A DNA stretch of 64,000 nt from Henckelia pumila (Eukaryota > Streptophyta > Magnoliopsida > Lamiales > Gesneriaceae). The notes below the pieces were generated by a model. It saw only the letters and a list, made by a program, of their open reading frames with translations. It made no database searches and had not been told where the DNA came from. Below, piece after piece: positions 1 through 64,000 of this stretch. Both the position numbers and the translations under genes were made by a program. Location of the stretch: positions 140,632,062 through 140,696,061 of the forward strand of contig NC_133123.1 in assembly GCF_033568475.1 (NCBI RefSeq). The letters are read 5' to 3'. Numbering within the stretch: the stretch's first letter is position 1; every line of letters begins with the position of its first letter.

Positions 1-417
1 CCATTTTTCGTAATACTAACTACTAAGAAAACACTACATGGCTCAACAATTAAGTAATTCGCTACTATTCACACAAATATCGCAATCATTCCTAGAATAG
101 GAACATGTTACATGGATACATTGATTTACATATTGGGTTTACGCACTACACGTTAAATTACAAAATTATCAATTCACTTGATTTGAAAAAAAATATTTTT
201 AAAATACATTAAAAATATTTATGTAATTTTAAGCGCCGTATACACGTAGCATCACCCGAATAGAATATTACACAGTTTTATTAATGTAAATAAATATACA
301 CTATAGGAACCGATTTACATGATTTTGACCTTGTACATAAAAATATATTTAAAAATATTGGATAGAATAATTAATGAAGATGTCACGTTTGGAATAAAAG
401 TTTAGTTTCTCCAAGTT
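1..417. other. 3' flank of the DREB2-type gene, AT-rich, no gene seen
   Basis: This stretch lies downstream of the minus-strand AP2 gene and probably contains its 3' untranslated region. I see only AT-rich DNA with short A and T runs and no credible coding frame. Confidence 0.5.
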
Positions 418-1008
418 CTAAAAAGTCCAGAGGAAAGGGACACCGTCGCTATGATCATGAATTCCAGAGTCCAAATTGCAAGCATCGTCCACAATGCTAA
501 AACAAGTATCTTTTACCGCCTCAGCCCACAACAAAGAATCATCAACCTCCGGCAAATTCACAGTCAAATTCTCGCTCGCAGTACTCACAAATTCCCCGCA
601 ATTCTCATTACATATTGGAAAGCAAGCTGGATCCAGGATATCAATGGATTGTTTAATAATATTGGTTGAAGCTTGGGTTCGGGGAGAGCTGGCAGCTGGG
701 CCCTGTTTTTGGGCCATATGGGGCAGGTTGACCTTAGCATCCGGTCCATAAAGCTTACGCGCGGCTGCATCGTAGGCGACAGCAGCATCAAGGGAGGTGT
801 CGAAAGTGCCGAGCCAGACCCTTTGGCCGGTGTTGGGCTCGCGTATCTCGGATACCCATTTGCCCCAAGTGCGCTGCCTCACTCCTTTGTACGTGCAGGA
901 GGCATTTTCTGGCCCACCTTTCCCTCTCATGCACCCTTTTCTTGAACTGGCCCGAGCTGCTCTCTTCCGCACCAACCTCCTCGTCTCTTCCCGGCCCATA
1001 CACAACAT
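418..1008 (-). CDS. DREB2D-like: DREB2-type AP2/ERF transcription factor
   Basis: This intronless gene encodes 196 aa. A basic, NLS-like stretch (about residues 14-25, [12 protein letters not shown]) is followed by the DREB2 signature [11 protein letters not shown]. One AP2 domain spans about residues 40-96 ([19 protein letters not shown] through [22 protein letters not shown]). DREB proteins bind the dehydration-responsive element (core CCGAC) in the nucleus and switch on drought and heat genes. The acidic C-terminus ([14 protein letters not shown]) could be an activation region, which is an inference. Two in-frame ATGs, codons 1 and 4, are possible starts, and I took the first. A TATA-like box lies about 125 bp upstream. 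The length and the GKGGPENA motif favour the DREB2 (A-2) subgroup; DREB2D is suggested by similarity and by the neighbouring genes. The AP2 call is very secure and the subtype moderately so. Confidence 0.93.
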
Positions 1009-1029
1009 GATTTTAATTGAATCGATCGA

Positions 1030-1056
1030 TCACTTATAACTCTCTGTGCATGTCAT
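1030..1056 (-). promoter_or_regulatory. Mini upstream ORF in the DREB2-type leader
   Basis: Between the inferred start of transcription and the main ATG, the leader contains an 8-codon reading frame, MTCTESYK, ending before the main start. A second ATG within it, at 1051-1049, opens a 5-codon frame in another phase. Short upstream ORFs often lower translation of the main ORF. Whether this leader is transcribed as inferred is not known from the sequence. Confidence 0.35.
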
Positions 1057-1133
1057 GATAAGCAAGAAAAATGAAATGTTAATAATTGTGGTCTGATTTC
1101 CGATATATGGAGCTGATATATAAAATAATTCAG

Positions 1134-1141
1134 TATTTATA
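1134..1141 (-). promoter_or_regulatory. TATA box of the DREB2-type gene
   Basis: The minus strand reads TATAAATA here, about 125 bp upstream of the first ATG. It is the best TATA match in the proximal upstream region and would give a leader of roughly 95 nt. Confidence 0.5.
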
Positions 1142-1885
1142 GACGATATATTTAAAGTGGAGAATGGGTGTTTAATTTGTTTATAATACGTGTCTCCGGG
1201 TGAAGTTCGTCCATTGATACTTGGCAACAGAAACTCGTTTTATCGTGTCCGTTTTTCCCAGATGCTTTGTACTTGACCATATATTATATAATCTAGCTCC
1301 CAAGATCAACACACAACCATTAATGTTATTAATTATATCCAAATTTATCACCATGCATATATATAAGATCAGCCTCATCATTTTGGTTTGTTCGAATAAA
1401 TAATTATGCTGCAATTAATCTAAGGATGGGAATGTGATTAAAAAAACATCTTATATATAATTGCCACTTATGTCTTTTGCAGCTTTGATCTTAAAAGTTA
1501 AAACAAAGTACGAGGATTTGGATCTATCTGTTGTTGATGAGCATGTTTTACACAAAATGATCGGCTTATTATAATCTTTGCTGATAAAAGTTATAATCAG
1601 ATCAATTCAGACGATCAACCAATCATCTTGTATAAAAACTAAAAAACGCGTCATGTTTTGGAACATTGAAGCGGGACGAAAAATGAGTTGACATCACTTA
1701 ATTTCGTCATTGTTTGACGGGCTTTTACTTCAGTTGATAAGTTCGATTTTGAATTCTCTACCGTTTCATGCTAATCTATTGTTGAGAGTAATCGCATAAG
1801 ATCTTGCTTGTTATTAAATTATTATATATGAATTAGTTTTAATTTCAGGAATGAAAATGTGATCGAGCAAATAGAGAAAATTGTT
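1142..1885. other. Upstream region of the DREB2-type gene, no gene seen
   Basis: AT-rich intergenic sequence that probably holds the distal promoter of the AP2 gene. I see no coding frame with family resemblance. Confidence 0.4.
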
Positions 1886-2182
1886 TTTTAGTCTTGTATA
1901 TTGGTCACTCTGCGATTTCAATCATTTATATTTTTAGATTTCAGTTTTAGTTCGCTATCTTTATTTTTTTGAACAATTTTAGTTCTTTTTCCGATGTGTC
2001 GCTGACGTGGCACCAATTCAGTGCTGATGTGGAACTGACGTGTCACGTGTGCAATGTCACGTAAACATTTTCGAATAAAAATGACCGAATTGCAAAAAAT
2101 CAGAACATTCAAGACTAAAACTAAAATATGAAAACATAGAGGACCAAAATCACAAATTAACAAAAATACAGGACCAAATTTA
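1886..2182. mobile_element. Foldback/MITE-like element with degenerate inverted arms
   Basis: A left arm (about 1886-1955) and a right arm (about 2113-2182) are imperfect inverted copies of each other, roughly 65-70 bp each. Both carry the pattern 'tttagt...gtcctgtat...ttttagttttagt'. The centre is rich in ACGT cores (TGACGTGGCA, TGACGTGTCACGTG, GTCACGT). No coding capacity is seen, and I could not find a clear target-site duplication. It resembles dispersed non-autonomous TIR repeats common in plant genomes. It lies about 0.9-1.2 kb upstream of the DREB2-type start. Confidence 0.55.
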
Positions 2183-5100
2183 CAGTTTTCCAAGCAAATA
2201 ATACAAAAGCAGTGTGATTATTTGGGGAAGAGTGCATGGGATAAGTGATTAGAACGAAAAATGTTGAGCTAATATGCACCATTATCTTACGACAAGGATT
2301 GAATATCTAAATATATACTAACACACATTTTGTGTATGCAATATAATATATATTAGTGATTGTAACATATGATTTTTATGTGCTTGATAATTTGATATAT
2401 AAATTAGATAGAAATTGTAAAAAAATTTTGTAAATAATTTAATAGAAATTGATAAATAGTGAAATTTGAAAAAAAAAAGAGATAAAGATAAAAATGGATA
2501 AGACTGTTAGAGAAAAACGAGAATAATTTAGTCATTTAAGGTCTAACATAAAAGAGATGTGTGTTAAATTTAAGGATAAAATAAAAAAAAAATTGGTATG
2601 ATTTGACACACCAAAATCGGTTAGTCTAAGGGGTTGAATTATTATAATAATAAGTATAGATAATATAGTATAGATATATATACATATAATTAACCAATAT
2701 TCTTTTCACGTATAAGTAGCCCAAATTTAATTAATTGGCCCACCGTGATTCTTTACAATGCGAGCCCAAAACATAGATCGGCTTGTTTACCTTCAACTTA
2801 CTCAGCCAACTTTAATGGGCCAGATCAATACTCGAGCCAATTGTAGGGGAAGAATTATAGACATTATAAAAAAATTAATGTAATTTCAAGAGGAAGATTG
2901 CATGCACAAATGGTTCGAAAATATAACTAGAGAAGCCTAATTCGCCAAAATAAATTTTAAAAAATGTTTTCAGGATTTTTTATTAAATGAAGAAATGTCC
3001 TATTATAAATATATTTACGCTCATAATAATTATAATAATTTACGAACTTATGCGAAAATAAATATTGATAATTAATTTTGTACAGTAATAACATTATGTA
3101 TAACTATAGTCTATAGTGGTCGTGGTGGTTATCCTTTAATTTGTATCATATTATTTTTAAACTTGCGAGTTGCCAGTTGAATTGCTAACCACTACTATCA
3201 GTTCATGAGGTTCGAGCTTGAAAATTTTTAATCTTGATCGGGATTAGAATTTTCTCGATTAACTCATTATTATATTGGTAATTACGTGACCTAAGTTTGA
3301 AGGCAATAATCGTTTAATGCGTAGTATTTGCAATTTTTAAAAATAAGTGATTATGAATTTTTAATTTTTTTAAAAAAATTCATACTCATTTATTTTTATA
3401 AATTGCAAAGACTACCTAATTCTCCGTACGAGTAAAGCACCAATATATTCTATTGACATTCTCTACAATAAGAAAATTCGAACGAGAAATTTAGTGAAAA
3501 AAATAAAAAAGAATAAAGTGATGTTAAATGATTAAAGCATTCACAGGTCATGAAAAAGATGGTCGGCAAAATGAAAGATGTGGGGGGGGGGGTTTTTTCC
3601 CCCCTAATATATATTGGAATATCATCTCTACAAATCCCAGCAAAGTGAATCGGTAGAATGAGGCGGTTCGACCCACCATTTGAGCAGGTTACGAAACCAT
3701 TGATTCAACCTGTTTATTTGGAGGAACGGGCTCATCTCACACATTTTCAACTATACTTGATATGATTGGGGCTAGTTGTACTACGTCCCATCAAAAAAGT
3801 TTAAAATCTCTTAAATATCTAAATAAGTTAAAATATTCTCGTTATTTAAAAGTTAAGCATATTCAACGCCAGTGGAAAAAAGAACTCAAATATATTTACT
3901 TTATTTTAAAGACGTTTTATGCTTGATTTTTACAAACACGTAATTGTAAATATAATTAATTTACACACAGGGTTTTTCGTATTTTTTAAAATTTTTACAG
4001 GGGTTCTGACATAATTTGGCCGATATAATTGTGTATTTTATTTTATCACCTAAATATTCCACGTGTATTTAAAGGAATTAGACTTTCAAATAACTGGAGT
4101 TTTAAAGCCAGAAAGCAACAAAGAATTAAAGCGTCCATAGCTGGAATAGACAACCACTTGCAACCTTCACTTCCCAACATGGATCGTTTTATAGCCGCAA
4201 ATGTAATATTCTGAAGACATTTTTGCATTACGGCAAAGTTTCTACTTTTGTGCTACATGTAAACGGAATCATTTCTTGTGCAAAACGTGAGAAAACATCG
4301 TGCATCTAGTTGATACTACATAAGACGTATAGATAATCATGACCAAATGTTATATTTATGAAAATTCTAAAAACGCGAAACATGTCGAAGTGTAATAGCG
4401 AAATTTTGAACTATTCATAGCACTGAATTTCCAGTTGAATTTAAGACAAATTAACAATGAATTGAAAAGATATTAATTAACGCTTTAGAGGAAGTTGTGT
4501 GAGATACATAAAAAATGCACACAGACGTTTGTACCAAATATTCTGAATTCCAAAATTATATAAGAGGCATGTGTATCAATTAATTATTTTATACAATGAG
4601 ATAAATATATTATATGAATCATACTGTTGCTTTGCATATCGAAAAATTCAAATACTTGTAATTAATTAAAACATTCACACACATAAATATAATTTGTTTT
4701 AATTAAAAGTCAACGGCTGTACTTAGACGGAACTTTGGTTTTATTCATTTCACAGGGGTGAAAACAAAAATAAATTCCGGCCGACGTGTTAGCACAATAT
4801 TTACAATTTCAAATTTCCAGAACTGATTGGATTACATGAGACCATAGAAAAAACTGAATCAAATTAATTGGGATCTTGAAGTCGATCATTTATCCATTCA
4901 AAATACAACCTTAAATTTAGAAGTTAGATAGTTATAAATGATCGATTGTTATCGATAAACTTGAAATTCATCGTAATCAACATAAAATACTGTAACAAAC
5001 TTGACAAAAATATGGTAAAAACTTAAAACTTATAATAAAGCTTTATAAACTTGAAATTCACGGTAAACAATATGAAATTATAAAACTAAAAAATAAAATT

Positions 5101-5300
5101 GACAATAGATGGCAACGCCACGTGTAATCATTAGACGGGTGCGGCTCCGGAAGGTTGTGTGGGTGAATCTAGTCCGTTCACGAGGAATGTCCTAGAAATG
5201 ATAAGATTACATCCCACCACACGTCACGCAACCCAGAGGTGTCGTCATCAATTTTAACATAAGTTGACTTTTGGTCAATCCACATCGCCTCGTTTCCCCC
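2183..5300. other. Intergenic, AT-rich, no gene seen
   Basis: About 3 kb without a credible gene. It contains a G11-T6-C6 run near 3582-3604. Close to the thioredoxin gene there is a CACGTG G-box (about 5118-5123) that could serve that gene's promoter. The short open frames here show no family resemblance. Confidence 0.5.
3582..3604. repeat. G-run/T-run/C-run palindrome
   Basis: Eleven G, six T and six C follow each other directly, so the G and C runs can pair into a hairpin with a T loop. Such a run is also a common place for sequencing error. Confidence 0.6.
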
Positions 5301-5309
5301 TATATAAAG
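5301..5309 (+). promoter_or_regulatory. TATA box of the thioredoxin h gene
   Basis: TATATAAAG lies 97-105 bp upstream of the ATG. The leader of about 70 nt that follows contains no ATG, which supports the chosen start codon. Confidence 0.65.
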
Positions 5310-5405
5310 GACACTTCCACATCTCCTTGTTCATACAAATTACAAACCAGTTTTCAGAGCATTCAAGAAAAAGAGCTCACGATTATTTAGAAAACAACCT
5401 GCGAA

Positions 5406-6198
5406 ATGGCTTCGGAATTAGAGGGCCAAGTCATCGGATGCCACTCCGTCCAGCAGTGGAAGGATCAGTTTCAGAAGGGTCTCGATAGCAAAAAACTCGT
5501 ACGTTTTTTTTTTGGGATTTTGCTTATATGCGAAGATGATCGATAATTTGGTCTGGGTTTTTGCTTATCCATGTATTAATTAATTAATATTGGAAAATTC
5601 TTGTTACATTTGTCAAAAATTGACTTGTACACTCATCCCAAAATCTAACTCACGAGGGTGCTTTGCCTTTGTCTATATAAATGAGTTAGCCAACCGATGT
5701 TGAGACAAATAAGACACCAACAACATTTTTTTTAGTTGTTTAAGTTTTGGCACTGACATCCTATTGAGGTTGTTTCAAGTTCTAACGCCGGAAACAAACT
5801 TCGTTTTATTCACAGGTGGTCGTAGATTTTACAGCTTCATGGTGCGGACCGTGCCGTTTCATAGCCCCAATCTTGGCGGAGATTGCGAAGAAAACACCCC
5901 ATGTTTTGTTCTTGAAGGTTGACGTTGATGAACTTGAGGTAATATAATATGCTTAGCAAATTCGGTTTAATTTGTTTGATTGTAAATTTGGTTTGAATTA
6001 GATCAGCATCAAACATGATTAGGTAGCTAATTAATTTGGTTCAAATTTGTTCAGGCTGTTGCAAAGGAATTCCAAGTTCAGGCAATGCCGACCTTTTTGT
6101 TCTTCAAAGAAGGGAATGAAGTTGATAGGCTCGTGGGAGCAAAGAAGGAAGAGCTGCAAGCAAAAGTTAACAAGCACGGCTCCACCATTACGGCTTGA
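5406..6198 (+). CDS. TRXH: Thioredoxin h (cytosolic)
   Basis: Three exons, 5406-5498, 5816-5938 and 6055-6198, join in frame with GT-AG introns to give 119 aa. The redox active site WCGPC is at about residues 40-44, in the stretch [18 protein letters not shown]. The conserved cis-proline is in [11 protein letters not shown]. Thioredoxin h reduces disulfides on target proteins in the cytosol, using electrons from NADPH-thioredoxin reductase. The start [14 protein letters not shown] matches the GQVIGCH opening of subgroup I thioredoxins h (TRX H1/H3/H4/H5 type), with no transit peptide. The exon layout matches plant thioredoxin h genes. TATA box and leader fit a short-leader promoter. The family is certain; which numbered paralogue it represents cannot be told from this alone. 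Confidence 0.96.
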
Positions 6199-6923
6199 GG
6201 GAGCTGCAGCAAATATTATTTTAGAGTTAAATGTGGCTTTGTTGGCACTTTTAATAAGTTCGATTTCATAATTATAATAATAATCTCGCAATATGTCGTC
6301 GTTATTCTATGGATGTACTCTTGTTGTCGTGTAATATTGGAATCTTCTTAGTATTTATTGATGTTCAATTCTGTTCAATTGTGTGTTCTTGACTTCTCTT
6401 TACAAGTTCTGAGAGAAAACACTGAATCTTTTCTTTATCAAAACTAATTAACACAAAGCTTAGTGATAACAGTTATGTTCTATTCGACAAACATAAAGCA
6501 TTGTGACAACAGCCAATTCATTCAAGAAACGAATTAATTCATATCTGGAATAAGCTTCATATAATAACTTAACGTTAAAGTTGTACTCTGTGTGGGCCCA
6601 ATCAAAAATTTAATGGGCTCAATAAAATGCAGCGAAGGAGATATGAGATATTTTTGTCCCAAAGCAATGTTTATACAAGTTAACGATTGAATCAATCAGA
6701 AACCTATCTGAATTCGGTTGGGTTTCATCCGGAACCAATATTATTGGTTTAAGATTGAATCGAATTCAACGCCAATAATGAATCGGATTGAGTTGCTTCA
6801 AGATAAATCCGAAACTATTGTAATCTAATCGGTCTGAATCTGATATTAGTACTAGTTAAAGTCTAAATACACACATTTTTTTTAGAAGACACAAACCATA
6901 ACATTAATGTAAAAATTTTTGGT
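6199..6923. other. Intergenic after thioredoxin h, no gene seen
   Basis: The first 150-200 bases probably form the thioredoxin 3' untranslated region. The rest is AT-rich with no recognisable gene. Confidence 0.4.
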
Positions 6924-7325
6924 TTACAATATTTGAAGCCACAAAGGTAAATTATCTCTCAACCAGTCTGTTAATGATGACAACTTAAAAGCTTCTCGAG
7001 CTAAATAATGAGCGACTCTATTCGCCGATTTTTTCATATGTTGAATTGAAATGAAGATGTTCGATCCTACAAAATCTTGAATTTTCGAAGCCAGAATACC
7101 ATTAGGGCCCAAGTTTTTATTCAGATCAGTGATGACATCAATAGCTTGAGATGAATCTGAGAAGATGCAAATACTTATAAAGTCGTGTCTCATGCAAAAA
7201 AACATCTCATATTTAATGGCCATTAGCTCCGCTCCCTTCATCGAATCTGGATGACGAATTAAACACGCAGAAACGCCCTGTACTGAACCACACGAGTCTC
7301 GAACCACCAGCCCTATACTAAATAT
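6924..7325 (-). pseudogene. Relic RNase H-like (RVT_3-type) domain, probably LINE-derived
   Basis: A 127-aa open frame (from 7307 down, with in-frame codons FSIGLV upstream to about 7325) reads as the plant RNase H-like domain. It shows VVRDSCGSVQG, then AELMAIKYEMFF, SDSSQAIDVI and NRVAHYLAREA. This domain is found at the C-terminus of plant non-LTR retrotransposon polyproteins and in free-standing relatives. No reverse transcriptase, start context or other exon is visible next to it, so it is most likely a detached fragment of a LINE. The domain begins inside its usual first strand. Confidence 0.6.
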
Positions 7326-7410
7326 GTTCTCTTTATATACATGATTATTGTAAAAAGTTTATTCCAATTTGGCCTACATTTGGTTAATCATTTTTCAATA
7401 CAAACTTAAG

Positions 7411-7515
7411 TAGTGTTTGGGAGACCATGTATTAAACACTTCTTAGCATTTTCTTGACAAAATTTTGAAAATTTTGCTAAAAAAAACTTGAAAATGCTTT
7501 ATAGTTCAAATATTA
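7411..7515. mobile_element. Degraded hAT-like MITE
   Basis: It opens with TAGTGTTTGGGAGA, the same end as the 113-bp element at 40321. It has a similar interior (aaaattttgaaaattttg) and a degenerate inverted end (caaatatta). No clear target duplication remains. Confidence 0.4.
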
Positions 7516-7730
7516 CCTTAATCCTGTCTTACATTGAGTTACACTCCCAATTTGATAAATCTGAAACCGATCCCATTCAATATCATACAAAATTGGTTCG
7601 ATTTGATAATCCCACGACTATGGAGGGTTGTTTATATAGATAATATAAATATTATTATTTTCGCCAATTTTATGAATTGATTAATTATATGATAAATTCA
7701 TTTTCGCTCGTGTGACAGGTAAAGCCAAGT

Positions 7731-10217
7731 ATGCTGTTACGCCGCTGCCAGTTTGGCGCAACTTCATTCTTTAACCCTTTACCACCAGTCTCACGGCGAC
7801 GACCGCCGTGGCTTCGCCGCCCCGTCTCTTTATTTCCTTCATATTCATCTCTATTTCCTTTTTATTCTCCTCCTCGCACCACTATTACCGCACTCTCTTT
7901 ATCTTCAAGCAACTATCAAGGCTCTTCTGACTGCGAGCTCGACGAGCAATTCCCCTCAAAACAAGTAATTTATTCGGAACCCTAATAAGGACCCATTTGA
8001 AATAATTGCATTTTTGTTTCTTCTATGAAAAGGCTTCATTTTTAATTACTTTTCAACATTTTGAAGGGTCCTTTGAAGCCAGGATTATATCTCGTGGGAA
8101 CACCAATTGGGAATCTTGAAGATATAACTTTAAGGTAGATAAATTTTTGAGTTAATATACTGTGGCAGCTCTGAATGTATGTTTCTTGAATTTTTTATTA
8201 TTTTTTTCGTGTGGGAAATTGAGTATTTCTGTTACATTACCTGTAGAGCCCTAAGGGTGTTGAAATCTGCTCATGTCATACTCTCAGAAGATACCAGGCA
8301 TTCAGGAAAGTTGCTCCATCACTATAATATTAGAACTCCACTTGTAAGTAGCTGCTAGGTTCTGCTTTTCAAATGAATTATTATACTTGCAGACATGAGA
8401 TATTTTCTGATTCAATGATTTAGATTTTCAGTTGAGTTATCACAAATTTAATGAATCTCAACGAGAACAAGTAGTTCTTAGGAGATTGCAAGATGGAGAA
8501 ATTGTGGCACTGATTAGTGATGCTGGAACCCCAGGCATTAGCGATCCTGGTATGGAGCTGGTGAGTCACTTGTTCAAGTGTGACATGCTTGTACGCATAT
8601 CCATGAACATGTACATGCATGCACAACTAACTGTTTATTCATCATCTTCCTTTGGAATGCCTACATGTGCTGCAAAAAGCAAAGATTAAAAACTCACCAA
8701 CCTGATTTATTTTTATTGACTTCATGTATGTTTGTTCCTTTTGGATGTGGATATAGGCCAAACTGTGTGTAGATAAAGATATACCTGTTATTCCAGTTCC
8801 TGGACCATCTGCAGTAGTGGCAGCTCTTTCGGCATCTGGTTTACCTACGAATGAGTTCACATTCGGTAATATTTGATAACCATGGTTCTTTTTTGACTCC
8901 TCAATTATCATGACTGATTGTGTGCATTGTTGTGCAGTTGGCTTTCTCTCTAAACATGCTGGGACTAGAAGAGAGAGGCTGTTGGTCTCTGCAAATAGTG
9001 CAGCCACTCAAGTCTTCTTTGTTCCTCCTCACAAGCTCTGTCAGTTTTTGGATGAGACCTCTGTAATATTTGGTCTGTCTAGGTAAATACTGACAGAGGA
9101 GAGGGATGTTTTTTTAATAATTTATGGGCACATACATTTGCTTTTTTTGAAACTAGTACCTTGGCATTCAATGGACTATCTCTAACTTTTCTTGGTTAGG
9201 AAGTGTCACTATTTTGAAAGTCTTAACAATTCATCTGCTGTTATTGGCACTGTTATCAGCACATGATGAAACCTGTGCTTGTGCATTCTTCACTCAACCA
9301 TTATAAAATGTGAAACTAAAGAAATACAATTTATGGGATCCTGTTTAAATTGAACCGTGCATTTTTTTTACAGGCAATGTGTCATCGCTCGGGAAATCAC
9401 CAAACTGCATGAAGAGGTATGATTTCCAACTGTTAATTTGCGAATATGTTATTGCACCAGCCACCAATCGTTTTTTTACGACTTGGTGTATTTTGTGAAT
9501 TAATTCCAGTGTGCACCTTGTTTTTGTTTTTGTTTGCAATTTAAGTTTTTTTTTAACTACCATGAAGAAGATATATCCTGTGTATTAGTTCTGGCGAGGA
9601 ACACTTGAGGAAGCCAAAGAAGTGTTCTCAGCTCACCAGCCGAAGGGTGAAATTACACTGATGATTGAAGGAAATACTAATAGAGAGGCCGAAGTTCTCA
9701 CCGAGTCTCAACTAGAGAATGAGTTGGGAGAACTAATTTCCCAAGGTCACAGTCTTTCTGCGGTAACAACACTATCTTGGGGCAAATTCTTATACTTATG
9801 TGTTCATCAAGGATTGGGATTCTATATATCTTTTGCATGTGATCCCTTAGACTGGAAATTAGTACGAAACTATTAATGGAGATCAATATTTGCTCCATTT
9901 AAATGGCTCTTTTGGTGACGGATAGACTAAACACCTTGTCTGAACTTGTAAGTTTCACCAAATTGATGGGGGCATGTTGGAGTACCATACCCTGTCTATT
10001 AATGACATAATCAATTCAATTGTATGGACATGCTTGCCTTGTAAATTACTCTATCTATCAACTATGAATGATAGTGATTACTGGTTTCATTATAGTATAG
10101 TTTATGATGCAGGCGGTCAAGTTGGTGGCTTCAGAAACATCAATGAAAAGGAAAACAATATATTCCCTTGCGCTTGAGAAATTCGGGAAGCAACTTGGTT
10201 CAGATGATATAAATTGA
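7731..10217 (+). CDS. RsmI-like rRNA 2'-O-methyltransferase, organelle-targeted
   Basis: Nine exons join in frame: 7731-7964, 8067-8134, 8247-8343, 8432-8560, 8757-8865, 8938-9082, 9374-9416, 9589-9762 and 10113-10217. They encode 367 aa. The tetrapyrrole-methylase fold motifs are clear: LVGTPIGNLEDITLR (about 87-101), SEDTRHSGK (114-122), ISDAGTPGISDPG (161-173) and PVPGPSAVVAALSASGLPTNEF (from about 190). Bacterial RsmI methylates the 2'-O of C1402 in 16S rRNA using SAM. The first 78 residues are rich in Ser, Arg and Pro and precede the bacterial-like core, as expected of a plastid or mitochondrial transit peptide. By inference the enzyme modifies organellar small-subunit rRNA. All introns have consensus borders, and no break is seen. 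The 5' leader is not resolved. Confidence 0.93.
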
Positions 10218-12325
10218 CTTCGATATATTTTCAGACACGTGAGTTTCAAACTAGCTAGATTATTAGTTGCCACTTGGAAATGATCTTTCCTTTGTCTCTC
10301 CGCTTTCATTTTTTTCCTTCATTCACTGGAAAGCAAAACAAAAACAAAAACTTTGTTTTGGACTGATATATTTGCCTTGATGCACTTTAAGCAGAGTATA
10401 TGGCTGTTTGACCTGTTGCCTCGGCGCAAAAGTTGCCAAATGGTGGACCTGGTTTCTGGGCCGTTTAGGACCTGAAGACAGAGACACAGAAATTGCCTGT
10501 TTTAGAAAGCAAAAGCAATTTAACGATGTCGATTGCTGATCTTCCCTCTATAAGGCATTGCGAAATCCACCAGTAGAGATACATTTTCGCTTAGTTTTGA
10601 TTCAACCTGTCACTAATAGTCTAATACCTCGAGCTTTATGCTTTTGAAAATTCATTTTAATGGCTAAGTGGGATGAATCTTGAATATTTACCATTTTAAA
10701 CAGCCAACACTGATGCAAGTTTCATGGTGTTTTCTTATGGATTGTATTGTAGTATCAACACTAATTTTTTTATGTAAGGCTCACATTTATTTAATCCATT
10801 ATACAGCTGGTAAATCTTGTTGTTTCGTGTTGTCAATTATTTTTCTTGACGATAGAGACATTGAATCGACGTTACCCATTACATAGTAGGAAATTTGGCT
10901 TTTGTTGTCTGTATATGTCTGGGGTGGCACCAGAAAGTGACTGAAAATTTAGAACATCGGAAGATTGTGTTGGTAGTATCGTACATTCTTCAGCAATTGA
11001 CAATGTTTTTATGCATGGCTACGCGTTAAGAATATTCCTTGGGCAGCCACCTATGCAAAGAAAATTTATTTTTTCTACTTATTTGTTGTCATATTATTAT
11101 AAAAATAAATTGCAGCTCCAATCTTGTCTGATCGGTTTTCATTTGCGTGACGTTCGTTTCTTGCACCAAATATTTAGTGGAAATAACTAACAAAATGTAA
11201 TTGCAGGAAAAAAAAAAAAAAAAAAAGTCACACAGAATTTATGAAAAAAACAAAATAAAATATTCATCGTGTATACCTGTTCTGTTCTGTTTCTAACACC
11301 AAATTACAACCGAATCCCATGTTATAAAATACACAACTCTACCAACTATTGAAAAACCTGTGCTTCTAATGGAGATTTAAGACCAATTTTTAGGTCCACC
11401 AACAGGTGGTTATGCCTTTAAAACTCTAAGCTCTAACAGCCTATGGTGTGACTAACAGCATCTACAAACAACTGCAGACCAACCCTTTTGGCAGTTTTGA
11501 CAAGATTGATTATTTTCTGAAAAAAGTTTCGAGGCAATCTTGGGCTGGTAACTTGTCTCCACGTGAGAAAGGGGGCATAATTGAAAAGGAATATATTGTT
11601 TTTATATGGATTTTATAGTCGGGTTGGAGTGTCATAATTGTTATCTTTTCTGTTTATTGAATGATAATATTTTTATTTGGTTGGTGTCATTGTTTCAATG
11701 ATAAGGAGGGTTGGTGTTTTTGTACTGGTGCAAGTTTTGTCTCCTTTTGTTGAGAAGACTTCGCCTTTGTTGAGCCAATTTGAGCTCTTTTCTCGATCGC
11801 TCTGTTGGGAATTCCCTTCTTCCGAATTCAAGTTCCAAGCACGGGAACTCTTTTTCAGGTATTTTTTTTGTATCTGGGCTTTTTCTTCTTTCTTTTTCTT
11901 GTTTGCGATGATCTGAGTCTATTCAGTGTTTTAGATGCTTTTTCTTATGTGGGTCATTGTTGGTTGTCTGAATTGCATGTTAAAAGTGAATTCGTCATGG
12001 TATCTAACATTCGATGAAACAAAGATGAATTCTTGTTGTTTTAGGTACCTCTCATATGAAAACTGAGTTCAGATATTGTATTTATTTCTTTTAAATGTAG
12101 TTTGTGTTCTTTTTATGTCTTCTCTGAGCTTGTTTCCTTCAAATTTCAGTTTTTGACTGTCTGGTAAAGGTTATATGACATTATTACAGCTACCACTGTT
12201 TTTTTATGTTTTTTCCTTTGGGGGGTTTACATTAATTTCCTCTATATAGTTTGTTTGATCAGCTGTGATGGTTTGCATTCCGTTCGGTGTTTATCAACTG
12301 GCACCAGAAACTTTTGAAGAAAACA
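10218..12325. other. RsmI-like 3' flank and BELL-gene leader region
   Basis: The first part probably holds the 3' untranslated region of the methyltransferase; a poly(A) run lies near 11208-11226. From about 11680 the sequence is likely the leader of the downstream BELL gene. A good donor (TTTCAG|GTATTT at 11858/11859) and an acceptor (GATCAG at 12257-12262) suggest an untranslated first exon and a leader intron of about 400 bp. No other gene is visible. Confidence 0.4.
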
Positions 12326-14665
12326 ATGGCTTCGTTTTATTCAAATGCGAGCAATGAAGAAGATATAATACCTACCGCGTATTCACTAAGTCAGAAGCTC
12401 ATTTCTTATCCTTCATCCGGCCTTCCTGATAATAAAGGATATGCGAGCCAGCCGTCTGTTTCGGAATCCTACCTGAATTTGTTGTCCGCTAGCTCTATAT
12501 TGGCTCATGACCATGTTGACAACAATTATGTACGAAGCAGTGGTGAAAGGACAATTATTCCTCCAACGGGTTTTCCGACGGATGTGCAGCAAGTTGATAC
12601 ACAGCTGAATTTCATGTGCCGATTTTCAGATTGTGAGACAGTAACGGTAAATCCCCATGCATTTACTGAAGAACTAGAACACGGCCACGGTCCTAAACAA
12701 AAATCACCAAGTCATGGCTTATGTCTTAGTTTGGGATCTCAGGAACAGTCACTGGATCAGATGACTTCGAATATGAATCAGTATGCGAACTCGAGTCTCT
12801 GTTCCTTGTTAAGTTCCCATGTTTTGCAATCAGAGGACCATATTTCTCAAAGAATCAACCTTAAGAATGTTGAATACCTGTCATTTGATTTGTCGGGAGG
12901 GAACCAAGATGCTGTCAAATACGAAACGAACAATTTTCAGAACTTGATTAGCTCCAAGGAGACAATTTCTTTGCCATTTCTACATCAGAGATCAGAATCT
13001 TCGGGCACATTGTGCCACTCCAAGTATCTGAAGGCAGCTCAAGATTTGCTAGATGAAGTGGTGAATGTTCATACAGCTCTAGAAACATCAGAAAAAGGAA
13101 AGAATAAAACTTTACTTGGTCCAGATGGATCAAAAGAGACAGGTGCGAGAGTGGGCGAAACTTCTGCTGAATTTCAAGAATCAACTACAAATGCACCTGA
13201 TGTTTCACTTTCACCCACTGAACGCCATAATCTGCAGAATAAGATGACGAAACTTGTGTCCATGTTAGAAGAGGTATGCCCATAATCTATGTTGTTTATG
13301 TTGTGATGTGTGCTGGAGCATCTTATAGTTAAATTTTATATCCACCTTGGCTTCATTTTGTTTTGTATAAGCTGTTTTCTTGCTCCTAATTTTCCATATG
13401 AGCGACACTAGTTTGCGAATTTCTTTGTTATTTGTTTGTTTTGTAGGTTGACAGAAGATACAAACAATACAGCCATCAAATGCAAGCCGTGGTTTCATCA
13501 TTTGACATGGTGGCTGGGCATGGTGTCGCCAAACAATACTCGGCTCTTGCCCTTCGAACAATATCCAGACAGTTCCGTAGCTTGCGTGATGCAATCAAGA
13601 AACAAATTCAAGATACCCAAAATAACTTGGGGGAGCAAGATGCTGATTTGCATGGTCAAGGAGTATTATCCCGTCTACGCTATGTGGACCAGAAACTCAG
13701 GCAACAAAAGATAGTTCAGCAGTTCGGTATAATGAGACAACCGTGGAGGCCACAAAGAGGCTTGCCTGAAACTGCTGTTTCGGTACTTCGTGCATGGCTT
13801 TTCGAGCATTTTCTTCACCCGTATGTTTTTTCTCCTATTATTACTTCATATTGTCATTAGGAATGACTCCCTGATGCTGCTCCTAACTCTAATGTTTGAT
13901 GGTCATTGCATAGTTATCCGAAAGACTCGGAGAAAAGCATTCTTGCGAGGCAGACGGGATTAACCAGAAGCCAGGTAAATACACATACGCCAGCAAAACG
14001 GTGCCATAGTCTAAAGATTAATGAATGCCTTAGCATGCACGGTGTTGTATCAAGTATCAGTTTTCATAAGTTTCTTAAATCAGGTCGCAAACTGGTTTAT
14101 CAACGCTAGGGTCCGGCTTTGGAAACCCATGATCGAGGATATATACAAGGAGGAGTTTGGGGATGCAGAAACTGAACCCAAATCTTCACCAGAACATACA
14201 CCGCTGACTCGAGAGATCTCTGCACTTAAAGGCACAGAGGAAGGGCTGCAAGAAAGCTTAATATCGGCAGCTTCAGATGGCAAACGCTGGGGGCACTCCA
14301 TTGAGTCGAGGCACAACGTTTTTTCTAGTGCAGAGTTGAGCTATGAGGCGGGAGTTTTTCAAGAAAATGAGATTAATTATGGGTTAACTCATTTGCAGAA
14401 ACAACACATTAGTCAAGATTCAACTTCAAGACACAATGATATGATCTTGAACGGTTCAATGGGAAATCAAATGTCACTTGCTCTTGGGTATACTCGTAGC
14501 CAGAGAGATTCTCAGCCAATATCGGTTGAAAATAAATTGAAAGGCAACGGTGCTGAATCTTCTTCTATGGGAGTGGACAAATTGGAATACTATGATGAGG
14601 ACACCATAAATCATCAGCCCAGGTTTGTTAATCCGAACGGCCAGTTGTCTGATTTTGTATTATGA
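12326..14665 (+). CDS. BLH3/10-like: BEL1-like homeodomain protein (BLH3/BLH10-type)
   Basis: Four coding exons, 12326-13273, 13447-13820, 13914-13974 and 14084-14665, give 654 aa. The SKY motif ([16 protein letters not shown]) begins near residue 231. The BELL domain starts near 317 ([24 protein letters not shown]). The TALE homeodomain (about 418-480) has the extra PYP loop (HPYPKDSEK) and helix 3 with [20 protein letters not shown] motif near 590 and a final LSDFVL resemble the ZIBEL-like tail of the family. BELL proteins pair with KNOX homeodomain proteins and act in the nucleus on meristem, leaf and flowering genes. The ATG of [10 protein letters not shown] is the first ATG in frame and has good context. 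Exon borders match those of the second BELL gene downstream. The family is certain; the BLH3/BLH10 assignment comes from the opening sequence and from gene order. Confidence 0.95.
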
Positions 14666-16653
14666 TACCTTTTAGGTGGATTAGAGTTCAAAGACAGCGA
14701 ACACATACAGGAAATATAGAGATCATGTTTGGCTTCTCAAATAATTTTGAGTGAAACAATAAAGAAAAGGCCCGTATAAAGTATGTATCTTGTGCTGATA
14801 CTAGATACTCCATTGTATAGCATGTAAAGTCCAACCAACATTGTTTGTAAAGCATATATTATACCTATATTTGTATATTATATGGAACCGAAAGCGAGGA
14901 AGGCGTCTATTAAAAAGAGTAAGTGATATTTTTCTTTCTTTTCATGAGCTAAAATAGTGCCTGGGTGGAGTATATTGCTTCATTTTCCGATAATTCACAG
15001 CTTTTATTTGGTTCATCATATTCATGTATACTGCAGAGTATGCAGTAAGAACAATAGAATATATATTATAAAAGATGCATTCCATTCAATATTGAGATGA
15101 CCATTTCTAACATTGTCAGTGACCGCTGCAAAATTGTGTCTTTTTAACTTTGTCAACTGTAATAATTATTGTCATGAACAGTTAAATGTCTTGTGCAGTT
15201 TCTTAATAGAACCACAGTGTGCAGTGATGGTGTATCCGCAGAAAGTAAAATTTTCTTTGATTCAGAATGTGAAAATTTGACATAACATGAGTTCTTTTAG
15301 TTTTTGTGAAGATTTTAACGCTTCTGATCTCATTCATATATTGGATATGAAATCTAACCCCACAGGATCTCTTTTACTTCTGAAAAAATTTCTCATGATT
15401 GTCACCGAAATCTTGATTCTTGTGGTGGAGAATGAATCGTGGCTGTGCGATTATGAACTTTCCTTTTGAAAATCACAAGGCCATTCAGATTGTTCAGACA
15501 CTTTAATCAGTGAGTGGGCCTCGGAATTTAATAAAGAAACAAGACAACAAAGCCAGAGGCTGGCAATGGTACAGACAAGGATACAAAAATGGAAACCATT
15601 ATTGTTCTAAAACCATCCAACCCTTTTTATCCAATAATGGATTACCAATCTCATCAGTACAACAAAATAAAGAAGGGTTTTAAATTTTAATCAGCCTCAT
15701 TAGTTTTAAGCGCCAATGATCTTAGTTGTCCTTAAATAAGGTTTATAGATGAACGCGGAGCGCGATTCTGTGCATGGAGTCCAAGCTCAGTTCCGAATTT
15801 TGTATACCTATTAATTATGGTTCTGAAATTGCAAAATCTAGATAGATAAGTAAGTAAGAGTTTCAAAATATTGAAGCCCGCGTGATCCAAAGACTATAAC
15901 AGCACTGGCGGTAAAACTCCAGATATAGTATAGAATAATATTCCAACGCGACCTACTTTATCTAAGCAGAAACTATTTTATCATATTGCCTGTTTTCTTC
16001 TGTGTGATTTGTCGTATGATAGATACGATTAGGTTATGGCAGTGCTTTTTGAGTGTCCCAAAGAAATGTAACAGCAGCCATTAAAGCTGAGAGATTGGAG
16101 GAAAAGCCCAAAGGGATCAGTTTTTGGCCTATGTTCCATCTCCAATGATTCTCATCATGTCTCACCACCATTAGATAATGTGAGACCATCGCATTTTAAT
16201 GAAAATTCACTTGATGATCGAAAGTCTAAAATTTCACATCCAACGAGGAGAAACAGTGAAACACAGAAAAAAAAAATATTTTTTTGGAACTTTTCCCACG
16301 CAAGTTTTTACATGTCTAAAAGTTATGCTTCTTTTATTAAGTCCTGACAGAGGTCTTTTGATCAAGCTTTTATAGCTTACAGCTTGCTGATATAGTGTAC
16401 TGTTGACTTCAGAAAACAAAAGAAGAAAAAGAAAGAAAGAAAGAAGAATAATCGCTTTCCTATTGAATGAACTAAAGTCTTAATTAAAGAGGTATTTTTG
16501 TTCTTCACATTTTGCCAGCCCGTTTCTTCACTTTCATAAATCATATCCAAAGGAATGTCTGCTTTAATATTCGTGCAAGTTTTCTGATCAAGATCAATAC
16601 TTTTTCCCAAACCCAACAAAAATCAAACCACATAATCTTGCAAAAGTTTGGAA
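14666..16653. other. Intergenic between the two BELL genes
   Basis: About 2 kb holding the 3' flank of the first BELL gene and the promoter/leader of the second. A purine-rich GAAA repeat lies near 16418-16444. No credible gene is seen. Confidence 0.4.
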
Positions 16654-18453
16654 ATGGTATCAGAAGACTCGCCTTCAAACTCAAATTCAAGTATTCTACA
16701 TCAGTTCTTAGTTTCAAACTCCATAGCAGATCAAAATCAGTTTGAAAACCAGCATTTTGTTGCTTGTGGAACACAGTCTCACTCTCTACCTTCAAACATT
16801 CAATCTCTTGGTGAAAGAATGCCTAGATATGTAGACCTTTTCCATGCCCCACAACTATCAAATGAATCTGATTTAAGACATGGTACAAGGTCTATGAATC
16901 TTCTTGAAACATCAGCAGCCCACCAAGCTCAGAGGCTCTCACTTTCTTTAGGCTCAGTCATGGATCCTGGTTACATCATTTATAATAATCCCGGGCTCGA
17001 CAGAACCACAAGTGATTATTGTTTTCCTGGAACTGGATGTGCTTTTATCCCATCCGCTGCAATTGGAAGCTCAAAGTACTTGAAACCAGCTCAGACCCTC
17101 CTTGAAGAAATGGTTAATATTGGAAGCAAGGAAATTGATATCAGCAACAAGAAATATGTGGAGAAATTATCCCGCCGCAGCAAAAGTGCACCTTTCGGGT
17201 ACAATGAAGCACTTTCTGAGAAGCCTGGATCTTGTGTTCATCTTCTAAAGCTTCTTGCATTCCAACAAGAGGTTAATCCAATCTTTTAAGCATTTCTACG
17301 TGCCATGTTCATGATTATTAGTTGCATGATTATTCTCCTTTGACAAGAAAGAGCTGACTTCTCAATCAAAGCTGAAAAGATCAGTCATTTTTGCTGATAT
17401 CTGCTCAAATCAGAGCTTGGTTCGTCTCATTTGAACTTGATGTCGGGATATAGGAGCCAAAGCTCTAGTTATGACTTCAGTTCAAGAGCTTTTCAAGAAA
17501 TTACATTTCCTCTAAGATCAGTTGTTTTATTTGCCTTGATTTTGTCTCAAATATGAAATAAAACATAATGCGAACAAATGTTCTACTCTAGCATTTGGGA
17601 CTAGTATACACACTCCATTTTCTTACCCTTCTTCCATGAATTTAAGGTGGAGAGAAGATACGAGGAATACTATAATCATATGGAGGAATTGGTGTCATGT
17701 TTTGAGGCAATAGCAGGGGTAGGAGCAGGAAAATCTTACACCGCTCTTGCTCTTCAAGCCATGTCCAAACACTTCTGCATCCTAAGAAACACGATATTGT
17801 CTCAAATCCGTGCCACGAAACGAAAGATGGAAGCAGACATGCCAAGAATCAGTTCAAGATTAGGTCAACTGAGCCTGCTGGATCAAGAAAGTAGACATAA
17901 CAGAACCACACTGCAGCAGCAGCTTGGAATCACGCAGAGTTGGAGGCTGCTTCGGGGATTGCCGGAGAACTCTGTGATGATTCTACGTGCTTGGCTTTTC
18001 GAACACTTCCTTCATCCGTACTCATCTCGACACCTTAAATATTGCATATTGAGTGACATACATTTTCAGTGACAATATTTGTGAATGGTTTATATTCTTG
18101 TTTCCAGGTATCCTAATGATTCTGAAAAGCTTGTGTTGGCATCTCAAACAGGCCTGTCAAAGAACCAGGTGAACTCCTTTACTTTCAAATGGGATTTATG
18201 CAACTATAGATTTAGCATTAGAAATCTCCATTTTAGGTGCCATTTTTATGTTGATGATTGATTTTTGTAATCTGATATGAGGAATTATCTTGAAATGGTT
18301 GTGGTTCAGGTTTCTAACTGGTTCATAAATGCCAGAGTCCGTCTGTGGAAGCCCATGATAGAACAAATGTACAAAGAAGAATTTGGTGACTCTTCCATTG
18401 AATCCGATGAATTGCAGACTTCTACTGCAGAGGGAATAGGGGATTTATGTTGA
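16654..18453 (+). CDS. BLH11-like: BEL1-like homeodomain protein (BLH11-type)
   Basis: Four exons, 16654-17271, 17647-18017, 18108-18168 and 18310-18453, give 397 aa. The protein opens [18 protein letters not shown]. The SKY motif [22 protein letters not shown] lies near residue 139. The BELL domain starts near 207 ([24 protein letters not shown]). The TALE homeodomain follows ([27 protein letters not shown], then [15 protein letters not shown]). Intron positions and phases are identical to those of the first BELL gene, so the two share descent. This copy is much shorter, with a short N-terminus and only about 30 residues after the homeodomain and no ZIBEL-like tail. Short tails are usual for BLH11-type proteins as I recall them. 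By family it acts as a nuclear DNA-binding partner of KNOX proteins. The second-exon donor GTACTC is weak but is the only one in frame. Confidence 0.93.
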
Positions 18454-18968
18454 ATATAAATATATAACTTAATCTATATTGTATTTGTTACGTATCTATA
18501 ACTCGGATTCTAAGTTCTACTCTGCGCCAATCATAGTGGTTAACTTGTCTAAATTTGGCTTCTGTCACTGCTACAAATGATATAACAATATTGTTAATAA
18601 AACGGACCATTATCAGATAAAAGAAGGTTATGGTGAATGGTGATGTAAAAAATTTAACAATTTATATGCAAATTTTTAAATATTTTTCGGTTAAAATTTA
18701 GATATTAACTTTGTAGTTATATATTGGACACATCGAAGAACTTCAAAGAACATGGGTGACGACATTGTTTCATGACATTCGTGGAGCAGGTGAAACTAAA
18801 ACCAGAAACACTGTCTCAAAATTCAAACCCTAATGTCATCCAAACTACGTCTACGTACAAATTGAAATGGTCGCATATTATCCATAACAGGCAATCTTCT
18901 TCTTCAACAAGAAGAGGATTTGGTACATATATCAAGAGCAGTTAGTTAACATGATCAAATTTGAGCAC
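18454..18968. other. Intergenic between BELL gene and peroxidase
   Basis: This holds the 3' flank of the BLH11-type gene and the upstream region of the peroxidase. No gene is seen. Confidence 0.4.
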
Positions 18969-18976
18969 TATAAAAA
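18969..18976 (+). promoter_or_regulatory. TATA box of the peroxidase gene
   Basis: TATAAAAA lies about 95 bp upstream of the peroxidase ATG. This would give a leader of roughly 65 nt. Confidence 0.5.
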
Positions 18977-19066
18977 TCAAGAAATGGTGAACAAGAACTT
19001 CACCAAGAAACTTGGAAAAACAAGTGATTTGATCAAGCCATTTACAATCCGAAAACGTACCCGAAA

Positions 19067-20413
<1,347 letters not shown>

Positions 20414-21277
20414 AATCAAAGTTTGGCATGATTGTTGTTTGAGTAAGTTTAGCAATATGTATGGCTAGCTGTTGTATTATTGTGTGTGTTTGTAACTTTG
20501 TGTGGTTGTACACATAAGTTTTAAGTTAAATAATTTGTATTCTCGTGAAGCTTTGAATCATAATGATATTGTTAGTATTTTCGAGGAATTAATTAACAAT
20601 TTATTGGGTAATGATAGTCAATCAATGATTGAATACATGCATGGAAATGTTCATAAATTGGACACATGAATTTTCATGTGACATGATCTAGTTCGTAAAT
20701 ATTATATACTTTTAGGGACCGAAAATTATACACAAAAAAAAAAAGAAGGTTAATAGCATATATTATTTCAATCTTCGTGAAATCTCGACGTTATTGTGTG
20801 CAAAAAAACTCTATTAACTCAACATATTTTCAAAATTACAAAGATTATGTTTTCAAATCTTGAAGATACGGTGTTTATCCGTATATGTTTTTAGGTGTGT
20901 GATGCTCAAAATTTAAATATACAGATAGTTACAAGTGATTGTAAATTTCAACCAGCTTGATATTTCACAAGATATTGTAAATAATTAAGCCAAGAAAGAT
21001 AAAAGCTTAAATGATTTTTTATTTTTATTTTTAAGAGAGAGTGTATAAGCTCTTTTATTTTTCCCCCAACGTAGGAAAATCAATTTTCGTTGTAGCATTT
21101 CACAAACGCATGTTGTAATTAGTTTTTAATCTAAGAATTATTTGCGTTAATCTATTTACACTTGTGAGAGTGAACGAGTGAGTGATGAGAATCCAGCTCC
21201 CCCAGCCCCTCAAATTCTCGAACTTGTTCCCCCAAATAATGGCGTAATTCCAGTTGTCTGCGGAATCATACAGCATA
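20414..21277. other. Peroxidase 3' flank and GT4 upstream region
   Basis: AT-rich DNA with the likely peroxidase 3' untranslated region at its start and the GT4 leader near its end. Nothing else is recognised. Confidence 0.4.
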
Positions 21278-24200
21278 ATGCCGAAGCATTCGACGACGGG
21301 GATGATTTCGGTCCAGAAGAGATGGCCGCTGATGATTTTGCTTTGCTTCGCCCTCTCCACCGCCATTGCCTTCTTCATCGGATCCTCGTTCAATTCTTGT
21401 AATTCTGCTGAGTACGGAAATTTTGGCCCTCGAATCGACACAGTCGAACCGGAGAGCGGCGGCGGCGTTCAGAAAGGAGAAAATCCTCTCAGTTTCATGA
21501 ATTCGAAGCTTGTTCTTTTGGTTTCCCACGAACTCTCGCTCTCCGGTTAGAACCGATCGATTTAATACTTGTTCGGACATTTTTGTTTGAAGTGCGATTG
21601 GTTAAATTCTACAGAAATGACAGTTTTCCTATTTGAAAAAAACAATTTTTTTCGTCTTTAGTGAAAAATATGTTGATCTTTATCTCAAGTAGGAATAGTT
21701 TGTAATAGCGTAATTCGCGTTTCTAACCTTTTTTGCTTATAGTTTGCTTCAAGAGTTTTTTTTTTTTTTGGTTTATCTTGAATTTGATATTGAAATTAGG
21801 TGTAATCATTTTCAAAATGCTACGAGCATTAAAATGCAGGGTAGACATTTTAATTTGCGATGATGTTTCACAGGTGGGCCTTTACTGTTGATGGAACTTG
21901 CGTTTTTGTTAAGAGCTGTTGGCACGAGAATTGTCTGGATCACCAATCAAAAGCCTATGGAATCCGATGAATTTATCCATAGTTTGGAGCAAAGAATGAC
22001 TGACCGAGGAGTGAAGGTATGTTGAGGTTCATGTAGTGGGATAATTGGTTTGAATCCGATTTTACAACAATGCATCAGAATCATCATCTGAATAAAGTTT
22101 CTCGTTCATGAAGGTTTTGCCTGCAAAGGGGCAGGAAGCGGTTGACACGGCTCTGAAAGCTGATTTAGTCATTTTAAATACAGCTGTGGCTGGGAAATGG
22201 CTGGATGCTGTGCTCAAAGATAATGTGCCCCGTGTGCTCCCAAAGGTTTTGTGGTGGATTCATGAAATGCGAGGGCATTACTTTAACCTGGAGTATGTTA
22301 AGCACCTCCCTTTTGTTGCAGGTGCCATGATTGATTCACATACCACTGCTGACTATTGGAAGAACCGGACTCATGAGAGATTGGGGTATGCTACTTTGCA
22401 TGCGTGATTCAGTTGTGTACGAGATTCATGAATTAGTTTGGGTATCTTTACGAATGATAGTGTATTTAAGTAATGAGCATAAATCTTTTAAGCTCTAGGA
22501 ACAGTGATGTCAAACAATTGTTCTAAGCTTTGTGAAACCTAGTATAGGGTATGGTTGAATATCTCTGGATTTGGGTGATGTTCTCTTCTTATCTGAGCAA
22601 ATTCAAAAGAGAGGTAACCTGGGGTCAAGGCTTAGTATTTGTCTTTTTCCACTTCCAATGTTGCAGGATTAAGATGCCTGCGACCTATGTTGTGCACCTT
22701 GGGAATAGCAAAGACTTGATGGACGTAGCTGAAGACAGTGTGGCAAGAAGGGTCCTTCGAGAGCATATTAGGGAATCTCTTGGAGTCCGAAAAGATGATC
22801 TTCTGTTTGCCATTATCAACAGTATGCTTTACTTACCAAGAAGTTGTGAATTTATTCATTGTGCTTTCCTTAAACCAGTTGCCTATGTGGCAGCCATTAT
22901 TTTGGCTACATAGATGAATAGTTCCTGAGCGATGGATGTCTAATTGCTTCAGGTGTTTCCCGCGGTAAAGGACAGGATCTATTTCTTAAATCTTTCTTTG
23001 AAGCTCTACAACTTATCCAAGAGAAGAATTTGCATTTACCTCCAGTGTATGCAGTAATAGTCGGAAGTGACATGAGCGCTCAGACAAAATTTGAAACAGA
23101 ACTGCGCAACTTTGTGGCTGACAAAAAGATTCAGGACAGTGTGCGATTCGTAAACAAAACCCTGAATGTTGCTCCTTATCTAGCTTCTATTGATGTGCTT
23201 GTCCAAAACTCTCAGGTACCTGTCAATGCCTAGTTTTGTTCTGCTCACACTCAAACGTTAAGTTTCTTTTTTCCCCGATTTAATGTCATATGCATCCTTT
23301 TTTGAGTAAGATCTGGTGCTTTAGTATTGTGGACTATGAGATACCAGACAAAAATATCCGCAGATATTTTTGTAGATGAAACCAAATGAAAAATCCTGAT
23401 CGAGCATATTTTTAAAACTTTATTATTGGAGTTTTCTGTGTTGTGATTTCTTATAAAAATAATCGAATGTATAGGTTTAAGCAAAAGGGGATTTTTGTTC
23501 TCTTTAAGCTTAAAGTTTTGAAATCAAAGCGGACATTGAACTGCTGACTCAGTTTTACAATCTCAGGCCATCTTGCCATCTTGCCAGCTTGCCAGCTTGG
23601 TCAGTGGGTGATGTTTAAGTCAAGTAATGGAGATCCGATTGTCATATAATGGATGCCTTCCATTTCTGGCTTCATGCTATTACTTTCAGTTGTATTCTGT
23701 AATTTAGACCTCACGTAATGACATCCTTCCGGTTCAACTAAAAACTGCGAGAAAAAAGAATAAACCACAAACTGCTGAGTGCAAAGTGACACGTATAGGA
23801 ATCTCCGTAGCTTCAGGATAAACTCTTCTAATTTTATGATTATTTTCAAGGCATATGGCAAATAAACAGTTCTTTTGATATTATCCAATATAAACTAGCA
23901 TTCTTACTTTGGCTTCAAAATGTTGATGCGGCTGCGTTATTGTTATATCTGGCATGTATCTGAATCTAGTTTCATGGTCATTATGCAGACCAGAGAATAA
24001 CATTTTGTTAACATGTAGGCACGTGGAGAGTGTTTTGGGAGGATAACCATTGAAGCCATGGCTTTTCAGCTCCCTGTATTGGTAAACTTTCTGCTCTTGT
24101 CATCTGTCTCATATATCCATTTCATTGGAGTTCATTAAACTTGTATGCTTCGGAATATGATATCTCCATGTAGGTACAATCTGTTTGTGACTCTAGAATA

Positions 24201-27200
24201 ACTTGTTTGGGACCTGTTAGAAATTCAAGATCTAAGTTTCGGTGTTTGACAAACTTAGACATCAACTGAGCAGATCAGAAGAGAAACAGAACAGATAAGT
24301 TATCGAGCAGATCAATGGAGGCAACAAAGAAGCCAGATCAAGTTCAACGATGTCTTGAGATCAAATCAATTATCATAATTGATCTGCACATAGTATAGAT
24401 CAAAGCCACATTCAGACCGAATGATTCTCAGAAACAGAACAGATCAAGAACTTATGGAAGAGCCTAGAATGTCAGAGAGCTTTTGTGCTAAAAGACAAAA
24501 GGCAACAAAAGAAGATTTGAACGTTGCCAACAAAGAACCATAAAGTCAAGATCTAAGAGCAAATTAAGGAGACTTGTCGACACCTTAACGGATACTTTCT
24601 AAAGGCTATAAATACAAGAAGAGAAGAAAAGAAGAAACAGAGGTTAAGAAGCGTAAGAAAAAGAGAGCTACAGAAAGAGAAGAGAATACACGATCAGAAA
24701 TATCGAGTTGTAAGATTATATCAGATCAGTTGAGTGTTCTGTAAAACACTACCTTTGTAACAAGAAACAGACAAGGGCTGTGTTCTTGAGTGTCTAGGAG
24801 TTCTGAGATTAGGCAGCAGTGTAAGTCCAATCTTGGATCGGATCTGTGCAAATTGCTTGTATAAGATCAAAGTCTTCTAGAAAAGAGTGAATCCTTTCGA
24901 GGTGGAAGAAGGGGTGACGTAGGAGATTGAGCTCCGAACATCCAGAAACAAGTCTTTGTGTTATTTCTTATCTGTCAAACACATTCACTCACCTCACGAA
25001 TTCAACCAAGCCATTTGATCTGTGCTCGATCTGTTAGTCAATTTCTTCCGCACTGATTGATTAACATAGACACACGAGAAAGACAAGAGATCATTTACTA
25101 ACCCATCTGAACTCCATATAATTGAGAAAGATATTTTCGATCCTAACAAGTGGTATCAGAGAGAGGTACTTTCTCGTCTTTGAACATATTCAAATGGCCG
25201 CATTTAGTGAGATTGCTAAAAGCTTCTGGTACACCACCGTGGACAACTGTACTGCCAAAACTATTGAGACATGCTCCACTGCTAAGGATCTTTGGCAGCA
25301 GTTGATCAAGCTTGGAACAGATGAGGAGGCTGAGCAGATCAGGAGTCCAATGATTGAAGATCTTAAAGAACTCTGCTGCTCAGATAGTTCCAGATCAAAT
25401 GATGATGAGAGCACAAGTCAACCAATTCATCCATCTGACTTACTCGAACGTTGCTCAACTGAACCAATCGCTTTTATTGAGGAATCTTGCCATCCAGTTA
25501 GCTCATCAAGCTCTGATGATTATGAAGATAGCTGCCTCATGGCCAAAAGTGACCAACCACCTATCAGCAATCAATCATCAGATCAACTCTTCTCCAGTGA
25601 ACAGGTATTTGATTTCAACTCAGATGAATTTACACGAAAAGATTTAGCAAATGCATTACATGACATGAGTAAAGAGTATCAACGACTGTGCTTAGCATTT
25701 GAGGAAGTTAAGGCCAAGAAAAATGATTTGTCGGACTGCTCAACTGAACCCAATTGGGAAACATCAGTTGAGAAAATCAGTCTAGAAGCAGAGATTGCCA
25801 AGCTTAAGACAGAAATTGATAAGCTACAAGTGGAAAGTCAGCAATTAAGATTAGAAAATTTAAGACTGACTGAACTGAACACCACCTGGAATAAGTCATC
25901 AGCATTGTTAACTGAGATGCAAGAGTCACAAAAATCTTTTGGAGATAAGACATGTCTCGGATTTAGTGACAAGGACTGCAAACAAGCTGAGCCAATTACT
26001 CAATCCTGTCTGGACAAGAACACTTCAAATTATGTGAATTTGTCAAGTCCAGCACGATATATGAAAATATAGAACCTGATAATCATGTCAGTTCACCTAT
26101 ATCTCAACCAAAAACTCTTTACAATCGAGGATTGGGATATGTGGAACCAGAGAGTTCTAACTCAAGCCAGATAAAAAATAGACCAGTTCGTTCTGGATAT
26201 GGTCAAGCAAGAGAAGACTCTATGAAGGTACAACATAGACCACCTTATTTCAAAAATAGATCCGTTCAAAAAAGATATTGGAGGCCTAACTTGTACAATC
26301 AATCTAGACAGACATATCCAATGCACAAACGACACAATGCATATCATATTTATCATTCACATATATATCACCAGCACACACGACACAATATACAAACTTT
26401 ATGAGACACTTTCAATGATCGACCTGTTAGATTAATCAAAGCTTGGGTTCCTAAAGGACTAATCCATCGAGGACCCACATAAGATATGGGTACCATAACA
26501 TATTTTTATTTGTATTTGCAGGTGACAAGTACTGAGAAGAATTGAGAAAGGAATTACAGTACAGCAAACTTCAAAAAATTACAGAGGATGTTAGAGACAA
26601 CTATATCCAATCTCCACCGTTCATAATGAAGTTTAAGATGTTTTAAAGTTGCTGTCCAAATTTTAGCTTGATCTGACGGCTAGATTGTAAGATATGATTT
26701 TTTGAAAATTGTCGCTCAGTAGAACAAAAAAGTAGCGCGATAGTGCCCCTCAATAGCGCGATAGCGCTCCTAGCACTCCTTGGAAGCGCGATAGCGCTCC
26801 TAGCGCTCCTCCAAAACGCGATAGCGCTTCAGTAGCGCTCCTCCAAAGCGCGATAGCGCTGTTGCTATGAAAAGCATGCGAATCCGCATCAATCTCGGAG
26901 ATTAGATAAAGAACTGTGAAAAATAAAAGCTCGATGGGATTTCATCTACATATAAAAGAGATTTTGAAGATCACAAGAACATACCACACAACACAAAATC
27001 TGGAGAGAAACGCAACAAATTGAGGGGGAATGAAGATTCTCTCTGGCTTCTTAATTGAAGAAGAAAGCAGATCAGTCGAGAAGAAGAATAGAAGAACTGA
27101 GCAAAGCAGATCAATGTATCTAATAGGAACCAGATCAACTTGGAGGTAACATATCAACTCGAAGATACAGAGCAAGAGATAAGAATCCAGATTAAAGTTG

Positions 27201-28976
27201 GACCAGATCAACGTCAGATCAAATCATATTGGACCAGACCAGACAAATCAAACCATACCAGATCAAAGTTCAATCAGATCAGACAAGATCAATCGAACCA
27301 GAAAAGATCAGATCGAATCATAAACGAGCCAGATCAATTGGAATGATGAAGATCAACTAAGAGACTAGATCAATTGAACCAGATCATATCAGTTAAAGCT
27401 CAGACATGACCAGATCAGACAAGCTAGCAATTTGAAAAATTCATTTGACATCACCTTTTAAGGGGGAACAGACTTATGGAGATCAGTCAACCTAAGAAGA
27501 AGAGAGCATATCAAAATATATATCACCAGTTGATGCGATTGTCAAGAAAGGAAAAATGATAGACTAAATGCTTATCTTTGTCGAACACCAAAAAGGAGGA
27601 AATTGTTAGAAATTCAAGATCTAAGTTTCGGTGTTTGACAAACTTAGACATCAACTGAGCAGATCAGAAGAGAAACAGAACAGATAAGTTATCGAGCAGA
27701 TCAATGGAGGCAACAAAGAAGCCAGATCAAGTTCACGATGTCTTGAGATCAGATCAATTATGTGATCATAATTGATCTGCACATAGTACAGATCAAAGCC
27801 ACATTCAGACCGAATGATTCTCAGAAACAGAACAGATCAAGAACTTATGGAAGAGCCTAGAATGTCAGAGAGCTTTTGTGCTAAAAGACAAAAGGCATTA
27901 AAAGAAGATTTGAACGTTGCCAACAAAGAACCAGAAAGTCAAGATCTAAGAGCAAATTAAGGAGACTTGTCGACACCTTAACGGATACTTTCTAAAGGCT
28001 ATAAATACAAGAAGAGAAGAAAAGAAGAAACAGAGGTTAAGAAGCGTAAGAAAAAGAGAGCTACAGAAAGAGAAGAGAATACACGATTAGAAATATCGAG
28101 TTGTAAGATTATATCAGATCAGTTGAGTGTTTTGTAAAACACTACCTTTGTAACAAGAAACAGACAAGGGGTGTTCTTGAGTGTCTAGGAGTTCTGAGAT
28201 TAGGCAGCAGTGTAAGTCCAATCTTGGATCGGATCTGTGCAAATTGCTTGTATAAGATCAAAGTCTTCTAGAAGAGAGTGAATCCTTTCGAGGTGGAAGA
28301 AGGGGTGACGTAGGAGATTGAGCTCCGAACATCCAGAAACAAGTCTTTGTGTTATTTCTTATCTGTCAAACACATTCACTCACGAATTCAACCAAGTCAT
28401 TTGATTTGTGTTCGATCTGTTAGTCAATCTCTTCCGCACTGATTGATTAACATAGACACACGAGAAAGACAAGAGTTCATTTACTAACCCATCTGAACTC
28501 CATATAATTGAGAAAGATATTTTCGATCCTAACAGGACCTGAACTCCTCATGGAGCTCTGTCGTTATTGATCAATGTTTACTCTGTCAACTAGGCCTGCT
28601 TAGCATATAATTTGGATGAATTTTTCATTTAGAAACCTCGTTAAACCGTCTTTGTCTTGTCTTACCCAGAATCCATCTCAACTTTCAATATCCCCCAAGC
28701 ACCTCTAAGTACGAATTTCTTGTACATTAGGGCACTGCAGCTGGCGGCACGATGGAAATTGTTGTGAACGGCACCACTGGTTGGTTACATCCAGCTGGGA
28801 AAGACGGCCTCACACCACTTGCAGAAAATATCGTTCAACTAGCAACACACGTGGAGACGAGGACAACAATGGGGAAGAAAGGTTACATACGGGTCAAAGA
28901 AATGTTTCTTGAACACCATATGTCTCACAGAATATCCTTGGTTCTGAAGGAGGTTTTGCGGAAGGCAAAAAGTTAG
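21278..28976 (+). CDS. GT4-family glycosyltransferase, type II membrane protein
   Basis: Seven exons join in frame: 21278-21545, 21874-22016, 22114-22385, 22667-22821, 22953-23215, 24019-24081 and 28731-28976. They give 469 aa. A short cytosolic tail is followed by one membrane segment (about 17-35, PLMILLCFALSTAIAFFIG), pointing to a Golgi/ER type II protein. The GT4 fold is shown by GGPLLLMELAFLLR (N-lobe), PKVLWWIHEMRGHYF, and the donor-binding part SVSRGKGQDLFLKSF...ARGECFGRITIEAMAFQLPVLGTAAGGTMEIV, with the E-x7-E motif. The protein resembles Arabidopsis At1g75420/At1g19710, of unknown donor and acceptor. The ATG at 21278 is the first in frame. Intron 6 is 4.65 kb because it holds a 4.3-kb LTR element; without it the intron would be about 330 bp. 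The coding sequence itself looks whole. Confidence 0.92.
24210..24214. repeat. Target-site duplication, left copy (GGACC)
   Basis: GGACC directly precedes the TG of the left LTR. The same five bases follow the CA of the right LTR at 28535-28539. Confidence 0.9.
24215..25148 (+). repeat. Left LTR of the element in GT4 intron 6
   Basis: It is 934 bp with TG...CA ends and is near-identical to the right LTR. A TATA-like CTATAAATA near 24607 could mark the element's own promoter. Confidence 0.9.
26732..26864 (+). repeat. Short-period repeat with GCGCGATAGCGCT core
   Basis: Five copies of a unit of about 30 bp are centred on the near-palindromic core GCGCGATAGCGCT. Most copies are followed by a CCTAGCGCTCCTCCAA-like spacer. 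The unit is far more GC-rich than its surroundings and lies inside the LTR element. Confidence 0.8.
27604..28534 (+). repeat. Right LTR of the element in GT4 intron 6
   Basis: It is 931 bp and matches the left LTR except for about 13 substitutions and a few short length differences by hand alignment. It ends AACA and is followed by the GGACC target duplication. Confidence 0.9.
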
Positions 28977-30619
28977 GAGGCACGATTCAGGTAACATGAA
29001 GAACTTAGAATGCAAACATGAGCTATGTCTATATTTACTTTTAGGTTGTGCTTCTTGCAGTTAATTCACAACCTCCCCTCCCATTAATCACCTCTTGTGT
29101 ATCCGTCTTTCTTTCTTTGATTCCAATTGAAAGTATATCTTGAAATTTCAAAACAATTGTCTCTTGTGATGGATTGCTTGGTCTACCAACAAATTATGCA
29201 ACAAGAGAGCAAAAGCACGAGGCAATGTAATTAATTTAAATGTAATTTTGTGGGGCGATTCATATTTCGAGTCAATGGTACACCACTCAGTAATGAAAGC
29301 TGTTAAAGCATGCTTTGGTGATAAAGGTCACACACTGTACTGTATTTATTCATATACAAGAAAATGGACACATGATAGAATCTCATTTCTATGCAGAAAA
29401 GTGAACCACTGCTTATTCAAGGACAATACATAACAAAATTATTGGTACCATTTACTCTCCACTAAAAGAAAAAGCTTAACCTTGATGGCTTCCCACATGC
29501 ATTCTCCTGTCATCCCATGGCTTTTACATGCAATCTGATTCCAAAAATAGAAATTGTACGCTCGATCATCATATGTTGTTGCCCTTTCCCTTTCTGGATG
29601 TGATTCGTATGTAATTAATTAGCATAATGGTAGAAATTTTTTATTTGTTTGTGAACTTCTGCACAATGTAAGGCTATAAGTTTTGAATAACTTGATCAAA
29701 TTTTGTTTTAAGAAGAAGTTGAAATTTGGATCAAATTAATCAACAATGTGGCATTGGTTTGGCTACTCTAAAAAGCAAGGAAAGAAGAAGATTGCAGCTC
29801 TCTTCTTTTTTTCTTTTTTTTTTTTGCTTCTCAAAATTTTAAAGATTTAAGTGCCCTTGTTTTTTTTTTAAAAAAAAAAAAAAAACAATCCTCAAAAAAT
29901 TTTCAAACTCGATCACTTTTCTGTTTTTCCCAAACGATACTCCAGAACTTTACCTTTCTCATAAATTTATAAAATAAATGTAATGATCTTTTTTTATTGA
30001 GAAGATAAATGTAATAATCTTATCACCACATCAAAGTATATTCTTTTCGTCTTTTATCGTTTTCAGAATAAATGAGTCCAACCCATCCAAATGCAGCATA
30101 AAAGTAAAGAAAACCAGAAAAACTACATGCCAACAAAATTTCGTGTTACTTGAATATTTGCTTTTTAGCGTTATAAATAATTAAAAAAATGAACACCTCA
30201 GGTTATCGATGGGAATATAATGTTAAAATAAATAACCACTATCCATAAAATAAGAATATCATTAGCGTGTGGACAATTTAGTCAGGAGAAAGCTAAAATG
30301 ACGCGTACAAAATTATAATTATTTGAGATTACGGAAAAAAGGTAACTTTATTAGGATTCGTTCTCAGTTGACATAAAAATTGAGACGATTTTATGGGTTA
30401 ATTTTGTGATAAAGATCTGTGAGATCGTATCATAAATATCTATTTTATCGTTAATCAAATAGCATATATATATTATTTTGATGTGGTAGTAACATATCAT
30501 TTTTACTTTATATAATTTTTTTCCTACATGTTCTCACTCTCTAATTTTTCAATCAATCAGCTAAATTAGAGACTCAACAGATCCTTTATAATATACAAAA
30601 TAAAACAGCACCAAGGGGA
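28977..30619. other. Intergenic after the GT4 gene, no gene seen
   Basis: The start is likely the GT4 3' untranslated region. Homopolymer T and A runs occur near 29806-29885. No credible gene is found. Confidence 0.4.
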
Positions 30620-30628
30620 GGCATCATT

Positions 30629-31100
30629 AGTAAAGGAAACAGAAGCAATGGCAATCTACAAAGCTTTAAGTTGGGTCAAGGAGTTGGGTTACAACTTACA
30701 ACAAAGTAATAGTAGAATCAGATTCAAAGATCTCTGTCAAGGCGATTCACTCCGATATGTTAGACTTCACTGAGTCCGGCTTCACCATCTCATCATGTCG
30801 ATCAATAATTCGAAATGAAAGCTCGTTCAAAATCGAACATGTTGGACACAAGCAAATAGATCTGCTCACACCTTGGTTAACAGAAATGATACCCTGCACA
30901 TCCTTATCCTGCACACCTGTGGGCGCCTGCCAACGTGGCGCGCCCACAACCATACAATTTTTTTATTTTTTTTTACAAAAAACGGCTGACCAATCATGAA
31001 CCGCCACGTAGGCGGTGCCCATGTTACCCTGCATCCCTAGGGTGCAGGTTATCAAAATTACCTTGGTTAAATCGGCTTTTTACAATACTTATTTTGGTAC
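30629..31100 (+). pseudogene. Relic RNase H-like domain, interrupted by a MITE
   Basis: Two reading phases together show the plant RNase H-like pattern. First comes KETEAMAIYKALSWVKELGYN, then, after a frameshift near 30700, VIVESDSKISVKAIHSDMLDFTESGF...SCRSIIRNESSFKIEHVGHKQ. The domain is most often a LINE relic in plant genomes. It is broken by the frameshift and by the small element at 30881-31060. No complete gene surrounds it. Confidence 0.55.
30881..31060. mobile_element. Small MULE-like MITE with 10-bp target duplication
   Basis: The 180-bp element is bordered by the exact direct repeat CCTTGGTTAA (30871-30880 and 31061-31070). Its ends are imperfect inverted repeats (tgataCCCTGCAC at left, GTGCAGGttatca at right). 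Target duplications of 9-10 bp are typical of Mutator-like elements. It has no coding capacity, and the interior includes a GC-rich segment (GTGGGCGCCTGCCAACGTGG) and its partial inverse. Confidence 0.7.
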
Positions 31101-31410
31101 TTCTAATGTTCATGCAACATGTTTGCGTTAAAAGCTAGTATTAATTAATTGTACAGTGTGTCAGATGCCTAACATTAACAATCGAGATAATGAGCTTAGC
31201 TTCTCTGATTGAACTAATTAATTAGGTATTAGTACATTTATTTATGCCATTATTATACACCAATAATTACTTTATGTCAATAAATAAATAAAAGTAAAGC
31301 CAACAATCACACAAGTGGAGAAACCTTGAAATTAATATACAAACAACTCCTCTATTTAATTTATGTCTGTCTGGACCAAGATTCAACATACACCCGCAAC
31401 CATACATTAA

Positions 31411-31452
<42 letters not shown>
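31411..31452. repeat. (TTA)n microsatellite
   Basis: About 13 uninterrupted TTA/ATT units. Confidence 0.9.
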
Positions 31453-31453
<1 letters not shown>

Positions 31454-31687
31454 TATTGTTATATAATATCAATTCAGAGGACCCCCTAGACGTATCAAAA
31501 AGCCAGTCTCCAAATCTTTCTTTGACAGGCTTTCTTGCTCTCATTCAATGCATTTTTCTAACAAAGACAACAAAATTAAATGACAAAGTAACCAAATTAC
31601 AATCCCATTCACAAATTCATCAACATCACTACAAGATGAAAATGTACTAGAAAATAAAAAGATACATTATTTATATTTTTCCCCTTC

Positions 31688-32206
31688 TCAATAATCAAAG
31701 ATCTCAGCTGAGGCCATAATGGGGTGTTGATTTATAAGTGCCATCGAGTTCCATGAATTTCCCAAGAAAGTATCAGCCAAGTCCAGATACTGACACTCCT
31801 CCGCCTCAAATATGCAGCTCCATGCGGCGGCGGCGGCCGGGATGGCGGATGCGGCGGCGGCGTAGGAATTTATGTGACCCAGAATTTCGTTCAACGAATG
31901 AAGTCTTTGGCTGAGCTCCAGCATTTGAGCCCTCAAGACTGAGTTTTCTGACTCGACATTCAAGAAGTGTTGTGTGGTGATATTTATATCGCTCAGAATT
32001 TGGTTATTTTCTTTCTTGATCTGAGCCACCTGAGCCAAAAGATCATCCAAATGCTTCTGTTTTCTCATCCTAGACCGCCTGGCAGATTCCCGGTTCGATT
32101 CCATCCTCTTCCTCTTCTTCTGATCAATCACCTGCACGAAATCTCCCTCTGAATCGGACCTTTGGATCGAGGGTGAGCCGGAGGAGTTCCCACTTGAAGA
32201 AGCCAT
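31688..32206 (-). CDS. bZIP44-like: S1-group bZIP transcription factor
   Basis: This intronless gene encodes 172 aa. The basic region (about residues 30-50, KKRKRMESNRESARRSRMRKQK) has the invariant N-x7-R signature NRESARRSR. It is followed by a leucine zipper through about residue 107 (heptads at LDDLLAQVAQI...LSDINITTQHFLNVESENSVLRAQMLELSQRL). S1 bZIPs (bZIP1, 2, 11, 44, 53) heterodimerise with group C bZIPs and control amino acid and sugar metabolism. The C-terminal half has an alanine-rich tract, YAAAASAIPAAAAAW, from a GCC-type triplet run. I use the ATG at 32206 as the start because it begins MASSSGNSSGS and lies in the expected place after the upstream ORF. The 5' leader holds the family's sucrose-control peptide. 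Gene order points to bZIP44, but bZIP11 and bZIP2 types look much alike. Confidence 0.95.
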   Translation of the reverse strand: MASSSGNSSGSPSIQRSDSEGDFVQVIDQKKRKRMESNRESARRSRMRKQKHLDDLLAQVAQIKKENNQILSDINITTQHFLNVESENSVLRAQMLELSQRLHSLNEILGHINSYAAAASAIPAAAAAWSCIFEAEECQYLDLADTFLGNSWNSMALINQHPIMASAEIFDY

Positions 32207-32326
32207 TTTTATGTGTTTTCCCACAAAAGGGTCCTTGATTTTTTTAATCGTTTCGTGGATGATAGTTTACGATAAGAATTAGCGATCGATGTGTTTGTTT
32301 ATTAACCAAGATTCAACTATTCTAAT

Positions 32327-32452
32327 TCATGAGAAAACGTAGAACCAGTAAAGGAATACAACAGAGAAAGATTGAACAAGATGAGTCCTGCGTCTGAGCG
32401 AGGAATTGATCATATAACCGGACCTGAGAATCTCACTGAGTACAGAAAACAT
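32327..32452 (-). CDS. Sucrose-control upstream ORF (SC-uORF) of the bZIP gene
   Basis: In the leader of the bZIP gene, ending 120 nt before its ATG, is a 41-codon upstream ORF. Its peptide begins MFSVLSEILRSGYMINSS and contains LRRRTHLVQSFSVVFLYWF, ending YVFS. This is the conserved sucrose-control peptide known from S1-group bZIP mRNAs such as Arabidopsis ATB2/bZIP11. During translation it stalls ribosomes when sucrose is high and so represses the main ORF. The conserved C-terminal half is intact. An ATG overlaps its final codons (TCATGA) and opens a 2-codon frame. Translation control in this species is an inference from the family. Confidence 0.95.
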   Translation of the reverse strand: MFSVLSEILRSGYMINSSLRRRTHLVQSFSVVFLYWFYVFS

Positions 32453-32587
32453 GAATCTTGAACATCAAGAACAATACCTGCACCATCAAGATTTAATCTT
32501 CATACAAAAAGATTACAGGTACAAGAAATTTCTTGATTTTTGGGCAGAGTAACAGCCAGAAAGAACACAAAATGAGAAACAAAAGAA

Positions 32588-32614
32588 TCAGCAGAACCTC
32601 CACAAGAAAAGCAT
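32588..32614 (-). promoter_or_regulatory. Additional short upstream ORF in the bZIP leader
   Basis: An 8-codon frame (MLFLWRFC) lies about 135 nt upstream of the sucrose-control ORF. Further short frames follow, one of which (from about 32486) overlaps the start of the sucrose-control ORF in a different phase. S1 bZIP leaders typically carry several upstream ORFs. Confidence 0.45.
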
Positions 32615-32706
32615 TAAAAAAACACAGAATGAAAGGGGAATAAGCGTAGAAACAGAGTATCTGAAGAGAGGAGAGGAAGAGGTTTCAGAACATGGGGAAG
32701 GGGTTG

Positions 32707-32713
32707 TTAAATA
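32707..32713 (-). promoter_or_regulatory. TATA-like box of the bZIP gene
   Basis: The minus strand reads TATTTAA about 500 nt upstream of the main ATG. This would give a long leader of about 470 nt, as usual for this gene group. Confidence 0.35.
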
Positions 32714-33726
32714 GAAGGAAATGGTGGGCTGGAAATATTAAAAAAATAAATTTAATAAATACGCAGTCATGGTTGGGCACAAATAGGTGTGGAAAAGAAA
32801 CCAAATCGTTTGAATTCTATTTTGATTGACATTCCTTTCTCGAAAATTGCCGGAGACCGTCTTATTACAGGTTTTGTGAGCGAAATATATATTTTCCTTA
32901 TAAATAGATGTTTTTTTTGTTGGTTATGTTACCAAAAAAACGTGGTGTAATATGTGTGATTTTAGTGAAGCATGATTTTTTATGTAAAAAACGTGTAAAT
33001 TGAGTCGATTCATATCATAAATAGAGATCTCTAAGATGGGTGTGTATGAACACCAGTGTTGATGTTTTGGTTCTAGTTTGACACCGAAAATTTATTCTTT
33101 TAAATCAGATAAACTAAAATTAATTATTCAACAATTATAATATGAAATAATTATATTTATTTGAAAAATAAATAAATATCATGGGCTAATTTTTGTCGAT
33201 ATAAAATTGGTGACTTCGATCCTATCCCATGTGGTAGGTGAAACTCTATTATTGGTCCAAATTATGGGGGCCCCACATCAATCTTGATAATTGCGTCGTT
33301 GTGCCTGGAATATCTGAATTCCTAATTTCATTGGAGTAAAATGGAGTAATCTATGATATGAATCATCATATCTGGTCTTGTTTCCACTTTCCAGTTATTC
33401 TCCAACTCATTTCTATCTAATCTATTTTTCTATTTTTTCTGGCTTGGCTAGGTGGGATAGCCGAGCCATTCCCTTTTTTTTTTTTTTTTTTTTCTGATAC
33501 CAATCCAGGGTATGTTGCTGCCATTTTGAAAGTATTAAGAAGCACCGAAGTAATGTCTAAACCCAATGATTTAAAATAAAGATTAAAGGATCCAAGAACA
33601 AGTAAATCCATTTTAATTGTCATTGAACTTGGTAAAATGAAATGGTTGAATAATTAAAAAATGAGATTATTCAAGAATACACATTGAATGCTGAAATTAC
33701 GCTTTAATAGGTGCAATTGTTATAGC
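32714..33726. other. Upstream region of the bZIP gene, no gene seen
   Basis: AT-rich intergenic DNA with a T20-like run near 33474. It includes a stretch (about 33213-33290) related to the inverted-repeat complex downstream. Confidence 0.35.
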
Positions 33727-34022
33727 TCATCAATAATATTATGGGGGTCCCACATCAATCATGTGGGATCTGCATAATTTGATCAATCATGTGCTTTCAC
33801 CTATTACATGGGGTAAAACCCGAAAATTTCGAACCTACCCATGGGGTAATACCCCATGGGTGGTGTGGAGTGTTGTGATTGGTCTAATTATGTGGGTCCC
33901 ACATGATTGGATCAATCATGTGCTTTCACACCACCCATGGGGTAATACCCCATGGATAGGGTCGAAGGAACCGGTAAAACCCGGTCTTGTCTATGCTACC
34001 TACCCCATTGGGGTAGTGCCCA
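33727..34022. repeat. Nested direct and inverted repeat complex (CCCATGGGGTAATACCCC)
   Basis: Two arms (about 33831-33868 and 33928-33964) are inverted copies of each other, and each is itself palindromic around CCCATGGGGTAATACCCC. The segment GATCAATCATGTGCTTTCAC occurs twice in direct orientation (about 33780 and 33911). GGGTCCCACAT is also repeated. The whole is a foldback structure of nearly 300 bp, possibly from a TIR transposon. Confidence 0.65.
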
Positions 34023-35004
34023 AATAGATTCAACGGTCTATTATTTTTAGCATTTGATATGATATTATTTTAAATGAGATCATTTCAAATGAAAAAAATA
34101 TGGGCCTTTGAATCTAACACATGAGCAGTGCTCATGTGCTAGCATAGACAAAGCTGTAAAACCCATGAGGTAGAATGAAATTATTGATATAAAATTATTC
34201 ATGCGTTATTGCATGGGTTCCAACTTCCAATGCCGGAAATAAATTTTTATTTTATTTGTATTTTTATTTTTATTATGTTTACTTTAGAATCACGATGGAC
34301 TCTCTCTTTCTGTGGCGCAAAATGAAGAAATTTCATGTTATCCTTCAAGGTAAATGAATTTAACGATAAATATTTAATAATAAATGTGAAGTTTAATAAA
34401 AAAAAATCAATAAATTTCATGTAAATTGATAAATGTCCATGCTTGATCTCAATTTTGAGATACTACCAATCTCATTTAATGGGAAAATGCATGAAAAAAG
34501 AGTAGATGGTGGGGAAAAGTGAACTGAAATGGAGGGATTGGATTTTTGTGCGAGCATTAATGGTGTGATAAGAGGGCTTCGGCTATGCTAATCCAGGAGT
34601 AGAGCTCTCGCTTATTATTTGTATGACATGTGTCCAATTAACACTATTTTCTTACATTTAAATTTATATCTCATTTTTTAACTGGAGTTAAGCTTACCTG
34701 GGTAAAAATTTCCCACTCATTTAACATATATTCTTCCCGCCACAGTGCCACTGAGGTTTCCATCACCACGAGCCCACCACTCAAATTGCCATTTCCATTA
34801 TCCAGCGACACGGTTTTCATTTTCATTAATCAAGTGATTTGAGGTTGGATACCTTATTAATAGGTATTTGTAAAATAATTTTTAAAATTTAATGTCCTAT
34901 AATTGCTAAATGAAAATGTATCTTATAACTAAAATAATTTTTTTGTAGAAGAATATGTATCTATTTGGGTATGTGTGAGCATTATATCGGTTAAATTGAA
35001 TTAA
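34023..35004. other. Intergenic, no gene seen
   Basis: AT-rich DNA without recognisable coding capacity. Confidence 0.35.
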
Positions 35005-35840
35005 TAGGGTGTTTGGAAGAGCTTTTAAACTCTTAAAAACAACTTTTAAGCTGTAGGAGCTTATAAGCAGTTTTAGAAGCTTATAAGCTGTTAGGTCTTA
35101 TTTTAAAAATAAGCTGTTAAAATGTTTGCATAAACTTATTTTAAACAACTTAAATATGTTGATGCTTTTGGCTTTATAAGATCTATTTATTGTTAAAATT
35201 ACCAAAATGGTATAATAACATGAAGGTGATGTAAATATTATATATATATATATAATTTAAAAATTTTATGATAAATTTTAAAATTAAATAAAAAACTATT
35301 TTATATTTTAATTTATATAAATCTCACACTATGAATTTTTTTTTAAAATAATATATGTATTATTTTAAAATTACTCAATAATATCTTGATAGTATATATT
35401 TTTTTAATTATAAGAAAACGATAGAAAAAAAATATTTAAAATTATATATATATTATTTTATATTTTAATATATAAAAATCGTATGCTTTGATTTTTTTTC
35501 AAATATATTTAATGTTAAAATAGTATATCGATAGTTTAGTTTTTTAAATTATAAAAAAATTATAGAACAAAACATTATTTTTTTGATCGGGAACAAAATA
35601 TTATTTTAATATATATAACAAATTGATAAAGAAAACTGTAATTGAATATATTATGAAATTGAAAAAAATATATATAAAAGGATAATAGTTGGAAACAAAA
35701 ATATTAAAATAAGATATTTTCTTAAAAAGTAAAGGTGTATCTATTTTTTTAAAAACAACTTATTTGACAGCTTATAAGCTGTTTTTTAAAAAAATTATCA
35801 AACAGTTTTGGAGAGCTTATAAGCTCACCCAAACACACTC
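35005..35840. mobile_element. hAT-like MITE or small TIR element
   Basis: The left end TAGGGTGTTTGGAAGAGCTT and the right end AGCTCACCCAAACACACTCTA are imperfect inverted repeats. Just inside, both ends contain 'agcttataagc' repeats (three or more copies near 35065-35105, others near 35770-35825). The 840-bp interior is extremely AT-rich and non-coding. The GTGTTTGG end type is common among hAT-derived MITEs. I could not find an exact 8-bp target duplication. Confidence 0.55.
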
Positions 35841-36417
35841 TAAAATGATCAAACCGAATGAATTCAAAAATTCGATTGGTTAATTTAGAAATTTAGCTTA
35901 GTATTATAAAATTTCGGTTAAAACGATTAATAATTTGGTTCGGTTTTCAATCAATAATTTTTTTAAAAAAAAATTGGTTAACGACATAATTAACTCGGTT
36001 GATTAAAATTATTTTTTAAAAAAATTGGTTAATTTCCTGTCGGGGAAAAACATGTATTTCCAATTTTTAGTTTTGATTATATAATTTAAAAAAACAATAT
36101 ATAATTTGAAAAAATAAAAAATTGTGAGTTAGATTTTTTAACTCTACCTACTCTCATTTTCCGTCCATGGTTAGAAGAATTGAAAATAATTTATAATTAA
36201 TAATAAATAATGGGCAAATAATGAATACATGTCACCATTTCCTCCTGAAGTATATATTTTTAGGAGTAGCATAACATAAGCCGTTATAAGAGTCATAAGA
36301 CATGTGAGGTGAATAAGGGATTCAAAAACAAAACTGCACATCCAGCTGTACCCAAGACATCAATTTTGTACTGAAACCAATGGAATATTGGATTCCTCAA
36401 ATTTATGTATAAATATC

Positions 36418-36452
<35 letters not shown>

Positions 36453-37030
36453 TAAAAAAAACATATACGTACATGCATAATTAACACCTACCAAACTTAA
36501 CCGCGACATAAACCATCTAGCGACGGTTTTTTGATCGTCTTAACTACGACATAAATCATCATTAGGATTGAGATGGCATGAATCCGAACCACCGGATCGG
36601 ATGGTGAAATAATTGATTCCGATATCAAAATGATGGATACGTGGTCCAAGTTTGTAATATAATTGAGGGGCAAAAGGTAGACAAAATAAATCTTGAAAAA
36701 GTATTTTATATATGGTGAAGGGCTCCCACGTTTAATTTTACGTTGATCGAGGTAGGGGCCATCCTTTCATAGGCTTCACCATAAATCATGTAATTACGAA
36801 AACAAATCAAATTATTTGACTTTACTATGATTTTCAATACGATAAATTAATTAATTAATATTATAATCGTGTCTTATGGGCATAGTTTGAGGCTACGATC
36901 GAGTCATGGATACTCAACGTTAAATATTATTTGGGACATTTTATTAAAGACGTCTATTGGAAATTAATAGAGACATTAAAGTGATGGTTAATTAATCTTT
37001 GAATTTAAGCACGTTAAAGTTTATAGCACT
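35841..37030. other. Intergenic, no gene seen
   Basis: AT-rich sequence with an (ATA)n run near 36422-36450 and short repeated phrases (for example gcgacggtttttt near 36520). No gene is recognised. Confidence 0.35.
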
Positions 37031-37062
37031 GATAATAATAATAATAATATTTATTATTATTA

Positions 37063-37133
<71 letters not shown>
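37031..37133. repeat. Long (AAT)n/(ATT)n microsatellite
   Basis: About 100 bp of ATA and then TTA triplets, inverted relative to each other around 37050, so the tract can fold back. Confidence 0.9.
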
Positions 37134-37135
<2 letters not shown>

Positions 37136-39309
37136 AGTAGATAATAATATTAGAGAGCTGCTGAAATTTGACCTTTTAAATCTTAAGTACTCGTGCTTAA
37201 CAAAATAGCCACCAAACCCTTTGATATTTATTCTTGCTACTTCGTGGTTTACGAGTTGATTTTAAAGTACAATAGCTATTTAATTTTAGAATCGAATCTA
37301 CTACTAACGTAGATTTTGTACGAATTCCAGATTTGATTATAAAGTTGCCTCCCATCTACAATTACTTGCTTCGCCCCAAAGGCAAAATAAAGTTGAGAAA
37401 AACATTTCATGTTTTGCAAGTAATCTCTGGATTATGTATACACCAGTTAGTATACATTGGGACCATGTAATTAATTAATAGATTTTTGTGCATTGTTTTC
37501 CGTGTTCATTGAATTTTTATTTGAAAAATCGAGAGATTATATCGAAATAATAACGTCAAAGGTTCTTATTTTTTACGAAGTTTTCGAACTGATTCGAATA
37601 ATGGTTTGAGTAATGATAATATAATAATACTATCACATATGGAACAAAGTCTAAATACGGATGCTTGACCATAGCAGTGAAGGAATGGCGATTTCTAATA
37701 TGGAGTCGACGGGATTAGACTAAGAAAATTTCGTTAAAAAAATTTCATAATCATTTTCTTGAGTATTTTCAAAATTTATCCAAGGATAAAAAATTTACAT
37801 TTGAAGCAATACAAATTTGGGAAAAAAATATTTCTTGATTTGAGTAATATTTGTCATATATGTGTGTGTAAATTTGTGTGTCTATACTAGCACGAAATTC
37901 TATGTCCCGTGCTGGACTTGGACATCATGCATAGAACTATAGAAGTGAAGAAATGCGCGTGGCCTTTAAAATACCATTGGAAGTTTCCTCCATCTAACTT
38001 TTAGATTTTATTATATCAGAAATTAATCAATTCGCAGTCTATATGTAAACGCATGTAGTGTCAAAACAAGGAAACTTAATTAATTAAAAATTTCATAGAA
38101 CAATAAATACATCATTTTACTCTATCATCATTTTACCCTATTCGAAATTTCGAATCATCATTTTACTCTATTATCGGTTATAAATAAATAAACGATATTA
38201 TAACGCCGCTTTCGCTTTTATATACTCCTTTCATATTCATATACAGCTTGCTATGTTATTGAGATTTTTTTATTCATGGGTTGATTTTTCTTTTTTCGTG
38301 ATGCATAAAGAATCAATATCTACAACATATTATAAACTGAATAATTATGTAATTAACAACCTCAAGAAAAATGAAATGGGCAATATATTTAATTAAAAGA
38401 AAACTCAAGAATAGCGAAGCCGCCAGAAAAGAATGATACAAAAGTCTTAGGTTGAAGCCATCAATTTGTAAGAACATTGTAGAGTATGAATATGTTTGAA
38501 AAGTGGCAAGTGCCTGATAACTTTTCCATTTATTTTTTAGAATTTTTAAAATTTTCATGATTCGAAACTCTCTAGTAAAGAAATCTTGTAACACCTTTTG
38601 GAATATTCGAATGGATGGAATATGAGATCGTTAAACTATTGGTTATTAGTTTGATTACACCTATCAATATTTTATCGAACAAAGCTTGTCCAATGTAATT
38701 TTATTGAATAATGTAGTTTACAAACTATTATGTTTACTCAGAGATTCACTCAGTATACCAAATAACAGCGGACGTTAACTCGGAGATTCACTCAGAGTAG
38801 CGAGATGCAAGTTTCCACATTATTTTTTTTAAAAAAATTGGAACTTGTTACTTGCACAAGGAATCGGATTCAAGGTGGATATTACTTCTTGGGTTGGGCT
38901 TCAACGTTTAAACATCCCCAACAAAAATCAAAGTTCTTATTGGGCCAGAACTTTGTCAAATAGATAAGTTCCAAATATATACATGCTACATTAAAATCGT
39001 CATTAAACAATGACATTTTATTAATAATAATAATATCTTAATGTACAAAAGCAAGGTTTCTTGCACACAGCAGCACACAAAATATGTACAAATTGGAAGG
39101 AACTTGGCATAAAAAGTTCGAGCCGTTGAACAACGTCCAAAAGCAGAAAACACTAAGCACAAAAGCAGCCCAAACCGCTAATGCATTGTTTTTCAAGTTT
39201 ATTACTGGAACACATGAAAACAGCATCAAAGAAAGAGAATCTCATAATTAACAATGATACAAAAAGAGATACTAGCTTCTGAGATGACACTTACCACTGG
39301 TCGAGAAAC
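37134..39309. other. Intergenic, no gene seen
   Basis: About 2.2 kb of AT-rich DNA. The final 300 bases probably include the 3' untranslated region of the minus-strand MAP kinase. The phrase 'ggagattcactcag' is repeated near 38740 and 38781. Confidence 0.35.
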
Positions 39310-41366
39310 TCAAGGTTGCATGCTGAACTCCATATTGACTGCGGCAGCATCAGGATGGTAGTGCAGAATTTCTCTCCACATCATTTCCCTGATCATCTCT
39401 TCCCCTAAATCTTCATCCGTGTCGAGATTGATTGGGACCTGAGCTGGAGGATCACATTTTGGGTCATACAACGGAGACATGTACGGGTGTTGAAGGGCTT
39501 CGGTTACACCTATTCTTTTTGAAGGGTCAAACACGAGCATCTTCTGCAAAAGATCAATTGCTAGAGGATGGGCATGAGGATAAAGGCGAGGAAATGGGGT
39601 TCCCATGGAGTATGGAAGAGTTTTAATGTACTTTTTCGCCTTTGGATTGTCTATGAATTCAAGATTGTCTTCCCTTTGACTACCGAGGATGTTGATGATT
39701 AATTTAAGCTGATTGAGACACTCTGTGCCCGGAAAAACAGGTTTTCTTCCAAGAAGTTCTGCAAAGATACAACCGACGGACCATACATCAATTGATGTGC
39801 CATAGTTGTCACAGCAGAGGAGGAGCTCTGGGGCCCGGTACCAGCGAGTGACCACATATTCTGTCATAAATTGACCTTTGCTGCTGTTTGTACGTGCAAG
39901 CCCGAAATCACATATTTTGAGATCACAATTTGCATTAATGAGAAGGTTCCCCGGCTTCAAATCGCGATGAAGAATGTTTGCGGAGTGTAGATACTTCAGA
40001 CCTCTTAGCAACTGCAGATTTGCATTATAGCGAATAAAAGTTAAATTATTAAGGATTAGAGGGGTTTTCTTCAGTTTGAACACATATCAAGTCCAATTAC
40101 CGCGTACCGTGCAAATAACAAAGTCATCAAAGAGCAATCATGCATCTTTTCTCTTACACGAGTTTATTTTTCTTATACTTCAAATTTTCCACAGACCAGC
40201 GTGATTTCTTTCATGAATTTGATATAGTTGATTAAATATTCATGATTGCCAATGACACGAAATGACAAAATTCATCAAAATAATACAAATGATGTCCACG
40301 AGAATTCTAAACCACTAAGATAGTGTTTGAGAGAGCTTCTTAGAAGTACTTTTCAGCTTTTTATTAACAAAATTTCACAAAATTTTAAACTTTTGTTAAC
40401 GAACAAGCTGATAAGAAGCTCTCCCAAACACTACCTAAATGATGGATAAAATGGTCCTCATAATTGAGCTGGAAATTTTTTGAGAAAACTGAAAATCCCA
40501 CTCATGACATCCAGAAACCTAGGCTTCAATGTTTTCAATCTGCATTCTTCTGAACAACAAATATAAAAAGCACGAGCTACAGCATGATTCATTAACAGTC
40601 CAACAATGTGGTGATACCGTTAGACTTATCTAACTATTAGTGGTGCCTTTCACAATACATCATCAATGGTTCACATGCACACCAGTGTAGTTTGGAAACA
40701 TGTCGGTACGCTACAACGGAATCAAGCATAGCCTCCTGAGAATAAAATATTATAAACTCGCAAAGATCTAGGTGATTAAATAATTTTGCCTAATTTTAGA
40801 ATGTTATAGCTTGCCCATTCTTCAATTAACTATTCCATAGGACTTCAAGAGCAAGGGACGGAAAAGGAATAAACAAATAAGTCGGAAAATAAGATACACT
40901 CACGTCACAAACAAACCCTTGAGACATGGATGATGAAAAGTACCTGGAAGAGGAAATACTGGCAATGGTCGTTTGTAAGTGTCTGAGAGGACTTAATAAT
41001 CTGGTGTAAATCAGTATCCATGAGTTCATATACCAAGTAGACATCCTTGAAGCTTCCCTTGTGTATAGGAAGCATGACATCTTTGAGAGCTATCACATTT
41101 TCATGTCTAAGATGCCGCAGAAGCTTCAGTTCACGCAAGGTTCTCAGTGCATCAATACGATTTTCAAAGGCGTTGTGTATCTTTTTTATTGCAACCTTCT
41201 CATTTGTTTCCCTGTTGACAGAAGAACACACGATACCATATGCTCCTCGACCGATAGGCTTGATTGGCACGTATTTTGTATCAATCTCAAATAGTGTTTG
41301 CCACATTGAGTAATAATGTTTTCCTCGAGATCTAACCCCATTTGGAGGTTCGACGGGAGTTGCCAT
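39310..41366 (-). CDS. Group C mitogen-activated protein kinase (MPK1/MPK2-type)
   Basis: Two coding exons, 40944-41366 and 39310-40011 on the minus strand, give 374 aa. Kinase landmarks are complete: the glycine loop [15 protein letters not shown] (catalytic Lys), HRDLKPGN (about 156-163), DFG (176-178), activation motif TEY (191-193) and the RWYRAPE loop. TEY with [24 protein letters not shown] and [28 protein letters not shown] marks group C. The activation loop [14 protein letters not shown] and the tail [19 protein letters not shown] are closer to Arabidopsis MPK1/MPK2 than to MPK7. These kinases act below MKK3 in stress and ABA signalling. The ATG of [10 protein letters not shown] is the family start; an AG acceptor six bases upstream suggests an intron in the 5' leader. 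The 932-bp coding intron carries a MITE. Confidence 0.96.
40321..40433. mobile_element. 113-bp hAT-like MITE in the MAP kinase intron
   Basis: The terminal inverted repeats are 22 bp with one mismatch (TAGTGTTTGAGAGAGCTT at the left, AGCTCTCCCAAACACTA at the right). The interior is AT-rich and non-coding. It shares its end with the elements at 7411 and 35005. A weak CTAA match flanks both sides, but no full 8-bp duplication is visible. Confidence 0.75.
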
Positions 41367-43376
41367 GCTACTGAAAGCATTACAGAAAGGTAGAGTTAAA
41401 CAAACTGAATACACACATCATTCTCCTGAATACTCTCTCAAGCAACCTACACTTCCCACCAGATCCTTGCTTACATTTCTATACAGCTCTTGCCACAAGA
41501 ATTCGGATCCATGCCACGTGTAATTACGCGTGGCATGCATCCGAACTAATGCAACAAATGGTGTGATCAGAAATGCAACAGCATTGCCCTTACTCACACA
41601 ACGAATTATCGCAAGCGGCTACGGTTTGTATTATTCTAATGATGTGTGGGGATACAAGTGTCACAAGAGGTGAGTTACCATACAAGCCACGGGCTCTTCC
41701 CAAAAATACAAATCCATGATGAAGAATCACAAATGAAATCCCTAAAAGGAAATGCTTGACAAGGAATAATCTCAAATACTTACAAGAAGATAACATCAAG
41801 ATTCAATTCCACTGATTTTATTAGCTACACGAGGACAGAAACAGCCGTCAACTCCTCGTCTTACATATTTGTTACATAATTATAAGACATTAAATTGTTC
41901 AAGACATGGTATAAAGATAAACTAGATAGAATTTTTTTAAAAAGAAGAAACTGTGTTATTTCCTTAATTAATTACTACACTGAAAAACAAAAATTCAACT
42001 ATACATAAACAATGGCAGGCCAATTAAGTGAAGTAATGCATGAAGCACCAAATTCTATGAAACTTCAAACCAAGTAAACAAAAACAGAACTTTGGGATAA
42101 AGACATACTTCTGCACTGAAATTTTCCAGAAATTCCCTCAAAAATCGCAACAGACAGCAGAATTCTTCATTTCTCCATCATCCCATTTCACCTTCATCTC
42201 AACTCCACCACCGATTGCTCCCATAAATCCCCGTGTTATCCTCAGATTCTTCACCTATATCACTCAATTGAGCCAAAGTTTCAAAAAACTGATTCGCTTG
42301 GAGCTGAAATTCAGCTGAACTACCTTCAAGTCCACTGAATCGGATCAGGAGGATCTTCAGCAATTAATTACCTCACATCTCCCTTGATTTTTCAGTGTAA
42401 CTAATAAAATTATAATATTAATATATAGGGAAAATGAAAGATATTTGACAGTAAATTTTATGATTCGTTATGTGGTCTAAATCAAAGCGACGTAGAGTGA
42501 CGAAGTAAACTCTTCTTTTTTCTTTTTCTTTTTCCCCGTCTTTATTAAATCCATTTTAATGTGGAGTTGTTGACCATTAAATCTCTTTGTACTTCGTAAA
42601 AATTATTTTTGTAAGCAATTATGATCTAATCAACTTTTTAAAAATATCTTTTTCTCATTAATATCAACTTGCCCCTTCTTTTAAAAGAAGGTGTCTAGTT
42701 TTATCTTGATTTGTGTTCAAAACAACCAAACTGTAAAATTTTAAAAAAATTAGTTTTTTTTTTTACATTTAAAAAACTAACAAAAGTTGGGTGTAAATTT
42801 TTTTTTTGAATTTTAGGTTATCACATTTTTTATCGAATTTTTTTATAAAATAATTGAAACCAAATCAGCTTATCAAACCGAAATTTTGAATTTAATCTGT
42901 TTGATCAATTATTTCCATTTAATCGGGGTCTTCCTAATACTCCATTTTGCAATTATCATTATCTTTTTATCATAAAAATTTTCTCAGGTCAATTTATTCG
43001 ATCTGATCAATAAAAATATTACTTTTTATTTTTTACATAAATCAACTCATATCACGAATATAAATTAGTGAAATCGAAAAACTATTCTAAAATTTATTCT
43101 TTTTTTTTTTACAAAAAAGTGATACGAGCTTTCTTGTTTCATTTCAGAAGGGTATGAATGTAAATAAAATATTTATTATTTACCCTGGCAAGGCGACGCG
43201 ATTTTCAAAAATTCTCTCACACAGTGGCGCACACACATGCAAACCCGCAATTAAATTAAGAATCAATCACATTCACAGATCGATCTCCTTTGATTGCCAT
43301 CATTCTCACCATGTTTGATTACGCTGTTCCCATTTTTCTCTGATTAGTGGAATTTTTGAAGGTCAGTGGACTGGGC
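41367..43376. other. Divergent region between MAP kinase and GAUT1-like gene
   Basis: Two promoters lie here, pointing away from each other. The kinase leader probably has an untranslated exon near 42100-42400 joined to the acceptor just before the ATG. The GAUT leader probably lies within 43200-43376. No other gene is seen. Confidence 0.4.
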
Positions 43377-46300
43377 ATGACGATTCGGGGAGGATTATTA
43401 TCTGGTGCGGGAATCCAAAGGAACAAGGCAATTGGATCTCGCTTCCCTGTTGTCCTCGTCTTAATCTTCTCTCTTCTTGCTTTCTCCATCTTATTCTTAG
43501 GCCGTGGCCTCTTCGCCCCTGCTTCCGGTGGTGGGTTTCTGTTTTCTATGATGACTGATTTATGCTTCTTTTTTTTGGGGTTTGAAAGTTGAGATTTAAG
43601 GCATCTGTTGGATTGTTGTAATGCTGGGCTTGATGCGAGTGGTTGGTGGGTCACTCGTTGGGGAACGTTAAATTCTGTAGAATTTGATTTGGTGAAATTT
43701 TTTGTCATTCCGAGTCGACATTTGGTTCAAAATCCGGGGTGATTCTATTTTGTCACTTAGTTGGAAACTTTGGTGACGATAGCTAGGAAAATTGCTCAAT
43801 TAAATAATGTTTGTTGACATCTGGAAAACTTATTGTTTTTCGTGAATAACTGATTTGCTAAAGTTTGATGCATTGTGGGAAACAGTTTGCGGGTTTAGTG
43901 AATCGTCCTTTCATTGTCTTGTCTTTTGGACGGGAAATTTGTTTCAAGTTGTGGTGGGACAGCTGAAAGTGTAGGCTATAGTTGTAAATTGTATTGCTTG
44001 TTCAGAAGCAGCACTAAGCTTCATTGCAAAAAAATACAGAACGTCATGCACTGAATTACTGATTTTATAGATAGGAAAAATCGAGGATCGAAATTTTCTT
44101 AGTTGCAGTTAGTTCGAAAAGCTTGTTTTCAGGTAGAGGAGGATCTTGATAGTGCTGATGATGAAACCTTTCAAGTAATCTATTAAGAGATCAGATCAAA
44201 TATTCTCAATATTGAATTATCTTACTTCAAAGAAAAGTAAATTTGGGATGAGCCAGTTCTCACTTGAAGACCTGGAGGATGGACAAGCTTTGACATTTTT
44301 AATTGCTTTCTGTTTGCACACATGAATTTGCACTTGTCACTTGGGTGTTTATCAACTCTCTGTGTTTACAGTTGACTGAAACTTGTATCTGATGTTCTGC
44401 AGGCGAAGATGACTTCTCAATGGATTCTAGTGGACTGGTACAGGATCATAATTGGAGACAGAGACTTGCTTCACAGCATCTTAAATCTCTCTTCTCAAAA
44501 GAGGCAAGTTTTTATTTGGTGAATGTGTTCTGAAAGCAAATAATGTATTATGCTTCGTCGGTGGTTGATAATTTCCGCATTGTTTTAGGTAATGGATGTC
44601 ATTAAAGCCAGCACTCATGATTTAGGACCCTTGAGTGTAGATTTTTTCAGAAAGAATAACATGTCCGCTTCATGGAAATTTGGGCTTGAAACTGCTACTG
44701 ATAACAATGTCACTTTTGCTGAGGTCAGGATGAGCATAAACATCTTGCTCCTGTTACTTTTCTGTGGTTGAAAAACATGTTATCATTTGAAAGATGTTTA
44801 TGCCTTTTTCTTTATAATTTTGTGATGTAAGTCGACTGGATTGGCTTCAAATACAAGGCAAGAAACATCTGGAGGCAAACAGGAATACATTTCAAATGGT
44901 AGTAACTTTCTAGAAATACTCTTGATGCAATACTTCATTTTGTTTTGTATAAATATGAAATAATTGACTTGGCACATATTATTTTATGCAGAGGTTCATT
45001 CTCGTCCTATGGAAACTCCTGCTATGCTAGTCAGAAGGGTAAGCTCCAGGATTCACTTTTGGATGATAGTGCTATGGATACTTGTACTATTGTTACTTTT
45101 TTTTATTGAAATCGATTTTTGTTTCCTTTTATTGAGAGAACAAGAAAATGTATCTCCCTCTAAATTTGCACTTCTCCATTTGGAAATTGTCTGCCATGGG
45201 ATCATCTTGAGTTATAGGCTTGTTTATGAAATCAAAATGCAGCAACTGAGAGAGAAAAGACAAGAAAAGCGTGCTGCTGATTTGGTAAAGCAAGACGATG
45301 AAGTGACTGTAAAGCTTGAAAATGCGGCTATTGAACATTCAAATTCAGTTGATTCTGCAGTTTTAGGGAAGTATAGCATATGGAGGAAAGAAAACGAGAA
45401 TGAAAATTCTGATTCAAATGTGCGCTTGATACGAGATCAAATGATAATGGCAAGGGTCTATTTAAGTCTTGCAAGGATGAAGAACAAGACTGACTTGGCC
45501 AATGAGTTACAGAACCGTCTCAAGGAAAGTCAGCGTTCATTGGGAGATGCAACTGCTGATTCTGAATTACAACGCAGGTAAGATGCACGACTATTTCCTT
45601 ATACAATGTCTCAAACTCTAGCTTATTCTCCAAGTTGTCTACACGTATTTACATACGACAGTGCACCTGAAAAAATTAAAGCTATGGGCCAAGTCCTTGC
45701 TAAAGCCAGGGAGCAATTGTATGATTGCAAGCTTGTTACTGGAAAGCTAAGAGCCATGCTGCAGTCTGCAGATGAGCAAGTTCGGATTCTGAAAAAGCAA
45801 AGCACATTCCTGAGCCAAATAGCAGCAAAGACAATCCCTAATGGACTTCACTGTTTGTCAATGCGCTTGACAATTGATTACTACCTCCTTCCACAAGAAA
45901 AAAGAAAGTTCCCGCAGAGTGAAAATCTGGAAAATCCCAGTCTTAACCATTATGCACTTTTTTCTGACAATGTTCTTGCTGTTTCTGTGGTTGTTAATTC
46001 AACCATCATGAATGCCAAGGTGTGTAATTTACTCCTTTTTTTTTCCTCTTTGTTCTTTCAAATTTTTTTCTTGACAGTACAAAACTTGTTGCTGGATTGA
46101 TTACAACGTTTTTAAAGAAAAATTATGCAACCTTTATAGTTTATTCTTCATTCTTTGTAACTTTTGTCTCTCTGAGTTGTTCTCAAATTATTGATTCATT
46201 ATTTTGGCTTTATGCATGGTGCTTGTATGATGTGCAGGAGCCTGAGAAGCATGTTTTCCATCTGGTTACTGATAAGCTAAACTTTGGAGCAATGAATATG

Positions 46301-47546
46301 TGGTTTCTCTTGAACCCGCCTGGTAAAGCTACCATCCATGTCGAAAACGTAGATGAATTCAAGTGGCTCAACTCTTCCTATTGCCCCGTTTTACGTCAAT
46401 TGGAGTCTGCCGCCATGAAAGAGTACTACTTCAAGGCTGCTCATCCGACCACACTTTCTGCTGGTTCTTCGAACCTAAAATACAGGAATCCGAAGTACCT
46501 GTCCATGCTTAACCACCTCAGGTTTTATCTCCCACAGGTTTATCCCAAGTTGGATAAAATTCTTTTCCTCGATGATGACATTGTTGTTCAGAAAGACTTG
46601 ACTGGATTGTGGGAAGTAAATCTTCATGGAAAAGTTAATGGTGCAGTTGAAACCTGTGGTGAGAGCTTTCATCGGTTTGATAAGTACCTAAACTTTTCCA
46701 ATCCTCATATAGCAAAAAGTTTTGATCCGAATGCTTGTGGGTGGGCATACGGAATGAACATGTTCGATCTCATAGAGTGGAAGAACAAGGATATAACTGG
46801 CATATACCACAAATGGCAGAATATGGTAATTTATTGTGTTATTCCTTTTTTCGTTTTACAACTTTGCTTCGTTTCTTATGTTGCATCGTATATTTTGAAG
46901 CTATATAAATATAACATTATTTATTTATTTATTTTATTTTATTTTATTTTATTTTTTTACGTATAAATATACCACTTTGAATTGTGAATTTCTTTTTGTA
47001 CTCTTTATTTTCTACTTTATTACCCCACCATTAATTAATCATATTGTGTGTTAATTAATATTTTCAATCAAATATCTCTTCTCTATTATGTATTAGATAT
47101 TAATAAACATATATCTAATTATAATTATAATTTTTTTCACGTGCATCGCACCTTCTCTTTCTTAGTGTGTAAAAAAAACTTCAGTGCTGTCTTTCATTAC
47201 AATTACTTCCTGTTCACAAATGTTCTCAATTCCATCTTTTGTTTTCTCCCCTTTTCTTTGTTTGCCTCAGAATGAAGACAGGGTCCTTTGGAAGCTAGGG
47301 ACACTGCCTCCAGGTCTGATTACTTTTTATGGGCTTACTCATCCACTTGAAAAGTCGTGGCATGTTCTTGGTTTGGGTTATAATCCAAGCATTGATCGGT
47401 CAGAAATTGAGAATGCAGCTGTTGTACATTACAATGGGAATATGAAACCGTGGCTTGAGTTGGCAATGAATAGGTACAGGCCATATTGGACCAAGTACAT
47501 AAAATATGATCATCCTTACGTACGCAACTGCAAAATAAGTGAATGA
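43377..47546 (+). CDS. GAUT1: Galacturonosyltransferase (homogalacturonan synthase)
   Basis: Nine exons join in frame: 43377-43530, 44403-44503, 44589-44723, 44832-44898, 44992-45038, 45243-45577, 45662-46019, 46238-46825 and 47271-47546. They give 686 aa, close to Arabidopsis GAUT1 (673). A type II membrane anchor lies at about 23-41. The stem (QLREKRQEKRAADLV...SVDSAVLGKYSIWR) is the GAUT1 stem type. The GT8 catalytic domain has LFLDDDIVVQ (DDD near 511-513), the donor/metal site HYNGNMKPW, and GWAYGMNMFDL. GAUT1 adds alpha-1,4-galacturonic acid from UDP-GalA to pectin in the Golgi, held there by GAUT7. The intron after exon 2 is GC-AG with the consensus GAG|GCAAGT. The exon 1 donor is ambiguous by 3 bp. 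The short exons 4 and 5 fall in the variable stem and are less certain. Confidence 0.95.
46918..46957. repeat. (TTTTA)n run in GAUT1-like intron 8
   Basis: Tandem TTATT/TTTTA units of 4-5 bp, about eight copies. Confidence 0.8.
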
Positions 47547-48735
47547 CTGAGTTACATAGTCGAGGGGCTGACATTGCTTATTAATGGTCTTCTCTGAGCC
47601 ATATGGAGTGGTGAGTAATGAAGACCTCTGACTGGCTAAATACAGAAAGCTATCAATCAAGATGAGTTCCTTTCGCCCATTTTTACATCCTCATTCTTCT
47701 ATGTGATTCCATTAATTTTGTTAAATCATGTTTTCTATGAACTGGATATGATGTCCCATAACTGATTCATTTTGTGATCACATTATCTGTGGAGATGATA
47801 TTCTTTGAACCATAGCCTAAGCCATTGGTGATGTAATTCTTGTCAAACTTTCTACATTCAGAAACTCTGCCTCCAGTGGGAGCATACATCATCCAACCCT
47901 TGAACAAAAAATATTTCAATTCTCTTAAGGTTATTCTAGGTATCAAGTTTATGACATTAACAAATTCTTTGGCAACTGTAGCACAGTTTCTTTGAAGAAC
48001 TTTTATGTACCGATTCTCGGTGGAGTGTTCAGCACTCGATGATCTATTTTCCTATGTACTCGCAACTTTCGGACTTCTGAGGCTGTGATTTTCTTTATAT
48101 ATCTCATTGAATTCAGGGGTGTGTATGTTTAGTTCTCCTTTTTTATGGCCAGTGTCGGAATATTTACAATAAAAATTGAATTTACAGTAATAATCATGTT
48201 GAGATGTAGAAAATTGGAAACGGCAATTGCATATTTATTTACATCAGGGAGCTAAGGTCGAATGACAGGACAAATGAACCTTGGAAGAAGCCCAAAATTT
48301 TAAATGAACCTTGGAAGAAGCCCAAAATTTTATATTTCGAATCAATAATCGATCATTTATCTAAATATTTATGTCAGTTGCATGTAAAATTATAAAATGT
48401 ATTTATTAGAGAGACCAATATAAATAGCCGAATGCTGGATGATAAATGTTGTGCGGCTGTGATGTTATTGCAAACGGGGACTTGAAAGTTGAATCTTGAG
48501 ACTAATGACCCCTTATCCAGAGTATGAAATAATATTGTTGTACACGTACATGGTATTCACAACCAGTTAAGTACAGTCCAAACATTCCATTTCAATGGTA
48601 AATAATTTCCATGATTTTATTTTATATATTTTAATAAATTAATAAATTATTTAGTCCTTGGTCTCAAGGTATATATATATATGTACATGTATTAGAGAAT
48701 ATTATCTTTTTCTTATCTCCATTTATATATATTAA

Positions 48736-48772
<37 letters not shown>

Positions 48773-50285
48773 GACAGAGAAAAAGAAAAAAAAAAAGGGG
48801 AAGAAAAAAAAAAGAAAAGAAGAAGAAACACAACAACAATCCCCGCATGAAATATCTAATGCCGGCAGGACATAAATGCCTTAATTTTTTTTTTATTTTG
48901 TTCCATTAACAAAATTAAAATTTGTATGTTCTTTAAATTTAAATGGGCTCGAACAAGTTGATTCGCTTTTAATGAAAATTTCGTTTCTTGAACATAAGGA
49001 CCATTATTTTAATGATTGCTTGAAAATGAAACTACAATAGTATCTTTATAAATTAATATCTCTGAAATTATTCAAAGTGTGATTAAAAAGGATATTATCT
49101 AGCAAGTAATAATTATAAATTTTAATACTAATTCATGTGAACTTTATTACCTTTTCCACAGAAAATAATTTGTACTAACAAATTAAAATTTTAAAATATT
49201 TGCGAATTATTAAAATAATCGGGCTACAAACAAATAAAGCATATCATTTGATTTTATTGTCAACTGAAATCATGTGATATGAAATCCTATATGTAAGGTA
49301 ATAAATCAATTTAAAATCTTAATATTATTATTAAAAAAATTGTGAAATCTAAATAAAGAAAAGAAATTAAGAAATATCTCCAGCGCACTTCACTGAGCCA
49401 AAATATTTGTGATCGATTTCTCAAGCTCGATATTTTTTCTTTATCTACTCTCTCTTCAGACTTCAGTCATCAACTGTCCATTCCTTCCCCAGTTTTCTTT
49501 TCCTTTCCCTTTATTTTTCCTTTGCTCTTACTATTTTTAGAGCCCAGATCAATTTTATCTTGTTCCCGATTCCATGAAATTCTCACAGTTTTGAAGTCTG
49601 TAGGAATTAAGCTGCGGATTTTGGTGGGTTTTCTGTTGATTGCCGAAACTTGAAGATCATTTTTATTTTCGAGGTGTGTATATATATATATATATATAAA
49701 GAAATTTTTTTTGGATGTTGAAAAATGAAATGAAGCTAAACCTTGAGTATGGAGAAGATAAACTGCGAGATTTTATGGTCTGAATACGTGGTTAACGTGT
49801 AAAATCGAACGATGATTCCGTTAAAATATGTGTTTTGACTTGTAAAGCTTTGAGAGTGTGTTCAATCGATCTCGGTTTTATTTCTGTTGTGTAAAGAAAA
49901 TTTAAAGATTGCTACTGATTCATTGTCTGTTGTATATTATGGTTGATAAATCATAGCTTAATTTGAGGATAATAATTATTAGATTCTTGATATATGACAA
50001 GAAATTTATGACGAAATTGAATTTTTCCTATCTAGTCAACGTTGAGCTCTCTCTTGAAATTTTCACTTAAACAAGTTTCGGAATTACTGAACCTTGGAAT
50101 GAAGATTCGGGTATCTGACTGTATGTTGTATCATGATTATCCAGCTGGATTTTAACTATCATTCAAAGATGACAAACTGGTGAATTATATTCAAGTCTCT
50201 GTTCATTTGTTTGATATTAACATTCAGGCTTATAAAAATTTGACATTTACTGTATATTGTTCTGATGCATTTGAAAGGATTCTAG
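47547..50285. other. Intergenic and BBD gene leader region
   Basis: The first several hundred bases are the GAUT 3' flank. An exact 30-bp tandem duplication lies at 48272-48331, a (TA)n run at about 48742-48768, and a purine-rich A/G tract at 48769-48830. From about 49440 a leader exon of the BBD gene is likely: a donor GAG|GTGTGT near 49672 pairs with the acceptor TTCTAG directly before the ATG at 50286. Confidence 0.4.
48272..48331. repeat. Exact 30-bp tandem duplication
   Basis: Two adjacent identical copies begin AAATGAACCTTGGAAGAAGC. The perfect match implies a recent slip or duplication. Confidence 0.95.
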
Positions 50286-52725
50286 ATGGCTTCGCTTCAA
50301 GGCCCTGTTGTTTGCCCCGTAGTCGGATCAAAACAGACTGGAGTCTACTCAGCACATGCCAGTTCACCTTTGCTGAAAGATAAACTCATTAAAGGTGGGC
50401 TATGGGGGCTCAAAGGGCTCCAAAGTGTCAATACAAACACGGGTTTTCGACCGAATTTGAGGCAAGGCATATCTATTCGGTGTAGTTTCAGTTCATCCTC
50501 AAATGGTAATGGTAGCATGGCTGGAAATTCCAATGAAAATGATGCTGATTATGTTAATTCTAGTGTGATTGAAGCTGGTATGTGGAGTTTATTATTGCAC
50601 GTAATTGTATACCTTATTGAAATCAGAAAGTTTTGGTTTTTCCGTCATTTGACTTGTTATGATTTGCATGTGTTTGGGGAATAAAAGATACTGATCTATA
50701 TGAAAGCTCCTACATGGGAGAATTATTCTTCTAGTGTATATATGGCGAACTCCTGTAATTCTATGTGGATTTTAATATGATTGTGGAAATTGGACTATAT
50801 AAATCTATTGTCTGCTTATTATTTATGATATGATAGTTGAGGTGAAAAGTGGCTCAGAGGGTTTCATGATCAAGATGAGAGATGGTGGGCACTTGAGATG
50901 TGTCCATAACAACCCTCATGGAAGTCGTTTGCCGGATTACGCTCCACATCCTGCAATTGTTCTGAAGATGGAAGATGGGACCGGCCTACTACTCCCTATA
51001 ATAGTTTGTAAGATTTTAATATGACCAATTTTTTTTTTCTGACTACAAATTTGTTTTAATCTTTTATTGTCTCATTATTCTTGATTCTTATGGCGTTCAC
51101 TACAGTGGAAATGCCAAGTGTGCTACTAATGGCAGCTGTACGCAATGTTCAAATGGTATGCTTCCCTGCTCTTTCTTATTTCGGTATCTGAATTCAACGG
51201 ATATTTTTGGGTTTTGGTAAGATTCTAATTTTTCCATAAATTTTCAGGCTCGGCCCACCATGTATCAAGTGGTCAGAGAGATGATTGAGAAGATGGGCTA
51301 TACAGTGCGTTGACAATACAAACTATTGTTATTTTCATTTTTATGAGCATTTCAGCAATGAATTATCTTCTTTTTCAGGTGAAGCTTGTACGTATCACCA
51401 AGAGGGTACACGAGGCATATTTTGCTGAGCTGCATCTTACAAAGGTAAGTGATTGAATTACAAGTGTTCTTCTTAGTTCTCACCCTTGTTAGTTTATCAG
51501 TGGATTAATTATTTTATTCTGATTGAAGTTGGATAATGAAGCGGAGAGTGTAAGATTTGATCTCCGACCCTCGGATGCAATCAATATCGCAGTGAGATGC
51601 AAGGTAATATAAAAAGTTACATTCATTTTAAGATTAAATGGGGTAACTCATATAGCCTACTACTTTATTACCACAGGTGCCAATACAAGTGAACAAATTC
51701 TTGGCTTACAACGATGGCGTCAAGGTTATGGAGACGCCCAAGGTGTCGGTTAGGAGCTCTATGTCTGATGGCAGATTGTTTACTGAACTTGACAGGTACG
51801 AATGATGTCCTTAAGGAACTTGGAACTAGCAAGCATGGTTTCAGAGCTATGATTTTTTGCTGGAAGAACTCGAATTTGAATCAATTGCATTAGTTCCAAA
51901 TTGAATAAGATTTTCTTAATGTAGACCTACTGGGCAACCATGTATCGATACAAAGGAGTTTGATCTAGTACGGAATATGATGATTGCTGTGGTTGAGGAA
52001 CGTTACCGGGATGCAGGTACTTTTTCTCCATTATATTCACATTTGCATTAATATATCCAATAATTTAACGGGGCAGGAAACAATATTAACGTATATGGGG
52101 GGCAAATTTTGCATTTTCAGAAATCTTTTATTTGGATTTTGGGGTTAGGCAAATAAATTCTAAGTGAACATGCATGCTGGCAACCAATTGAAGAGTAACA
52201 CTGTGTATGCTATGTCTATGTTCAAAAGGTACATTGAGCACTCTGCTGTGTTACCTATAAAATTTCTGTGTGAGACTTACATGACCCAAAGATTTATTAG
52301 TAGAGTAAATTCATATTTCCCAGTATGCCATAGCAAATGTCGAGCGCGTCGTATAAATTTTTTTATCTTAAATTGCATGTAAACGGTCTTTCAACCAGTG
52401 CTATTGCTCCAAAATTGTTGACTGGACAATGTTTATCCATCTTGTCCATTTTCTCTTTGAAACTAAATGTTGATCACTAAAGTTGTGCTTAATAAGTTTG
52501 TAGTCAGTTAAGTGTGAGGTTCTTTCTTGTCTTCTATGTTGAGTCCACCGTGTTTCATCGCACCTCCTCAGATACAGCAGACATGGATGAATCGAAACCA
52601 TCTTACATTAACTTTTAATTTGCTGAGAAAAGTTTGTGGCTTGCAACAGTTTTTAATGTCAATTTTGTGCAGCTTCGTGGAGGGATAAGCTGAGTCAACT
52701 TCGAACGAAGAAGAATTGGCCATAG
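50286..52725 (+). CDS. BBD1-like: Bifunctional nuclease in basal defence response (BBD)
   Basis: Nine exons join in frame: 50286-50577, 50837-51007, 51106-51155, 51248-51304, 51379-51444, 51529-51603, 51677-51795, 51925-52016 and 52673-52725. They give 324 aa, matching the usual length of about 325. The bifunctional-nuclease (DUF151) domain runs from about residue 130 to 250, with HPAIVLKMEDGTGLLLPIIVLEMPSVLLMAA, YQVVREMIEKMGYTVKLVRITKRVHEAYFAEL and FDLRPSDAINIAVRCKVPI. A UVR-like C-terminal part (EFDLVRNMMIAVVEERYRDAASWRDKLSQLR) ends the protein. BBD proteins degrade RNA and single-stranded DNA and support callose-based defence and ABA responses in Arabidopsis. The N-terminal 90 residues are Ser/Gly/Asn-rich. 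All introns are GT-AG. Confidence 0.95.
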
Positions 52726-54053
52726 AATTAGAGGAGTTCAACGACTCGTTTGTCAAAGAGAGGATGTTTACGCCTTGTACATAACAATCGCTTTGTCTTT
52801 GTCAAGCCATTTTCAGTATGTATATAATATGTGCGTGTTGTATGGATAATAACTAAATGTTCTATGTAATATAATGCAGAATTGTATTAAAGCGCTTATT
52901 GAATTCTTTGATGTTAGATTTTCTGGATGATGGTTCCTCTCACTCGCCGTGATTTAGTGAAGTGACACAAATATCTCTTTTTTATGATAGAAGCATGAGT
53001 TCTGACCCATGCAAGCGCACCTCAATTTCGTAATCAAAGAAAAAATAATAATAATTACACAGTTTTCGCGGAACAAAGTTGGGAAAAAGGATATAATATA
53101 ATAATAATAATAATAACCACTTAAAAATGTGAAAACTACACACACGTACAATAAAAATTACAGACACGATTACATATCATGAATTTTTTGAACAGTTGAT
53201 AGATGATACATAAAGTTTAAAATAATAATAATATAATAATTGATTGTGCATGTAAGTTTTTTCAACACCTACGTTTCATAGCATAACTGCAGACACGCAT
53301 CCATTTACGTGCAAACAATTGAACGGTATTCATATTCCGCGGCATATTCCCGCCAAGAGAACGGCACCCGCCAAGATCCTGCCACGTGTACTCGTGGGGA
53401 CCACCCCGTCCTCCTTTTTGAAGCGCTGCCATCCAAGCACAAAAACCAGAGGTTCTACACATTTCGCTGCATCTTCGGAGCACGACGGTTCCACCTGTTA
53501 CTCGGTTCGTTGCTTTGTTTGATGCTGATTTTGTGTATATATTCATTCTCTGTGTTTGTTGTATTTTTCTTTGTTCGAGTTGCTGTTAGTTTGCGTATAG
53601 ATTCCGTGGTGATGGAATTTTACGGTTTAAGATTGAATTCTTTAGGATTCAGTTTCGAATTCGTGTGCGTGGTGAAATCATCGCTGTGTTCATCAGCAGT
53701 TTCAATTTGTCTTCTACGAGAATTCGGGCTGTTTCGTACTTATTCAGTGATTCAGCGGTTGCTTTGATGAATGGCTAGATGTCGTGCTCTGAAACTCTTG
53801 TTTTGCGAATTTTCTGGAATTGATACCTTGTTTTGAAAGTGAAGTTATTGAACTCCAGCCTCGAGTACCTGTTTTTGGGCTGTCTCTGTCCAACTCAACA
53901 TGACATCTAAATTTTTTTTGATTATCGACCTTGGCTTATGGAACTTCTGCGTATACTTTCATCGCCATCGAAATTGTTAGATTGGATGAAATTTTGGACT
54001 GATTTTGTTAATGCTTCGTGCTTATCAGATTGTGAACACCAGGATTAGTGTCA
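52726..54053. other. BBD 3' flank and Sec14-like upstream region
   Basis: An (AAT)n run lies near 53095-53116. A CACGTG G-box at about 53383 (tgCCACGTGTac) is a possible promoter element for the downstream gene. I searched here by eye for exons encoding the missing N-terminal part of the Sec14 protein and did not find them. Confidence 0.4.
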
Positions 54054-55251
54054 ATGGAGGAACATAACTCGTTGACTGAGATGTTTGATTGGAGGAAAAA
54101 TTTTGGTGGCAACACTGTAATGAAGGTGAGCTTTCGTGATTGAGGATACAGATAATTTGTACTTGAATGGCATCTGATTATATAATTACTTCTCAGGCAC
54201 GAGAGAGGAAAAGTGTGAATTTGTTAATTCATTCTTGTCTGCCTTTCTAAAATGCTTTGTAATTCTTGTAACTTTAACGTATCATCTCCAGGACTTCGAC
54301 TTTAAGGAATTGAATGAAGTTCAGAAATATTACCCTCAGGGCTATCACGGCGTAGACAAGGAAGGAAGACCGATCTACATTGAAAGATTGGGAAAGCTTG
54401 ATGTGGAAAGATTATTGCAAGTCACCACTTTAGATCGATATGTCAAATACCAAGCCCTGGACTCTGAGAAAACTCATAGGGTCAGGTTTCCTGCTTGCTC
54501 TATCGCTGCAAACAGACACATTAACAGAAATTTGGTTATTCTTGATGTTGAAGGTGTGGTAAGTACTTCTCTTCCTACTAGTTGTGCTTTCCATGCACTA
54601 TTTGTCATTTTGAAATATATATATATATAATTTGGCTCGATGCTGTTCAGAGCTTGAAGAGTTTTACGAGACCCGTGCAAAATGTCCTTATGCAGTTCCG
54701 CAAGATTTATAGTGACGATTATCCTGAAGTAATGCTAACTTTTCTGGTACACTCGTTTCTATCTTTAGTTGTTTTTTATGATAAAGCTTATCATCGCTGC
54801 CTAATATATGCAGACCATTTCTCAAATGCTTATCATAAATGCTGGCACTGGCTTTAATTTAATTTGGAGCGCTATAAAATGCTTTCTTGACCCTGAAACA
54901 GCATCCAAGATTCAGGTATATGAAAATACTTGTGTAAAACACATACATTTATCATGAGTCAATAAATTAAAAGACTTATTATTATATCATCCAAATTCTT
55001 AGGTCATTGGCAACAAGTATCAAACCAAATTGCTTGAAATGATTGACGAAAGGTAAGATGAGTTTATGGGATTCTGCTTAATTTTTTAACTCGTACTCGT
55101 TCAAACTTCTAATGGCCTTGCTGCTAGTCTAATGAAATCAATGGTGCTCAGTGAGCTTCCGGATTTTCTTGGCGGGAGCTGTAATTGTAAGCTTGAAGGA
55201 GGCTGCCTAAGGTCAGACAGAGGACCATGGAGAGGCATATCTATTGCTTAG
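54054..55251 (+). CDS. Short Sec14/CRAL-TRIO phosphatidylinositol-transfer-like protein
   Basis: Six exons, 54054-54125, 54292-54558, 54651-54728, 54814-54915, 55003-55052 and 55152-55251, join in frame with consensus borders and give 222 aa. It matches plant Sec14-homologue (SFH) proteins from the end of the CRAL_TRIO_N region ([25 protein letters not shown]) through the lipid-binding domain. That domain shows [52 protein letters not shown] and [28 protein letters not shown] proteins move phosphatidylinositol between membranes and aid polarised growth. Family members usually have 400-600 aa. Here the first ~90 residues and everything after [11 protein letters not shown] (including the nodulin-like C-terminus) are absent. 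It may be a truncated working gene or a gene in decay. The frame itself has no internal stop. Confidence 0.7.
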
Positions 55252-57154
55252 TCAGGAGCTTGAAACCTGAAGAAAATAAATGGTACCTTAGCAAACTTGA
55301 ACTCACGGTAGAAATGACACGTCATCGGTACATTTGCCAGATTCTGTTAGTTGAAAATTTAGAAATATGGAACTTGAATTAAATTGAAGATGCAACTATG
55401 TGTACAGGATTATTCCATCAAAGTTGAACAGGGATACAATTAGCAAAATTCTGGTCATCGAAAATTGAAAAATTATGAATCATGTGAATTGACTTGATGT
55501 TGAAACTACATGTACAGAATTATTTTATCAAAGATTCTCAAAACTGATTCAACTTGGTACATTAAACTGAATTAATTCTCGGTAGATCTCTGGCGTACAG
55601 GTTGATGATGCATCGATGCTTACTGTACATTAGTTTTGATGACTAAAATTTATTTCATCATCTGACTGCTTTATCCTTTCATGCTAACTGTGTATGAAAA
55701 TGAATATGGCAACGTTCACACACTTTCTGACGGATTGTGGCATTTCTTGAAATTTTATTTTTATGTATTCACCAGCTTCCCATGCGAGCCCCAATCAACA
55801 TATGGCCTGTTCTGTTCTACATATGTTATTGAGTTATATTTGTACTTTAAAAACAACCTCATAAATTAATATTAGTCTACATTTATCATCATCATGAGTG
55901 CTTAGCTGCTAAAACAAAATTGTCTCAAGAGTTAGCTCTAAGATTAGTGTGGCTAGAGTGGTTAGTTTTGACCACTCTAATCCACCTATTTTTGGCCGAT
56001 GAATTGTGATCTTGGACAAAGCATAACGAATCGCATCCAAAGGGATATTCCCAAAACCAATTGGGATATGGAAGAAACTTGTTTGTGATGCAAATCTTTG
56101 TCATATTCCATATGAACTATCTGAATAGAAGTCCCAACTAAGCCAGGGGTTTGAAAAAATTAAATAAATTTAAACCAAATAAAGCTCCAACATGAATAGT
56201 CCGTGGAAGAAAAAGTCAGTTTCTTTTAACAATGGGCTTCTTTCTTCATCTCAATATTATTTCATTTTATTTTTTAATTTAAACTCGATAACATATGTCT
56301 CGTTCCAATTGAGAACATTACAAACATTCAATGGACCACATTAGATATATGCTCAAATATTGTGTATCCTTAAATCGGTATACTGGTTATTTCAGAATAA
56401 AATAAAAATTAGAAATTAATTCGATCCCAAAAAAATAACTAAGACAAACCGTTGCACTGGAATTAATGTTTATTAAATATTTTTTAAAAAAAATATTCAA
56501 TACTCGATTAAAAGCTTACCGTATGTAATTGTGTTATACGTGTTCAACATAAGCTCCATGATGAAACTTTAAGTTAGATCTTGCTTTGTATGTATGGGTA
56601 TGGCCTGGCAAACTACCGGCTTGGGTTGTGACCTGGTGCTTGGTATCATTTTCGCAAAACTTTGATGATGGATACAAAAGTGTTGCTACCAAGTGATAGA
56701 CAGCTTCATGATCTCTGCTCCATAAAGATATGTCACTATCTATAATTTATAAATTTAGGAGAACAACATGCGGGTCTATCCTCGAATTTATGTGGCACGC
56801 GATTTAGTTTCTATGCCTCAAGATGTTCCACTTCCCTCCATCTGGACTTCAGGCAAGGGGGTCGTCTTGAGTACATATATGCATTGATGCAGCAATGCTA
56901 TCAAGTTATGTGTCACTTTCTATAGGTTTGTTCTTGTGCGATATTTCAACATCGTGGAGACAGTGAATTCAGACTTGATTTTAGTCATGACTAAGGCATT
57001 TTCAATGATATGGAATTAATAAATATCAAAGTAATTAACCAAGAACTAAATAGAATTAGATAATCTTTGTGCTCACTGCTCAGTACTCAATAGTGTATTC
57101 TGCATCCACACCTTGCATTGAGATTATGGGTCGACTGCTACTTAAATAGATATA
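55252..57154. other. Intergenic, no gene seen
   Basis: About 1.9 kb between two genes that converge. It starts with the Sec14-like 3' flank and ends with the 3' flank of the AAA-ATPase. I see no clear trace of a nodulin-like exon that would complete the Sec14 gene. Confidence 0.4.
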
Positions 57155-58700
57155 TCAACTGTATTGAGTTTTGCCCTGAATCTTTTCTTTGTCCAAGAGG
57201 AGTTTGGTACAGCATAGTAGGGCAGTATCTGCATCCTCACTCTTCATGAGCTCTCCTGCAACTTCAGCTGGTGTCACCTTCACTTTTGTTAAAAGCTCTT
57301 CAATCTCAGCAAATTGTCTGTGTTCCTCTATTTTCAGATAATTGGCTGCAAGTGTCTTGAAACCATTGATTGTGCAGTAGGACATCTCCAACTGCACATC
57401 CATGCGGCCGGGCCTCAACAGGGCTGAGTCTAATCGATCTCTGTGGTTTGTTGTGAAGACTATGATTCTCTCATCTCCACAGCTCGACCACAAGCCATCG
57501 ATAAAGTTGAGTAGTCCCGACAATGTTATCTGTCAGCATGAAGAGAACCCTTCTTGTCAATGTCTAAAAGCATTTCAAGGTGAATCATATATTCACAGAA
57601 CTAGGAATTTGATTTATGTGGAGCAAGAATATAAATATTACTTGGGGAGAGTGTCGGAAATCACATTTATGAAGTTATGCATGAGTTGTTATTTTTTAGT
57701 TGACAAATCTTCACTTTGTGTTTTTTGCGTGTTTACATACCTTGTCATCCTCAGCTACCGGATTACCAGTCTCTCTGTTGTGCAATCCCACATTGCAGTC
57801 AATGTCCTCTATTACAAGAATAGACCGATTCGCCGTACCAATCAACAATCTTCTCAAATCTGAATTGCACTGTACTTCTCTCAAGTCCAAATCATAGACA
57901 TCAAACTTGAGATAATTAGCCATGGCTGCCACCAAACTCGACTTTCCCGTGCCCGGTGGACCATAAAACAAGTACCCTCTTTTCCAAGCCTTCCCAACTC
58001 TCCTATAATAATCCTTCCCCTTAACAAATCTATCCAGATCCTCAATCATCTCCTTCTTCACATCAGAATTCATTGCCATTGTATCAAATGTCGCCGGATG
58101 GTTCAAGACAACCGAGCTCCAATAATCAGTGTCATTGTAATCAACAGTATGCAGCCTAACGGCCTTTATTTCTTCCTTGATCTCCTTTGCTTTCCTCAAT
58201 ATGTATGGCAAATAAACTTTCAACACAGTATCTTTATATTTCTTGTGAAAACTCAATTCAAAATACCGTAATGCAGTTTTCTGATTGCCATTTTTATTCC
58301 CCTGATTTGCCTGTTTGATGGCAGATGACAGCAAGATCCATTTCAGCTTAACCCCATCATGGAAATCAATGATTTCTTGGTTTATATCCACTGTTACAGA
58401 TAATTCATCCTCTTTCAGGGGTTTATTCACCTTGACTCTTTGCGTGGAGGGGCTGATTTTGGTGCCCAAATACACATTAGCTGCCTCAAACATGTGATTT
58501 GAAGTAAGGCCCTCGAATTCTTCTATAACAACAGTGAGTTTGGTGGAGAGTCTTTTGATGGAGGAAGAGAGATACGTGTGAATCTGAGGAGGGACAAGGT
58601 CATTGACAATGGATTTTAGGAGGATTATGGAGGCAGCTACAGATGCCGCTGCTGTCAAAATCTTGTTGGGAGACGGCAGAGATTCGTATGAAAACTTCAT
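57155..58700 (-). CDS. BCS1-like AAA-ATPase (AATP1/HSR4 group)
   Basis: Two exons on the minus strand, 57741-58700 and 57155-57529, give 444 aa. An N-terminal hydrophobic segment (ILTAAASVAASIILLKSIV, about 14-32) is followed by the plant AAA-ATPase-associated (ASD) domain to about 150. The AAA core has HPATFDTMAMNSDVKKEMIEDLDRF, Walker A GPPGTGKSS (247-255), Walker B ILVIEDIDC, then after the intron LSGLLNFIDGLWSSCGDERIIVFTTNH (sensor 1) and RPGRMDVQLEMSYC (arginine finger region). Plant relatives sit in the ER or mitochondrial outer membrane and respond to stress, ABA or pathogens. Substrates are not known. The C-terminal tail after the core is short and lacks the long Lys/Glu-rich ending of many paralogues. 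The single-intron layout is unlike the many intronless relatives. Confidence 0.92.
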
Positions 58701-58844
58701 CTTCTCGAATCTTTTTTCTTGTGTGTTTGTGTTTTACTGCGGGTTTCTTGAGATTTAAGGTACTTGCTAGAATTTTATGGAATGGCGGCGGGGCACGGAA
58801 GCCTGGCGGACAAGGGATTTGATCTTAAACTTGTGGCCCAGTAA

Positions 58845-59607
58845 GAGTATGTACAAGGATGTGAGGAAATTGATGTGGTCAAGTTGATAACTTAATCGCA
58901 TGATATCAGCGTTGATAACTTTATTATTTGTTCCTACAATGGTGTGTTGATGTTGTAGTGGTGATGTTGAAATAATAATTTTTTAATCAATTAAATAATG
59001 CTTTTCAAACATAATAAAAATAAACATAAATATAACAAATTAAAAATAAACATAATTAAATTTAAAAACTACATTAAAAAAATGTACATAAATATAAGAA
59101 ATAAAAAATAATTTTTTTTTTAAAAAAAAAAAAAAAAATTTTAAAAGCATACATAATATTTCAAAATAAAAAACAAACATGAAAAAAAACACATGAATTA
59201 AACTTGACACTAAAAATAAAATTTCATTGATTTTGAAAAATATAGTCATTGACCTTTTTAAATATTTTTATTAATTATTCTTAAATTTTTTTAACAGTTT
59301 ATTTTTAATTAAAATCATTTTTATAAATTAAAATAATAGATCAACTCCCTACCATGTTTAAAAAAAAATTAAAAAAAAAAAACAAAAGATTGGTGAGGCC
59401 CGCGCGAAAAAAAAAATTAAAAAAAAAAAAAAGAAAAACAAGATTTGTGGGCTTAACCGCGCGGAGAGTGTTCGCGCGGGGCCCACAATCTTGATTGCAC
59501 TAGAAAGTTTCCTCGTGAAATATATTGCCCCTTGGAGGGGGCAATATTTAAATGGGGCGATCAAGTTGGGTTTGATCGCTCAACTTGATCGCCCCTTGTA
59601 CATGCTC
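58845..59607. mobile_element. PIF/Harbinger-like non-autonomous element
   Basis: The ends GAGTATGTACAAGG and CCTTGTACATGCTC are inverted repeats with one mismatch. TAA flanks both sides (58842-58844 and 59608-59610), the target duplication expected of PIF/Harbinger elements. The 763-bp interior is AT-rich with long A and T runs. Near the right end there is a GC-rich segment (CGCGCGGGGCCCAC type) and a second inverted pair (GATCAAGTTGGG / CAACTTGATCGCCCC). It has no coding capacity. Its near edge is 145 bp upstream of the AAA-ATPase ATG. Confidence 0.75.
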
Positions 59608-59610
59608 TAA

Positions 59611-60193
59611 GAAAAATGGAAGAACTATGCGGTAGTTCTATTTTCATAATCGATTCTTGATAAATATATCAAAAACAATAACCCCAAAACCCCATCCAAG
59701 ATCTTTTTCTAATGATAAAAATAGGATATCCCCTATATATATATAATATTTTACCAGCATAATCACACGCGTGTGTATAAAACCGTATAATATTTAATAT
59801 TGTATGTTGCATATAGATTGTTATTTTTTAATAATATTTACATTTTTTTATTTTTAAAAAAATTTATTTATCAATATGATATCTGTAATGGTTAGTTGGG
59901 AAAAATATAAAAATATCCAGAAATAAAATCTTTATTCATAATTAAATTTAAAAAATTATTTTTCTTATCTAATATATATAATTGTTAGTTAAGAAAAATA
60001 TATACAAATAAATTCAAATTTATATATATGAATTGAAAGGACAATTTCGAAAAAACTGATCCAATAACCGGGAAACACCAAAAATATATATATATATTTT
60101 TAATATATTACCAATTGGTGAAAGTGCCCGCTTTGTTCTATTCTGATATATTAATTTTATTTTTGTTGAAAAATATTATTATTATTATTATTA
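59611..60193. other. Intergenic, AT-rich, no gene seen
   Basis: AT-rich DNA ending in an (ATT)n run (about 60174-60193), directly followed by the left end of the copia element. Confidence 0.4.
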
Positions 60194-60437
60194 TGTTAGA
60201 ATATTGAATGTTGAATGTTGAATATTGAGTTGTAAAATGTGAAAAATTAGTGTGTGATGATGTAGATGATGATGTATTTATTTTTGGACTAATCTCAAAT
60301 GTGGATCTATAAATAGGTCTTCATTTGTGATGAAAAATACAATTGAAGTTGAGAGAAAAATATTATAAAGTGTAGAGTTTGATATATTTTGAGTTTTGGA
60401 ATATTTACTTTTTACCGTAAATTTTTACTTTTTCACA
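60194..60437 (+). repeat. Probable left LTR of the copia element
   Basis: It begins TGTTAG and ends CACA before a primer-site-like stretch. The right end is uncertain by about 3 bp. Its partner LTR is outside the window, so the call rests on the ends and on the gag-like region downstream. Confidence 0.65.
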
Positions 60438-63400
60438 ACACGTTATCAGCACGATCGCTTGAAGGTTCTCTATATTTTCCGACGATCCAAAATACAAGAA
60501 GAAGTCAAAAATATTCAACAAGTAAGAATAATTATTTTATTGTTTATTGTGTATATATTTAATATATATTATCATGTTATGAAAAAAAAATTAGTTTTTA
60601 AAAACTTGTTATAAATCCTGGGAGGATGTTAAGACGACATCCCACACTTCCGGTAAGGGATACGACAAGTATAAAAGCCTCTAAGGTTTTTAAACAATAA
60701 CGTGATATGATATATGTATATATACTAACTATATCAATATATAATTTCATGTTATTATATAAGAGATTGTCTAGGACACTGACCTTATAATAACGTGATA
60801 TGATATATATTTTATTGCGTATATTTAATTATGATTATCATTATACGCATCACATGATTATCACGAATTTTTATTCAACACATAATCATTTTTTTCTTAC
60901 CCTCAACGGTCACAAACGGTCATAAACGGCTAGTTTTTTGCCTATAAATATGTTCACTCAAACTCATTTTCAATCACACCAAAATTCATTCTTCATCTCA
61001 AAACATTCTCCTCGGTTTTTTTTTTTCGAAAAAGAAGATGGAGCTTTTGGCTTTTCTAAGGATATTTTTCATAACGACTATGATCATCATGTTCACGAGT
61101 TTTGTACTCACCAGCGATTTTTCACCACCTATTTTTTCTCTATTTGTATACGCACTTGTAATCTTCGTTTATCCATTATTTTGTATTGTCATATTAATGG
61201 AAATTAACTAATAAAATGTATTGTTATTTTTCTAGTACCACCATGTCAAATTTGGCAAAGATTGAATTCGTTGCGCTCGATATCACTGGAAAGAATTATA
61301 TGCCATGGACTCTCGATGTAGAAATGCATCTTGAGTCATTGGGTCTAAGTGATACCATCAAAGAAATTAATATATCAACCTCACAAGATAAAGCAAAGGC
61401 AATGATTTTCTTACGCCGACATCTTGATGAAGGGTTGAAATGTGAGTATCTCACAGAAAAAGACCCAATGATTTTATGGAAAGGGTTGAAAGAAAGATTT
61501 GAGCATATAAGGGAAGTGATACTTCCGACCGCCCGTGATGAATGGAATTCGTTGAGAATCCAAGACTTTAAAAAAGTCAGTGAATATAATTCTGCAATGT
61601 ATCGAATAGTCTCACAATTAAAATTCTGTGGACTTGAAGTCACAGAGATGGAAATGCTTGAGAAAACATTTTTCACTTTTCACGCATCAAATATAACTCT
61701 ACAGCAACAATATAGAGTGCGTGGTTTTACGAGATATTCCGAACTCATTGCATGTATTCTTGTGGCGGAAAAGAACAACGAATTGTTAATAAGAAATCAT
61801 CAATCCCGACCCAATGGATCAACGACATTTCCTGAAGCAAATGTCGTAATGAAAAATGAAAATCAAAATCAAAGGCATAGACCAGATTTTGGTCGTGGAC
61901 GAGGTCGAGGACGTGGGCGTGGACGTGGACGTGGACGTAAAAATGATCGCGGTCGTGGTCGCGGCCGTGGATATGAAAATAATAGAGATAGTTACTTCAA
62001 TAACTCATCTCAAAAGAACGTCGCGAACCACCCACCAAAAAGGCAGCATGAAAACCCGAGTGAAAATGAAAATCACTCAAAAAGATCTGAGAGTGTTTGT
62101 TATAGATGTGGCACTCCAGGACATTGGTCACATATTTGTCGAACCCCTGAGCATCTATGTAAGCTTTATAAAGAATCGACAAAAGGGAAAGGAAAAGAGA
62201 CCAATTTTGTTGAAAATAGTGACCATTTAATTGGCTCAACTAGTTTCAATGCTGCAGATTTTTTGAATGATTTCGAAGACATTGATTAAAATATTGGTGG
62301 GACTATATTGTAACAAATTTGTATTTTTAATGCATTCTTGTATTATAAAGCATGTTATATTTTGCATTTGTATTGTAATTAATTTTTCTTTATTGCATTT
62401 TTTGTGAAGTTTGATATGGAAAATGCTATGAGCAAACATGGAAATAATATCATGGAAATTTTCATACCAGATAGTGGTACAACACACACTATTCTGCGAG
62501 ATGAAAGATATTTCTTGGAAATAAAACCAACAAAAATAATGGTGAATACCATATCAGGTCCTGTAGACTTGATTGAAGGTTGTGGAAAAGCACATTTTTT
62601 GTTACCTAATGGTACAAAATTTCTGATAAATGATGCTTTATATTCACCACAATCGAAAAAAAATTTGTTGAGTTTTAATGACATATACTCTTATGGGTAT
62701 GATACTGAGACGATAACTGATGGAAATCAGAAATATATGTGTCTTACCACATATAAATCAGGAAAGAAATATGTGGTTGAAAAATTATCAATGCTCCCTA
62801 CTGGATTGCATTATACACATATAAGGCCAATCGAATCAAATATGGTGGTTAATAGTTCTTCAATATTAACAAATTGGCATGATCGATTGGGACATCCTGG
62901 TTCAATAATGATGCGAAGAATTATTGAAAATACGCATGGTCATCCATTGAAAGACCAGAAGATCTTTCAGAATAATAAGTTTCAATGTAAAGCATGTTCT
63001 CTTGGAAAACTTATTATAAGACCATCATCAGCTAAAATCCAAACAGAATCACCCATATTTCTTGAACGCATTCAGGGTGATATTTGTGGGCCAATTCATC
63101 CACCATGTGGACCATTTCGATATTTTATGGTATTGATAGATGCTTCTAGCAGATGGTCACATGTATGCTTATTGTCAACTCGGAATGTGGCATTTGCAAG
63201 ATTAATGGCTCAAATAATAAAATTGCGGAATCAATTTCCAGATTATACAATCAAGAAAATAAGACTTGATAATGCTGGAGAATTTACATCCCAGACTTTC
63301 AATGATTATTGTATGTCAATGGGAATCACTGTTGAACATCCTGTAGCCCATGTTCATACGCAAAATGGATTAGCTGAATCATTGATTAAACGTCTACAAC

Positions 63401-64000
63401 TGATTGCTAGACCAATGATTATGAAAACAAAACTCCCTATTTCTATATGGGGACATGCAATTTTACATGCTGTGGCATTAATTCGCATCAGACCAAGTGC
63501 ATATCATAAATTCTCCCCATTGCAACTTGCATTTGGTAAAGAACCAAATATCTCTCATTTGAGAATTTTTGGATGTATGGTGTATGTGCCTATTGCACCA
63601 CCTCAACGATCAAAAATGGGTCCTCAAAGAAAAATCGGTATTTATATCGGTTATGATAGTCCATCAATCATTAGATATCTTGAGCCTCAGACAGGCGATG
63701 TGTTTACAGCACGCTTTGCTGATTGTCATTTTAATGAAGAAATCTTCCCAGTGTTAGGGGGAGAAAAGAAACACATCGAAAAAGAAATCACATGGTATGT
63801 ACCATCATTGTTACATTTGGATCCAAGGACCAAACAATGTGAGAAAGATGTACAGCAAATTGTGCACATGCAAAGAATTGCAAATCAAATGCCAGATGCA
63901 TTTGCAGACACAAAAGGAGTAACAAAATCATATATACATGCTGTAAATGCCCCTGCTCGAATTGAAATTCCAAAGAAACAAATTGAAGACACTCATGATG
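60194..64000 (+). mobile_element. Ty1/copia retrotransposon fossil, left part, runs off the window
   Basis: A probable left LTR (60194 to about 60437, TGTTAG...CACA, with a CTATAAATA box near 60307) is followed by a primer-site-like CGTTATCAGCACG and a leader of about 800 bp. A gag-like region lies at 61243-62289, with an Arg-Gly-rich tract and a CCHC zinc knuckle (CYRCGTPGHWSHIC). A pol-like region from about 62410 to the window end shows an aspartic protease-like PDSGTTHTI, the pre-integrase motif WHDRLGHPG...CKAC, and the integrase core. The protease-integrase order before reverse transcriptase is that of Ty1/copia. As far as visible the parts look largely whole, with few breaks if any. 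The right LTR and the reverse transcriptase lie outside, so age cannot be estimated. Confidence 0.9.

Follow-up and report, generated by a model that had tools for sequence, protein, structure and literature searches.

Sucrose-control upstream open reading frames (SC-uORFs) in the leaders of S1-group bZIP genes have a long published record, reportedly going back to Rook 1998 and Wiese 2004, so what a further instance offers is annotation rather than discovery. Among the closest systems are those of Arabidopsis bZIP11 (ATB2) and tobacco tbz17. The Arabidopsis leader is 547 nt long and carries uORFs of 18, 42, 5 and 18 aa (PMC2738917). Within its SC-uORF, Ser-29, Ser-31, Leu-35 and Tyr-39 are thought to be essential for sucrose repression, and the position of the stop is described as invariable in angiosperm SC-uORFs, yet sucrose repression was also seen with gymnosperm uORFs that have neither the two serines nor that stop position (PMC4960570). 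Another paper puts the SC peptide at 28 residues (PMC8795868), and when the internal AUG was replaced by a stop, the reporter was active at high sucrose (PMC2738917). With regard to mechanism, two papers (PMC8795868, PMC11120861) cite Yamashita 2017 for stalling by the nascent peptide at the stop codon under high sucrose, and in wild-type plants a distance of 50 nt proved enough for ribosomes to reinitiate (PMC3020687). For uORFs of this sort, paused ribosomes are described as giving a degradome signal at position -16 from the stop (PMC9305500). In tobacco, sucrose repression by the SC-uORF of tbz17 was demonstrated by luciferase and GUS assays (PMC3310857).

The DNA considered here is a 64,000-nt stretch of the 885-Mb genome of Henckelia pumila (C4:140632062-140696061; hereafter the window), and one ORF in it can be assigned from its sequence to conserved-peptide uORF homology group 1, the sucrose-control uORFs seen in the leaders of S1-group bZIP genes. 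An earlier note on this DNA had placed a 41-codon minus-strand ORF 120 nt before a bZIP ATG, and its coordinates, translation and TGA stop all proved exact (Table 1). The anatomy can be read directly from the DNA: the spacer between the uORF stop and the bZIP ATG covers 32207-32326, a second in-frame ATG at +39 yields a form of 28 residues, and the 172-aa bZIP lies in one open frame that matches PF00170 at 41.4 bits against a cut-off of 27.6. When searched against the PDB, the bZIP protein had one weak match (TGA7, E 0.0069) and the uORF peptide had no match at E up to 10; nor does any Pfam family match the uORF peptide. A structured RNA in place of a peptide was considered and rejected, as there was no Rfam match at gathering thresholds either in 31400-33600 or in the whole window.

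Table 1. Leader elements and main ORF of the bZIP gene, numbered from the first letter of the window.
Feature	Position	Strand	Remarks
SC-uORF, long form from first AUG	32327..32452	-	41 codons + TGA
28-codon core + stop, from internal in-frame AUG	32327..32413	-	published SC peptide has 28 residues (PMC8795868)
Main ORF, single-exon bZIP of 172 aa	31688..32206	-	PF00170 match
Out-of-frame 17-codon uORF	32433..32486	-	overlaps first SC AUG; stops ahead of second SC AUG
Two-codon uORF, ATG AAT TAG	32322..32330	-	ATG overlaps SC-uORF stop as ATGA
8-codon upstream uORF	32588..32614	-	no counterpart in L021 leader
5-codon upstream uORF	32486..32503	-	no counterpart in L021 leader
Core-promoter-like block, starting CTATTTAAC at 32714	32703..32714	-	picked by eye; common to L021 leader

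Farther upstream, a CT-rich stretch follows the CTATTTAAC block both in the window and in the leader of a paralogous gene, L021 (C1:79.18 Mb), and another TATA-like site is found 454 nt ahead of the SC AUG. The block, which L021 shares, would put the start of the transcript on the upstream side of the uORF, at about 32680. The possibility of a leader intron with its 3' end directly ahead of the first SC AUG was also considered; it is disfavoured on inspection by eye, since L020 lacks the AG that L017, L021 and the window have at that point. Within 32486-32503, the stop of the five-codon uORF and the AUG of the next uORF have one base in common (TGATG).

How often this arrangement occurs was gauged by two peptide searches of the 885-Mb genome, one with the 41-residue peptide of the window and the other with the short-form peptide of locus L013. 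The window peptide gave eight matches: apart from itself, there were six with E between 1.1e-16 and 3.8e-4 and L013 at 0.096, with L010 missed; the L013 peptide gave nine matches with E no higher than 10, one of them L010 (E 7.4e-4). The union of the two amounts to nine places, and all nine sit less than 400 nt upstream of a same-strand bZIP_1 match. The SC-uORF leader is thus intact at eight bZIP loci of this genome, the window included, and decayed at a ninth (L035 1480-2040, C3:190.83 Mb), a relic in which the SC-uORF and the bZIP both look broken: the frame from the first AUG stops early, and the C-terminal frame is recognisable but has no AUG. From the side of the bZIP genes, the scan took in 19 distinct loci besides the window (numbered L001-L021, L020 and L021 being wider versions of L008 and L006) out of 49 bZIP matches in the genome; seven of the 19 carry an SC-uORF and 12 do not. 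Against the 600 nt upstream of those seven bZIPs, the window peptide had BLOSUM62 scores of 183, 144, 140, 102, 95, 80 and 56, as compared with a mean of 29.3 and a maximum of 56 for shuffled peptides in the same stretches (420 scans), the lowest real score, that of L010, being no higher than the shuffled maximum. Best scores were 27-36 in the upstream parts of eight of the 12 loci without the uORF, and 29-44 in a six-frame scan anywhere in all 12. The shuffled-peptide scans and the whole-genome searches together rule out a chance ORF.

The eight intact copies come in two forms. Four are long (41-42 residues: the window, L021, L020 and L017), each with a second in-frame AUG giving 28 residues, and stand 120, 143, 143 and 236 nt, respectively, from the bZIP ATG; the short ones (22-30 residues: L009, L010, L011 and L013) have spacers of 76, 60, 147 and 148 nt. 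Counting back from the final residue, all eight have Ser at 13 and 11, Leu at 7 and Tyr at 3, which are the spacings of Ser-29, Ser-31, Leu-35 and Tyr-39 in the 42-residue Arabidopsis peptide (PMC4960570, PMC2738917), and in each copy the stop falls three residues past the key Tyr. The window uORF thereby resembles uORF2 of Arabidopsis bZIP11 in the distances of its key residues from the end, its stop position and its internal AUG, and the leaders are alike in being long and in holding other uORFs; it has 41 residues rather than 42, a comparison made by published positions, and the other uORFs of the window leader, which from 32614 down have 8, 5, 17 and 2 codons, are unlike the Arabidopsis set. 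The likeness to tobacco tbz17, by description (PMC3310857), lies in a second uORF that is conserved within the leader of an S1-type bZIP gene, function having been assayed in the tobacco case. L021 shares with the window the last 30 residues, which are identical, and a similar leader, and departs from it in its 143-nt spacer, in five of the first 11 residues and in having fewer uAUGs. The earlier reading of this ORF as an SC-uORF is supported by where it lies, by its peptide and the key residues in it, by where it stops, by the second AUG and by conservation among the paralogues. Given the gymnosperm uORFs that repress with sucrose although they lack the marks (PMC4960570), the marks are a fit to this function rather than a proof of it. 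The string SVVFLYW was not found in print in the literature searched, and the peptide was aligned among the copies of this one genome.

We consider it very probable that this is the SC-uORF of an S1-group bZIP gene and that sucrose-dependent stalling on it lowers bZIP output, the stalling, the sucrose dependence and the reinitiation being carried over by analogy from Arabidopsis and tobacco. Scanning ribosomes would initiate at either of two AUGs, the first or the internal one, and so produce a peptide ending SFSVVFLYWFYVFS. With sucrose plentiful, the nascent peptide would hold the ribosome at the UGA stop, and with a ribosome held there few others would get to the bZIP AUG 120 nt downstream; with sucrose low, the ribosome would terminate and some would reinitiate. 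The spacer, being longer than the 50 nt reported to suffice (PMC3020687), allows for reinitiation, and the other uAUGs ahead of the SC-uORF could lower its use.

It is tempting to speculate that there is also a device at the level of the RNA, over and above the peptide, in which the AUG within TCA-TGA and the out-of-frame uORF would together favour use of the 28-codon form and catch again, or trap, ribosomes released from the stall. We regard this as unlikely. The terminal Ser is encoded by TCA in six of the seven copies with a Ser at the end (Thr takes its place in the eighth), as compared with a TCA share of 18% among Ser codons in the main ORFs of the same eight genes, and inner Ser codons are mixed among the copies; the probability is 0.001 for the one column and about 0.02 allowing for 18 columns. 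A preference for TCA-TGA is nonetheless weakly supported, since the copies share ancestry, 18 columns were examined and three others lean to one codon as well (GTT 5/5, P 0.008; CTC 6/8, P 0.018; TTC 8/8, P 0.020). The AUG across the stop, as ATGA, occurs in five of the eight copies and is missing from L021, L009 and L017; in L021 the stop is TAA, so that, unlike in the window, no AUG overlaps it. Three of the four long forms (window, L021 and L020) have the end of the out-of-frame uORF at +20, a point between the SC AUGs, and in L017 it is at +43, beyond the second AUG. Overlap among uORFs as such is not new, as uORF2b of Arabidopsis has been described as overlapping uORF3 and uORF4 (PMC1896003).

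Selection on the peptide, and not only on the DNA, is directly observed in the comparison of the window with L021. In the last 28 codons there are eight base changes and all eight are silent (dS 0.60, dN 0), as against a dN of 0.19 in the first 13 codons, so that the earlier claim of a conserved C-terminal half and a variable N-terminus is borne out; the bZIP ORFs of the pair have a dS of 0.65 and a dN of 0.20. At the proportion seen in the main ORF (0.18 per site), the probability of zero replacements in 64.7 sites is about 3e-6. Over the eighteen-codon tails of all eight copies (28 pairs), pN is 0.156 and pS 0.686, with a pooled pN/pS of 0.23, and of the last 15 residues, eight do not vary across the intact copies. 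These observations make it quite improbable that the uORF is simply an obstacle to scanning that represses constitutively, whatever its peptide sequence and whatever the sucrose level. Such an obstacle would be in keeping with the several further uAUGs of the leader, which would cut translation irrespective of sequence, but it would need neither a core peptide that is kept while silent sites change nor the key residues and stop distance that are alike in all eight intact copies. Strong selection on the peptide, taken by itself, would also fit with a stable small protein that has a function of its own in trans. We consider this highly unlikely, however, as all nine places precede a bZIP and no lone copy of the peptide away from a bZIP was found among the best-scored candidates of the genome searches, the constraint is concentrated at the C-terminus beside the stop, and at the relic locus the uORF and the bZIP have both decayed. 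That the ORF is an alternative N-terminal exon of a longer bZIP protein, as short ORFs directly upstream of genes sometimes are missed exons, is scarcely credible given that all eight intact copies stop three residues past the key Tyr and that the spacers to the bZIP ATG vary from 60 to 236 nt.

For the gene behind the SC-uORF, the assignment to the S1 group rests on the uORF itself and on comparison within the genome, and the gene is probably of the bZIP11/bZIP2 type. Of the 20 distinct bZIP loci examined, 16 went into a tree (four without the domain-cutting motif were left out; all rows are from this same genome), in which the window is sister to L021 (82/77). Seven of the eight rows lacking an SC-uORF group together as a clade (89/93), and L002, the remaining one, sits far off on a long branch. 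Rows with an SC-uORF cluster, with two label changes as compared with a shuffled mean of 5.7 and none of 500 shuffles as low, although they are not recovered as a single clade, and of 200 bootstrap trees, 3% show one label change. A search of the 90 kb around L021 for 14 ORF pieces from the window gave matches to six: two of a kinase gene, the bZIP, and three of two POX-domain genes. The AP2, peroxidase, GT8, CRAL_TRIO and AAA pieces, those of the gene at 50286-50684 and one POX piece had no match in those 90 kb. Between window positions 12269-41417 and L022-L030 (C1:79146001-79236000), the order of the kinase, bZIP and POX genes is the same but reversed, so that the pair most likely arose by duplication of a block. 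Arabidopsis bZIP2 and bZIP11 presumably have as neighbours peroxidase, MAP kinase, SEC14-like, AAA ATPase or BEL1-like genes; the window holds all of these kinds of domain, where the names MAP kinase and BEL1-like are our reading of Pkinase and POX domains, and this would support orthology to the bZIP2/bZIP11 pair. The two adjacent POX-domain (BEL1-like) genes of the window lie at 12269-18072 on the plus strand. There are also retroelement gag-like ORFs at 61198-62289, with a CCHC zinc knuckle, and at 25122-26404, the latter judged by eye.

As an intact SC-uORF, the copy in the window is an ordinary one, a further member of a family already described. Among its paralogues, the short-form SC-uORF of L010 (1827-1895) has changes within the core, from VVF to QLL and from W to L, and keeps the four key residues, and the bZIP ORF behind it is intact; a changed core ahead of an intact bZIP indicates that the motif is not rigid. 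The eight intact copies, L010 being one example, thus provide a set of natural variants for probing which residues the sucrose response requires.
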